Below, piece by piece: positions 1 to 64,000 of a stretch of 64,000 bases of DNA. A program made the translations under genes and the position numbers. The stretch comes from Norana najaformis (lineage: Eukaryota; Annelida; Clitellata; Crassiclitellata; Hormogastridae): NCBI GenBank assembly GCA_964023275.1, contig OZ029913.1, positions 41,239,757 to 41,303,756 on the forward strand. Direction: 5' to 3'. Below the pieces are notes generated by a model that saw nothing but the letters and a program-made list of their open reading frames with translations, did no database searches and was not told the origin of the DNA. Position 1 is the stretch's first letter, and the number at the start of each line of letters is the position of its first letter.

Positions 1-1030
1 CATTCTGATTTTCATAACAGAACAGCTATTAACAACAAGATTTTGTTTTAAAGTAACCATTTGCCATTTTGCTTGTTTTAATCTTAAAACTACTTACATC
101 ATAAAAAATAGGGTGTGTTTCAAGCATATATTTTTTGAAAAAAGCTATGCATTGTCTGTTCAAGTCATTAAGAGAAAAAATGGACTAGTTTTTCTTCCTT
201 CCTGTCTGTTCACATTGCTTTGATTCAATATAATCAAGTCTGATTCATCACCAGAGTCAATTCTAATGCGTTAGCAGAGTCAACTGATTCGCCTATTCAC
301 ATGATTCGTAATTCATCGGTTGGACTTCGCAAAACACTCCAGCTCATCCTTCTTCTTAATTGCGTAAGAGTTGGACGATCCCTGAAACACCAACCACAAT
401 TCCAGTAATTCAAGTGGAAGTACAGACTACAGGCTATATTAAAACCTTATCATAATATGCCTCATCATACTGCAAATTATATCATAATGCAAGTGGGAAC
501 ATGGATCCAAAAATTAACCGTGTCCCATTATAGCGAAACCTGATCATGATGTATAGGCATTACATACATACAAGAAATAAATAGATATTTCCTAGTTTCC
601 AATCCAAAACGGTTTGATCAGTATCTAATTATTTCACACTGTATTTTGTACATGCTCTTTGAACTTCAACTTTTGTTCTACTCTGAGACAGAACAGCACT
701 GCGTTCTCAGGCGTTCTCAGTAACTGATCCAGTGATCTGGAATTTGCTGTTTTTGCATGCTCTCCATATTCTCCAACGGCATTAAGGCCTGGGCTAAAAT
801 CCCAATATTTTTTGGATTGCTTATCGTACATAGCCCGTCTTCTGGTCTCTAGGGCCTCAAGGACCTCAACTGGTTCTGTCCAATGGATTTTGATTTCAGA
901 ATGTGGTTTTGCTCCAAAGTGACCACTGATTGATGCCTAGCGCATAATGATAATGACACTTCACAAGTTTCGCAGATCTGCTAGTGCTATACTGGAGACA
1001 TAAATGGCATTTTCTGCAAGGCAGGCAACA
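1..1030. other. No recognisable gene or repeat
   Basis: AT-rich single-copy-looking sequence. Only short open frames occur, with no domain I recognise, and I see no tandem or inverted repeat of note. Confidence 0.5.
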
Positions 1031-1035
1031 TGTGG

Positions 1036-1252
1036 TTACTCAAATACCTTGGCAGCATCAGCGAGGCATTCAGCGATGGTCTTGATGTTGCGGAAGGCAG
1101 CTTCTCTGGCTCCAGTGCAGAGCAGCTAGATGGCCTGATTGACCCGCGACATCGGCTGCCTGACTCCTCACGGTACCTTGACGACCAATGCGTGTGCTGT
1201 CTTCCCTTGGACCACTGTTGATGATTGCACTTACCAACACCTGCAACGGGTT
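1036..1252 (-). pseudogene. RPS5: Ribosomal protein S5 (uS7) 3' fragment, broken
   Basis: Read on the minus strand from 1252 downwards, the translation matches the C-terminal part of the small-subunit protein RPS5: [14 protein letters not shown], then REDSTRIGR and GTVR, then in another frame [18 protein letters not shown] and [10 protein letters not shown]. The living protein binds 18S rRNA near the mRNA exit. The copy is dead: about 11 nt are missing where SPLR should be (near 1144), which shifts the frame; a TAG (1126-1128) replaces the Trp of the NQAIW segment; four residues (ELIN) are missing after CLAD; and the reading ends at TAA (1036-1038) without the usual basic tail. Immediately upstream of the homology is a pyrimidine-rich stretch ending in TAG (about 1253-1268), like a splice acceptor. 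This suggests an exon copied with its intron edge rather than a processed retrocopy. Identification is confident from the residue runs; the duplication mode is inference. Confidence 0.85.
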
Positions 1253-1344
1253 CTACAAGACAGACGGAACCATTGTAACAGAATTATATGGAACTGCTGT
1301 AAGAGGTCTACAAGGAATCGAGATTTACATGTCAACCTTATTCT

Positions 1345-1640
1345 AAAGAGATTTGTACGAAGCCTTTTATAAGAGATTCAAATGGAGCCCCTTAACAAGA
1401 GATTTATCAGTAGCCAGTATTTGCAGAGATATGCAATTGAAGATTTATCTGGAATTCTTAAGAGATTTATATGCAGCCAATATAGATTTATGTTGAGATT
1501 TACCCGAAACCCTTGTAAGAAATTTCCATAGAGCTGCTATGAAGAGCTCCTATGTATAATAGAGATTTATTGCTAGAAGAGATTTATACTGAACCAATAT
1601 AAGAGATTTATGTAACTCTTAAGAGATTTATACAGAACCT
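1345..1640. repeat. Degenerate minisatellite, AGAGATTTAT core
   Basis: AGAGATTTAT-like cores recur about every 25-40 bases (for example near 1402, 1461, 1561, 1577, 1606, 1622), separated by diverged text such as GCAGCCAATAT. It looks like an old, decayed tandem array. Confidence 0.65.
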
Positions 1641-1684
1641 TGAAAGAATGCAGTTATGCTTCCAAGTGATTGTTGATTACTAAT

Positions 1685-1730
1685 TATGAAATTGGGGCTG
1701 TAGAAGCCATCAGATTACATTAGATTAGAT
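1685..1730 (+). mobile_element. LINE 3'-tail fragment (CR1/L2-like)
   Basis: GGGGCTGTAGAAGCCAT followed by CAGATTACATTAGATTAGAT matches the 3' end seen in longer LINE copies at about 6327, 22040, 31100 and 32230. Only the terminal few dozen bases are recognisable. Confidence 0.55.
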
Positions 1731-2647
1731 AGACGATTGTGTCCGTCTCGTACCTCTGAGCAGATGGATACCTCAAATGCGTGCTTGATGATCCTCATTG
1801 TCATCAGCTTCTTTCCGTTTGTTGTGTCCTTTCATCATCAGACTATCTGCCAATCTTTCAACGATGTAACACTGAGCCTTGCTGAATCACTTTACTTGGT
1901 AGCAACCGGCTGAGTGGGGCAGGGCTTTGGCTGCTTTGTCCTTAACTGCTATGTAGTCCTAATATACATCAAAGCATGTGCTATTAGCATATCAATCATG
2001 TTTCCAACTGCTAATTTTTGCACTTTAACTGCCATGTTGTGTTAAAGCAGACTTTTGTGATTTTTGGCATTTCAGTTGGTTTGATTTTTGGATAGACTAG
2101 AGTACTGGCTCCATCAATTTTAAAACTGGAATGAAAATCTGTACTATAAAATTATTATTCTGCAGTGGGATACTGGGATATTCAATTTCATGTAGTGTTT
2201 GTTTTTAAGCCATTTGAACTGCAAAACTTCAAGAATGAAAATTCAGCCAAATTCACTTTACATTCTTACAGTTAAACTGATGTCATTGATGTTGATATCT
2301 GTTGAACTCCGTTGTCCAAACAGCTTAAGATCCTGTGCTGGAATCACCTCAGTTATGTCTTCCATCATCTCCATCATCCTGACTAGGAAAAACAAACTGT
2401 TTTTATGTAAAACCAGGGTAAATTCAAGTCACTGAGGTTGGGTAAACTATGAAGAGCACTCACTAATCACTCCAAAGAGGTTGGTTGTTTGCTACATGGC
2501 GTTCTAAAACGATAAACTACGCAATTTGCGCTTGTAAGATTCAAGCAACAGTTTCTTACTTACTTTAAGTGGTTGAACACGTTGCTCCTTTTACAGCAAT
2601 GATGATAGTTCTCGACATGAGTATTCGAACGCGCCTATTCCCATCTT
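1731..2647. other. No recognisable gene
   Basis: AT-rich DNA with short open frames only (longest about 78 codons at 2199-2435, no known motif). I see no repeat structure. Confidence 0.5.
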
Positions 2648-2866
2648 CTGCAAACAATCCGGCGATTTTCTACGATTTTTTTGAAAGTACACGATTTCAT
2701 GTATTTCATTCACACACATCGACAGCCGCCATTTGTAATCCCGGAGTGTATATCACCAGCCGGAGGTCACACGCAGCGATACATAGTATTTGTAGCCCAG
2801 AGTATTGTGAAATACATGAAATCGTATACTTTCAAAAATAGTAGAAAATCGCCGGATTTTTTGCAG
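2648..2866. mobile_element. MITE with long terminal inverted repeats
   Basis: The 219-bp stretch has arms of about 60 bp that are inverted complements: the left begins CTGCAAACAATCCGGCGATT and the right, read in reverse complement, begins CTGCAAAAAATCCGGCGATT. Both continue through GATTTCATGTATTTCA with only a few differences. There is no coding capacity, as expected of a non-autonomous DNA transposon. The right end abuts a LINE tail. I cannot define a clear target duplication, so the superfamily is undetermined. Confidence 0.75.
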
Positions 2867-3150
2867 TGGGGTTGTCCAAAGATGCCATATGCCGAACCAA
2901 GTCCGGTTGCCAGAAAAGCAGAGAGAGAGAAAGGGAGAGAAGATATTAATTAAGGTGGGTTGTACTTAAGCTGAGAGAAATGGAAAGATTTCTATAGCGC
3001 CCAACGAAAGCTAAGTGGCGAGAACAAGCTTATTCACAGGAGCTCAGTCAAAACAAAATCGATAGGCAGGAAGGGTTCGGTTTCAGGTCAAGATCCAAGA
3101 GTCAGGCAGACAGCTATGGTGGATGGTGCATGGAATTTAATTGAAAAGTG
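2867..3150 (-). mobile_element. LINE 3'-end copy, family B (antisense)
   Basis: This shares GGGGTTGTCCAAAGATG, GAGAGAAATGGAAAGATTTCTA, AGCGCCCAACGAAAGCTAAG and CTCAGTCAAAACAAAATCGAT with copies at 4030, 35560, 36290, 41860, 45490 and 57515. In sense orientation (minus strand here) other copies begin with a decayed FHSKLKT-like LINE C-terminus and end in GCGCTGTAGAA plus GATTAC repeats. This copy lacks coding sequence. It appears to contain two related 3' modules in tandem. Confidence 0.7.
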
Positions 3151-3944
3151 AAATAATGGAAAGAGGAATCAAAAACGACAGGCAGTGCTTGCAAATGTCA
3201 GTCACAAATAGTAGAGTAAATCCGTACGTAAAAACTTGATGACTGCAAAAGTGCGTGACTTAATAAGTAACTAACTAACTAATAAAATCACAAAAATAGT
3301 TAGTTACGCTTTATTCAACTGTTCGCTGTCTTTATCTTACTGGGTGGTACGGGCGACATTACCATGTGGTCCGTGATTCTATTAATTAATCAGAAGATGG
3401 CGGCTGTTAACTAAACGAAAGACACCTGTCGACTGGAAACTATTGTGCTCGCTAGGTTTATTGTATAATTTGTCATTATTAAACGTTTAATTTAAGCGGA
3501 TCTTTGGATTTTTGTGGTCTGTGATCCTCATAGTTTCTTATTTTGAAAGAAACTTCAATTATATGTCAGTTTTCAAGGTAAACTTGTTAAATTACTGTCA
3601 TTTTATGCCACTGTGCGAACATATCGTTGCTTTATTATGTCAGATTCTATTGTAAAGATTTATTTAGCGGCTTTTAATGACTCAGAGGGAAAAATCGATG
3701 GCCGATTGGAATTGAAATCGTGGCTGTACGGATAAAGTAGAAATCCGCGAGGCCAACGAGCATTTTTACAAGTGTGCCCTGCATGAATTATGTAATGTTT
3801 GCGACATTTTTATAGCACCGTCTGGATGTCATAACTCAGCGAGCGCACGACCAAACAACTACAAATGCCCAGCGAACAAGAGAGGCTTTCGTTTGTTTGC
3901 GTGATGGGGGCCAGTTGTTTGAGCGCCCGCCTTGTAATGCTGCT
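3151..3944. other. No recognisable gene
   Basis: Mixed-composition DNA with only short open frames. I see no element ends or tandem repeats. Confidence 0.5.
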
Positions 3945-4012
3945 CTTACCCGTATCTAGGGTCGAGGCCATACGGTCGCTATATAAAACCGTGTACATTT
4001 ACATTTGACATT
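3945..4012 (+). mobile_element. SINE family A, 3' tail
   Basis: The run GGTCGAGGCCATACGGTCGC followed by TATATAAAACC and an ACATTTACATTT tail matches the 3' end of longer tRNA-derived SINE copies at 20075, 35905, 38085 and 47170. Confidence 0.7.
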
Positions 4013-4029
4013 TATCTTGCCAACCCGCA

Positions 4030-4200
4030 TCTAAACACCATCCACAGTAGCCGTTGACTGTCTGCCTGCCTGACCCTTGGATCTGGACCGGGAACTGGTT
4101 CTGACCCTACCTGTGTTTCGAGTTTGTTTTGACTGAGCGCCTGTGAATAAGTTGGTTCTCGCAACTAGGTTTTCTTTGGGTGCTGTAGAACTCCAGTTTA
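4030..4200 (+). mobile_element. LINE 3'-end copy, family B (sense)
   Basis: Sense-orientation copy of the family: ACCATCCACAGTAGCCG, then GACTGAGCGCCTGTGAATAAG, TTGGTTCTCGCAAC and a GTGCTGTAGAA 3' end. It lies directly after a SINE tail. Confidence 0.7.
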
Positions 4201-4204
4201 CAAT

Positions 4205-4890
4205 TTCAATTTACCTTAACATGGAGTGTGTGAGTTCAAGCCTCCCACCCTGATACATGGGTTGCGGTGTAGGGACTCTGAGCAAGTGCTTAAGACACAA
4301 GTCCATGTAGCACCGTGACTGATGCATATTAGCATATAGTAGAGCTAGATTAATATAATTTTTATATAATATTAATAATAAATTATTAATAAAATTAATA
4401 ATAATCTCTGTACTTTGTAAGTATGCTATTCGGTGTAGTTCCATTCCAAAAGCATTTTTGCTGTTTTAGTTCACAGTTGTTAGTTTTTAAGTGCTGTTAG
4501 TTCAATTTCCCTGAAAACATGGAATTCTCTTTAGCGCTGAACTGTGACTTTATGCTCTATTGCACAGGTTTCCTTTGACATCAGATTAATGGGTCATAAA
4601 ATATGTCCCTCACCTCTGGGCTTGTTTTCCAAATACATGAGTTTCCCTATTGCAGTTGGCTGTAAAATGATACACGTCAACATTTAATGTATAATGTCCG
4701 TATGTAGGGTGAAAATATATGTATCCGAGTTTGTGTGTGTGTGTGTATGTGTTTACACATGCATTCATTTACATATGTTCGCATGTCTGTATGTAAGTGT
4801 GTATGTATGCTTGTGTGCATGCATGTATGTATGCTTGTAGATATGCATGAATTTTTTACTTGCATGTGTGTGTGTGTGTGCGCTTGCTCT
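4205..4890. other. No gene; TG/TATG-rich microsatellite at 4725-4880
   Basis: The first part is AT-rich with nothing recognisable. From about 4725 to 4880 the sequence is an impure TGTGTG/TGTATG repeat that keeps long frames open on both strands by chance. Confidence 0.6.
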
Positions 4891-4894
4891 TTCC

Positions 4895-5660
4895 TTGACA
4901 CCATTCCTATCCCACTTCTGAAGGGATACTTTGATGTCCTGGGTCCAACCATTACACCAATTATCAATTTTTCATTGAACGAAGGATTCTGCCCATCTGC
5001 TTTTGCTTCAGCCATTGTTCATCCTCTGTTAAAGAAACCCCTTGACCCTGTTGACCTGTCTAATTACAGACCCACCTCAGCTTTTAATTTTGAATGGAAA
5101 ATTCTTGAACAGGTAGTCATGAATTGTATGCAAACTCGCCTATCTTCCAACTCACTAATCTCCCTATTTCATTCTGCAAACCACAAGTTTCGTTCAACAG
5201 AATCTACCCTTTTTTGCTGTGCATAATGATATCATGTGCTGCATGGATAAGGGTTAGGGTTAAGGGATTGGGTGACAGCACTTGTTCTTCTTAATTTATC
5301 TGCTGCTTTTGATACTGTGGAGCATTCTCTTCTTCTGTATCATCTCCAGCATTGATTTGTGTTTTCTGGTCCTGCCTTGCGTTGGTTTGCTACTTATCTT
5401 AGCCCATGCACTAAGTATATTTAAATGGTAATTATTCGTCTAGCACTTTGTTGAAATGTGGTGTTCCACAGGGTTCCATGTTTGGTCCTCTTTAGTTTAC
5501 ATTCTACATAAACCACTAGGTAAATTGCTTAACAGTCATTCACTGGGATATCGTTTCTTTGTGGATGATACTCAGATTAACATTTCTTTTGACGATTTGT
5601 CTTGTCACTCATCTGTGCAGCTGAGATGGTCCAGTTTTGGATATCTCGTGGATATCTGAA
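4895..5660 (+). mobile_element. LINE reverse-transcriptase fragment (CR1/L2-like)
   Basis: Translation gives a typical non-LTR reverse transcriptase entry region (FSLNEGFCPSAF, IVHPLLKKPLDP, SNYRPTS, KILEQVV, FRSTEST), then in other frames LNLSAAFDT, KCGVPQGS and FVDDTQ, a variant of the catalytic YADD box at about 5560-5577. The frame changes several times and stops interrupt it, so it is dead. The matching 3' tail follows at 6085-6350. Confidence 0.85.
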
Positions 5661-6084
5661 CTGATGCTGGGCAGACTGAGCAAGATGACTTGTTGTTATT
5701 GGCTTTGAGACAAAGAGCTGATTCCGTGTATGAAATTAAGGCTACAGAACCATGAGACTGTGGTTTGGTGGCAGCCTCCTGTGCAGCTGACTTCCAATGT
5801 GCAGCTAGAGCAGCAAGAAACGTCATTTTGATTCCTGCAGCTTTGGCTCAAGTTAATTTTTCAGCTCACAGCAGGCAAGAGTTTTTGGCCAGAGAGAATG
5901 AGATTTAAGGCAAAGAGTCTAATCTTTAGTAAATGTAACAAGCCCTTACATGACATTGAATGACGTTAGTATAATTATCATACTTACTCATTTTCCTTTG
6001 ATGAAATAAACATACTAGTAATGCAGTTTGTAATTATGAACTTATAATGTCACCAAATAGTAATTGTAATTTCGTTGAATTTTG
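5661..6084. other. Unassigned stretch inside LINE remnant
   Basis: This lies between the reverse transcriptase piece and the 3' tail of the same LINE. I cannot align it to either; it may be an insertion or highly decayed LINE sequence. Confidence 0.4.
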
Positions 6085-6350
6085 ACGATGGAATTGACCC
6101 AAACCTGCCCCACCCACTCTTGCTTCCCTTACTGCCATAACTTTGGGTGACAAAAAACTCATCTCTTCCTGGACTCATTCCTCCTTCTTTGATGTCATTC
6201 TAATTTAAACTTGAGACTCCTCTGTTTCAACTTGCTTACCCGCTGTTTGCCTAACTTCTGGTTTCTTGGAATTTGACCTGGCAGCAACCATGCATTGATG
6301 CCTTCTTGGGCATTATGATAACGGCGCCATAGAAGTCATTAGATCAGATT
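6085..6350 (+). mobile_element. LINE 3' end (CR1/L2-like)
   Basis: Decayed C-terminus (FKLETPLFQLAYP-like, compare [13 protein letters not shown] at 32060) followed by GCATTATGATAACGGCGCCA, TAGAAGTCATTAGATCAGATTAGA. It has the same 3' signature as copies ending near 22070, 31140 and 32270. Confidence 0.75.
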
Positions 6351-8089
6351 AGAACAGAAGGTAAACTAGTAACAAATAATTTCAGTATGCTTTCAACCTA
6401 AGTGTAGAATTATAAAAATGGGGGCATGGTGAGTGAACTGACTGAGACAGAAAACAACTTACTGGGATTTTTTTTAAGTGGCTGGTTGGGTAAGGTAGAA
6501 GAAATAGGCTTCAGAAAAATGGTGAAATAAAATAGAGGCATTAGTTCCAACAACAACACGATGCGATGGCTGGGCAGACTGAGGATATATTTGTGAAAAT
6601 GAACAAAAGAGAGGGACTGTAATTAGTAATCAGTAATTTTGACCATTATAACTTCTTACAACATTGCAGGGAATGATTTGCATGTTAGTTTTTAATCTGT
6701 AGGAGGTGACAAACTTGCAGGGGAACAGATGGTAACCTGGATTGTCCAGGGACTATACAGACCGACTCTATAGTCTAAAGGAAACAAGCTTCTGGGCTGA
6801 CTCTTAAGCTCAATGCAGTTAAATGGTCCCAGGCCTAGAGTAGCTGTGGACGTATTGTAGAATTTTGCTAAAGAAAAGGAGAAATTGTCTCTCTCTCTCT
6901 CTCTCCTTCTAGCTGAAATTAATCCCTCCTGGAAGGGGTCAGCTCCCTGTACACAATTGAGTTTAGGAAAGGAAACAAGTGAGGGAGGGAAGGTGAATGA
7001 ATGGATGACAGTAGGGGAAATGGTAGGCTTGCTTAACTAGTTGAGTAAAATGTATACAAATATACTAGACCAAGCGGGGTAAAATAAAATACTTCCTCGA
7101 TGAAACACTCAGTTAGACAGCTATTTATTAGATTTTATTTGATTTTTGATTAAATTTTGTTATTAGATTTTGATTAGATTTTATTAGGTATTTTAAATAA
7201 AATTTAACAGTTTAGAAAATTTAACCTGATTTAAAACTTGTGTATTAGGAAATGTCACTAGCAAAATTTAAAAAAAAACATGTAGCTTAACTTCCAGCAA
7301 CCACTCAGATGTTAAGCAAAAGGCTTGGGTTAATTGTAATTGACCCAAACCTGGTTTAAAGGTGCTATATAAACAAATAACAAATGTGACTAAAATGGGA
7401 AGTGCTTTGCTGTTGTTTGTTGTTGGGCCCTGCAACATGAAATGAAAGGCATTGTTGAATTGTTGCACTTTATCTGGAAGGTTTTTCCACCCAAGAACCA
7501 TAGCACCCGGATTTATGCTCTAGATGGTTTTGGGTAATAAATGAGCAATAATTTGAACTTGTAACCTTATCTTACCTTACATCTTCTTTACCTCTCCTTA
7601 CATGACCCTTCTTTGTGATCATTATCTTATCCTACTTACTTTACCTTAACTTCACCTTACCCTAACTAACTTGATAGGCATCTTACATTACCTTACCTTA
7701 CCTTGCCATATCTTGCCGTGGCTTACCTTGCTTCAGCTTACCTGGCCTTTTCTTTCAATGTCTGGTTATAGTTGATAAACAGTTACCTGTACTCTTCACC
7801 TGTGACATTGCAACTGCTGTTTAGTCCATTCCTGTCTGTCAGTTGGTGACATTTGGATTTGTCCATTTTGGCTTTGCATCTGTTTCTGTATTTATTTTGC
7901 TCGGTTTGGGTTGGTTCCCAAGTGCACAGTTTTGTTTTAGATGAATCTGGACATTGAAGAAAGCGTGATTGCCAGTAAAACAGAAGTATAAAAATCTTGA
8001 TGTTCGGTTCAAGTCTTAGTTCTAATTATTGCTGGTTAATGCTACTGATCACTTAGTTCTGCAAAGCAATAGTTTATTTCTAAGAATTT
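6351..8089. other. No gene; CTTAC-rich degenerate repeat at 7560-7760
   Basis: A short CT microsatellite sits at about 6887-6905. From 7560 to 7760 the motifs TTACCTTACC and TATCTTACC recur in a degenerate array. Otherwise I see nothing that codes. Confidence 0.55.
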
Positions 8090-8375
8090 TGCAGAACTTA
8101 ATGAATTTTATGGTAATTTTTTGTGCATTCAACTGAGGCCAGTGAATTCTCAGGTCATTTATGAGCGCTCAGCTAAGACCAGTGAATTCTCTGGTCATTT
8201 ATGAGCATTCAGCTAATACTACTGAATTCTCTGTTCATTTGTGAGTACTCAACCAAGGCCAATGTATTTATTCTCTGGTAATTTTTGAGCATTCAGTGGA
8301 GTCCATTGAATTCTCTGGTGATTTATAAGCATTCAGCTAAGACCAGGGAATTCTCTGATTGTTTATGAGCATTAA
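8090..8375. repeat. 40-bp degenerate minisatellite, left part
   Basis: Units of about 40 bp built on GAGCATTCAGCTAAGACC then AGTGAATTCTCTGGTCATTT repeat at least six times. The array resumes at 11001 on the far side of an inserted DNA transposon. The last unit here stops at GAGCAT plus TAA. Confidence 0.85.
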
Positions 8376-8387
8376 CACTGGCCAACA
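8376..8387. repeat. Left terminal inverted repeat of transposon
   Basis: CACTGGCCAACA, exact reverse complement of 10989-11000, preceded by the target duplication TAA. Confidence 0.9.
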
Positions 8388-8691
8388 CATAATTTGTTGC
8401 CTCAAATGTTAGAACTGTTTCTGGGTATATTTGACCTGCTGATTCCAGAAAAGGCACCAGTTTTCTCCCAGCAGGTCTAGTTTTCGAGATATAGAACATT
8501 ATGCCATATACCAGTCCTTGCCTCTGCTCGCCCATAAAACATAAGGCTATAGATATAATTATGTAGTGCTCAATTTATTATGTGATACACTAAATAAACA
8601 TAATAATACAAATACTTAAAAGAAAATGGTAGTACCTGAAACTGTACTTATATGATACCAAACAGAACAAGTTTGTTATAAAAATTTCAAG

Positions 8692-10395
8692 TCATTCGAC
8701 ACCGAAGAAGCTCCTTTTGTACGATTTCCGAGTGTGGCATCTGCCGGAACAATCGCGCATAATATTCCAGCAATAGTCTGCCATCATGTGTGCATCCCAT
8801 CTTCCTTGATATCGATTTTCCATTGTTTTGATGTCTTGGTGAAATCTTTCACCTTGCTCTTCGCTGAAGTCACCAAGATTCTCTGGAAAGCGATCTAAGT
8901 GACTGTGGAGATAATGGACTTTAATGCTCATGTTGCAGCCAAGCTTGTTGAAATGAAGAAGCATATCCTCTACTAGTTGTGCATAATTGTCTGCCTTCTT
9001 GTTGCCAAGAAAATTTTTAGTTACAAGAACAAAGGAAGACCAGGCACAAGATTCGATTTCATTCATTGATGGTATGAAAAGTGGGTCATTCATAAGTTGC
9101 CTGATCTGTGGACCATCGAAGATTCCAGCCTTCAATTTTTCCATTGTAATTCCTGGTAACTTGTGTACTATGTATTCGAAGCATGAACCTTCTTTATTCA
9201 AAGCCCTGACAAATTGTTTCATCAGGCCTAGCTTTATATGTAGTGGTGGCAGTATGATCCTATCTCGTGCCACCAAAGATTCCTTGATTACATTTTGAGC
9301 TCCAACCACCATGTCTTTCCTCGAAGGCCAATCTTTTCTTGTCCAATGTTCATGCTTGGCTCTACTGTCCCAAAGACACAAAAAGCAGGGATACTTTGTG
9401 TAGCCACTTTGTTGACCAAGGAGGAAATTTACCATCTTCAAGTCTACACAAATTACCCATTGATGTTCTTTGTATTTTATCTTTTCCAGTACTAAAGAGA
9501 TGGCATTGTACTCTTCTTTCATCCTGGTGGAGTGACCGATTGGAATAGAACCAAATTTGTTGCCGTTATTTAAAAGCACACATTTCAGACTACGTTTTGA
9601 ACTGTCGATAAAAAGACGCCACTCATCTGGGCTGTAATCCGACAGACCAATTTTCTTCAATAAGTTGCTGATGTCATTACAGAATACTAGGTTGTTGTCT
9701 TCGGTAAAGAATGGCAGCAAATCCTTTTCTCTGTTTCTATAAATTGTAATTTTCGTTCCAGGCTGAAGTGCATTCTTTTCCTTTAGTCTGGACGCAAGCA
9801 ATTCAGAGGACTCTTTGGAAAGATTTAAGTCCCTGATCAGATCACTCAACTCTTTTTGGTCAAAACGTTCACTGTATGAAGTTGATTGGAAATCACTGTC
9901 ACTGCCCCCACTTTCTTCACTTTCGTCATCTTGTCCGATATTGGACATGCAAGTCTCATCGTCTGAGAGCTGAGGTAGTTCGCGAAAAGGTGGAACTGGT
10001 ACAATATCCGAATGCGGAACAGGTCTCCTGGCTGAAGGTATATCAGGGTAAGACAACTTGTGACGATTATTTCGATTGATGCCTATGATATTAACCATAC
10101 AAAAGTAACAGTCGTCGAAGTGGTTTATCTGTTCCCTCCAAACCATCGGTACACCAAATTTCAGGCAGCTTCTCTTTCCAATTGTCCAGTGGCGCAATTG
10201 TTCAATACAAGTTTTGCATACTGTATGAGGAGCCCATTGCTTATCTTGATCTCCAAGTTTGACACCAAAATAACCTACATATGCTCTTTTTACAAACTCA
10301 GAAATCGGTTTCCTGTTTGCTTTTAGTGTGTATTCCCCACAAATGTAGCAGAATATGTCTGGATGGTTAATGCAGCTCCGTCTGGAAGTAGCCAT
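8692..10395 (-). CDS. DDE-type transposase-like protein, 567 aa, intronless
   Basis: This is the only gene of the CACTG transposon, open from the ATG at 10395 to the TGA at 8692-8694 with no break. The N-terminal region carries paired cysteines (CYIC at 16-19, CKTC at 60-63, CYFC at 96-99), likely zinc-binding DNA-recognition modules. Residues 144-170 are an acidic Ser/Asp/Glu linker. The core looks like an RNase H fold: a strand with Asp264 (LFIDSS), a second with Asp318 (WVICVDLK), then a CxxC (PCFLC, 337-340), a PLH motif (His386), and a late acidic helix with EEQGERFHQ (512-520). The order D-D-CxxC-LH-E is that described for CACTA/Mirage/Chapaev-group transposases, which cut and paste DNA in the nucleus. 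I recall similar multi-copy uncharacterised proteins in invertebrate genomes but cannot verify this here. Which residues are catalytic is inference; the link to transposition rests mainly on the flanking inverted repeats. Confidence 0.85.
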   Translation of the reverse strand: MATSRRSCINHPDIFCYICGEYTLKANRKPISEFVKRAYVGYFGVKLGDQDKQWAPHTVCKTCIEQLRHWTIGKRSCLKFGVPMVWREQINHFDDCYFCMVNIIGINRNNRHKLSYPDIPSARRPVPHSDIVPVPPFRELPQLSDDETCMSNIGQDDESEESGGSDSDFQSTSYSERFDQKELSDLIRDLNLSKESSELLASRLKEKNALQPGTKITIYRNREKDLLPFFTEDNNLVFCNDISNLLKKIGLSDYSPDEWRLFIDSSKRSLKCVLLNNGNKFGSIPIGHSTRMKEEYNAISLVLEKIKYKEHQWVICVDLKMVNFLLGQQSGYTKYPCFLCLWDSRAKHEHWTRKDWPSRKDMVVGAQNVIKESLVARDRIILPPLHIKLGLMKQFVRALNKEGSCFEYIVHKLPGITMEKLKAGIFDGPQIRQLMNDPLFIPSMNEIESCAWSSFVLVTKNFLGNKKADNYAQLVEDMLLHFNKLGCNMSIKVHYLHSHLDRFPENLGDFSEEQGERFHQDIKTMENRYQGRWDAHMMADYCWNIMRDCSGRCHTRKSYKRSFFGVE

Positions 10396-10988
10396 AACCT
10401 TAAGGATGTTCGCATCTGAGGAATTAAATGACTAACCTAAAAAATAGTAAGAACATGTAGTTATTTAATGCTCACATTCACAGATTGTTCTTGCGACCAA
10501 CTCTTAATATGCCCTAAGACGACTGCGGCTGCTCTAGCTTTCAGGAGGCGGTTTATATAGGCTATAAATGCTGACTTCAGCATAATCTATTTACATAGTT
10601 CGAAACCATGAAACGCTGTATAAGCACAAATAAATTCTAAATGAGGCCATGAATTTAGTGCTGAGTAAGCTGTAGGCTACGGAATAGTTATTTCGTTGAA
10701 TCAGCAATATCTCAGCACGCGGCAAGATATGCTGATTTTACATTATAAGGATGTAGGCATTATATGAATCAGCAAGAATTATAATTAGCCATAAATAAAG
10801 CTTATTATGACATTTTAGTTTTGCCAAAGACATCGTTTAAAGAGTGGACTGGGTTTTCTTTACAAAATCGACGATATCTCAGAAACTAGACCTGATGCAC
10901 TCAATCCAATGACATTTTCTGAATCAGCGCCCAAAATTACCCCAAGAACAGGTCTAAAACCGAAGGCAACAAGATAAAAAAAATTTTC

Positions 10989-11000
10989 TGTTGGCCAGTG
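10989..11000. repeat. Right terminal inverted repeat of transposon
   Basis: TGTTGGCCAGTG, exact reverse complement of the left end, followed by TAA. Confidence 0.9.
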
Positions 11001-11600
11001 TAAGCTAAGACCAGGGAATTTTCTGTTCATTTGTGAACACTCAATCAAGGCCAATGAATTCTCTGGTAATTTTTGAGCATTCAATGTCAGAGTCCAGTGA
11101 ATTTTGTGTTTTATAGTCATTTTTGAGCATTCAAATGTAATCATTGAATTCTCTGGTATTTTTTATTCAACCAAGTTTAGTGAAGTCTCACATCTTTTGA
11201 ACATTAAAATGGACCAGTAAATTTGATGGTAATTTTTGGTCATTCAGCTAAGACCATTGCATTCTTTGGTAATTTTGGAGCATTCAGCCAAGACCTGTGA
11301 ATTCTCTGATGATTTTAATCTTCAACCAGAACCTATATGTTGTCAAATTGCTTATGAGCATTCATCCGAGACTAGTGAACTTTCAAGTCATTTTTGTGTA
11401 TTCAACTAAAATCAGTGAATTCTGTAGTGTTTTTTGGGCATTCAACCAAGACCAGTGAATCCTCTGACAATTTTATCATTCAACCAAACCCAGTTTCTTT
11501 TCGTAGTGTTTGTGAGCATTGAGCCAAGGATAAATGGATTATAAATGATCATTCAAGCCAGTCCATTCAGATGTTGAAATTTTGAAGGAGCATTCAGCCA
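11001..11600. repeat. 40-bp degenerate minisatellite, right part
   Basis: Continuation of the array at 8090-8375: units with GAGCATTCA, CAAGACCAGTGAATTCTCTG and GGTAATTTTT, increasingly diverged towards 11600. Confidence 0.85.
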
Positions 11601-11966
11601 TATGAAATCGTTTGTGGGATTATTTCTAAGCATCTGGCTGAGGCCAATGAAGCGTGAAATTATTTACCTCCATTCATGGGAAGCCGAGTTGTCCATAGTA
11701 AGTACAAGGGAACAAGGCCCTGATATGTCACGAATGGTTTATGTACCAAACTCCAGTTATGGCTTGAATGAAATTAAACTTGACAAGCCATCAGTAAAGT
11801 CGCTTTGGTCTGTCATTGATTTCGTCACCTTACAAATGGCTGTGCATAAACCTGTGACAGCTGAAGCACTCAATGTCAGCATATTTCACTCTTTCTCATC
11901 GATTTCCTGTAAACCTTTGGCTGTTTTGGCAGAGAAAACTTATGGTGGCAACATTTGTTTCCTGTG
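11601..11966. other. Unrecognised 126-codon open frame
   Basis: A plus-strand frame (11602-11982) stays open for 126 codons next to the minisatellite. I recognise no domain, it has no supporting splice structure, and its end runs into the next repeat. It is probably chance. Confidence 0.4.
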
Positions 11967-12035
11967 TGGATGTTGCATTTGATGTTGCATTTGATGTTGC
12001 ATTTGATGTTGCATTTGATGTTGCATTTGATGTTG
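11967..12035. repeat. 12-bp tandem repeat GATGTTGCATTT
   Basis: GATGTTGCATTT is repeated about five times almost perfectly. It merges into the TTGCATTTGGGT minisatellite that follows. Confidence 0.9.
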
Positions 12036-12184
12036 TGTAGTTGAGTAATTTTAAAGGTTGCTTTGGATTCTTTTGGAGAGGGACTTGCATTTGGGTGGAG
12101 ATGGGGGTTGTTTGGGTTGCATTTGAGTGGCGGTTGGGAGGTTTATTGATTGCATTTGGGTAGAGGCGACTGGGTAGAGGCCAC
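12036..12184. repeat. TTGCATTTGGGTGGAGAT minisatellite, left part
   Basis: Degenerate units on GGTTGCATTTGGGTGGAGAT of roughly 35-45 bp. The same array resumes at 13071 after a LINE fragment. Confidence 0.8.
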
Positions 12185-13070
12185 TGAGGCAGTCTCACTG
12201 GTTTGGAGGGTACTTGCCTTGGGGATTCTTGAGGCTTGGTTGAAATCTAACCGCCTTCACCTAAATCCTAACATGACCCAGTTTATCTGGCTCGGCAGTT
12301 CTGTCCAAGTTTCAGAGATTGACAAGATAAGTTTAGCTTTATCTTTTCCCCATGTCTCTTTTTCCTCTGCAGTACGTGACCTGGGAGTGACTCTGGACCA
12401 AGAGGTCAGACTGCGGGAGCACATAAAGAACGTCTGTCGCTCTTGCTTTTATCATCCATGCAAATTACCCCCATCCGACTCTCCCTCACTACCTTGGCCG
12501 CAACTACCATGGTTCATGCATTCATCTGATCTAGAATTGATTTTGGCAATGCCGTCCTCGTAGGCCTAGCATATTCCTACACTGCACTACTCCAGTCTGT
12601 CTTGAATGCTCAGGCTGGCCTGATTGGTGGCATTTCTAAGTTCTGCCACATTTCTGCATTTTTGCTGGAAAAACTGCACTGGCTCCCAATACGGGAGCGT
12701 ATTCTCTTCAAAATCTTAACCCTCATGCAGAACTGTCTTGTTGGCTGTGCTCCGCTTTATCTAAGGGACCTCTGCATTCCCCTTTCTTCTATTCCTGGCT
12801 GCAGACCACTGCATTCGTCGGTTCAGGGCGATGTCGCCGTCCCTCTAGCTCGAACTGCCACCGCTCAGCGACGCAGCTTTGCTATGGCTGGCTCTGCTTC
12901 CTGGAATGACTTACCTGCCGACCTTCGACTGGAGATTCTCTCCCTCTCCCCCTCCGTCTTCCATAAGTGCTTGAAGACCCTATTATTCCCCAGATCTGGG
13001 ACAACGGGCCAGAAGCACCTCTGATGAGGATACCTTAAACTGGTGCTTTACAAATTTATGATTACAATTA
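12185..13070 (+). mobile_element. LINE C-terminal reverse transcriptase fragment and tail
   Basis: Two adjacent frames give the palm-to-thumb and C-terminal part of a CR1/Jockey-group LINE protein: LKSNRLHLNPNMTQF, RDLGVTLDQEV, then KLHWLPIRERI, FKILTLMQNCLVG, RTATAQRRSFAMAGSASWND and FHKCLKTLLF. The 3' end is GGTGCTTTACAAATTTATGA. The 5' part is missing and the frame is broken at least once. A close relative lies at 24765-25205. Confidence 0.85.
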
Positions 13071-13560
13071 TGAGAGATTGAGGAGTGTTTTGGTTGCATT
13101 CGAGTGGAGATTGGGAATTTGTTTTGGCTGCTTTTGGGTGGAGATTGGCTTGTGCTTGGATTACATTTGGGTGGAGATTGGGGTGTGTTTGGATTACATT
13201 TGGGTAGCATTTGTGGTGTGTTTTGGTTGTATCTGAGTTGAGATTGGGATTGCTTTTGGGTGGAGATTGTGGGATTGTTTGGGTTGCATTTGGTTATAGA
13301 TTGGGGAGTGTTTCAGTTGCATTTGAGTGGAGATTGGGAGGTTTTTTTCGATTGCATTTGAGTGGAAATTGGGAGTTGTTTTGGATTTCATTTGGGTGAA
13401 AATTTTCGAGTTGCATTTGGGTTGTATTTGGTAGATATTTTGGGATTGTTTGGGCTGCTTTTAGTTGAGATTGTTCGGTTGTTTTGGTGCATTTGGGTCT
13501 AGGTTAGGGAGTTGTTTAGGTTGTATTTGGGTGGAGATGGGAGCGGAATTATGTGGAGAT
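13071..13560. repeat. TTGCATTTGGGTGGAGAT minisatellite, right part
   Basis: At least ten degenerate units of TTTGGTTGCATTTGAGTGGA type, continuing the array left of the LINE fragment. Confidence 0.8.
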
Positions 13561-14379
13561 CGCGCAATTGCATTTGCATGCAAACGGGGAGTTATCATAA
13601 TGCACAAGGCATCAATCTGTGGTTGCTTTTGTTGAAACCATAGTCAGAATTGTAATCCGTAGTAAGCATCTGGAGTAATTGTAATGTAACAGGGCTAGTG
13701 TATTGTGCATCTCAAGAACCTCGGGAAACAAGTTTTAACCTGATATATAGCCGTTGGTTTGTTTTCTTTTATTTCTGTTATTTTATCAAAGAACCATTGA
13801 AATAAATTAAACTATGACTTGCAGCTGTTTTCCAGTTGTTTAATTTGAAACCAACAACGAATGATGAACCACTGAATTCACCTGTGTACAGGTAGAAGCG
13901 CTGGAATGCATGAGTAACTCCCAATAACCTGAGTAAAGGTGGGCGCTGAAAGACTTATTTATTGCTGCCTTTTAAATAATAATTACCAAAACAAATAAAT
14001 AAAACGTGGGTTGTGATATAGACGGTATTGCTAGGTGTGTGTGCCTGTTGTTAGGGTGGGTGTGTCGATGGTGTGCAGTCGTGCGGGACAGACGGTGACA
14101 TTGCAAGGAGACGGCTTGTGATACCCGGGCCAGGCTGGCCGAAGAAAACCCGTTTGCCTGAGTGTCCTGCACAGGCTGATTTTTATGTAGCGCTTGACAA
14201 TGGATCGGTCCTCGCATTGTCGACGGTCCTTGGTCCGATGGTTGTGCTATGATCGGCTGTTCAATGCCTTCTGGTGTGTTGTTATTGTTGTTGCTTCGAA
14301 GGGTCATTGGCACGCACAACGGCCTCCTTCGTCATCGATCGCCTCTCCCGTGTGCCATAACATGTTTACGGCTGCGATT
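13561..14379. other. No recognisable gene
   Basis: Ordinary AT-rich DNA giving way to increasingly GC- and CpG-rich sequence from about 14040. Open frames on both strands reflect the composition. Confidence 0.5.
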
Positions 14380-14480
14380 GGTTGGCCGCGGCGTCCGGCT
14401 TCGGCCTGGGGCGTTGCGGTCGCTGGCCGACCGCCGGATAGGGGAACCCGGTATAAAGGCGCACCATGGCCGCTCACTAG
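14380..14480 (+). promoter_or_regulatory. CpG-rich TATA promoter-like block
   Basis: A GC- and CpG-dense stretch (GCGGCGTCCGGCTTCGG, GACCGCCGG) is followed by TATAAA at 14452-14457 and an initiator-like CTCACT centred on A14476, about 24 bases downstream, which is normal spacing. A CRE-like GACGTCA lies just downstream (about 14500). The next good downstream plus-strand gene is NR5A. This is a prediction from motifs only. Confidence 0.4.
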
Positions 14481-14622
14481 TCGAGTGTTATGCGCCACGA
14501 CGACGTCACAGACGTTTGCTGTCACACACTTTGCAGATGCTTACCGCTGAGGAACTGATTCTCGTTTGCACCAGGAAAACAAGACGGCCGAATGCTACCT
14601 GCACCAAGACTAGATCTACCAG
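14476..14622 (+). other. Candidate untranslated first exon
   Basis: From the predicted start to AG|GTAAGA (donor at 14623), about 147 nt. Joined to the NR5A exon at 25408, the short ATG frame in it would not be in register with the receptor, so it would act as 5' UTR. The link to NR5A across 10.8 kb is inference. Confidence 0.3.
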
Positions 14623-14639
14623 GTAAGATCAGTGCCGGT

Positions 14640-15559
14640 TTTTGTAATGTAGTCAGAGTTTATATAGCACCGTTTTGTGACAAATTCCTCAGCAGCTATT
14701 GAGTTGTTTGTGGGTGAGAGGCGTGTAAATTTTAAAAGTTATGCACCTGTGTCAATCGCTAACCAGGACTTACAAAGATATTTGTGTTTGTGCCTAGTGA
14801 ACATTTATTAAGTTGTTATTGTTTGTTTTCCATACTTCTCATTTCTGTTTTTTTCTTTTTGCCACTTCTGTCTGTAGTCAGATAAATACTATTCTACATA
14901 CATTTGCCTCTGATTCAAGTTTAATATCTGTCAATTAAATTTCTTTAAAATAATAAAAATAATAAAGTGTGTTTTCTGAAGTCTATAACTGCTATAAATT
15001 TCACATTGCAATTTTTTGTTACTATGTTAATTGTTTGTCAGTGTGGTAACAATTTTGCAATGGCTTTTGAATGAAATTTTTTAGACTCATGTATAGTTGT
15101 TTGCGGAAGAACCAGTGATGGCTAATTTTAGTGGGCAAAAATGTTTGAAGTGGTGCAGTTGATGTGAAGCAGTGATCCACCCATTCGCGACTGACAGAAT
15201 AATAACGTGACTATGAATAATTGACATTCACGAACAAAATAAGTGACGAACAAAATAAGTGACGTACACTGCTGCATGACATTCAAACATAAATCAAACT
15301 CTAATTCTCTGCTATGCCCTTGTGTTGGCTAACCCATATAGAACAAAGCAGGTAAGTGCTTTAAGCAGTTACTTGACTGAATGGAGGCGTTGGACAAGGT
15401 TTAACATCAAAGCGTCTGTCAAAAAGTTGTACAATGTTTCAATATCTTCCCATTAGCTTATTAAATGGATTAAATTTTGCTCTGTTTGTCAAAGGTGCAT
15501 TGTATGCTGTTTTGTAAGTAAATTTGTGCTAACGGAAGGCACTAGTGTGGGTAGAACTG
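14640..15559. other. No gene; one retroelement-end motif
   Basis: TTTATATAGCACCGTTTTG at about 14658 belongs to the dispersed TTTATATAGCGCC family. Otherwise AT-rich with nothing recognisable. Confidence 0.5.
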
Positions 15560-15720
15560 TTATCGACATACAGTAAACTGTCTGGTGTCACAGCATGTTC
15601 TGTGTTGTCTACTGCCAGACTCTTTTGTCTGTTATTTTAGGAAACCACATTTCTGGCTGTTGGTTAGAGTGACTGTGTTTGATCATGATAAATGATGTCC
15701 GAAAGTGTTCTGGTTTCATT
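15560..15720. repeat. Dispersed hairpin repeat, copy 1
   Basis: AAACTGTCTGGTG, then CTGCCAGAC within 50 bases, then GTGACTGTG and GTGTTCTG in the same order as the copy at 26830-26990. The ACTGTCTGG/CCAGAC parts form a short hairpin. It is probably a small non-coding mobile element. Confidence 0.55.
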
Positions 15721-15769
15721 AGTAGTGTCTGGTATTTCTGCACTTTAAATCAAAGGGCGAAGAATGAGA

Positions 15770-16045
15770 CACTTGGTGTGATTCGTTTGTGGACTGTCAT
15801 TCATAGGGTCATGGGTTCAAATCACACCAGGGCATAAATTTGTTTCTAGATTTTGGCTCCATTTGCGTACCCTAGGCAGCTCAGCTATAATGGGTTCACT
15901 GACCGTACACTGTCAACAGAAAGATCACGTGGTGAGGGAGAGGGCTGGCCACCCACCCTCATATGCCGAGGCTGAGAAAAAGGAAGTTGCTAAACCTTCA
16001 TACGCATGGCTGCCTTTCAGGGGCTAGCTTAACGGACGACTCTTC
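15770..16045 (+). mobile_element. SINE family C (tRNA-derived), 5' truncated
   Basis: It begins in a B-box-like GGGTTCAAATCACACC and shares with the 51545 copy the body TTTTGGCTCCATT, CTCAGCTATAAT, CTGACCGTA, ATATGCCGAGGC and CATGGCTGCCT. Confidence 0.75.
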
Positions 16046-16274
16046 TTCTAAATGATATTGCTATTTTTGTGTTTATCTTTCAAGGAAATGAAATGAAAGC
16101 TAAGGAAATTTGTATTCCGCTGCCTTACTAAGCAGACACACCCACACACGTACACTTTAGCATACAGACATACACGTATAACAGTGAAAACGGCATACAA
16201 GAGATTATTGGATGCACCTCACTAGCATATGGAGAGATTAACATGACATGGAAAAGCAGGGAAATAACAACAAA

Positions 16275-16921
16275 AAAACCAAGGCAAGAGTATATGAGAT
16301 GATGATCCAATCCATTTTCCTCTATGAATCGGAATGCTGGACAATGAGGTAGCTAGATGAGTAAAGAATCCTCGCAGCAGAAATGAGTTGGGGACGGAAA
16401 ATTGCAGGAATTTCAAGACTACAAAAAATTAGGAATGATGATATCCAAACAACTCTGATTGACTAAGTTGTTCAGCAAAAACGCCAGTGGTTTGGCCACC
16501 TGGAAAGAATGCCTGATGATCGCATGCTACACAATGCACCGCATGTAAGATTTGTAAGATCTGAAGGTAAAAGAAAAGGAAGACCAAAACTGTACTGGAT
16601 GGACAGTGTAAAAGATGTAATAAGATGTAATAAGTCTTAGATGGAACATGAGATTAGCACTGATCCTGACAAATGACTGAGAAATGGAGGTCTTGATTTG
16701 CACCCATCCCCTTCAACTGGCTGGTGTGATGATGATGATGACGACGATGATGATGATGATGATGATGATGATAATGATGAAGATGATGATGATGATGATG
16801 ATGAAGAAGATGATGATGATGGATGATGATGATGAAGATGATGATGGTGAAGGTGATGATGATGATGATGATGATGATGAAGAAGATGATGATGATGAAG
16901 ATGATGATGATGATGATGATA
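16275..16921 (+). mobile_element. RTE-like LINE 3' end with (GAT)n tail
   Basis: The plus strand encodes the decayed C-terminus of an RTE-type endonuclease-reverse transcriptase: ESECWTMR, AAEMSWGRKIAGISR, QWFGHLERM, KGRPKLYWMDSVKD, with stops between. Right after GGCTGGTGT the sequence becomes a 195-bp GATGAT microsatellite (16725-16921), the usual kind of tail for this clade. It is heavily 5' truncated. Confidence 0.8.
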
Positions 16922-18884
16922 GCCACATGTGCACCACAGTTGTAAGGTAGTGAAAAGGCACTTAAGAGGGAGAGGGTCGGTTTTGGTACATACGTACTTA
17001 CATGAAGCTAATTTATGAATTCACTTTAGAAGTGTTGATATATGTATATATGTGTATGTATGTTTGTATTTATGCACTAGGTATGTACTTATGTGCATGT
17101 GCATTGCATGTATATATGTATTCAAGTATTTATGTATGTATTTATGTATGTATCTGAACATTTGTATATTGGTTGTTCAAACCTTAGACATTTGGTTTCA
17201 GTGGACTGGAACAAATTTGTGTGACATGGCTTCAAAATTCTCTAGCAACTTCTTTATAACCGGTTTTTGTTTCTTTCTGTGCTTTGGTCTACTAAACGAA
17301 GGTGGCGGTCAGTGCTCTCGCTTTCATTAGACGTGACGGAATGCTTGAGCAGGTGTTTTTTCTCGAGCGCCGCGCAGCGGTGAATGATAAAAAGGTGGTG
17401 GTGGTGGTGGTGGTATGCTTTTGGACAAACACACGCTTGTTTTCTTTATTCTATAGATTTTCAACGGATTCTTCTTCTTCTTTATCTTGTGTTTCCTCGT
17501 TTGTTTGTTTATGGGATATGCATGGTGGATTGTGACTTGTGGACAAGAAACGTGAGGATGGTTGTGAGGATGAACTTGAAGATGAACGAGAGGATGGTCT
17601 TGAAGAGGATCATGAGGATGATAAAGAGGATGATGTAATATGCTATCATGTAGTAAAGTGCAGTGTAGTATTAATTTCCAAAATTTCTCAGTGGCGCAAG
17701 TAGTGTGTTGTAGTTGTGGATGAGGTCACAGTGCGCAAAGAGATTTGTCACTGGAAGTGTGGAGTACAGGAAGAAATAGAAAAAGAGCAGGAAGAAGAAT
17801 AGGACGAAATAGAAGAAGAATAGGAAGAAGAAGAAGAAGAAGAAGAACAGGATCAAGAACAAGAATCTTGTTGATAATTGACCAACCAACAAACACATCT
17901 TTACACATCTTTTTGCCTGTCTGCATGATACCAGCAGCTGAATCTCTAACCTGTGGTGTAATGTAATGCACTGCAGTGCAAAACAGTGTAATTCAATTTG
18001 ATCTAATGTAATGTAATACAAGATAGGACTATATGATGTCATTTACACATCATGATAACGTAATGTAATTTGACATGTACTGAAAGATAAGGGAATATAA
18101 TTGTAGTGTAATTTAATTTTATACAATACAATACAACTATAATTTAATAATGCCCTCCATACAAATTTCAGAAGTGCACATTTGACGCCGGGAAACAGGA
18201 AACATTAAGAGCCCTAAACAGACTTAAAGAGGTCTGTATGAAGTGCCGTCTGGATATCGACCCACGAGCCTTACCTAAATAATAATTGCTCCTTGTTGCA
18301 GTTCAGAGTGTCGGATTTGTTTGGAAGTGGCCTCTGCCAGTGAGCAACCACAGACCCAGTGCACCCACGGGCAACAGGTAACAAGTTCCGAGCCCACAGA
18401 AGATGGAGCGTGGAACTCATCTGGCGAAAACTATGAAACGTAGAACAGTGGTGCCTCCTTGCACACGGTTTAATCGACGCTTGGAAATTGGATTGTTCGA
18501 AGAGAAAACTGTTTCTTTGCGGGATTCAATCGATGTACCTGGTTGTTTATATAGTGCCTTTTAAAGAAAGATGCTGTTAGTTTACTGTTGATGAGCGGAG
18601 TCGATTGATTAAGATCGATCCGAGAATCTTGTTTGGTTGATGGATCTGTTGAGGTGTAGATGGCAGGTGAAGATGTGTAAAACTGGTTTTGCAGTCAGGT
18701 TCGACGGGGTGCTCAGTCAGTCCAGCGTCAGTTGGAGGCGACTTGTCATGACACGCTGCGCTACAGGAATGCGAGGAATAAATATCTCTGTTTACGTTGA
18801 CTTGTATCTGATCCATGTCCTAATTTTTCTAACGTTCTCTGTTGATGTAAGAAATAGAATGAAAGGCACCACAGAGGGACGTTT
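16922..18884. other. No gene; simple repeats
   Basis: This holds TATG-rich text (17040-17150), (GTG)n at 17394-17414, GAGGATGAT-like purine text (17560-17640) and a GAA-rich run (17755-17855). TTATATAGTGCCTTTTAAAG at 18549 is another retroelement-end motif. Nothing coding is recognised. Confidence 0.55.
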
Positions 18885-19125
18885 TTACAAATGGACAGGC
18901 AAACAGGCAAACATAAATGCAGACAGATGGAGAGAAGAATAGACAGACAGGCGGAAGGAGATACAGGCAGCGACCGAAAGACAGGGAGACAGACAGATGG
19001 AGAGACAGACAGAGAGACTGATGGTCGTACAAGACAGACAGATGGACAGGCGGGCAGACAGACAGACTGATAAATAAGACGGACAGATAAACAGACAGAC
19101 AGACACATAGACTAACAGGCGGGTG
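18885..19125. repeat. (GACA)n microsatellite
   Basis: An impure GACAGACA array about 240 bp long. Its periodicity keeps several minus-strand frames open. Confidence 0.9.
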
Positions 19126-19796
19126 GGGCAACTATACATGTTACTGAAGATGTTAAGTGCGTCAGACTATAATTCATTCTTATGACTCACTACACCTCAA
19201 CAAAAGAAACCATTTCTCTCGTTCATTACTTAATTCACTCCTGTTTTAGACTCCTGCTTTTCGTTTTTTAAATTCTTCCAATAAAATATTGATTTTTGTT
19301 GCTGCCAGATATTCTTATCGAATCTGCTTACGAACAGTAAGTCATGCTCGCCCGCCGGCAAACCATCGTCGATTGGCGCCTCATAAATAACGCATTGCGT
19401 CACGTACATTAATAAGCTTGTTCGCTTCGAGATGGCGTGTGTCTCGCCGAAGACCAAAATGTCGGCGGCTGTGTTTTAACCCATTAAATTCCACACTTGA
19501 ATAGGCGGTTCTTAACGGGTTAATTTATGCAGTGGCAGTTTTCCCTTTGCTGTTGACTTACTTAAGGCAGGAGGTTAGATTACACGTGAACAGATGAAAT
19601 GATTGATATTTGGAGCCATACAACAATATGTCTCTAGCTCTGTTATTAATCGGCTAAATGAGTTATTAAATTAATTAGTTCATTATTGCCTGTAACTGGA
19701 TTAAAGCAGAGGCAATTTGCTGGCTGAGGTTCTGACACCAGTTTCAGATTACATTCAAGGGATCTCCAAAAAGAGGGAGATAAACAGAGGCAGGCA

Positions 19797-19831
<35 letters not shown>

Positions 19832-20074
19832 TGACTGCTTAGGACTGAATCTGTGAAGAAGTTGATACAAGAGTTCCTGATTTCCTGGTTTTCAGGCTCT
19901 TGCCCAAGAAGTAAACCTTTTTGTTGTCTTCCCTCATCCTGTGAGTCGCCAGGGACAAAAGAGCAAAATGGGCGAAAAGAACCGAATAGTTGAAAAGAGG
20001 GAAATAGGCGAGAGGGGAAGAAGGGGTGAAAGAGGCAGAGATATCCTAGCATGAGTGCAACCACTCCCTGCATC
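19126..20074. other. No gene; (GGCT)n at 19791-19830
   Basis: A short pure GGCT array lies inside otherwise unremarkable DNA. I recognise no coding sequence. Confidence 0.55.
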
Positions 20075-20255
20075 TACAGCTGTTCCCTCGGAGCTGCCGA
20101 CCGCTTTAGGGACACGCTCTGTGCACGGGGTCCTTAATTGGCGTGGCACCCGTTCAAACGGGCAGCGGTGGTCAAGGGTCTCGCCCCATAAATTCATTGA
20201 AAAAAATGAGCATGGTCGAGGCCATACGGTCGCTATAGAAAAACCTGTAAATTTA
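20075..20255 (+). mobile_element. SINE family A, 3' two thirds
   Basis: GGCGTGGCACCCGTTCAAAC, GGGCAGCGGTGG, TCTCGCCCCATAAATTCATT, GGTCGAGGCCATACGGTCGC and an A/T-rich tail. The tRNA-like head is missing. Confidence 0.8.
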
Positions 20256-20989
20256 CGCACACGCACGCACACATACACGCCGAGGAGGAGAAGGAGGAGA
20301 GGAAAAGAGTGGAAAAGGGGAGGAGGAAATGAAACAGGAAGACGAGAATGACGAAAGAGAAGGAAATTATGTAGGAGGAGGAGAAAGGGGAGTGGGAGAG
20401 CAAGAGGAAAAGACAAAGAGGAGAAAAAAGGAAGATTTTTAAACGGAAGTTGGCTATGTGTTGAAGCTATTACCAGGAAGTTGCTTGAAATTATAAGACG
20501 GAAGAAAGGAAATTAATCAAAGTTTTTAATATCCTCAGTTATACATGCACACAGCTACAAGTTTTACAAATCTAAACACTAGATAAACGTCACAAATTAA
20601 AAGTTCAGTTAAACACACAACACACTAAGTACTGTGGACCCTGGGGGTGGGTGAAGTTGGGTGAAGTGACGCACAGTGGATGAGGTGACGAAGCAGAGAC
20701 AGAACGACGACGAAGTCGACTGTAGTGCGTTGACGGTGAAGGCTTTCTCGTGCGAGGACTTCGACGATCAGACAGCATCCCAAGACTTGATCATCCAATA
20801 CTTCAGCGCTCATCTACACTCGGCACCGATCTGCACCCTCTTACTCAGTCAATAGTAGTTCCTCAGTTTAACGACAGCTTATGGCAGCAAAGGCCGTTGC
20901 CGTCGCCCTCCTCCTTTATCCAGGCTTGGGACTGGCACTACCCCCAAACAAGTCAGTGGCGGAGTTTCTTACTCAGTTAGTCTGTAATC
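20256..20989. other. No gene; purine-rich tract
   Basis: GGAGGA/GAAGGA-type purine text runs from about 20278 to 20430. The remainder shows no recognised domain. Confidence 0.5.
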
Positions 20990-22070
20990 AATGAATTTAC
21001 TTTGGTGCCAGCTGCCTTAACTGTGGTGTTCCACAGGGTTCTATGCTAGGCGTGCTTCTGTTTACACTTTATACCACTCCATTTGGTTCAGTGTTCTCTG
21101 AAAGCTTTCTAGATTATCATGTGTATGCTGATGATACCCAGTTATTTCTTTTATTTGATAGCTTCTTGTTTAATTCAGCTCTCCTACTGCTTGCTTCTGT
21201 TTTCAGTAATTTTCAGTCTTGGATGGCTAGTAATGAGCTTCTCTTGAATCCTTCAAAGACTGAATTTCTTCAGGTCAACAACCCCACAAATTTGATTGGC
21301 TGACTTCTGTTCAGTTAATGGATTCGCTGTCCACCGTTCCGAATGTGCATGCATAACTTTTGACTTTTCCAAGTCAAATCCTTTGCCGATCATTTCACTT
21401 TCACATGTATTTGGGATATTCGTTGAATCAATTCTTTTGTGCCTCAAACTGTCTTGATTTCACTAGCAACGGATCTGGTGTCTTGCTGACTCGATTACTG
21501 CAACTCACTTTTCATTGGTATTGCTAAGAGAGATTTGCACAAACTACAAATGGTTCAAAATTCTCTGGCCAGAGCCATAACAAAAGCCCATAAGTATGAG
21601 CATATTACTCGAATATTGCATTCATTACACTGTTTGCCCCTTGAGTAAATAATTCAGTTGAAAATCTGTCTTACAGTTCGCAAGGCTTTACATTTAAATC
21701 AGCCGACGTACCTTTGCTCCTTGCTTACTCCTCGTACAAGCAAATAAAGCACTTGATCAACGGATACTTTGACTGTTGTGCCACGCACCAGACCAGTGTT
21801 TGGCTCTGAGGCATTCTGGGTGGTTGGTCCAAGGCTGTGGGATTCATTGACTTCGGCTGTGCTTTCATTTGCTTCTCTAGTGTCGTTCAGATCTAAGCTT
21901 AAAACTCGTCTGTTTCAACCTCCCTACCCGCCGTAACTGACATGATTTCTCAGACTTGGTGGATTTCAACCAGGCTTCTTTTATGGTTTTGACTGCGAGT
22001 TCACTTGAAGAGACCATCGCTTGATGCTTTACGCATTATGATAAAGGCGCTACAGAAGTCATTACATAAG
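20990..22070 (+). mobile_element. LINE reverse-transcriptase and 3' end (CR1/L2-like)
   Basis: It starts near GGTGTTCCACAGGGTTC (GVPQGS block) and contains [13 protein letters not shown] (YADD catalytic box, about 21118-21157) and MASNELLLNPSKTEFL. Frame-shifted thumb/C-terminal pieces follow (QPTYLCSLLTP, FRSKLKTRLFQ), then the 3' end GCGCTACAGAAGTCATTACA. Stops and frameshifts show it is dead. Confidence 0.85.
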
Positions 22071-23099
22071 AAGAAAAGTAGGACGACGACGAACGGACGG
22101 AGGGAGAGGAGAAGGAGAAGGACAGCGATTAGGTCTTGTGTAATTGACCCAATAAAATAGTAAATGACAAAGCAGAAGAAGAAGACGACGAACAACAACG
22201 GCGGCCATTGCCTGTGTAGGCCATGTGTCAGACAGACAGACGGACGGACGGACTGAGACCGATAGACTGCCTTGGACGAGGCGCACGTGCGACCGTCGTA
22301 GTGTCACTGACCGGGGCGGACGTGGCGCCATCTAGTGCAGTTCATGCTCGCTTCGACGCACAGACGCCCGCCCGCCCGCACGCACTCACAGGTGTGTGCG
22401 CGCATGTGTCTCTGCGTTTGTTTATCGATGTCGCCTTAACTAGGCCAAGAATCGCTGCGGCTGACGTAACACGAAAGATTAACATAACATAACATGATAA
22501 CAAGAGTTTAAATGGTTTAGAAGACCTGTGTTTGAACCACTGCAAATTAACCAGGACTGTTTAATAGTCAGTCCTTCTTATCTTTTTCTTAAAAGCTTTG
22601 ATAGTGCTCACTGAGACAGTGCTACCAGCCAAACTATTTCCCAAGTCTACAACTCTAGCACTAAAGAATTACTGCACCAGTGTTCCGCTGTGTGTCTTAA
22701 ATAATTTATATAGGTGGGTAACTGTCCAGTCTGAATTGAGACATTGAAGTTCTGCGCTGATGTCTCTCCAATTTCTTCTCTCACTTCATGTAAAAATTTC
22801 AGATGAAGTGTATCCATACTTGGACACTTGTCAGTTTCAACCCTTCAGCTGTTCCACCACATTTTTTGCCTTTTTTAATTAATTTTTTTTCTATCCCATT
22901 ATAATTATTAGTTTCATTTAAACGGGCGCTATATAAACTTATATTACACTGTAAACGTTACAGTTGCATTGTGGGGGACAGTGATGGAGGGCAGATCAAA
23001 TTGGCCCAGTTTTACAAATGATTGGTTTCATGTGGCGAAATAAATTAGGAAATAAACTTATCATAATAAGGAATGTTAGAGACAAAATGGAGCCGTATA
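22071..23099. other. No gene
   Basis: CG-rich and purine-rich patches at 22080-22110 and 22220-22480, and a GGGCGCTATATAAACTT motif at about 22924 of the dispersed retroelement-end type. No coding domain is recognised. Confidence 0.5.
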
Positions 23100-23580
23100 A
23101 ATTAGCCATTTGATTTGTGTTTGTTAGCCATCAGCTTTGTTTAAGATGCAGCTCCCTCTCTGATAGCCATTGGTTTCTCTATTAGCCACTGGCTTTTTTA
23201 TTCAACAACTTCGCAGGTCTCCATCGGCTTCTTTGCAGTTAGCAGTCAGCTTCTTTTTAGCCATTGGCTTTTTATCTGGTAGTGATTGGCATCTTCTTTG
23301 ATAGCCATTGGAGTCTCTCTCAGCCATCAGCTTCTTTTTTAGCCATCAACTTCTCTGATCGCCATTGGCTTTTTCTCAGTTAGCAGTCAGTTTCTTTTTA
23401 GCCACTGGCTCTTATCCAGTAGCTGTGGGCTTCTTCTGTGGCAGCCATTAGCTTCTCAGCCATCAGCTTCTTTTTAAGCCATCAACTTCTTCGATAGCCA
23501 CCGGCTTCTTAATTAACCATGGCTTGTTTGTCATCAGGTTCTTGTGTTAGCCACTGGCTTCTTCTCTGATGGCTGTTGGT
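23100..23580. repeat. TTAGCCATTGGCTTCT degenerate minisatellite
   Basis: TTAGCCATTGGCTTCTTT and AGCCATCAGCTTCT variants recur more than 15 times at about 20-35-bp spacing. Confidence 0.85.
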
Positions 23581-24764
23581 GTTATTTGTAGCAAAGCTGG
23601 CTTTTGATGTGGGTTGTTTGTGAGCATACCTTAAGGAATGATGAGTTGTTTTGCTTCGACTTAAGAACTGTTCTTGGTCTTTGTTCGACCGTGTTTTTAC
23701 AGTCTGTTGACTTGAGTGCAAGGTTTCAGAACTTTGGCTGAAGTGGTTGATCAGTTAGCCAGTTGATCGGTCGGACAGTGAACCCAGCATTGTGTGGTTA
23801 TGCTCTTCTTATATCAAAACAAAATTCTGGTCTCCAAGAGCTGTACTTTTGCTTAGGATATGGTCGAAAGATAGCCTACATAAAATGTTTACCCATGTAA
23901 ATATGTATGTATACAAGTCATTTAAATGTGTACGTCTATAAATCATCTAAGGATATGCATACAAATAAACACTTGTTTGTAAATGCGTGTATGTGTTTTC
24001 AAATGATAAAAGGTGTTTATGGGTTTATGTATTTACCCAAATTTGTAATCAACAAGAATTGATTTATGAAGACTGATTTCTGCTAAATATAGGTATTAAA
24101 GAAAATTAGTTATTTATGAGAATTCATTGTGAGAATTCATTATATGTGACAATATCCGACAAGAAAGTTTTTGATTTTCGAACATTTATTCACAATAATG
24201 TGGTATTTCAGCGGAAGAATTGTCAGACATTTCGAGTGACGTTTATGATTTTTTTTTATTGATCTGTTTTGATTATTTGTGATAGGTTTCTTGTTTTAAT
24301 GTTCTTTATGCATCATATTGGACATTAATTAATTCACTTTCTGTTGTTTTGTGTGTGTGGTAAAGATAAGATTACTAAGGTAAGCCCAGGTAATAGATTG
24401 TTTATTGCAAGTCCTTCTGAACAATATTCATTAGAGATTTGGTCGTGGGGTTGAAGGATCTTTTGGTTGAAGCACAAACTTGACAGTCTAACAACAGAAT
24501 AACCTCCTCACAGGTTTTATGGCTTGACTATGAATTGTCAATTTTGGAATCAAGACGTGCTTGGAATTCGAATCAAAGACACAGAGGCGAAAGGATTAGC
24601 CATACTGTTAAAAGCAACGTCTGCTTTTAGAGGTCCTTACAAGATGCTGTATATAAAGTGTCTCATGCATACACACATACACACATACATACATACATAC
24701 TTACTCACATACATACATATAATGTTATTAATACATACATATTCATATCCATATAACTTCCTTT
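23581..24764. other. No gene; part of a dispersed repeat at 24420-24560
   Basis: GAAGGATCTTTTGGTTGAAG with following GACAG, GGTTTTATGG and TTGACTATGA resembles 31535-31660. CATA microsatellite lies at 24670-24720. Nothing coding. Confidence 0.5.
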
Positions 24765-25205
24765 ATACGGGACAATCTACACTGGCTTCCCATTCAGCAG
24801 CGTATCCAGTTCAAGATCCTAACGCTTATGCGTAATTGTCTCGTTGGCTCTGCTCCATCATATCTTAGGGACTTCTGCATTTCGATCTCCTTGGTTCCAG
24901 ACCGTAGCACTTTCCGGTCGGCCTCCCTTGGACTTCTGACTGTCCCTCGTATGCGCACTGCTACAGCGCAGTCTAGAAGCTTTGCCTATGTTGGACCCAA
25001 TAGCTGGAATCGCCTTTCCCGAGAGCTCCGGCCAGTATTCCTCAGTTTGTCTCTTCCGCAGTTTTGCAAGCGCCTGAAGTCTGTATTATTTGCCAGTGGT
25101 CTCACTGGTTCGGGTCGGGAGCGCTTCTGATGAGTCTATTCTTGAAGTGGCGCTTTATAAATGTCAGATTACAATTACATACATACATACATACATACAT
25201 ACACA
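24765..25205 (+). mobile_element. LINE C-terminal fragment with (CATA)n tail
   Basis: One frame encodes LHWLPIQQRI, FKILTLMRNCLVGSAPSYL, RTATAQSRSFAYVGPNSWN and FCKRLKSVLFA, closely related to the copy at 12600-13024. The 3' end GGCGCTTTATAAATGTCAGA is followed by ATTACA and a CATA microsatellite. It ends about 200 bp before the first coding exon of NR5A. Confidence 0.85.
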
Positions 25206-25407
25206 CAAACCACCAATGAGTGGATTTTTCTTCAGATGTGTTATATAAATTGGCCAATGCAATACAGTACAATACAGTGTAATAATTGTGGTCTGGTTTT
25301 CCATCTACAGAAGGAGGCACCCCTTCAGTTAAGGTCAGTTGTTGATAGGAATGTACTATCAGTGAGCGATTATCTTACTTTATGTTGGCTGTGTGTGTGT
25401 GTTTCAG

Positions 25408-25539
25408 TGTCTGTTGGAATGTGTGGCAAGGAAGACCTGAGTGTCTTCCTTGGACTTGGCACCGAGGATCGCTGCCCGGTCTGTGGAGACCACGTCTCTG
25501 GCTACCACTATGGTCTGCAGACCTGCGAAAGCTGTAAAG
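25408..25539 (+). CDS. ftz-f1: NR5A exon: start and first zinc finger
   Basis: Acceptor TTTCAG ends at 25407; donor GTATGT begins at 25540. The exon ends one base into the codon for Gly41 of CESCKG. Bases 25408-25418 would be 5' UTR if ATG 25419 is the start. Confidence 0.88.
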
Positions 25540-28241
25540 GTATGTTGGAGAAATTTAGGACTTTTACATTACATTGCATTTTGCCCTCTTTCTCAAATCC
25601 TGTGAAGAATAAATCAGCAGTTACCTTACCTTACAGTCTTTACCTAACCTTATCTTACATTAGGCAAGATTACTGATGCAGTTGGTTTTCACCTGATGTT
25701 GTGGCTCCTGCTGATATAAGAAAGATGATGAAGAGCAGTCCCTAAGATCAACCCCAAGAGTCAGTCATGTGTAAGAAGTGTTAGCGAAGTCCTTCATTTT
25801 TTGGCCTTTGCATATGAGAGTAGGTGGCCAGTTCTGTTAATTGTCATCTGATCTTCCCAGAGACTGTGTAGCGTCTGTGTACTCATTTTATGCAATTCCT
25901 GTATGATCATGTGCCTGTGATTAAATCCCTGGTCAAGTTTCTGTGATCAAGTTTCTATGATCGGATTCCTACATGATTGAATTCCTATGATCAGATTCCT
26001 TTGATCAAATTCCTTTGATCAAATTCTTTTTATTATAGTCCAATGATCCAGTTCCTGTAATCACATTCCTATGATGAAGTTCCTATAACTGAACTGCTGT
26101 TATCAAGTTCCTATGAACCATTTCCAATGATCAGATTCTTTTGATTATACTGCTATGATAAGTTCCTATAACTGAATTCCTATGATCAAGTTTCTGTGAT
26201 GAAATGCTTTTGTTAAAGGTATCTGATGATGAAGTGGTATTGCAATGTGTTTCTGAAGGGTTCTTCAAGCGCACAGTTCAGAACAAGAAAGTCTACACAT
26301 GCGCTGACACAAGTAACTGTGTCATCAACAAGGCCCAGCGCAAGAATTGTCCATTCTGTCGCTTTCGAAAGTGCCTTGATGTTGGCATGAAGATCGAAGG
26401 TTGGATCATGTCTCTCAGCTGACAAGTTCTGACATTTTTATTATGGTTAACTGCCAAAGAACATAAATTATCCAATGTTTTGTTAATGTTTAAAATGCAT
26501 TTAAGCTCTGAGATGAAATTTTAATAATGCTATGTGGATGTCCATATGCAGGATATTGAGAAACAAAGAATTTTCAATTTAATAAATTTCAGAAGAATGG
26601 ATTTGAGTTCGACTAATTATACGCCTTAAACTGATCTACTGGCAACTTTCTGTATTATTAAATACAATCCATATAAATTCATTGTCATTAAGATTAATTT
26701 TGCTAATTTTTCTATTCATTTTCTTTTTCTTTTTATTTAAACTATGATTCTGTTAACTAAGGAGTTATTTGCATTAACTTGCTGGTTTGGCATATTTCTG
26801 TCAACAATAATGTCAGCTAAGAGCAGACTCACTCACAAATGTAAACTGTCTGGTGCCCAAGCACAGTTACTTTTGCCTGCTGCCAGACAGTTTTGTCTAA
26901 GTATTTCAAAAGTTCACAATAATGTCTTACTAAATCCACAGTGACTGTGCTTGATTACCAGACATTGATGTTTGTGAGTGTTCTGTCTACATTTGCTGGG
27001 GCTGGGGCAGAGAGCATTTCCAAATAGATATTTTGAGAGAGTGTTATATAAATGCTTAGAATGAATGAATGTATTAGTGTCTGCTGTTTTGAGACATTAT
27101 TTTTAAGGAGTAGAATTGAGCCTAAAATTTTGTAATACACTTCAGCGGTTCGTGAAAATCGAGTCCGTGGTGGCCGGAACAAGTTTGGTCCAATGTACAA
27201 GTATCATCGTGCTCTGAAGCTTCAAGCAGAGAGATACCGCCAGCAGGTCCTGATGCAGATTGGAACCGCCTTTCTCCAGAGTCCCTACAGCGCTGATATC
27301 GTTAGGCGATTCTGTTCTCCAGAGCACAAGACAGAAGTGGAACCTATGATGCCACGGTTAACTGCTTCACGGCACCAGACATGGCATCCCGGTGCATTCA
27401 GCCATGACCAGACCCACAGCAGAATGATTCCGTCAGAGCTGCACAGCCAGCAGTATGATGGTTTCGGTCGAATTGAGTTGTTCGGTCCGATGCGAGAGGA
27501 AGACTTGAGACAGATGCCTGAAGACTTTGATTTTGATGTTCATCGAAGGCAGAAACTGTCTCCACAGAAACCGATGCCAAACCTGGAACCGCTGAATCCC
27601 GTTCCACTTCGGCGAACTGCGACGGTTGGACATGACTATCCAGCATCACGGAAAGCAGTTCCGAATTCACTGGAAGCATTAGACGGTGCATATCGAAATC
27701 GTTCCTATTCGTATCCAAATCTGGAGACTTTTGCACAGGACATTGTCAGCTCAAAATGTCCACCAAGCGGTGATTCCTTTCCAAGTTCCGACCCAGACAA
27801 CGATGGTCTTACTATTCCAAAAATAGACCTCGATGAGATGGACTACACTGAAGAGAGTGGTGTTACTTGCTCGGACATGTCCCAGTCTGAGTCAGTGGAT
27901 CCAGTATCGGTCAAGATCCCAATTGCAGAGTTGATGGGCAGTGCTGCAGGCTATGAGGTCATCTGCAACAAGTTCCGAGCAGTGAGCGAAGTGATCCTCC
28001 TGGATTTCAAGGATGCCCTCGCTGGTCGCTGTGGTCAGCCTGGGTGGGTTGTGGGTGGTGAAGTGGCAGAAGAATTGCGTCCACTTTTTGTCGAGCTTCT
28101 TTGTCGACTGTGTGACCAGGCGCTGTTTCTGATGGTTGAATGGGTCAGGGCCGCACCGCTCTTCAAACAGCTTAAGGTGATCATATGATTCTTCTCATCT
28201 TCTTGCTTTGTGGTCAAGCAATTTTATTCATATTAACAAAG

Positions 28242-28274
<33 letters not shown>

Positions 28275-31200
28275 TAATAATAATAATAATAACGTTAAAA
28301 ACAATAATAGCAATAATAATCAACATAAAGATGGTATTGGTATCGGTGGCGTGGTGGTGGCCGGGGATGTGGTGGTGGTGGTAATAAATTAGTCATCCAT
28401 CCTCTCAGTACAATTCAGTTCCATGAAACCTTCAGGGAGCTAATTATCAGTGACGATCAAACATCTCTCTAGCATAATTATGACACCATTGAGATATCTG
28501 TCATTAGGTGTAAAATATGGTGAAAAATAAGGTAGTTAAAAACTAAAGTTAAATAAACTAGTTTGCCTTTTCCAGCGCATTGCTGTGACAATCCAGTGCC
28601 ATTGCCTTTAACTGTACATTGATTGTTGACAAGATATCCATTCCTCATTCTCCAGAGTTAAGTCCTGTTACCTTGGTTAAAGAAATTTAGTGACATTAAT
28701 TCAAATCATGATAATCAAAGTGTTAATAAATAAGGAATTTTAAAGTCATTACCCACACTGCTAATAACGTTGATGTAGATCAAGGTTGATATCATTGGTC
28801 AATGTACTTTGCACATTACAACATCAATACCACAGATATTGACTGCAGTAGATCTGTCATGTGAAATTTTATACACACACACTTATATGTTGTATATTTC
28901 GATGTGTGTAAATATAGTTTTTGTTATATTATGTAAAACAAACGGAGTTTGACCTAGGTATTCATCGGACTAAGTTTGATTGGTTCATATACCACTGTGT
29001 TTTATAGGATGTAATTCCTACAAGGGCACATTTTTTCCCTTTGTCAAGGTACTGAACAAGAGTACTGGACAAGAGTACTGGACAAGAGTACTGAACAAGA
29101 GTACTGGACAAGAGTACTGGACTAGAGTACTGGACTAGAGAGCGTTAAAATGTGTCAGACTACATGTTATGCATATGTGTTATGGGGCTGCTCAGTGGGT
29201 TGGTTCTGCAACTCAGATTAGGCATGCAAGACTGATTTGCCCATCACTGATCCCCATATTTCGGTATATATTTGTCAGCATGCATGATAAGGGCCTGTGT
29301 GTATGTATGTATGTATGCATGTACATATATGTATGTATATATGTATGCACACTTTGTATGTATGTATGTATGCATGTACATATGTGTATGTATATATGTA
29401 CATATATGTATGTATATATGTATGCATGCTTTGTATGTATGTATGTATGCATGTATCTATATGTATGTACCACTCTGTATATATGTATTTACCAGTAAGT
29501 ATATATATGTTCCAGTATGTATTTTATTTTTATGTATCTATATGTGTATATCTGATTTTCCCATTAATATATGTATGTTGACTTATATGTGTATATGTGT
29601 TTTCCTGTATATATCTAAATATATATGTGTATATATGTAAATATTCATATCTATATAATCAGTATAATAAATAAGGATCTGTTTGGTCATTTAATTGGAA
29701 TTTCTATGAAAATTTGTGGAATTTGTGTAAAGTTTTCATGTGTAAGTATGTATATTTGACATTTAAGGATATGTGTGGGTGTTTATGATATTCTGTGATC
29801 AGATCTTTTCAAGTAGCACACTGGATTTGAGTTGTTATGAGATGATACAACCAAGTGAACTTTTATCCAAGTCATCATGTTTGTCTCAGTTTGAAATAAT
29901 TAATGCACATGTTCTCAGCGGGCACCATCCGTCTTATCTACCTGTTTTTGATGATAATACCTATTTCCTATCATAAAAAGTATTGGAAAAAACTTTTTTA
30001 GATTAAAATTACCATTATTTTCTTGTTTTTGAGGTCAGGGTATGTGAAATTACAAATTGAGGATGAGGTAGTTCTAGCATATGTTTCAGATGATATTTGA
30101 AAAGCTTTTGCCACTTGACCTCAAGTAACAAACACATTACACTCTTACATGTAATGTACTGACGTCTACCACTTTCTTTAACAGATATCTTTACTGCATT
30201 TCCAGCTGTTTTGGATGCTCTGATCTCACGTCTCACCAATCTAGTCATAACGGGCAACTTTAACATTCATGTCGATTCAAATTATTACACTTCTACTGCC
30301 TTTTCATGAACTTGTAACTTCTATTGATCCTAACCAGCAGATTACTGTACCTTGCCATCACCCACTAAAAGGCCACAACCATGATCTAGTGACAGGATCC
30401 AATTACAGGGAGGTTCATCGTGTCTTGATTAAGGAAACATATCTTTCTGATCACCTTGCCATTTCTATTCCTACCAAGCCACCACCAAATTACAGTTATC
30501 ACTTTCAGACCCTGGCATAAACTAGATGTCCAGATGTTCAAAAATTACATCTGCTTCTGACTTCCTTCTGACTCAAACCTATCTACTGATGCTTTCTGTC
30601 ACCAATCTGTTCTAGACGAATAAGTACATTCCTGTTAAAAAAATCTAAAGAGATTGTCATTTTTGACCCAAAGCACAATGTATGTTGATGTAGTCAACTT
30701 GCATGACAATATTTTTTATTATTATTATTATTCAGATACTTGTATCATGCTAATTTATGAATTTACCTTAAAAATGCAAGCTGCTGGAAAATGATGAATC
30801 TTTAATTGTCAGCTGACCTATCTCTGTTTCTTGCTCATCTCTCATACGAAAAAATGTTGCACTCGATCAAGGACACTGACTTTTGTGCCTTGTATCAGGA
30901 CAATATTGGGCTCTGGGGTCGTTTTCAGTGGCTGATCCGAAGCTTTGAATTTCAATTGCTGCCCAGTTCTGTGCTTTCTGTCAGTTCTTTAATATTATTC
31001 GGATCTAAACTTTAGACTCATCTGTTTCAACTTGATTACGCATTGAGGCCTAAATTCTGGTTTCTCTGACTCCTCGGCTTTTTGACCGGGCTTGTGCTTT
31101 ATGATAATGGCGCAACAGAAGTCATTAGATTGGATTGCATTAAATTAGATTAGATACTATGCTATGCTTAACTTTCCAGTAGCGCCGTAGAAATCTTGCG

Positions 31201-33915
31201 GTTACGATTACCCATGTGGTTTTACGTTTGTAATCTGGGGCTTCGAAGTCGGTAGTTATGCTGGCGTTTGATTTATTGTCAAGGACAACGGGTTTTAAGA
31301 ATAGATAAAAGAGTCTTCGTAGATGATGCTTAATCAATCTGATGTTTTATGACTGAACCATCTGTCAATGTGCGAAATGCCTTTTTAATGAAGCAGTCTT
31401 GATTTTGCCTTCAGAAAATATTCTTCAGCTGTAGATGGGTTTTGTGGTCAAGCTCTTGATCCCCATCTTCATCTTTCTGTAAGGTAATAGTCTGGTAAAT
31501 ATTACATGACGCTGTTACCCAGAGGTGTGTTATAGCAGGATCGAAGGATCGTTTGGCTGAAGCGCACAGATGACAAGAGTAAGTCAGCAACGGGTCAACC
31601 GTTTTCTGTAATGACTTTGGTTTGACAATGAGCTGTTAGTCTGATGCCTTCAAAGTGTCATTTTATTTGGAAAAACTGTTAGGTCTACACAGCATCACTG
31701 TATGTAAGTATTTATATAGCACCTTTTAGGCTCTTAATACAAAATGCTTTCATGTAATGTTTAGTGTGTCATTGGCTGTTGTAGGTTGAAGATCAGATCA
31801 AGCTGATAGAAAACTGTTGGAGTGAGATTCTTGTCATTGATCTCCTTTTCCTTCAGACACGCCATGATCGAACAGATCATTTGCTCATGGTAAATCAGCC
31901 AACCTATCTATGTTCCATACCAACAAATACTGCACATGATCAGTGGACACTACAGTATGACTCTTGATGTGCCCCATGGGTTCTAGAGGGTTCTGTGTTG
32001 CTGGTCCACAGCTTGGAATTCACTGCTAAGTCCTATTCGTTCGATCAGTGTTGTGAGGCAGTTCAGGTCTAAACTTAAGACTCACCTGTTTCAACTTGCT
32101 TACCCACCGTAGCCTAACTTCTGGCTTCTCTGACCGATAGGAATTTGATCCGGTTTCTCCATTGGACTGTGATTTTGATTATTATTTCACTTGAAGCAAC
32201 CATCGATTGATTCCTTGTGCATTATGATAACGGCGCTATAGAAGCCATTAGCTTAGATTAGATTAGATGATGAGCCTTTGTGCTACTTTGGTAATCTAGG
32301 GGTTAATGCGCTAGGACATTGACCCAGAGCTTGTGGGTTCAGATCCCAATCGAGACCTGAAGGTAGCTCAGAATTTCCTTTCCACTTGTGCCATCTAGTG
32401 TATTTGAGTGTAAAATGAGTGCTGCAACTGTCAATTGTTGGTTATTATCATGAATGCAACTTGATCAAATGAGGTCAATTGCTTAAGCTATTGAGATCAG
32501 TCCTAAGTGCAGGTCACTTCTAAGCAGTCTCTTGTTAATAACTAAATATTGCCTTTTGATAGCGGCACTCTACCTTTGTGACGAGCTAAAACTTGAAATT
32601 ACTAACAGTTTATTTATGTATGAATGAGTATGTAGGTATGTTTTTGTGCACGTATATATATTTGTGTATGTGTTTGTATGTGGGCATGCATGTTGTATGT
32701 GTGCATGTGTGTGTATGTATATGTATGTATATGTGTGCTTTTAAGTTCGTATGTTTGTTATTATGTGTGTATGTATGTATATGAACATTTATATAGCGCC
32801 TTTTAACGTGATTGATTTGCTATTTATTTTCCAGATGTCTGGTCATCTGGTGTCGATGGATTTGCTCGAATTGGTTGGACTCTCCGAGATGAAGAGGAAA
32901 TTACTTGATCTGATAGAAAAGATGAAGAGTCTCAACCTGCACCATGATGAAGTTACCTGCCTCAAATTCCTTGTTCTCCTAAACCCAGGTATGCAGAGAC
33001 CTTCATCAATAAGAGGCGCTATATAAATGCCCAAGTGAACGGGAGGGGGTTGGTTGTGGAGTATGGTGCTGTCATCATACATGTTCCACTGCCGCAATTT
33101 ACTCCCATAAAGTAAACATAATTATAATCAGTGGACATTTTCAACTGACCTTGAATCACGTCTGGGACGTGCAGAGGTCTAGTGGCTAATGTGCTGGACT
33201 GTCAGCTCAGATGTCGTGGATTCAGATCCCTGCCAGAGCAGGAAGATGTTACAAAGTTCTGCGCCACTTACGCCCCCTAGTGAACTGTATTCGACTGTAC
33301 ACTAGTGATGGGAAGCTGTTTCAAGATTTCTCCTTCATTTGCCCCCCAGAGCAAACTTGGTGATAAGCTGAATAGAACTACTGTACACTGTTGATGGGAA
33401 GATTATAGGGAGGAAGAGGGACCTGTCTGCCACTCGCCCTGATATGCTGAGGCTAAGAAGATGAAGTCGCTAATAATTCCCATCCATGGCTGCCTCTGGG
33501 TGCTGGCTTAAGGGAATCTCCGAATCTGATCTCGTATGTTCATATGTATCTGAGTACTTATACCGCACCTTTGAAGAACTTCTCCAAGGCACTGGAACTT
33601 GGCTAAGACATCTGCCCTAAGTAGTTTTTCTCTCTTTGAGCTAAGAGACATTTTTTTCGTTTTTCTCTGACAGATGTTGGAGGCCTGTGCGATCAGTCGC
33701 TTGTTGAGAAGAACCAGGAGAAGGTGAGCAATGCTCTGATGGACTACTGCAGTGCAGTCAACTGTAACCGTTTCGGTCAACTGCTCATGCAGCTGCCGGA
33801 GATCCAGGTGCTCAGTCTTCAGGTGGAAGATTACCTCCAGCGCCAGTGCCTTCTCGGCCACGTTCCGTCAAAGTCCATTCTTGCCGAAATGCTCCTCTCC
33901 TCATCACATCACTGA
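25419..33915 (+). CDS. ftz-f1: FTZ-F1/NR5A orphan nuclear receptor, 597 aa in six exons
   Basis: NR5A receptors bind an extended TCAAGGTCA half-site as monomers and activate transcription in the nucleus, with roles in development, moulting or steroidogenesis depending on lineage. Exons 25419-25539, 26259-26399, 27146-28176, 31785-31889, 32835-32988 and 33674-33915 all have GT-AG borders, keep phase, and sum to 1,794 nt without a stop. Residues 19-84 are the DNA-binding domain: zinc cysteines 19/22/36/39 and 55/61/71/74, and P-box CESCKG. Next comes the diagnostic FTZ-F1 box ([12 protein letters not shown], 95-106), a long Ser/Pro/acidic hinge, and a ligand-binding domain from about 345. The signature [12 protein letters not shown] is encoded by exon 4, and ILAEMLL (586-592) is the AF-2 helix. 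SF-1 is 461 aa; the extra length is hinge. I start at ATG 25419 (G at -3), giving a short A/B region as in SF-1; upstream coding exons cannot be excluded. The match is to NR5A rather than Hr39 because of the box and P-box context. Confidence 0.93.
25900..26215. repeat. TTCCTATGATCAAATT intronic minisatellite
   Basis: Roughly 14-bp units on TTCCTATGATCAA repeat, diverged, to within about 45 bp of the next NR5A acceptor. Confidence 0.85.
26259..26399 (+). CDS. ftz-f1: NR5A exon: second zinc finger
   Basis: Acceptor TGAAG ends at 26258, donor GTTGGA at 26400. It encodes [10 protein letters not shown] through [14 protein letters not shown]; the codon for Ala88 is split. Confidence 0.9.
26830..26990. 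repeat. Dispersed hairpin repeat, copy 2
   Basis: Matches 15560-15720: AAACTGTCTGGTGCC, GCTGCCAGACAGTTTTGTC, CAGTGACTGTGCTTGAT and GTGAGTGTTCTG. It sits in an NR5A intron. Confidence 0.55.
27146..28176 (+). CDS. ftz-f1: NR5A exon: FTZ-F1 box, hinge, start of LBD
   Basis: Acceptor CACTTCAG ends at 27145; donor AAG|GTGATC at 28177, a weak consensus but in phase. It encodes the [17 protein letters not shown] box, a roughly 230-residue hinge, and early LBD helices ([20 protein letters not shown]). Confidence 0.9.
28237..28310. repeat. (AAT)n microsatellite in NR5A intron
   Basis: A nearly pure ATAATA array with two small interruptions. Confidence 0.9.
29040..29145. repeat. 13-bp tandem repeat ACAAGAGTACTGG
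   Basis: About eight copies, alternating ACAAGAGTACTGG and ACAAGAGTACTGA, with CTAGAG variants at the right end. Confidence 0.9.
29295..29660. repeat. TATG/TGTA microsatellite in NR5A intron
   Basis: An impure TGTATGTATG array that becomes TATATGTGTATA-like towards 29640. It keeps all three forward frames open in part. Confidence 0.85.
30185..31145 (+). mobile_element. LINE: endonuclease piece joined to 3' end (CR1/L2-like)
   Basis: The region 30190-30500 encodes decayed APE-type endonuclease segments ([13 protein letters not shown], compare [22 protein letters not shown]). From about 30830 the text is the LINE C-terminus and 3' tail (FRSKL-like, then ATGGCGCAACAGAAGTCATT, AGATT repeats). 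The reverse transcriptase between them is missing, so the copy is internally deleted as well as broken. It lies in the third NR5A coding intron. Confidence 0.75.
31525..31660. repeat. Dispersed repeat, copy 2
   Basis: GAAGGATCGTTTGGCTGAAG and the following GACAAG and TTTGACAATGA align in order with 24440-24560. Family unknown. Confidence 0.45.
31785..31889 (+). CDS. ftz-f1: NR5A exon: LBD signature
   Basis: 35 codons between acceptor TTGTAG (ends 31784) and donor ATG|GTAAAT (31890). It encodes [20 protein letters not shown] and following residues, the nuclear-receptor LBD signature. Confidence 0.9.
31891..32275 (+). mobile_element. 5'-truncated LINE 3' end abutting an NR5A exon
   Basis: TAAATCAGCC at 31891 aligns with the LINE copy at 21695 and homology continues through CCTATCTATGTTCC, TGTTGCTGGTCCACAGCTTG, TCTAAACTTAAGACTCACCT to GGCGCTATAGAAGCCATTAG and AGATT repeats. 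It begins within two bases of the exon-intron border. Confidence 0.8.
32285..32430 (+). mobile_element. SINE family C-like tRNA head
   Basis: A-box-like TCTAGGGGTTAATGCGC and B-box-like GGGTTCAGATCCCAATC, then a short body (CACTTGTGCCATCTAGTG). It is truncated at the 3' side. Confidence 0.6.
32600..32780. repeat. TATG/TGTG microsatellite in NR5A intron
   Basis: An impure TATGTATGTGTG array ending close to the TTTATATAGCGCC motif before the next exon. Confidence 0.8.
32786..32801. repeat. Inverted repeat arm upstream of NR5A exon 5
   Basis: CATTTATATAGCGCCT, exact reverse complement of 33014-33029. It lies 33 bases before the exon. Confidence 0.9.
32835..32988 (+). CDS. ftz-f1: NR5A exon: middle LBD helices
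   Basis: Acceptor TTTTCCAG ends at 32834; donor G|GTATGC at 32989, phase 1. It encodes [17 protein letters not shown] through [10 protein letters not shown]; the Asp codon is completed by the last exon. Confidence 0.9.
33014..33029. repeat. Inverted repeat arm downstream of NR5A exon 5
   Basis: AGGCGCTATATAAATG, 25 bases after the exon, pairing perfectly with 32786-32801. Confidence 0.9.
33165..33520 (+). mobile_element. SINE family C (tRNA-derived)
   Basis: A-box-like TCTAGTGGCTAATGTGCTGG, B-box-like GTGGATTCAGATCCCTGC, and the family body TGCGCCACTTACGCCCCCTA, TGTACACTGTTGATGGGAAG, GATATGCTGAGGCTAAGAAG, CATGGCTGCCT. It lies in the last NR5A intron, with part of the body apparently duplicated. 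Confidence 0.8.
33674..33915 (+). CDS. ftz-f1: NR5A last exon: LBD end and AF-2
   Basis: Acceptor TCTGACAG ends at 33673; TGA at 33913-33915. It encodes [33 protein letters not shown] and the AF-2 core ILAEMLL. Confidence 0.92.
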
Positions 33916-35150
33916 TGCTGCAAATGGCTAACCTTGCTACGCAGTCGCTAGAGTGATCCAGGGGCACAATCTGGCCTTATTTGAGTTGAGGGGAACGTTA
34001 CTCAGCTCCCCTTCCAAGTGCAGTTGATTATGATAGGAGTTGACAACTAAATCTGTAAAGTAAAAAGGCCGTGAAAAATATGGAAAACTAAAGAAACAGT
34101 TGAAAAAAGAACAATGAAAACAATCACGACAAAGCTGAGAAACTGGGAAACATAGGGTCATAAGAAAACCTGAGAAACTGTAGAAAAGGTCATAAGGACT
34201 ATTCTGATTGCCCCTTCCCTTTGCAGACTTCTGGATCCACTGGTGCACAGTTGGACATGTTGATATAGCACCGATTCTTTGGTCAATATGGCGCTACACA
34301 AATGAATTGGCGTCCTATGCTGCAAAGAAGATGTTCAGGTTGTCGTCGATTGACAGACGTTCAGAAACGCATCTACATAATAATGTCTGTGACTGTTGCA
34401 TAACATGTGATTGTATAGTTTTGTTATTTATGAGGAACTGTACGCAACTGAAATTAGTTCCTAGTTGTTGCGCTGCAGAGGAGAGGCCAGGTTAGAGAAG
34501 TTGGATGATCCCGGTTTGTACTCGTGGCTCTAGTCTCTGTTTCATTCTGTGATTGAGGGAAAGAAGAAGTCTCGGGTTGGGAGAGATGCTGGAAAGGCGC
34601 TATAAAAATGCATGAATTTTTCTCCCACTTATTACGGGGTGTCATGTGAAATTGACTGTTTTTTTGTGGAGTCATAAGGATGGGTTGTTCATTTTTTGCA
34701 TTGTTGTCCTCTTGTTGCATCAGTGACCTGTTGTATTGTTGTCATGTTGTTGACCAGTTTTTGCATTGTTGTCCAGTGTTGTATTGTTATTTTGTTGCAT
34801 TGTAATACAGTTGTTGGATCATGCAATGTAATGTCCACTTGTTACATTGTTGTCCAAAAGTTGCATTGTTGTCTGGCTGTTGAATCATTGTCCAGTTATT
34901 GCATAGTTGACCAGCTGTTGCATTGTTGTCCTGTTGCTTCCCAACTATGGTGGCCTTGCTAACCCTGACCCAAAAGTGGCCTTGCAGCTTTGAATTGGCC
35001 TCAGCCATATATGTAAAGGTGTCGTCTGAACTTGTTACATAATTAGTCTGTTGCTATTAAGTCTTTACTTTTGTTGATGCTTCGCCTTCAGAGTGATGAG
35101 TGTTAAATGTAATGGAATTCATTTCGTTTTATGCTCTTCCAGTCAAATCT
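33916..35150. other. NR5A 3' flank; TTGCATTGTTGTCC repeat at 34690-34935
   Basis: The 3' UTR presumably starts here but I see no convincing AATAAA nearby. TGATATAGCACCGATTCTTT with ATGGCGCTACACAAATG (34259-34303) and AAGGCGCTATAAAAATG (about 34593) are retroelement-end motifs. From 34690 to 34935, TTGCATTGTTGTCC-type 14-bp units form a degenerate array. Confidence 0.6.
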
Positions 35151-35154
35151 TATA

Positions 35155-35530
35155 GACCGAGGGGCTTTAGAGTATTAGTTCTTATGTCGGCCCAGAGGTT
35201 GATGGTTCGAATCTCGAGTACGCTTTTTTAAACGTGAACTTTAAGAGTAAAGTATCCCATATCCGCAAGTGAGACGTAAAGGAGGCGCTCATTTACTTTT
35301 CTTTAGGCCCTTGAGCCGGCAACAGACGAATCCCAAGGTCCTGGACACGAGGCCAGGGCATCGCAGGACTCGCCGTTTATTTCCCAGCTTACGCCGGTAC
35401 CAAATTATTTACTGCTTGATGACAGAGGTACGGTGTCCGCAAGCAGCTTGCCCAGGATCGTTACTTGGAGTCGAACCGGCAACCGCGTGATGATTGGCCA
35501 AATGCGTTACCGCTAGACCAGCGTGCTGCA
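35155..35530. mobile_element. SINE-like unit with two convergent tRNA-like heads
   Basis: On the plus strand a B-box-like GGTTCGAATCTC lies at about 35206. On the minus strand a tRNA-like head occupies 35460-35530, with A-box TGGTCTAGCGGTAACGC and B-box CCGGTTCGACTCC. The intervening 230 bp has no coding capacity. The flanks do not pair as acceptor stems, so these are SINE heads rather than tRNA genes. Confidence 0.6.
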
Positions 35531-35559
35531 CACTTCAAAGCCACTAGCTACTCCGTCTT

Positions 35560-35765
35560 ATCCCTCTTTCCGCTCCAATCCCAAACGCCACCCACCGTAC
35601 CTGCCACGCTGTCTCTCGGCCTGACTTTTGAATCTCGACCTGGAACCGAACACGTTTTGCCTATCGATTTTGTTTCGACTGAGCGCCTGTAAATAGGCTG
35701 GTCCCCGTGACGTGGCTTTTAGTGGGCGCTGTAGAAGTTTCGGGATTACGATTATGATTAGGCCT
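35560..35765 (+). mobile_element. LINE 3'-end copy, family B (sense)
   Basis: CCAAACGCCACCCACCGTAC, TTTCGACTGAGCGCCTGTAA, GGGCGCTGTAGAAGTTTCGG and GATTACGATTATGATTA tail. Confidence 0.8.
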
Positions 35766-35904
35766 ACTAGTGATATAGCCGTAGATAGCCACATAATACG
35801 CAATTGTGGGCCACATTTTGAAGATTGTATCTCGTGTGGAATAGGATTTGTTTGATTTTACTGCCTCGCCAAATATGCCTGAGCCATAGTGTATAAATAA
35901 GTGT

Positions 35905-36150
35905 ACATGTAAATGTGTTTCTATAGCGACCGTTTGGCCTCGACCCTGCTGATTTTTCAATTAATTTATGGGGCGAGATCCTTCACCACCGCTGCCCGTT
36001 TGAATGGGTGCCACGCCATTTAAGGTCCTCATGTATGGACCGTGCTAGCCCGAGATTAAAATCTCTTAAATATATCCACTGTCGGAGTGTCGGTATGCGA
36101 ACCGGCATCCTCCCCTTATCGAGGCCACTTGGCGTAAGGTGTGACCATTA
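35905..36150 (-). mobile_element. SINE family A, near full length (antisense)
   Basis: From the tail (TCTATAGCGACCGTTTGGCC) through TTATGGGGCGAGATCC, CGCTGCCCGTTTGAATGGGT, CCATTTAAGGTCCTCATG and GTGCTAGCCCGAGATT to a B-box in reverse (GGTATGCGAACCGG). This is the best copy for defining the family consensus. Confidence 0.85.
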
Positions 36151-36289
36151 TTTTCACTAATTGCTTACTTGCACACAACTACATCTGATGATGCAGCGTG
36201 TTTACGTGGATGGATAGAGGTAATGTTGTGAAAGTTAATCTAACATAATATCTGAAGACTCACCATCACTTCACCCCTTGTAATCTGTG

Positions 36290-36690
36290 CGCAGGTCTTT
36301 CACTCAAAACTGAAAACACTTCTTTCGCAGGTCTATCGTGGTTGCTCTTCTTCCCCTTATCTATCCTGCAGATACAATCCAAACATCACCCACCGTAACC
36401 GCCTGCCTGCCTGCCTGCGTGTTGGATCTTGATTTAGAACCGAACTCTTCTTGCCGATCGATTTTGTTTTGACTGAGCGCCTGTGAATAAGCTGGTTTCC
36501 ACGACCTAGCTTTCGTTGTGCGCTGTAGAAATCTTTCCATTTCTCTCGGCTTATTAAGCACAACCCACCTTAACAGCTCCTCTCCTCCTTCTCTCCTCTA
36601 TCTGGTCTTCTGGCAACCGGACTTGGTTCTTTACATGGCATCTTTGTACAACCCCATTGACTTGACGCAGCGCAGATTACGATTGAAGAT
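36290..36690 (+). mobile_element. LINE 3' end, family B, with two tandem 3' modules
   Basis: It starts with a decayed C-terminus (VFHSKLKTLLSQVYRG) at 36297, then CATCACCCACCGTAACCG, TTTGACTGAGCGCCTGTGAA, GTGCGCTGTAGAAATCTTTC. A second module follows (CTCTCGGCTTATTAAGC, CGGACTTGGTTC, CATCTTTGTACAACCCCATT) that occurs antisense at 2867 and 45600. Confidence 0.75.
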
Positions 36691-36981
36691 GAAGCGGAAC
36701 TACGAAAGCAGTTATTAAAAGCGCAAAGAGAAAGTGCTAGCTGTAGAATCAAGTAGTAAAGCTAAGTGCTGAAACCGGATGTTTTTTAACACTGCTATAC
36801 CTTCAGTTAGGCCGGAAGCAGACGCCGATCAAGAGATCTGGTATTTCAGCGATAACATATCTAACGACTTATTGTCACTACATACCCTCTGTGAAATCAT
36901 ATAGTGAGACTTAAACTGCTGTCCTCTGCTTTCGGTAGAAAATTTTCGGGCATAAAACTGGACCCTGTATTACATTTACAA
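36691..36981. other. Nothing recognised
   Basis: Ordinary DNA between LINE pieces and the palindrome. Confidence 0.45.
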
Positions 36982-37055
36982 TGAATTATGTGAATAGTTA
37001 AGTATCTATACAATCTCTCGAGATTGGATAGATACCTAAATATTCACATAATTCA
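36982..37055. repeat. 74-bp near-perfect palindrome
   Basis: Arms of 36 bp (starting TGAATTATGTGAATA on either strand, ending CAATCTC) are separated by only TC; 33 of 36 positions pair. No coding frame or known element ends. Confidence 0.9.
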
Positions 37056-37229
37056 AGACAGCAAAAACAACCCAAAATAAGTATTGCGCTCAATTTATAC
37101 TAAGCGCTTCAAAATGCGTGGGCTTCTGGAGTTCTGCCCCGTATTCCGCTTGAGGAGCTTACGATGCTCCCCCACACCTTATGCCCTCAATTTTATCCAG
37201 GTATTAGACATCCTGGCGAAAACGTCGTC

Positions 37230-37395
37230 TGCCCCATCGAAGGAAGGCCCATATTACCTTGTTCCTACACTCCTTTTCCACAAATCCTATCCAAATCCTA
37301 TCCTGATTCATCGTCTTCCCCTTATCCTTCTAACCCCTCGAAATTCCAAACAACATCCACCGTAGCCTGTCGCTGTCAGTTGTAATTCGAAAGGG
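37230..37395 (+). mobile_element. LINE 3'-UTR remnant, family B
   Basis: Diverged text resembling the family's 3' region (CCACAAATCCTATCC, TCGTCTTCCCCTTATCC, AACATCCACCGTAGCC) before the family's GACTGAGCGCC part, which is missing here. Confidence 0.5.
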
Positions 37396-37438
37396 GAGCT
37401 ATATTTGTGGGATGCAGCCGCGTACCTTTGGTTAAAGG

Positions 37439-37602
37439 CAGTGGTGGGTCCAGGATTGCTTGCGTGGGAGGAGAGCATTTCCAGAGGGGCGCTACATTCT
37501 GGCAGTCCACGAAGCACGAGTCTGGTCTGAGGGGCGCATGCATATAACCAAGAGGGGCGAGGGAGCGTACAGCCCCCACGCTTATAGCTAAAACCACTAC
37601 TG
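37439..37602. mobile_element. hAT-type MITE, 164 bp
   Basis: It begins CAGTGGTGGGTCC and ends AAACCACTACTG, so the ends pair as CAGTGGTGG/CCACTACTG with one mismatch. An 8-bp duplication flanks it: GTTAAAGG (37431-37438) and GATAAAGG (37603-37610), one difference. CAGNG ends with 8-bp duplications are the hAT signature. It has no coding capacity. Confidence 0.75.
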
Positions 37603-37610
37603 GATAAAGG

Positions 37611-38010
37611 AACGGCCTATCTTGGTACAGACAAATTTAGGTAACGGAAGAGGCTACTGCAGTTCCGAGATCACAGCAAACTATTATGAATACGGCGAAT
37701 GTTGGAAGCCATGTTAAGGCTGCACATGAGCCTAGAGAAATTGAACCTAGTATTCACGGAGCAAGGGTGGTTTTCTTGAGAACGCTTCGAAAATGCCTGA
37801 ACGGGTCATAAAGTCTGAAGACAAACCCGTAAAACTGTTGGAAAACCAGTTCCTAGGTACTTTGCACCCAATGGAATTAGGCACCTCAAGTATTGAGGTA
37901 GAGTGATAATCATCAGAACTTCCAGCAGACACTTCGGGGCACCTACAGCAATCATAGAAAACGTAAGCACTACTAGGACTTCAGCATGAGACCCCCACCC
38001 CCGCTCAGTT
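37611..38010. other. Nothing recognised
   Basis: No long open frame, element end or tandem repeat stands out. Confidence 0.45.
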
Positions 38011-38225
38011 CCATTTAAGGTTCCTTTGGACAGATCGCGCTAGCCTGAGATTAAGATCTCTGTATTACGGAGATTTTAATCTCTGGTTAGCACGGTCCGT
38101 ACACGAAGACCTTAAATGGCATGGGGCCCATTCAACGGGCAGCGGGGATGAGGGATCTCACCCGATCAATTCATTGGAAAATGAGCAGGGTCGATGTCAT
38201 ACGGTCGCTATATAAACATTTGGCA
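38011..38225 (+). mobile_element. SINE family A with inverted partial second copy
   Basis: The region 38065-38225 is a plus-strand copy (GGTTAGCACGGTCCGTACAC, GGGCAGCGGGGATGAGGG, CATACGGTCGCTATATAAAC). Immediately left, 38011-38062 is the same family inverted (CCATTTAAGGTTCC, CGCTAGCCTGAGATTAAGAT), making head-to-head arms. Confidence 0.85.
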
Positions 38226-39424
38226 TAAATTATGCACGTACACTTTTTAGACTAACGCTGACTACTTCCGGAAGGCAATTGTTTGATATTTCAGAGACCG
38301 CAGAAGGCAGCCATGGTTAATTCCTCAATATGTTGGATCGGATACAGGTGGTTGGTTCCTTGATTTATTTGGTTCACTGCACATGCAACAATTAGTGCGA
38401 TGATGGTGATTTACTGTCAGCCAAGACGACCTACATTTCTAGATAAAGTGCTCTTATGCTTGTCTCATTTGGGTTTGGAAACGGGAGATTTTGATGTTTC
38501 TTGGGGAAGGGGGAGAAGAATGTGGAGCATTTGACAGACTGCCGACCGATTAAGGCCCTCAGGCTGAGGCTCTAGCACCCCGGAACACGCTGTGACCCAC
38601 TACGTCACGCATTGGGAGAGCAGCCCAAGGCACGCTATGATCTACTAGATCACGCAGTAGGGTTAGCAGCTTGACGCACGCAAGACCATAGATATATCTA
38701 TGGAGGAGACACGCTGTCTCCGAATAGTGTTACAAAGAGAATGAACAGACAGACAGGACATTTAACTCCGCCACTACCGTACCCGAGAGGTGCCAGTCCC
38801 AAGTCTGGCTATAGGAGGAGGGCGACGCTAATCATCTTCGTAATGACACAGCGTCGTTAAACAAAAACTACACACACACACACACAAACACACACACAGA
38901 GGCCATGACGACGAACAGAAGCACAGAAGATGACAATGACAGAGAAGCATTCAAGACGAGAAGATGATTCCGACTCGAGGAGACTCTGACGGAGAAGGTG
39001 GTCTAGCGGGGGAAGAAACCTGATGTTGGTAATGTTCTTCAGATTAAGGAAATGAAACTGAGGTTGTAGTCGGTGTGACATTCTGTTGAGTCTTCAGACG
39101 ACCATTGATACCTCATCCACGCAAATGGAGACTTATCAAATCGTCACGACCAGTTTTTCCTGACAACAGACCTACAAAACATATAGCCTACACATTAATA
39201 CATACATATATAATTATTTGCTTTTTATTGTCAGCATATAAACTTAGCTCGCTTAAGCCTTATTTAAATGTATGTACCTGTTTGCTCACATATGTATATA
39301 AATGCGTATTCATGTTTTTGCGTTTAAATGTAGGCCTACATACATTTGTGTGCATATAAACATATAGCCATATATAATACGTGAGGAAATAATAATAATA
39401 ATAATATAATAGTATAATAATAAT
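38226..39424. other. No gene; short simple repeats
   Basis: (CA)n at about 38868-38898 and AT-rich ATACATATA text near 39190-39380; (AAT)n at 39390-39440. No coding sequence is recognised. Confidence 0.5.
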
Positions 39425-39780
39425 AGTAATAGTAATAATTTTATAAGAACTTCTATTGCGCCACTTCAGTTATGCTCAAAAGATCAGGTAATGGGTTAGG
39501 ATTAGGTTGAAAGGCAGAGAGGAAGACGAAAAGACACAGAAACAGCATAAGGAGAAAATAAGTCGAAGAAGAGACGTTTTCAGAGGAGTTCTGAAGGCCA
39601 GCACAGACTTTGGAGAACCAACATTTGCCGGAAGAGAGTTCCAGGATCTAGGGCCAGCGACAGAAAAGACACTCCCGCGAGGAGCTGTCTTTGCCCTTTG
39701 TAGTATGGTCAGAGTAAGACAGCCAGAGGACCTGTTGAAGTAAAGACAAGTCTTTGGAATCGGCATAGAGTGTTGATAGT
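39425..39780 (-). mobile_element. LINE C-terminal fragment (antisense)
   Basis: The minus strand encodes KTCLYFNRSSGCLTLT, RGSVFSVAGPRSWNSLPANV and KSVLAFRTPLKTSLL, a typical CR1-group LINE C-terminus, then AGTGGCGCAATAGAAGTTCT and an (ATT)n-rich tail. Confidence 0.8.
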
Positions 39781-40857
39781 GAGTTTAGCACAGGCCTACT
39801 CACAGTCAATACAATACTCATATACGCGTGTATTTAGGCCTATATTGCCAATATTTGTATACATAGACATGCATGCATATATATATATATATATAGACAT
39901 GCATACACATATATATGCATGATATACATATTACATATTTATCTACGTGCATTTAAATGTATATACAAGTTTATGTATATATAATTTATACGTGTATATA
40001 TAAACATGTAATGTATATATATATACATGAAGACACAAGACACACAGGGACCCATAGTTGCTGTCAGTAATGATAGTGAATGACGGATCTGAAATCAGTT
40101 TCTTCTTGAAACTGAGGCAGAACAGCGTGCTTCATATTCGGTGACTCGTTTTACTGTCATCTAGCGATTGATTGATGATCCACAGCCTTCATTTGATTGT
40201 ATACGTTGGTCGATCCTGACTTTAAATTCCGTGCATCCGTTTGGTCTTACTTCTCAGACGGTCTCATGGTGAGACAGAAAGGGTTGGGAAGGCCGTCGTT
40301 CGAATCACGGGTCTGTCATGTGGATGGATGGGCAAATAAGCTCGTCCGTTTAGCAAGACTGAGCTGCCTAGCAGAGGGCAGGGAAGAGGGAAGAGGGATA
40401 GGCCCAGGAGAGCAGCTTAGAATTGGGCTGATTGGCAGGGAAGCCAGAAAATGCACAGACGTAGACATGAGAAAAGAGTAGTGCCGAATCTAATATAAAT
40501 GTGAGACTTTTGTAGCGCAGTTATCGTTATGCGCAAGGCAACAGATGGTGGTCACTATTAAGCAAAACCTCATTTCGAAATAACGATCCATTGACAGAGC
40601 TTGTCTAGATCCACGAGGTTCCCGAGACCGGAAGACAGAATATAAATTCTTATTACCAGGAAAGGAAACGATAAGATATGGGGTGAAAGGTAACAGAAGG
40701 TAAGGAGAGGCAGATTAAGGCAAGGAAAGGTTAATTAACGGAAATATAAAGTAAGACTCTGGTAGGGTAAAGTAACATAAGGTGCAGGTAGCCTATCGAT
40801 AATAATTCATTTGATGAGCACGTTTCTTTAGATGCATCATCGCCCAGTTAAACTTGG
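39781..40857. other. No gene; TATA-rich text
   Basis: TATATATA/CATGCATA-rich text at 39830-40030. A GTCGTTCGAATCACGGGTC at about 40292 is a lone B-box-like motif, possibly a SINE remnant. AGGTAA-like repeats lie at 40690-40790. Confidence 0.45.
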
Positions 40858-41000
40858 GAGAGAGTGTGAGAGAGAAGACAGACAGACAGAGAGAGACACA
40901 CACACAGGCAGACAGACACACACAGACAGACAGAAAAACAGACAGACAGTCAGAGTGAGTGAGTGAGTGAGTGTGAGTGAGTGAGTGAGTGAGTGGTCAA
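40858..41000. repeat. GACA/GTGA microsatellites
   Basis: Impure GACAGACA and CACACA (40870-40950) passing into GTGAGTGA (40952-40995), about 100 bp downstream of the GPCR stop codon. Confidence 0.85.
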
Positions 41001-41100
41001 ATCTCGTCTAAGCATGGGCGATAACCGTCATTAGCTACGCAGAACCTACGCACAGTGGTTAATGATACTGACTGGCACTGTTGGTGGAGGTGGTGGTGGG

Positions 41101-41489
41101 TCAGGTGGTGAGGTGAGTGTCGCCTGGCAGAAGTGGTCGATTGCAGAAGCGGTAGATGGTCGCTTGGCGGTGGTGGTGATCGTGAATCGGTTGAAGGATG
41201 GAGCGACGACAGCGGGCTCCCTGGTGGTGATGATTCGGCCGACGAGGGGTGTGGCAAGGGCCAAGCATCGTGCTCTTGAAGGCCTGGCGGAACTTGAGCG
41301 ACATGATGTTGTAGAGGATCGGGTTGATGACGGAACTGACGTAGTACAGGACACCGGAAACGTAGAAGAGAAGGTTGCCGATGAAGGTGAAGGTCGGCGT
41401 CGGGTCAGAATTCGCTGGAGCATAGAAAGCGAGGAGGCGCTGAGTATGGAACGGGGCCCAGCAGATGACGAATGCTACAACGACGGCCA
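41101..41489 (-). CDS. GPCR exon 2: TM6, TM7 and C-tail
   Basis: Acceptor (minus strand) TGTGTCTTCAG borders 41489. It encodes [35 protein letters not shown] and [10 protein letters not shown], then an Arg/His-rich tail to the stop at 41101-41103. Confidence 0.9.
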
Positions 41490-44400
41490 CTGAAGACACA
41501 ACGACAACACAACAAATACATGTTTCCGGAAGTCACAGTTATGACTCATTTTCAGTTTCATAGAGATCACGATGGTGATCCACTTTCTTAATTTCTTTTT
41601 AGTTAAGTTTTAGTTAAGACTTTCTTTTTAGTTCAATTGTACCTAATATCTGTTAAACATTTTTGTCGCCACATGCATCGTTTTGTAATAGGCGGCCCTA
41701 ATTTAGCGGGACTTAGGCCCCTGTTAAGTCTACCATTTGTATCCCAACAATCTACATAATGGTCAATGTATTTGTTCTTTTCTTTTGTTCTTTAGGAATC
41801 AATAAAGTTTTCATTCATTCATTCATATATTGAGAAATCCTTATCATAATCGTAGTCTCTAGATTTATTCAGACGCCAAGAAACCAAGTCGCGAGGGAAG
41901 CAGTTTATTCACAGGCGCTAAGACAAAAACCAAATCTGTAGGCAGGTAAGGTCATGGTCGGCTTCAGGTCGAGGTTCAAGGGTCAGTCTGGTAGACCGTC
42001 AGACCGTTAGGGTGGGTAGTGTTTATAGACAACTTTATAGATTAGACTGTACATGCAGCCAGATGTCTGAACTATTATGGTCTGATTTTATCTGATCTGA
42101 TCTTATCTAACTAATCTTAGCTAGTTATCCGGCCAATTAATATGACACCGTCTAAGCATCTCACAATAGCGCTACCTACTCTAGCTTAAAATATGTTAAT
42201 TTAAGATTTTCTGATCTCCTCTGATGTAATGTAATGTAATTTATTCTGATCTGAAATCAGGAGGAGGCAAGGAAAGTAAGACAGATGGCTAAATTAACTA
42301 AGAAACCCGAAGCAGTGAGTTCGGATTCGTGCACTGCAGACGGGGACGGGTAGAGAAATCGCGAAAAATGTCATCCGCTGATTGCAACACCGACGTTCAT
42401 TAGCGAACCACAGTAATCGAAGGAAACGACGATTGATCCTAGTTGGTCGCAAATGGCGGCATTCCGACTCCTGTAGCGACCTCTAGCGCTGCGTCTGATT
42501 AATATCGCAATGCATTTATTGCGCTCGTTGATCTCGCCGACCCCGATGGCGCGATCTAGTGGCCCAACGAGGAACTAAGAGATAAGTGTTTTACATGGAG
42601 TACGGTTAACTGATATGACTTCACAGAAAGAACCGACAGGAAGCGTTTTTTAATTTTCTTATTTTTTGCACAAATTCGTCGTTTTTAATAAACCAGTTAT
42701 CGAATTTACTATAATATTTTCAACGTCTGCTAATTTCAAACTTTCGTTCACTGACATAAGTTTTTGTTTCTCAATTGTATTCAGATTTATGCACTTTGAT
42801 CCTGACATCGATGTAGACGATTGAAGCCGCTGGTTAGAGGATTCACCCAGTGAGCCACCCTTCTCCACTCTCTAGGGTGTCATTCATAATTCTCATGTCA
42901 AACCTAACACGGCTGGCAATCTCGCAGGTTTTCTTGTGTTAGTGAGTCGTCCTCTGGCTGAAGTCCTTGCTCTCTCCTGATTATACGCCATGCCTTCACT
43001 TTAAAGCACACTTCGGTGTTTTCACGTTCTTCGGTGTTTCGGGTCAACTATGGCCGCATTGGCAACCTCCCCGAGAGCTGTCCTATGCCTCATTTCAGTG
43101 ACCAATCTTGCCTGCTGTTTATGCAATGTCTCCGTTCAGCTGTTTATGCAATGTTTCCGTTCAGCTGTTTATGCATTGTCTCCGTTCAGCTGTTTATGCA
43201 TTGTCTCCGTTCAGCTGTTTATGCATTGTCTCCTTTCAGCTGTTTATGCATTGTCTCCGTTCAGCTGTTTATGCATTGTCTCCGTTCAGCTGTTTATGCA
43301 TTGTCTCCGTTCAGCTTTTTATGCATTGTCTCCGTACCTATTGTTAGTCAGCCTCCTGTCTTTTGTTATTCTTGTTAACTTTTAAAGCATATTAAAGACG
43401 CTTTTCCTTCCTGTTCCCTGTTCTCGAAAGTTTTGCTGACTGCCGAACCGATTTTCTTCCAAGATTGGACTGTCTTGCAATTCAAAAAGTGGCGATGATC
43501 ATCTTTAAAATGTAATAGTATAAGACAGCATATTTAAAAGCAGTCAGTACCATTAACCACCATGCTTCTTGCTGGCGATACTGACCTGAACCCTGGCCCA
43601 TCGGCTTAGGGGCCTTACTACTGGTGAGGCAACTCAGGTAACGTTAGTGCTATTTTTCGCAAATATATTTTTGAAGGAAAGGTAAATCAGGTGAAGTATA
43701 TTCGTTGTCGTATATGCACCCATATTTTCAATATTTTAAGACACATAGTTAGAAGTAATAGATAAATGTATTTTACATTACCTTAACATTACATTATACC
43801 ACCTTACGCAATATTACTTTTATACTGCACCATGTTACATTAATATTACATTGCATTACATTATATGCGCTATTTTCATCAGTAAACCTCAGAGGTGGAT
43901 GTCTGGTTGTTAAATATTTCGGCTGAAGTGTATTTAAGAGAACAGCGCTCAAACAACCGTGGGCACCATCAAATTTCGGCAAGAGGGAGGTGGCAGTTGT
44001 TCCTTTCTGGAATTTGCAAATGAACATTTTTGGCTTCCATTATAAGAACGACGATAACGCCATCGTCGATGGTATAGCCGGGTTTCTTGTGTTGTCCTAG
44101 CGGCATAGATTTCTAGGGCTTACACAGAGAGATAAACAGAGATAAACAGAGAGAGAGAGAGGGATGGAGGGAGAGAGAAAAAACAGAAATAGAGAGCGAC
44201 GGAGAGACACAGACAGATAGACACGGAGAGGAAGAGGAAGAGAGTTGCTTAATAGTTTGTTGTTCTCCTTTCGGATGCGTTGCCTTAGGATCAAACTCTG
44301 TCTTCAACACGTTTTTAATTTGTTAGGAGGAACGCCGTAAAAAGTCAGCCATTGTAATATGGATGCTTAAGAAAGAAGAGGAGGAGGAGGATGATGAAGA

Positions 44401-47400
44401 AAAACAGGAGAAAGAAGAAGTAAAACGAAGAGGAGGAAGAAGAAGAGGTAGAGCAAAATGAAGAAAAATAGGAGGAGTGAGAGAAAGAAGGAGGATGAAG
44501 AGAAGGAGGTGAAGGCGAAGAACCAGGAGCGAACATGATGCTTGATAAAAAGGCAGCTGATCTTCGGCGCAGAAAGGGAGAGTGAACTAAGCAATGTTAC
44601 TTTTACGCTGTACTACTTTGAATCTAGCGCGCACAACTATTGCCTTCTGGTGCTCAAGTTTGCTAAGAGTCTAATTTCATGTTATTTCAAAGTTGAATTT
44701 AGTTCACTGTTACAGCTGCTGGCATATTTAGCCTACTACATTCGGAAGGCCAAAGTTTTGAAACCATACGGAAAATCAGCTAACCTAGGTTTGTGAAGTA
44801 AGTTCCTTTGGTCTGCATATTACATTTGGCCACTGCTGATGCCAAATTTATTTTGTCCACATAATACATATGACCATAGCTCGGAGTATGCTGTCTGTAC
44901 TCTGGACTATTACCTGCATAAGATGGATGGTTCGTGATACGGAGATCAAATACCGTCTGCTACCTCCACAATTGAACGAATAGCCTATATCGAGTTTGAA
45001 CTGCGGTAATTTAGTACTGAAAAACCGTTATTTTACAAGAAGCTTTTTACATCACATGAGAATTCCGACTAAGTTATTTGCAATGCATGCTCGAAAACCA
45101 AAGCCCATGCCGAATTCACTACTGGCAAACGATGAAACGAATAGAAGTTGGATTATTTAATGTGAAACTGATACACAAATTTTAGGTTCAGTCAGCTACA
45201 AACGTCGTAATACAGATAAAGAGGCATTTTTGAAAATGGTAAAGGAATCAAACACGTAGCTTTTAATACGTGCATTGTAAGAAATCAACCTGTGTCAAGC
45301 GTACGGCCATTGGCAATCGCACAAAGGGTCGTCCAGTAAGGACTCCGCAAAGGGGAGAAGGAAGGTCACCCAAAGGCACACAAGGGGGAAGGATGTGTTA
45401 AAAATGCAGACATCTGAGTCTAAATTTTGCACATACAGTTATTTCAGTACAGCCTGTGCCTTTAACTTCGGTCAGACAGCATGCAGTTTGTATTGCAGTG
45501 AATCTAATCTTTGCTGGGCGTAATCGTAATCATAAAACTTGAAATTTCTTATGTGCTACTTAAAAGCTTTGCACAGAAAACCAGCTTATTCATGAGCGCT
45601 GCATTAAGTCAGTGGGGTTGTCCAAAGATGTCGTGTTAAGAACCAAGTCTGGTTGCCAGGACACCAGAGAGAGATAAGGGGCATAAAATTAGATTAGGGT
45701 GGGTTGTGTTTAAGCTGAGAGAAATGGGAAGGCAGTAGATTCGATGGATCAGCTTGAAACTTCGGTTTGAATGTAATATCTGAGGAGTAATAGATAGAGG
45801 GGCTTGAGACGGATGATGGTAGGTGAACGATGGATGGGTTAGAGGGGAGAGAATTTGTGAAATTTAGGAGGGAGATCGTTCCAGAGTCGACATGCAGTAT
45901 AGTGTATGGATCGGTTAGAGAACGATAGATGAATAGTTACAGAGGGATGGCAAGAGTGAGGGAAGAGGATGAACGGAGAGATCGAGGTGATTGGATGGTG
46001 GTCAAGAGTTTGTGAAACTGAGTAGGTTGGGAGTATTGCAGAGAGTTATAGGTTAGAGAAAGAACTTTGAAACGAATGCTCTCAGTGGAGCGATTTAAGG
46101 ATAGAAGTGATATGGTGATGCTTGGGTGTCCTGATAACAGCTCGAGCAAGTGAATTTAGGATGAGCTGAAGACATTTAATTTCAGGTTAAGGAAAAGGGA
46201 ATTACAGTAGTCAAGCTTGGAGTGGACAACAGAGAGGAAGAGGAAGAGAGTTGCTTAATAGTTTGTTGTTCTCCTTTCGGATGCGTTGCCATAGGATCAA
46301 GCTCTGTCTTCAACACGTTTTTAATTTGTTAGGAGGTTTTAAAGACACTTTTAAAATCAAGCATAGCTCGAATACGGCGAAAATGAATGAAACAGGTGCG
46401 CGAGAGGTTGGAGATATGATTTTAAAACGTCAAATTTGAGGTGAAAGTGAGAGTGGAGAAATTAGTTGATAGGTGGATAGAAGAGTCATGGATATTCTTA
46501 ATCTGATCTGATAGACCTAGAACAATAAATTCCGTTTTGGCAGGGTTGAGGGAAAGGAAGTCATAGGACATCTATTTTGAGATTTGATTAACAGCATCGA
46601 GCAAATGAGTGATGGATGAGGAAAAGGAACTAGGATAAAAAGATAGGAAGAGTTGAGTATCGTCAGCATAAATATGGTGGTCAACTGAATAGAAGATTCT
46701 ATGAGACAGCTCAACAGCGTAGTGTACAAAACAAAGAGAAGTGACCCTAGGGCGGAACCTTTTGGGAGACACCACAAGAGAAGGGGGTTGTGAGCAATGA
46801 CTTGACGCTTTTACAGAAAAGAAGCTGGAAGACAAGTAAGATCGGAACGAAAGAAGGACAGTATCAGAGATGCCAAATCAGGACAGTAGTCATTTTGAGA
46901 AGTAAGTCATGATCGGTGGTGTCGAAAGCAGCAGAAATATCGACACAGACAAGGGACTTGTTGATGACTAAAGGCAGACACTAATTTATGGTAGTGAGAG
47001 ACAAGCAGAGTTTAAGTGAAGTGATGTTTAGTGAATCCATATCGGCAGGTATTAATCCAGATTGGTGGGGATTAATCCAGATTGGTAGGGATTAGGGACG
47101 CAGCGATACCAAGATGCCACTCACCCCATATAGCACAGTTAGTTGTGCAAGATCAACATCGTCGCTTAATCTAGGTCTTAGTACTCTGTTCAGAGATTTG
47201 AATCTCGGGCTAGGACGGTCCGCACACGGATACCATAAATGGCGTGGCAGCCCTTCGAACGGGGTGAAGTGCTGAATGGTCTCATCTGGTCAGTTCAGTG
47301 AAAATTAGAGTCGAGACCCTACGGTTGCTATAGCAAAACGAGTACGTTTACATTTACATCTAATGTCAAATGCAGACAAGAGAGATGGAGAGGTCCAAAG

Positions 47401-50400
47401 TAGGCTTTTTGGCAGACGCCCTCTATGGTCGGCCCCAAAGACAAATGAAAAACAATCTAACAATAAGCGTATAACCGTAAGCTTAACTTGTCCTTAGTCT
47501 TTTTCTTTCTGTGGAATGGGATTTTATAGGCTTTTAGTTTAGGCCTAATAAATGCGCAATCTTGCATGGACTAGAGGGCAGGTCTAAAAACTTACTGCCC
47601 ACCCGGCAACAGGGCCGTTTAAGGTCGTCGTAGGCCCTAGGCACTCTCGCATTCGTAGGCCCCAACTTCCAACTCTGCATTAGAGCTAAACATATTGAAA
47701 ACGACTTCATGCGTGAAATGACATTTGAGGCCATTATATGTGATTTTGCTAATGCAAAGAGCCGCAAAGTTAACATAATGTAGCACAGCTTAACCTAAAC
47801 TGTTTCAGTACAAACTTTAAGGTTATTAAATTCGTATTTCCTTTTTTTATTTTCGGGTTATTCAATAAATTAATTTCTTCAGTATCTCATTTTTGACTTT
47901 CGTAGGCCACTATAAAGTTCGTAGGCCCTAGGCACAGTGCCTACTGTGCCTAATGGATAAGACGGCCCTGCCCGGCAAGCCAGCGCACGCACGGAAAAAT
48001 TAGAGAAAACATAGGAACTAGGGCGTTTCGTCTCAAGATGATGTGAACGCTGAGCAAGAATCTCAGAATCTCCTCACAGCAAAAAAACTTCGGCACGACC
48101 TTTTATGACACGAGTCTCAGTCACATCTGTAGGCCGACGACATAGTCACTTCTAGACAATTAGATAATCACTCATGCGAAAATAAACGTGGTCATTTCTG
48201 GCCAATTAGATAATCACTCATGCAAAAATGAACTCGTCCGAAAACGACTTTCATCTTCAACTCCACTGGAGTTAATGAAGCATCTTCGTTTTTAAGACTC
48301 GTTGTAACAAATCCCTTTGTAGTGTAACTCTGGTGGAGTTTCGTCTACTGCTATGTTAGTTGCGATTAGGTAACGTTTCATTTTTGTGATTTTTTTTTCG
48401 GTTGTATCCTTAAGCCGATAAAATTTGCATCACTGATGGCTCAGCTTTCTCCTGTTTAAAGCTCAGTAGTCAAACCATAATCTAAGACATCTCTGGCAAG
48501 GCTTTTAAAATAAACTTGCAGGTTACAGCGGTCTTACAGTCAGATCCATTGTTTCCCATCTGACTGCTTAAAGCTTTGACCAAAGTCCGCATATATGACA
48601 TCCGTGAGACCATTTCAGCACTGCTCTAGTAATGAAATGACTGGCTAATTGACTGGCTGATTGAATGACTGACTTATTGAATGGCTAGCTGATTGATTGA
48701 CTGACTCGCTGGCTGAAAACATGTCTGACTGTCAGCCATCTATTCAGTCAGCCAATCTGTCAATCAGCGAGTGGAAGGTCAATCAGTGACTGAATGGCTG
48801 GCTGGCCGGCTGGCTAATTTTCTGACTGACTGACTGGCTGCTTGGCTGACTGACTGATACGTTGAGACATGGCGCTGACTACCGACGGCTACCAAATATG
48901 GGTCTTTTACTGACAATCAATTGAAAGCGGGGCTCATACAGAGCAGAGAGATAGGGAGAGACAGGTAGAGAGTAGCACAGATAAAAAGGAGAAGAGAGAG
49001 CTAGTAAGCCTATAGGAATCATCTATTCTATCTATCTCCCTCTTCCTCTCTCTCACTCTATTTCTGTCTCTGCAACTCCTCTTCCTCTTCCTCCTCCTCC
49101 TCCTCCTCGTTCTATTCCTTCTCCAATTCTTTCATATTTATCGTCCTAATTCTATTTTCCTTCTCTTATTCCTCGTAATCTTCCTGTTCCTCCTCCTCCT
49201 GTTTATCCTTCTTCTAATTCCTCCTCCTCATCAGTCTTGTCCTCGACCTCACCCTCCTATTCCTCCTTCTGTACTTCGACGTTCTCCTCATGCTCAAATT
49301 ACTACTCTCCTCGCCTCCTTCTTATCCTTTTCCTCTATTCCTCTACTCCTCCACCTCCATCCTCCTCCATCTTCCTCCTATTCATCCAATTCCTCCTCCT
49401 CTTCCTTCTTCTTCGTCCGTCATCCTATCCCTCCTTTCATTGTTTTTTCACCTGTCTCAGTCTAAATGTAAAAGTGAATTTATGTACACTTTTTTCTATA
49501 GCGACCGTATGGTCTCGACCCTGATCAGTTTCCATTGACATAATCTAAAAACTCGTATGACGGGCACTTGCTGAATCCCTCGAGTAAATATCTGCAGCGA
49601 ATCGAGTTTCGCGGTCTGTCTGTCTGTCTGCCTTTCTGTCTGTCTATCTGTCTGTCTGCCTGCCTGTCTGTCTGAGCCTCCTCCTGTAATAAATTCATAA
49701 CGAAGGGACCCAGTCGTAAGCGTGATGGACTTATCACTGTGCTCGCTTTATCAGTGAATTCTGCTGCACTGCCGATGTTTTTTCAATGCAGGCTCCAAGG
49801 CTTTGGATGATTTTTACAATCAAAACATTAGTCTGAACTTCTTCAAAGTTGGAGTTCCAAGGTAAACAGTGCCCAGTTAGAATTTCGTGTTAAAGAGTTT
49901 GTAGTAAAAGAGTTACGGTAAAAAGGAGTTTCAATTAAACAGTCTGAAGGAGCGAAGAATTACGTAGTCTATGTAAATTTGTAAAATGTCGCAGTTTAAG
50001 TGAACGGTTATTCGAGTGGATGCAATAAAATAAAAATAATTTAAGAATCGAGTCAAAGTTAGAGTGAAATATGTTATCTTAAAGGCGTGCAATTATATGT
50101 GGTAAACGTACGCATACAGAAATGGCAAATGAATCCACAAATATACAGACATACACACGTATGGACACATCCATGCACACATTCCTTCAGTATCCAGACT
50201 TGCTTGAAGTGAAAAACCCTTAGGTTGGTTTTCACGCAAAGGAGAATTTTGATCAAACAAATTTCGGAAAGCTATACGCGAAAAGTGAAATAAAAGAACG
50301 AAAATCAAAATGACAATAAAACGGAGAAATAGAATAAACTATACGAAGCCAATTAACTCTGCTCCATGTCCTGGGCAGTTTATGCCAAAATAATCCGCGT

Positions 50401-53400
50401 CAGACGTTTCTGTATATGTCCGCATCCGTCTGTCTGTCTGTTTGTCTGTCTGTCTCCATCACTAAGTTTAACTTGCTCACCTGTTTTCATTCTTCTCTTT
50501 GCCTATGCCTGTTTGTCTACGCGCCTGCCTGTCTGTTTCTGTCTGCGCGTCCTGCTGGGTTCCTCTTCCTCTTCGAGAACTTGTCGTGCATCGAATTTAC
50601 TTTCTGACTGACCTAATTACACTCGTCGCGCCGTTTACAAACAGGTGGCGCCACTCGGCTTCCCCTCCCTCCCTCCATTCTTCCTGCCTGCCTATATCTT
50701 TGCTTAACTCAGTCTTCCTGGCTTCTCTTTAGTCCAAGCAATCCTGTCCGCTCGTTAGATGGATTCACCTTCACCCACCGCCACACGGATCTCCGATCTC
50801 TTCATTGTCCTGTCATGACGCCTTTCCTCTCTCCCCCTCCTCCATCCTTCTATTCCTCCTTGTTCTCCTCCTCCGATTCCTCCTCTTTCTCCTTCTCCTT
50901 CTTTTATCTGCTGCAGTCTCCCCGTCTCTTTCTGTCATTCGATTACCTCGTCGTGGAGACCAATCTGTGGAAAGGAAGCCATCGACGGAGAAACAAATAT
51001 GGCGCCTTAATGATCGCAAACGAAGGAGGACAGAAACACTCGAGGTTAACGAGAACAAAACGAAATGTTCAGGGTGGAAGGGGTACACGCGGCGAAGTAC
51101 ACTCTGCATCTGGACGCATAACATGTGATTATTTTCAATTGAGTAGAAGGGGTTAAAGCCCCTCAAATCCTCCCCTGCGGAGCTTCTGTAAGGCGACTGT
51201 AAACAAACAGCTGTATTCTGAGCGCAGATGGATGAACAGACAGACAGACAGATACGGACAGACGGACGGACAGACAGACAGACAGACACAGACACACACA
51301 GACACACAGATAGACACACATACACAGACAAACACAGACACAGACACGCAGTGAGACAGACAGACAGATAGACAGACAGACACACAGACACACACAGACA
51401 CAGACACACACAGACACAAAGACAGATTTAGAATCCTTTGATTCGATCACTGATCGAGGGCCTAAGAAAAGGAAATGGGCGCTTGGTCGACGTCCAACAT
51501 TGCTATATGTGAGACTTCACTTTTTACTCTATTCAATCCTGAAGCGGGGGAGGGTGATTTGTACGAGGGTCTAGTGGTTAGCCTGCTGGACTGTCAATCG
51601 GAAGGTCGGGATTCAGATCCTCGCTAGGGAAGAAATTTATTTTGAGATTTCAGCTCCATTGGCGCCTCTAGCGAACTCAGCTATAATAAGTACGCTGACC
51701 GTATACTGTCAGTGGGAAGATCAGGTAGAGAGGGAGAGGACTGACCTCATATGCCGAGGCCAAGAAAAGTGAAGTTGCTAACACTTCATACCCATGGCTG
51801 CCTCAAGGCTAGCTTAAGGGACTGCTCTTCTGCTTCCTCTTCTTCAGTCGTTCAGCAGTTTTAAACTCCGACTGATCGGCAGACCGACATTTTTTGTGAC
51901 TTTCAACCCCCCCTTCCTCTACATGGGGTGATCTTCAGTGGAAAAGAAACTAACGTTCGCTATCTGACCCAATTCCTCATTCATTCACTGATCCATCCGC
52001 CCGGCGACCGATCCTCAAAAGGTAGAATTCGGAAAGAATTGTGGGATTAATGGCTATCCGACGATGCGACAACGCAGGGGCGGAAGGAATGGGGCCTCTG
52101 TAGGAGCCAGAGCAATCAGACTATCCATTGCTCTAGCGCCCTCAAACTTCACCCTCAGACTGTCAGACAATTTCTTTTCCTTTGCTTCTTCGCTGGTGAA
52201 AACTGTTTTTTCGTCTTCTTGTCGTCTTCTACCCCACTTGGTTCCGTATGTCTGTCCAGTTGCACTCCTCTGTTCCATCCCTTTGTTGTCGTCTGTATCT
52301 GTCAGGTATTTGCTCCAGTTCCTTGGCAGAGGACCTTAACTTTTCTCTCACCTGTTTTAATGCCGTCTCTTTCTGTCATTGTTCCGATTCTTCTGTCAGT
52401 CATTGTTGCAATGATTTGTCATTCACTTTTGCAATTATTTGTTCATGCATTGTTTAATCTTTTAAAGTGTATTTCTATTGTTCTCTTGTCATATCAGTAA
52501 TTTCCTGTCACGTATATAACTGTTGTTTTTTAGTCACTTGTTCCATATACTTTGATTGCCGCGCAGTCCGGGATTTCAGGGAATCCGTTAATAGACTGCG
52601 TTTCTTGATTTGACTGACTTAAGCGCAGTCGGATATTTTGTCAAGCCTTAACGTTACTTGTTCCCAACTTCAAAACCAGGATATGCCTTTATCTCCAACA
52701 TTTTGGCGTCGAATCTTCTTTATCCGATTCTTCAGTCTGTCATTCCTCGCTCTCTCGTTCAAAGGAATGACTTGAATTCCTGCGTAGTCCATTCCTTTGT
52801 AGTCAGATCCTTTTCCGTTCACTATAAATAATCTCTCTCAGACGGCGTCTCTGCAATTAGCGCCACCTAGAAAGGCCTCCATCCTTCTCTCGCTCTCTGT
52901 CCTCTTTCCCCCTCATCCCCATTTATTAACTATCCATCCGTCCGTCCATCTATCCATCCATCTATGCATCCTTCCGTCCGTCCGTCCGTCCGTTCGTTCT
53001 TCCGTCCACCCAGTAATCCATTCATACATCCGGCAATCCATCCATCTCTCCTTCCTTATTTCCTTTCTTTCTCCGGGGTCTCTTCCACTTTACTGCTCCG
53101 ACCTAGATGCGACGCCGGAATCATTCATCCGCGACTGCAGTCGTCGCCTCTCTAAGCTGCAGGAAGAAAGATGCGGAAAGAGATCGGTTCAGGATACGGG
53201 ATTTGGCCGGAGAGACTACACTGCAAAAATAAAATCTGGTCTTGTGGTAAAAAATTCCACCCGTTGGTGGAATGGCTGTGGTATGGGAGGAAAACCCACC
53301 AATGTATAGCCAGTCACGAGTGGCAATTCTTGATTATTCGTAGTAAAACGTGGAATTTCCCGCCAACACCGCCGAATTCACCATATGAATTTTGTGTTGG

Positions 53401-56400
53401 AGAATAATATGGTCAGTGCTATTATTTAAAATATATTAATAATCTGATCGACTTAAAAGATTCTAATGCTGCATGAGAAAATGATACGACGGTTGATTGT
53501 AGTTTTCCGACCCATTACAGTAGCAGTAGTAAGCTGTCGTGTGTGACTTTGAAAGTTTGACTTACAAATGTCGTGCGATTGAATAGTTTGACTTAGGGCC
53601 TACAAATGTCGTGCGATTGAATAGTTTGACTTAGGGCCTACAAATGTCGTGCGATTGAATAGTTTGACTTAGGGCCTACAAATGTCGTGCGATTGAAAAG
53701 TTTGACTTAGGGCCTACAAATGTCGTGCGATTGATAAGTTTGACTTAGGGCCTACAAATGTCGTGCGATTGAATAGTTTGACTTAGGGCCTACAAATGTC
53801 GTGCGATTGAATAGTTTGACTTAGGGCCTACAAATGTCGTGCGATTGAAAAGTTTGACTTAGGGCCTACAAATGTCGTGCGATTGAAAAGTTTGACTTAG
53901 GGCCTACAAATGTCGTGCGATTGAATAGTTTGACTTAGGGCCTACAAATGTCGTGCGATTGAAAAGTTTCTGTTGTGATTGAACTGTTCGTTTAGTTAAA
54001 ATTTCGAAAATCAAAGACTTTGTGTCTTTACTCGAGTCAACACTTCGCTGCAAATCGGGCGAGTCGACTGTTCGAAGCCCGATCATTGACAATTACACGA
54101 AGTATACGAAAGATCCTCGACACATATATACCTAATATATATGTACATATACATACACGTGCAAATACACTGTGCTTATATACACATAGATATATTACAT
54201 GTACATGTATATAATAGTATATTCCATTTCTCGTATAAATAAATAAGAGAAATCGGGCAGTAGTTGATGCGCAGTGGCTTGGCGTACTTCGAACCCCAAA
54301 CCTTAGAAGACGTTGAGTGTATATAAGCAGTCGCTCATCATACGCAGTAGCGTCTCCAAGGTTTCCAGCGCACGCCAACTTCATTACGTCTTCCTCTGTA
54401 CCGAGAAGAACTGATGAACTGATTCTTCCATCAAGGCCAAGCACCCCCCTTTTGCTCCTTCCTTTACCCCTCCCCGGTAGCACTTCAGCTTTTATTTTCT
54501 GCGTCAAAAGATCCCGCCTGAGAGGCTCCAAAATGTGCTACCGAAACGCTCTGTTACAATATGAATCAAAAGAAATTAGCCACTTCTTGAAAAAGCAATG
54601 AGATTGCCCTACCCTGCCTTTTCTTACTTTACATTACCTTACTTTACATTAACTCGTCTTAACTTTCCCTACCTTATCTCACTCTACCATATCCTTATCT
54701 ACCCTGCCCTACCTTATCTTAATCTACTTTACCTTGCCTTACATTACATTAACTTCTCTTACCTTAACCTACCATAACCCAATCTACCCTACCGTATCCT
54801 ACTATACCTGACTTCATCTTACCTTACCTTTCCGTGCCTCTGCTTACACAAGATTTGACCAGCTGATCCTATTGTTTGTTCCCGTAGAGTTCCTCTAATT
54901 TTCAGGCCTGGTTCAGTCACTTGGATCAGTCAAATCCAATGTAGTCATATTATGATCGAAAGAAAAACAAGCTACCAAAACATTTCTTACTTACTGTCAA
55001 TGCCCAATTGGTCCAGATTTCTCCTTCGCCTTCACGTAAATAGGAAGGCTATAAATTTATTAGGCTGATTAAAGCAGGTGAAGATTTACTTACTTATTTA
55101 CCCCTTGTGATCATTGCCAGTAAGTGGCACGCCATGAAACGAAACAATTTTTCTGTGAACAATTGGGGCGCTGCATAATTATTTTCCTCTTCTTGCTCGA
55201 CATTAGGAAGGAAGCAAGCAAACGAAAGCAAGCAAGAGAAAAAGAAAGGACAGAAAGAAAGAAAGAAAGAAGGAAGGAAGGAGGGAAGGAAGAAAGGAAA
55301 GAAGAAAGGATGGACAGCATAAAGAAAGAATGGAAGGAAAAAAGAAAGAATGGAAGGAAAGAATGACGGATAGAAGGAAAGATGAATGAATGGATAGATG
55401 GATGAATAGATGAATGGATGGATGAACGAATGAATGGTTAGAAACGCTGGAAAAAAGGAACAAAGAAAGGAGGAAAGAAACTAGGGAGAGAGGGGGAGAA
55501 TGGAGAGAGGAAGGGAGTGCATTTGATTGGTAAATAGTAAAGTGATCACTCAGATGGAAGGAAAAGAGCAGAAAATGGGAAATGGGAAAATCGAAGGAAG
55601 TACTTGGGAAGAAAGGACGGGGGACCGAGAAGAAGGACGAAGGAACAGATGCAAGGCCGACAAGGAGGAGGAGGAGGAGGAGGAGGAGGAGGAGAAGGAG
55701 GAGGGAAAGGAGGAGGAGAGGAAAAGGATGGAAAAACAGTCGGTATTCCGGAAGTGGATTCCGCTGATTTATCCATATCTTTCTTTGAAGTCAAAGCCGC
55801 CATCTTTTCCGGTTGCCCAAAGGAACCTCATCCCCAAACCGGAAGCCAATTGTAAGTTGCGGGACCAAAGACTCTTGATATGCATGACACGCGTCACGTC
55901 GCTCGCTACCCGAAGTCGTCCGATGAAGACGGGAAGTCATTAGCAAGCCGATCCTCCTGCCTTTAAACACTCCTCGTGCGTGACGACCGTCAAGAACGCC
56001 ACTCCCTGCCCTACTCACCCTCCCCGACCTTTTAGGAGTTGAAAGATGAAACCATGTAACCTTACTTCTGCAGGGGGCATTCTCATCGCGCAATCGCCCT
56101 CTCTTAAATTTACCCAAGGGTTGATCAGTCTATTTCAAGCATTAACCCAATTCGCATCACTGACTAAAGGGCAGTTCTCTAGAATTAGGACCGGCATTTT
56201 CTTGCCGTCCGATTTACTGCAGTCCTGAAAGAAGCAACACATTGAGACAACGGACAACAGTGAGTTTTATTTTCAAAACTCACAAAAGCATGAAACTAAT
56301 TTCTGTCTATCGTCGCTCCGTCGGCAGCTGTCTCAGTGATTGGCAATTACTAATTTTGTAATTAAATACCTTGATGTACTTTTTCTCAGTTTACCTGGCG

Positions 56401-56769
56401 AAATCCAAACGAATTCGATTTGCAGGATGGAATGACGCTTAGAATGACATTTAGAATGAAGTAATTAATGATGTGACGAATTATGTTTAGCGAGAGATAA
56501 TGAAGTACGTAGAAAATGACGTTCAAAATGAAATATAAAATGAATCAGAAAATGGTGTAAGTCTTATCTTAGAGTGAAGTTAATCTTAGAGTGAAATTTC
56601 GAATTGCTCACGCTGAGAATGAAGTAAAAAGTGAGGCGTTAAATTACAAAGACAATGACTGTTAAAATGAGGTACTGATTTTGGGGTTTAGAATGACACA
56701 TAGAATGACATTTAGAATGAAGTATAAAATGACGCTTAAAAGGATGTCTAGGATGAAGTTTAGAATGAC

Positions 56770-56845
<76 letters not shown>

Positions 56846-59138
56846 CCGATGTTAAGAATGAGCAAATTGACATTCAGAGAGAATTTCTGCCTCTAGAGTT
56901 CTGAAGTTGACATCTGAGAGAGAGAGAAAGACAGAGACAGAGAAAGAGAGAGACAGGGAGAGACAGAGAGACAGAGACAGAAAGAGAGAGCAGACAGCTC
57001 GCAGAGAGAGAGAGCCAAAAAGATAGACAGGCAGACACAGGGCAGAGAGAGAGGCAGACAGACAGCAGAGAGCGTGAGAGAGAGACTGCTGTATCTACTG
57101 CTGCGGAGTCAAACTCCGTATTGTTTATAGACCCTACATCTCCATATTTATGAAATGCCATCTGAAAGTGCTGACGACGGCCACGCAATTCAAAGAACTA
57201 TCCCCTTGGCAAGGGTATTGTCCCCGAGCGAAGAATTAGGTCAGTTCGGCGAACTGGTTCAGTTAGCCGGCGAATCGAGACAGCTGGTGCCTGAGCGAGT
57301 TTTTAGCGCAAGAAACGAAAACTTTCTACCTCAGATTATCCATAAAGCAAATAGATCAACGCGATCAAAGGCGAGTGCCAGACTGGTAATTCGCTTTTCA
57401 TTCATCTCTGTGACAGGAATTCGAATCCCTATCCATCATGTCAGTTTGTATCGGGTCACGTAAACAAACTTTCGATATCGACGCCTCTACTGACAAATGT
57501 TGTGAGATCCAATTGATATTGTAATCGTAATCGTAATCCCGAGATTTCTACAGCGCCCAACAAAAAGCTAAGTTGCACAAACCAGCTTATTCAAAGGCGC
57601 TCAGTCAAAACAAATCGATAGATAGGGAGGGTTCGCTCCAGGTCAAGATTCAAGAGTCAGGCATGCAGGCAGAGAGTCAGACTGCTATAGTAGATGGTGT
57701 TTGGAACTGATACGGAAAGTGAGATAAGGAGAAGAGGAAGAATCAGGATAGGATCTGTGAAAGAGGAATATTTTCAGTTTTGAGTGAAAGACTTTCACAG
57801 ATATTACAAAGGATGAAGTGTTGGTTTCGTTATCATACCTCGCTTTACACAAAGAACACGAAACGATGGATCGTTCGACTGAACATTTTACTCCATTTTT
57901 CAGTCAGATACTTTTACTCGCTTAATTAACTGAATTCCAACCTGCAATTTTGATGGCATCAGTTGGCACCAAAAGGACAGAAGGCGTCAGTCGTTCAAAT
58001 TTGATCAAGTACTCTATCATTCGGATTTTTAGAAAATATTGGATGATTGATACGCTAACTCTATTTCTGACCCTACCATAACCCTAATTGCAACCTACTA
58101 AATCTAATCCCAATCTAACCCTGGCTTTAACTTTAATAACAATCCTAACTCCAATCCTAACCTTAATCTTAACCTTAATCCAAACAATAACCCAAATTCT
58201 AATCTAACCCTAAGCTTAAACTTAATTATAAAAACCAGTCTGTAACTCTGAAATTGAATTGCAGTGTAAGTTCGTGGCGTGTACTTACCCAGCATTTTGA
58301 TGACAGCTCTACAGGCGATCGTCTGATGCTGCATGCGAAGGTCCGACCACTGCGGTGCTTGACCTCCTGACCCGAACAGATCCGAGTAAGTCCTCGTCTG
58401 CGAAGATCGTCGAATGGCCGTCGCTATGCGTCCGTAGAGGGCGCTGATGACGACCATCGGCGCCAGGAAGAACAGGAACGTCGACACCTCGAACGCGTGC
58501 CGGATGTACCGATCCTCTCGGATGTTGCACGTCGCCGACTCCGGAAGCGGAAGTCCGCGCTCGTCGTAAAGGTAGACGACGCCATACTGAATATCGATGG
58601 GCACTGCGCAGACTCCAGCGACGACCCAGATGACGACGATGACACGTGCTGCCCTCTGGAGGCTACACTTGGTCTGAATCCACATCGGATGGCATATGGC
58701 TACGTAGCGTTCCACCGTGAAGGCCGTTATAGTGAGGATCGACGCGTAGGTCGAGGTCTCGGCGGCCACCGTCCGCAAGACACAGAAAGCCTCGCCGAAG
58801 ATCCACGGATAGGCCGACCAGAAGGTGTACGTCTCCAACGGAAGACCGAGAACGAGCAAAAGAAGGTCGGATAGGGCGAGATTGACGAGGTAGAAGTTGG
58901 TGGCCGTGTGCATATAGCGGTTGCGAGCGATGACGATGCACGTGCAGATGTTGCCAATGACGCCCGTTACCAGGACGACGAGATAGATGATTGTCATGGG
59001 AACGACGATCGACAAATCCTGGCGCCGCCTACCGAGCTTTTCGAGAAGCAGCGCCGAAATTGTTTGTGATGAAGAATTGAACTGTGAATGATTCATCGCC
59101 AGGCCAACCATCTCATCCTCCTCCAAAACATCATTCAT
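41101..59138 (-). CDS. Neuromedin U/pyrokinin/Capa-type peptide receptor, 412 aa, two exons
   Basis: This is a rhodopsin-class plasma-membrane receptor for PRXamide-like neuropeptides, usually Gq-coupled. Exon 1 is 59138-58289 and exon 2 is 41489-41101. The borders are G|GTAAGT and CTTCAG|TG in phase 1, and the join gives 1,239 nt without a stop. N-glycosylation sites Asn16 and Asn21 precede TM1 (Asn63 in GVIGNICT). TM2 has LALSDLL (Asp91); Cys119 and Cys204 should form the extracellular disulphide; TM3 ends ERY (143-145) in place of DRY, normal for this subfamily; Trp171 marks TM4; TM5 contains [10 protein letters not shown]6 ([14 protein letters not shown]) and TM7 ([10 protein letters not shown]) come from exon 2. 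The [18 protein letters not shown] and [16 protein letters not shown] blocks are characteristic of NMU/pyrokinin/Capa receptors. I cannot decide which ligand from sequence alone. The start has A at -3. The 16.8-kb intron carries many repeats. Confidence 0.9.
41600..41830 (+). mobile_element. Retroelement 3' tail with AATAAA and (CATT)n
   Basis: TTTTGTTCTTTAGGAATC is followed by AATAAAG and TTTTCATTCATTCATTCA, a poly-A-signal-plus-microsatellite end typical of LINE 3' UTRs. No coding part is visible, so the family is unknown. Confidence 0.45.
41860..42010 (-). mobile_element. LINE 3'-end copy, family B (antisense)
   Basis: CATAATCGTAGTCTCTAGAT, AGTTTATTCACAGGCGCTAA, GGTCGAGGTTCAAGGGTCAG align with other family B copies. 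Confidence 0.75.
42011..43115. other. No recognised gene within GPCR intron
   Basis: TCTGATCTGATCTTATC-like short repeats near 42085-42115. A 69-codon minus-strand frame at 42659-42868 has no known motif. Confidence 0.45.
43116..43340. repeat. 25-bp minisatellite
   Basis: The unit TGTTTATGCATTGTCTCCGT plus TCAGC is repeated about nine times with few changes. As 25 is not a multiple of three and the unit lacks stops, all three plus frames stay open. Confidence 0.92.
43341..44225. other. No recognised gene
   Basis: ACATTACATTA-type AT text at 43770-43865 and a GAGA-rich patch at 44125-44225. Nothing coding. Confidence 0.5.
44226..44330. repeat. 105-bp segment, copy 1 of 2
   Basis: GAGAGGAAGAGGAAGAGAGT through CACGTTTTTAATTTGTTAGG is repeated at 46232-46336 in the same orientation with only two differences. 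Confidence 0.9.
44331..45489. other. No recognised gene
   Basis: Purine-rich GAGGAAGAAG tract at 44370-44520; the rest is ordinary AT-rich DNA. Confidence 0.5.
45490..45735 (-). mobile_element. LINE 3'-end copy, family B variant (antisense)
   Basis: GTAATCGTAATCATAAAAC, AACCAGCTTATTCATGAGCG, CAGTGGGGTTGTCCAAAGAT, CTGGTTGCCAGGACACCAGA and GGTGGGTTGTGTTTAAGCTG show both 3' modules in inverse order of the sense copy at 36290. Confidence 0.75.
45780..47000 (-). mobile_element. LINE reverse-transcriptase half (CR1/L2-like, antisense)
   Basis: Minus-strand reading gives, in order and over several frames, [19 protein letters not shown] (YADD box near 46670), [46 protein letters not shown], and [20 protein letters not shown] 105-bp foreign segment (46232-46336) interrupts it between LDFKS and HSKLDYC. 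It is multiply broken and 5' truncated. Confidence 0.85.
46232..46336. repeat. 105-bp segment, copy 2 of 2, inside LINE
   Basis: Two mismatches in 105 bp against 44226-44330. It breaks the LINE reading described for this region. Confidence 0.9.
47170..47350 (+). mobile_element. SINE family A
   Basis: GATTTGAATCTCGGGCTAGG, CGGTCCGCACACGGATACC, GTCGAGACCCTACGGTTGCT and ACGTTTACATTTACAT tail; more diverged than the copy at 35905. Confidence 0.75.
47351..47600. other. Nothing recognised
   Basis: Ordinary DNA between a SINE and the MITE. Confidence 0.45.
47610..47970. mobile_element. hAT-type MITE, 361 bp, perfect 8-bp duplication
   Basis: It starts CAGGGCCGTTTAAGG and ends GATAAGACGGCCCTG, giving CAGGGCCGT/ACGGCCCTG inverted ends. 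CCCGGCAA flanks both sides (47602-47609 and 47971-47978), a perfect 8-bp target duplication. Internal CGTAGGCCCTAGGCAC motifs recur near both ends. There is no coding capacity. Confidence 0.9.
47979..49019. other. No gene; short duplications and TGAC/TGGC repeats
   Basis: AATTAGATAATCACTCATGC occurs twice about 50 bp apart (48157 and 48206). From 48630 to 48860 the text is an impure GACTGACTGGCTG array. Confidence 0.6.
49020..49440. repeat. Pyrimidine-rich TCC tract
   Basis: About 420 bp, almost all C and T on the plus strand, with TCCTCCTCC cores. Confidence 0.85.
49485..49545 (-). mobile_element. SINE family A tail (antisense)
   Basis: TCTATAGCGACCGTATGGTC followed by TCGACCCTGATCAGTTTCCA, the reverse of the family tail. 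Confidence 0.7.
49546..51229. other. No recognised gene within GPCR intron
   Basis: CTGT microsatellite patches at 49614-49680, 50427-50460 and 50515-50545, and a TCC-rich patch at 50830-50915. Open frames here follow composition. Confidence 0.5.
51230..51425. repeat. (GACA)/(CACACAGA) microsatellite
   Basis: Nearly 200 bp of GACAGACAG and CAGACACACAGA text. Confidence 0.9.
51545..51850 (+). mobile_element. SINE family C (tRNA-derived), near full length
   Basis: Pol III A-box-like TCTAGTGGTTAGCCTGCTGG and B-box-like GGGATTCAGATCCTCGC about 30 bases on. Body: GAGATTTCAGCTCCATTGGC, CTGACCGTATACTGTCAGTG, CATATGCCGAGGCCAAGAAA, CATGGCTGCCTC. This copy is the best guide to the family. Confidence 0.85.
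51851..53555. other. No recognised gene
   Basis: CCATCCATC/CCGTCCGTCC microsatellite at 52930-53050. ACACTGCAAAAATAAAATCT at 53220 resembles an element end (compare the MITE end at 2648) but I find no partner. Confidence 0.45.
53561..53968. repeat. 38-bp minisatellite, 11 copies
   Basis: Eleven near-identical copies of a unit starting ACAAATGTCGTGCGATTGAA and continuing TAGTTTGACTTAGGGCCT. The main variant is GAATAG versus GAAAAG or GATAAG. High uniformity implies recent expansion or homogenisation. Confidence 0.95.
53969..54600. other. No recognised gene
   Basis: ATATACATGTACAT text near 54120-54220. Frames of up to 164 codons (minus, 54037-54531) show no domain. Confidence 0.45.
54605..54840. 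repeat. CTTAC/ACCTTA degenerate repeat
   Basis: ACCTTACCTTA and CATTACCTTAC variants recur throughout, like the tract at 7560-7760. Confidence 0.8.
54841..55200. other. Nothing recognised
   Basis: Ordinary DNA between two low-complexity tracts. Confidence 0.45.
55205..55735. repeat. Purine-rich tract (GAAA, GGAA, GATG, GGA)
   Basis: A long polypurine-biased stretch: GAAAGAAAG (55240-55280), GGAAGGAAG, GATGAATGG (55380-55440), and (GGA)n at 55668-55710. Confidence 0.85.
55736..56429. other. No recognised gene
   Basis: More complex sequence than its neighbours but with no domain I recognise. Confidence 0.4.
56430..56768. repeat. TAGAATGACATT degenerate repeat
   Basis: AGAATGACAT, AGAATGAAGT and AAAATGACGT variants recur at 12-15-bp spacing from 56430 up to the (GA)n. 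Confidence 0.85.
56773..56842. repeat. (GA)n microsatellite
   Basis: About 35 uninterrupted GA units. Confidence 0.97.
56910..57090. repeat. GAGACAGA-rich tract
   Basis: Impure GAGAGACAGAGA text following the pure (GA)n. Confidence 0.8.
57091..57514. other. Unrecognised 102-codon open frame
   Basis: A plus-strand frame (57155-57463) has balanced composition but no domain I know. It lies in the GPCR intron on the opposite strand and has no splice support. Confidence 0.35.
57515..57800 (-). mobile_element. LINE 3' end, family B (antisense)
   Basis: The minus strand reads [18 protein letters not shown] (decayed C-terminus), then the family 3' region and GGGCGCTGTAGAAATCTCGG with (GATTAC)n tail (57518-57542). 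It is the most complete small copy. Confidence 0.85.
58060..58240. repeat. CTAACCCTAA-like degenerate repeat
   Basis: CTAACCCTGG, CCTAACTCCAATCC and CCTTAATCTTAACC-type hexamer-like units, just inside the GPCR intron next to exon 1. Too irregular for telomere. Confidence 0.75.
58289..59138 (-). CDS. GPCR exon 1: N-terminus to intracellular loop 3
   Basis: 850 nt from ATG (59136-59138) to donor G|GTAAGT (intron begins 58288). It encodes TM1-TM5 and most of loop 3, ending [11 protein letters not shown], directly before the VAVVVAF start of TM6. Confidence 0.92.
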
Positions 59139-60384
59139 CTTGGGCTTTCTTTCCCCAAAGATGGGTCACTACCCCTCCTTGTAAATCGACCTAATCAGTT
59201 CACCCTACATATCGGTCTCTGTCCCACCTTAGAAACCAACTTCTGTTCCATCTTAGAAACCAACTTCTGTTCCACCTTAGAAATTGGCCTTTTACGGGTC
59301 GAATACCTCTGTATAGTTCGTGAAAAATTCCAGGAACCGACTGAAATACAAAAATCTTTCCTTTCAAATGAGTTTATGCAGCTGGAAAGTTATATAACGC
59401 CTTTTCTAAGGATCTTTCGAAGGCGATATGGAAAGTCAAGAGAATGAGTTCGAATTTTGAGGGGCAGAAAACCGGACTGTGCTGGTCATTGCAACATCCG
59501 GAGGACACCGCAGTGACCAGGATGTGAATCAGCTGCTATTTAACTCTAAGGATGATTTAGAAGCAGTTTATTCACATGAATCGAAATCTATTCCAATGCA
59601 GTGCAATCTATTCATTCTAATCTAATTCAGTCAAACTCACTCTCATCTGTTGTAACTTCATATTATATGACACAAGTTCCAAGGATCACATTTACTTTAC
59701 TACTTTACTTAAATTTCTAAAGCACCAATTTCTAATTATAAGCATCAATCGATGGCGCTGTAAGCAACCGAGCGTTGATAATTCGCTATAGAAAGATACC
59801 TATTCACAATCGAACCCTTATACACTGCGTTACAAGTCCAACGCTCACCCAATCAGTCACTAAGTCAGACTGTTGTTATACAATGATACATATTTGCACG
59901 TAAACAGTAATTCAATGTCTTACTATATTAAGCTTATTTCATCTGTTAAATGAGCTTAATTTATGAAGTAGACCTGACCTCTTGACTTACCTGGTAGTGA
60001 CGATGCAGCTGCTGGGTTCTGTTTTCGCCTTAAATACAAAGAGCAGAATCCTTCTTATAAATCTCGATAAAGGTTAACTGCACTCGAACATTTAAATCGG
60101 TTCAATTCTCTTGACCTCTTGACATCCTGACGCGTGCGGTCATCTGTATTCTCTGCTTCTCGGGTTTCACTGTTCCGCTCGACTGATCAAACGGTTCTAC
60201 AAAGCGTAGCCGGTCTGAGCCGGTGATGGTTCTACTGAAGCGCAACGATGCTGGCTGCTGGCACCGGATGCTGAGGACAGTGAGTCATCGAGTGATAGGG
60301 ATGGGAATGGCGCACAGCCGCATCACTGATACTGCTGCTGGCTGCTGTCGCTGAAATAACTGGAACGCGGAGTTCCGCTTGAAC
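59139..60384. other. GPCR 5' flank; 24-bp triplicate at 59215-59290
   Basis: TTCTGTTCCACCTTAGAAAC-type units occur three times in tandem. GTTATATAACGCCTTTTCTA with TTCGAAGGCGATAT (59391-59432) is a retroelement-end hairpin. I cannot place a promoter. Confidence 0.5.
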
Positions 60385-60570
60385 ATACAGATATGTATGT
60401 ACATGTATGCATGTATGTATGCATGTATTATTTATGTATGTATTTATACATGTATGAGTATTTATGTATGTAAGTATGTGTATGTGTATATGTATGCACA
60501 TACATACATATACATACACTACGCATACACATAAATACACGCATACACATATAAAGATACTTATATAAAT
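60385..60570. repeat. TATG/CATA microsatellite
   Basis: TGTATGTATG passing into CATACATACA at about 60495; the two halves are inverted complements and could fold back. Confidence 0.85.
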
Positions 60571-61100
60571 ATGAACATACATACACGAACAACACGAAAT
60601 AAAAATAGCACAACATAGCATACCATAACGTGAAAGCATAACATGAGACAGTATGACAAAATATAGATATAGCATAACATAACATAACACAGACCGATAT
60701 AACAGCAAAACCTCTATAAATTTCTCGATTTTCATAAAGACGGCGTGGCTCAGTAAATTCGCCTCGATTCTGGTCCAATAGATCAGACTTTTGAACATTC
60801 GAGGAAGAAGTCGACCAAGATCCGACCAAGACGGAGTAGATCCGTCTTCTGCTCCTTCTTCTACAGTCGACAACCGGAGAAAGTTCGACCGTAAACCGAG
60901 TAAAACTCAAACGAAAACATCTTCAGAGTGGGAAATAAAAGAGACTCGTGAGCTCGAGAAAAACATCCAATCAAATCATCGTAGTTTAGATGTATACAGC
61001 CATTTATATAGCGCTTTAACGACGATCCTCAAGGTGTTGGCCTGAATCTACGTGAGCAACGTATGAATGGTTGCGCGAAATGAAAAGAAAGAAATGGTAA
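60571..61100. other. No recognised gene
   Basis: ATAACATAGCAT-type AT text (60605-60700). CATTTATATAGCGCTTTAAC at about 60999 is another dispersed motif copy. Confidence 0.45.
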
Positions 61101-61107
61101 AAGAAAG

Positions 61108-61109
61108 AA

Positions 61110-61166
<57 letters not shown>

Positions 61167-61200
61167 GGCACACAGACAGACAGGCACACAGATAGAAAGA
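61108..61200. repeat. (GACA)n microsatellite
   Basis: A nearly pure GACA array followed by GACAGGCACACA. Confidence 0.95.
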
Positions 61201-62155
61201 AAGACTGAAAGAAAGAACGAATGGAGGAATAAAGAAGAGAAAGGAAAGGAAAGCACAGAAAAAAGGAAAACAAGTAAAAAGATGGAAAATTAGAACGCGA
61301 GATAATGAAATAAGAAGAATGAGAAATTGAAATACGATAAGCACAGTATGCAGCACATAAAATATTCAGACTATTATAAGACAATCAGCGTTTATTGCTC
61401 TTCTGAAACGGATGTTCGTCTGATCATGTAATTTTTCACCTTTTCATTTGCAAGTCACTTGTCAAAGACAAAAGCAGTTGGCTCGGTTATTCACACTAAT
61501 GTTCTACTCAGGTTTTTCTGTATGTCTGTCTGTCTGCCTGACTGCCTGCCTCTCTGTCTGTCTATCTTTGTGCTTGTGCTTGCGTGTCGGTCTGCAGCAA
61601 AAATATGGTGTATTTCATTAGAGTTCATGGAAGTTGAACTGGAAGATATCAAAGAACTGACTCGGCCAAGTCGAGGATGGTTACTGAGGTTCCTTGAATC
61701 ATGGAAAGATGAATAATGTAAAGATGGAAGTGTGTGGAATGTCGAGTATTCGTCTACAACTGATCGTCAAAACCCGAATTTCTATTTCGAACGACCCCCC
61801 ACCCACTGGATTCAAGTTCCTTCAGCAGCCATCTGGACACAGACAAGTAGTTCCAGCTTCGCTTGTTCGCTTTTTTTGCAAATTCAAGAATCCGCCTTCA
61901 GTCCAAGGTTTCCGGTTTACCCCCATTCTACCGGGCTATTCTTGTACATTGATCTATTAGTACGTGCACAGTAAACACGACTCATATGTACAGCCGTCAA
62001 CATCTAACCTACAGAACATAGCCAACAAAGCTTTTCTTTTTCGTAACTACGCGCAAAATACCCTATTTTACTCTTAAAGTTCAATGAGTGTTCATGACAT
62101 AACTATTTTAAGTACATGCGCCTCTCAGTTTCCTAGGCTAACCGATTTAACTAAA
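61201..62155. other. No recognised gene
   Basis: GAAAGAAAGG-like text to 61280 and a CTGTCTGCC patch at 61525-61565; otherwise unremarkable. Confidence 0.45.
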
Positions 62156-62159
62156 CGAA

Positions 62160-63290
62160 CTACACAGAGCTACACAGAACTACACAGAGCTACACAGAAC
62201 TACACAGAGCTGCACAGAGCTACACAGAGCTACACAGAGCTACACAGAACTACACAGAGCTACACAGAACTACACAGAGCTACACAGAGCTACACAGAAC
62301 TACACAGAACTACACAGAACTACACAGAGCTACACAGAGCTACACAGAGCTACACAGAGCTACACAGAGCTACACAGAACTACACAGAGCTGCACAGAGC
62401 TACACAGAGCTACACAGAACTACACAGAGCTGCACAGAACTACACAGAGCTACACAGAGCTACACAGAACTACACAGAACTACACAGAACTACACAGAGC
62501 TACACAGAGCTACACAGAGCTACACAGAGCTACACAGAGCTACACAGAGCTACACAGAACTACACAGAGCTGCACAGAGCTACACAGAGCTACACAGAAC
62601 TACACAGAGCTGCACAGAACTACACAGAGCTACACAGAGCTACACAGAACTACACAGAGCTACACAGAACTACACAGAGCTGCACAGAGCTACACAGAGC
62701 TACACAGAACTACACAGAGCTACACAGAGCTACACAGAGCTACACAGAGCTACACAGAGCTACACAGAGCTACACAGAACTACACAGAGCTGCACAGAGC
62801 TACACAGAGCTACACAGAACTACACAGAGCTGCACAGAACTACACAGAGCTACACAGAGCTACACAGAACTACACAGAACTACACAGAACTACACAGTAC
62901 TACACAGAGCTGCACAGAGCTACACAGAGCTACACAGAGCTACACAGAGCTACACAGAGCTACACAGAGCTACACAGAGCTACACAGAACTACACAGAGC
63001 TACACAGAGCTACACAGAGCTACACAGAGCTACACAGAGCTACACAGAGCTACACAGAGCTACACAGAGCTACACAGAGCTACACAGAGCTACACAGAGC
63101 TACACAGAGCTACACAGAGCTACACAGAGCTACACAGAGCTACACAGAGCTACACAGAGCTACACAGAGCTACACAGAGCTACACAGAGCTACACAGAGC
63201 TACACAGAGCTACACAGAGCTACACAGAACTACACAGAGCTACACAGAGCTACACAGAACTACACAGAACTACACAGAACTACACAGAAC
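62160..63290. repeat. 10-bp satellite, about 113 copies, with higher-order repeats
   Basis: The unit TACACAGAGC and variants TACACAGAAC, TGCACAGAGC and TGCACAGAAC tile 1.13 kb in perfect 10-bp register. The variant order repeats as a block of about 15-18 units at 62341, 62521 and 62741. From about 63000 to 63220 the array is almost all the first variant. No unit contains a stop in any plus frame. Confidence 0.97.
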
Positions 63291-63656
63291 TGTCTAAAGC
63301 GCTCAATAAAAGCAACCATCAAATGTATATTTATATTGTTGCGTGGTGGCATTCGTAGCTCGTTGTCCTTTGGGGGGATGGACCAGCAACAACGTTAAAA
63401 GGTTAAAACTTCCTTTTTCTTCGACGACATCAGACCATTTAAATTCAAGACAGCAACGTTTCAACATCAGTTCGTCAAGAAGAAAAAACTCTCCTATACA
63501 GTTTAAGCTCCCTCTTTTATACTATTTTTCCCGCTTAGTGAGGCACCACTCCTTCAGACACTCCCAACTATCCAAACACCTGTTACCTCACAGATGTTAC
63601 AAGGACACGTCTCTCCACCAAACATAGCTACTCCCTCAGATCACACGTGAACTTGT

Positions 63657-63689
<33 letters not shown>

Positions 63690-63849
63690 CGATTCTATCC
63701 TAAACTAAGGCGAACCTCAATAAAAATTGTATTAATACTCGGAACACTAGAGTATACAACTAATATAGATATCTATACATACACTATTTTGTGCAATCCA
63801 TCATATATATATATATAATATACTTTACTGGCCTAGTTAGCTATGTTGA
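63291..63849. other. No gene; (TA)n at 63661-63690
   Basis: TATATATA tracts at 63661-63690 and 63803-63820. The short frame at 63343-63627 has no recognised domain. Confidence 0.5.
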
Positions 63850-64000
63850 TTAAAGCGTAGGCCTGCGTCAAGGACCCTCTGTGCGGAAGATGTTGGTTCG
63901 CATACTGCTCATGGCTTATTTCAGAGATTTGAATCTCGGGCTAGCACGGTCCATACACGGGGATCTTAAATGGCTTGGTGCAAACTGAAACGGGCAGTGG
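63850..64000 (+). mobile_element. SINE family A 5' part, cut by window end
   Basis: A tRNA-like head: A-box-like TAGCTATGTTGATTAAAGCG and B-box-like TTGGTTCGCATACTGC about 40 bases later, then the family body GATTTGAATCTCGGGCTAGC and CGGTCCATACACGGGGATCT. It shows that family A is tRNA-derived. Confidence 0.8.

Follow-up and report, generated by a model that had tools for sequence, protein, structure and literature searches.

Chapaev-type elements are related to the transposon from which V(D)J recombination arose. Transib transposons generate a 5-bp target duplication, the zinc residues of RAG1 are arranged as C-x2-C and H-x4-H, and PIF/Harbinger elements carry a 3-bp TWA target duplication. 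According to the available text of PMC4079192, Chapaev3 elements, such as Garfield, Merrow and Conan, duplicate TWA between A and T, have CAC/GTG ends and encode transposases with C(2)C, LH and H(4)H motifs. The window analyzed here, a stretch of 64,000 nucleotides from the earthworm Norana najaformis (contig OZ029913.1, assembly GCA_964023275.1), contains an element which we read, with a probability of about 0.9, as a complete, apparently autonomous cut-and-paste DNA transposon of the Chapaev3 type (CMC group) with a recent expansion. This explanation rests on the boundaries of the element, its genomic copies, their target duplications, open frames and divergence, and a predicted-fold match.

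The sequence-only reading of the window had described a complete element of 2.6 kb with perfect 12-bp inverted ends, a TAA target duplication, about 130 bp of subterminal inverted similarity and an unbroken 567-codon transposase-like gene. All of these were located (Table 1), and the boundaries are the same in genomic copies. Exact matches to CACTGGCCAACA in the window are confined to the two element ends, which read 5'-CAC ... GTG-3', a membership feature of Chapaev3. With up to two mismatches, the 12-mer was found 10 times in the window against a mean of 4.9 in shuffles, and the bare 12-mer is therefore no proof of ends; the proof is the pairing of the 12-mers together with the genomic copies. 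When the left outer 128 bp were aligned locally with the reversed 138 bp of the right end, the score was 96; none of 298 random window pairs reached it (largest score 41). Leaving out the first 24 bp still gave a score of 71.

Table 1. Positions of the element, its parts and the flanking repeat array in the window, and the copies truncated at one end
Feature	Position	Strand	Basis or remark
Whole element	8376-11000		2,625 bp
Left terminal inverted repeat, CACTGGCCAACA	8376-8387	+	exact match
Right terminal inverted repeat, CACTGGCCAACA	10989-11000	-	exact match
Left target duplication, TAA	8373-8375	.	read from sequence, copies compared
Right target duplication, TAA	11001-11003	.	read from sequence, copies compared
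Left terminal and subterminal inverted similarity, 128 bp	8376-8503	+	score 96
Right terminal and subterminal inverted similarity, 138 bp	10863-11000	-	local alignment
Transposase gene, 567 codons, single open frame, ATG start	8692-10395	-	
40-bp tandem array, left flank	8102-8372	.	TRF 8102-8373, period 40, 6.7 copies
40-bp array continued, right flank	11004-11528	.	TRF rows (11212-11316, 11358-11494, 11274-11528) and joined-flank matches
11 end-truncated copies: L052, L055, L056, L062, L068, L075, L089, L090, L100, L139, L145			

The element is flanked on both sides by the 40-bp array, and it had been proposed that excision would leave an intact 40-bp unit. The two flanks were joined with one TAA kept, and the resulting 162-bp query was searched in the same genome. 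It matched the adjoining array units (window 8136-8298) at 84% over query bases 1-159 of 162. The joined flanks align straight through the junction, and thus the 40-bp register is kept, in line with the proposal.

Further copies were sought in the same assembly (608,420,607 bases in 17 contigs). A 24-mer of the 5' end, one mismatch being allowed, gave 752 + 645 = 1,397 matches genome-wide (reversed control 0), and a 17-mer of the 3' end gave 650 + 794 = 1,444 (reversed control 0 + 1). An earlier, longer 3' pattern (755 matches) covers sites that are variable among copies, hence the use of the shorter 17-mer. About 1,400 copies of 2.6 kb amount to approximately 3.7 Mb or 0.6% of the genome, an estimate that leaves out more diverged ends and counts truncated copies as whole. 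When the genome was searched with the element, the best 40 of 1,003 candidates were all full length, one of them being the window copy. These 40, selected by similarity, constitute Sample A (the window copy and L009-L047), while Sample B comprises the first 40 exact 5' ends on contig C1 (L048-L087), unselected for similarity or length beyond the exact 24-mer. In Sample B, 28/40 copies were full length in one aligned piece, the 3' end was absent in 8/40, internal losses were found in 3/40 (L058, L059, L077) and an altered 3' terminus in 1/40 (L057). The sequence-only reading had suggested searching the genome for near-identical copies that share the ends and carry 3-bp duplications, and many were found; the boundaries agree for the family overall, a minority of copies being without one end. 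Non-autonomous amplification as a main feature was not found among the first 100 exact 5' ends on C1, a check that misses short elements with different ends. Elsewhere on C1 (4020208-4027302), four consecutive 3' ends on the same strand, spaced in steps of ~2.3-2.4 kb and adjoined by L059, suggest a tandem chain of element copies.

Target sites were compared in the 68 full-length copies of both samples. Identical 3-bp flanks were present in 57 (30/40 in Sample A, 27/28 in Sample B): TAA and TTA 20 times each, TAT and ATA three times each, TGA, TTG and AAA twice each and five others once. TWA therefore accounts for 40/57. The base before the duplication was A in 49/57 and the base after it T in 53/57, a strong preference for A-TWA-T neighbours rather than the 'always' printed for Chapaev3; the window copy itself does not follow this preference. 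The 3-bp duplication was absent in 11/68, and such misses were commoner in Sample A (10/40) than in Sample B (1/28). Two full-length copies show a longer flanking repeat in place of 3 bp, namely 5 bp in L022 and 4 bp in L033.

The predicted fold of the transposase is of the RAG1/Transib type over residues ~175-560 and matches the RAG1 core and HzTransib over about 350-370 residues at 10-15% identity. Sequence searches against solved structures yielded nothing useful. Candidate catalytic residues are D264, D318 and E513 or E516, with the role of each assigned provisionally, and C337-x2-C340 together with H494-x4-H499 probably forms a C2H2 zinc site; the LH motif is L385-H386. The residues of these motifs and of the DDE triad are conserved in 55-56 of 56 cases. 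The N-terminal part, the place of a Chapa zinc domain in Chapaev3, is cysteine-rich, with paired cysteines at 16/19, 60/63 and 96/99; among N-terminal domain models, zf-AD was weakly matched in 26/56 and RAG1_imp_bd in 1/56 (E 0.011). Likeness to the RAG1 core and to Transib comprises the predicted fold, CACTG-type ends and the C-x2-C and H-x4-H zinc arrangement; the size of the duplication, the absence of RAG2 and the N-terminal part differ. We consider it very unlikely that the element is a Transib or RAG-type transposon proper and not Chapaev3. The duplications here are of 3 bp (57/68, against 1/68 with 5 bp) and not of 5 bp as in Transib. Moreover, the TWA target and the combination of C(2)C, LH and H(4)H motifs match what the available text of PMC4079192 prints for Chapaev3. 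The predicted fold agrees with the broad clade in which the part of PMC4411706 at hand places Chapaev3 with Transib and RAG1.

Named protein relatives among the matches listed (120 of 2,100) include those of a firefly, a seed beetle, a dung beetle, Hydra and a lizard, at 61-69% identity. The nearest protein among the matches listed (P0001) differs from the window copy at 18/567 residues, against 1-10 residues for 54 open copies in the genome of the window itself. Horizontal transfer is possible. One relative, P0096, is filed under a Pseudomonadota metagenome bin and is probably eukaryote contamination of that bin. Viral carriers of the element were also considered and rejected: there were 54 pattern matches in viral contigs, and none of these encodes a relative.

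The 28 full-length copies of Sample B carry 6-19 substitutions relative to the per-column majority (mean 12.5, 0.47%), and the window copy carries 4. Of 259 variants in the 28 copies, 219 were found in one copy, 28 in two and 12 in at least three, seven of these 12 in 5-10 copies. Variants are hence mostly private, with seven shared by 5-10 copies, giving a star-like spectrum with some sublineages. The 567-codon frame is open in 36/39 copies of Sample A (window copy excluded) and in 18/40 of Sample B, where additionally L055 reads 572. Private changes within the frame in the 28 copies comprise 97 replacement, 40 silent and 7 stop singletons, the neutral expectation being 72.5%, 23.2% and 4.4%, respectively; by these singleton proportions, no purifying selection on the 28 copies was seen. 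Because the changes fit neutral decay, open frames follow from youth alone. The pattern looks like a recent burst followed by independent neutral decay of the copies. The undamaged frame had been taken as a sign of recent movement; recent amplification of the family, as distinct from present activity, is indeed shown, but given the fit to neutral decay the frame does not serve as independent evidence. Many near-identical copies with open frames are a natural source for a working Chapaev3 transposase; a literature search found none tested in cells, which does not prove absence.

That the copies instead belong to an old, inactive family whose uniformity is due to gene conversion or assembly error, with no recent burst, is very unlikely. 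Such a history would be compatible with a few loci in duplicated segments and with the substructure indicated by the seven variants common to 5-10/28 copies. Both flanks of L066 (C1:7783645-7786545) and L067 (C1:7808432-7811332) are ~99% alike, pointing to a segment duplicated with the element, and the right flanks of L059 and L060 are identical over 177 bp. However, all-versus-all comparison of the flanks of 79 copies gave 17 similar pairs, mostly short pieces of 77-96%, target duplications are intact in 27/28 full-length Sample B copies, and 219/259 variants are private, whereas conversion would spread them.

By its features and predicted fold, we file the element as a new family of a known kind, Chapaev3. 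Both have the 3-bp TWA duplication between A and T, the CAC/GTG ends, the C(2)C, LH and H(4)H motifs and a transposase of ~560 aa. According to the available text of PMC4079192, three Chapaev3 relatives measure 2,289-2,455 bp, compared with 2,625 bp here, most Chapaev3 genes are a single exon, as is the window gene, and lamprey Merrow elements have >249 and >254 copies, against end counts of ~1,400 here obtained by different counting rules. The literature search found no published name for the family, and nothing related for earthworm and Chapaev. Least probable of all is membership in PIF/Harbinger, which the 3-bp, mostly TWA duplications of the copies would suit (such a 3-bp duplication is described in the part of PMC2213677 at hand), but against which stand the CACTG ends, the lack of any match to the Harbinger transposase Pfam model in the element at E up to 1, remaining internal frames of no more than 103 codons (frames of at least 80 codons listed) and a predicted fold matching RAG1 and Transib instead.

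In the cycle that we infer for this Chapaev3-type element, from cleavage chemistry and cut-and-paste route to timing, the single open frame would encode a DDE transposase with a RAG1/Transib-like catalytic core. This transposase would recognise the CACTG termini along with the subterminal repeats, excise the element and insert it at a staggered cut of 3 bp, with a preference for A-TWA-T; TWA duplications would result. The family expanded recently to ~1,400 copies, most of the sampled ones still being full length, and the copies have since decayed independently and neutrally.

Lost ends were analyzed by pairing each of the first 100 exact 5' ends on C1 with an exact 3' end within 6 kb in the same orientation; 75 had a partner and 25 did not. 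The paired spans measured 2,565-2,635 bp in 70 cases, were shortened in three (1,884, 2,321 and 2,374 bp) and longer in two (4,836 and 4,995 bp), and one 5' end had a further 3' match at 4,956 bp. In the same C1 stretch, 23/99 exact 3' ends were without an exact 5' partner. Seven of the 25 unpaired 5' ends belong to complete or nearly complete copies with changed terminal bases (L057, L072, L088, L101, L103, L105, L107), 11 break at element positions 2413-2606 (Table 1), and the remaining seven have a deeper or unresolved break. The 3' end is lost in 11-18 of the 100 sampled copies, and internal deletions are few. The clustering of 11/18 breaks in the last 212 bp has a binomial probability of 2e-8 versus a uniform distribution, the 212-bp limit having been chosen after seeing the data.

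In five of the 11 end-truncated copies, the left flank is repeated directly past the break, ending exactly at the intact junction (L075, 7 bp; L052, 9 bp; L055, 15 bp; L089, 22 bp; L145, 62 bp), and 1-6 bases at the break are common to element and flank; the other six show no such flank repeat. Left flanks of other copies served as control and gave a longest suffix match of 7 bp, and in a looser shared-word test 7/39 other flanks equalled L075 and 1/39 equalled L052. Consequently, the evidence is weak for the 7-bp repeat, modest for the 9-bp one and strong for those of 15, 22 and 62 bp. L056 and L062 sit in flank repeats that are 82-83% alike and hence presumably older than the insertion. For the 5' side, an exact 3' 21-mer supplied 20 copies on C2, leaving aside one already known: 16 extend to the 5' end or to no more than 3 bp from it (among them L123, which has a small internal gap), L124 begins at position 73, and three show no element where expected. 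In L124, a flank repeat of 20 bp, a 2-base match included, can be read from the sequences. Three unpaired 3' ends that were inspected on C1 belong to copies starting at 14 and at 2 and to one complete copy. A polarity of end loss, affecting the 3' end only, was rejected, as the 5' end is also lost. In L149/L150 (C1:908971-911805), the copy begins at element position 14; immediately beyond its 3' end, the flank sequence shows an inverted 14-bp fragment of the 5' end, bordered on each side by TTA.

Internal deletions are usual in DNA transposons. The copies with a single lost end may record germ-line repair of breaks made by a RAG-like transposase. A tentative explanation, to which we give somewhat less than even odds, is that such a transposase often cleaves a single end only. 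The broken end would be trimmed within the subterminal region, the other chromosome side would at times copy flank from an empty homologue, and the two sides would join at a 1-6-bp match. The result would be one-end-truncated copies with 7-62-bp flank duplications instead of internal deletions, and one-end cutting, if true, would explain why many copies are end-truncated and few internally deleted. A staggered cut of 3 bp can hardly by itself account for a 62-bp flank repeat. Alternatively, the lost ends might stem from full excision and a gap repair that was then aborted; the available text of PMC8277862 describes the filling of gaps with matches of 1-36 bp at the break points and expects excision-driven breaks near element ends.

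Several other features were observed in the window. An exon at 58104-59138 (-) belongs, judged by named relatives, to a pyrokinin/neuromedin-U-type G-protein coupled receptor; its best-scoring matches show 92% identity, the best-scoring named proteins come from the annelids Ridgeia and Owenia (58%), and the mollusc Haliotis also reaches 58% over less of the query. Open frames at 25161-28188 (+) resemble parts of a nuclear receptor gene, with a zinc-finger motif that we take to be of the nuclear receptor type. A 10-bp minisatellite of 113 copies (62160-63288, 94% match) lies within a 424-codon repetitive open frame, and uniform minisatellites are found at 53563-53969 (38 bp x 10.7, 98%) and 43114-43335 (25 bp x 8.9, 96%).
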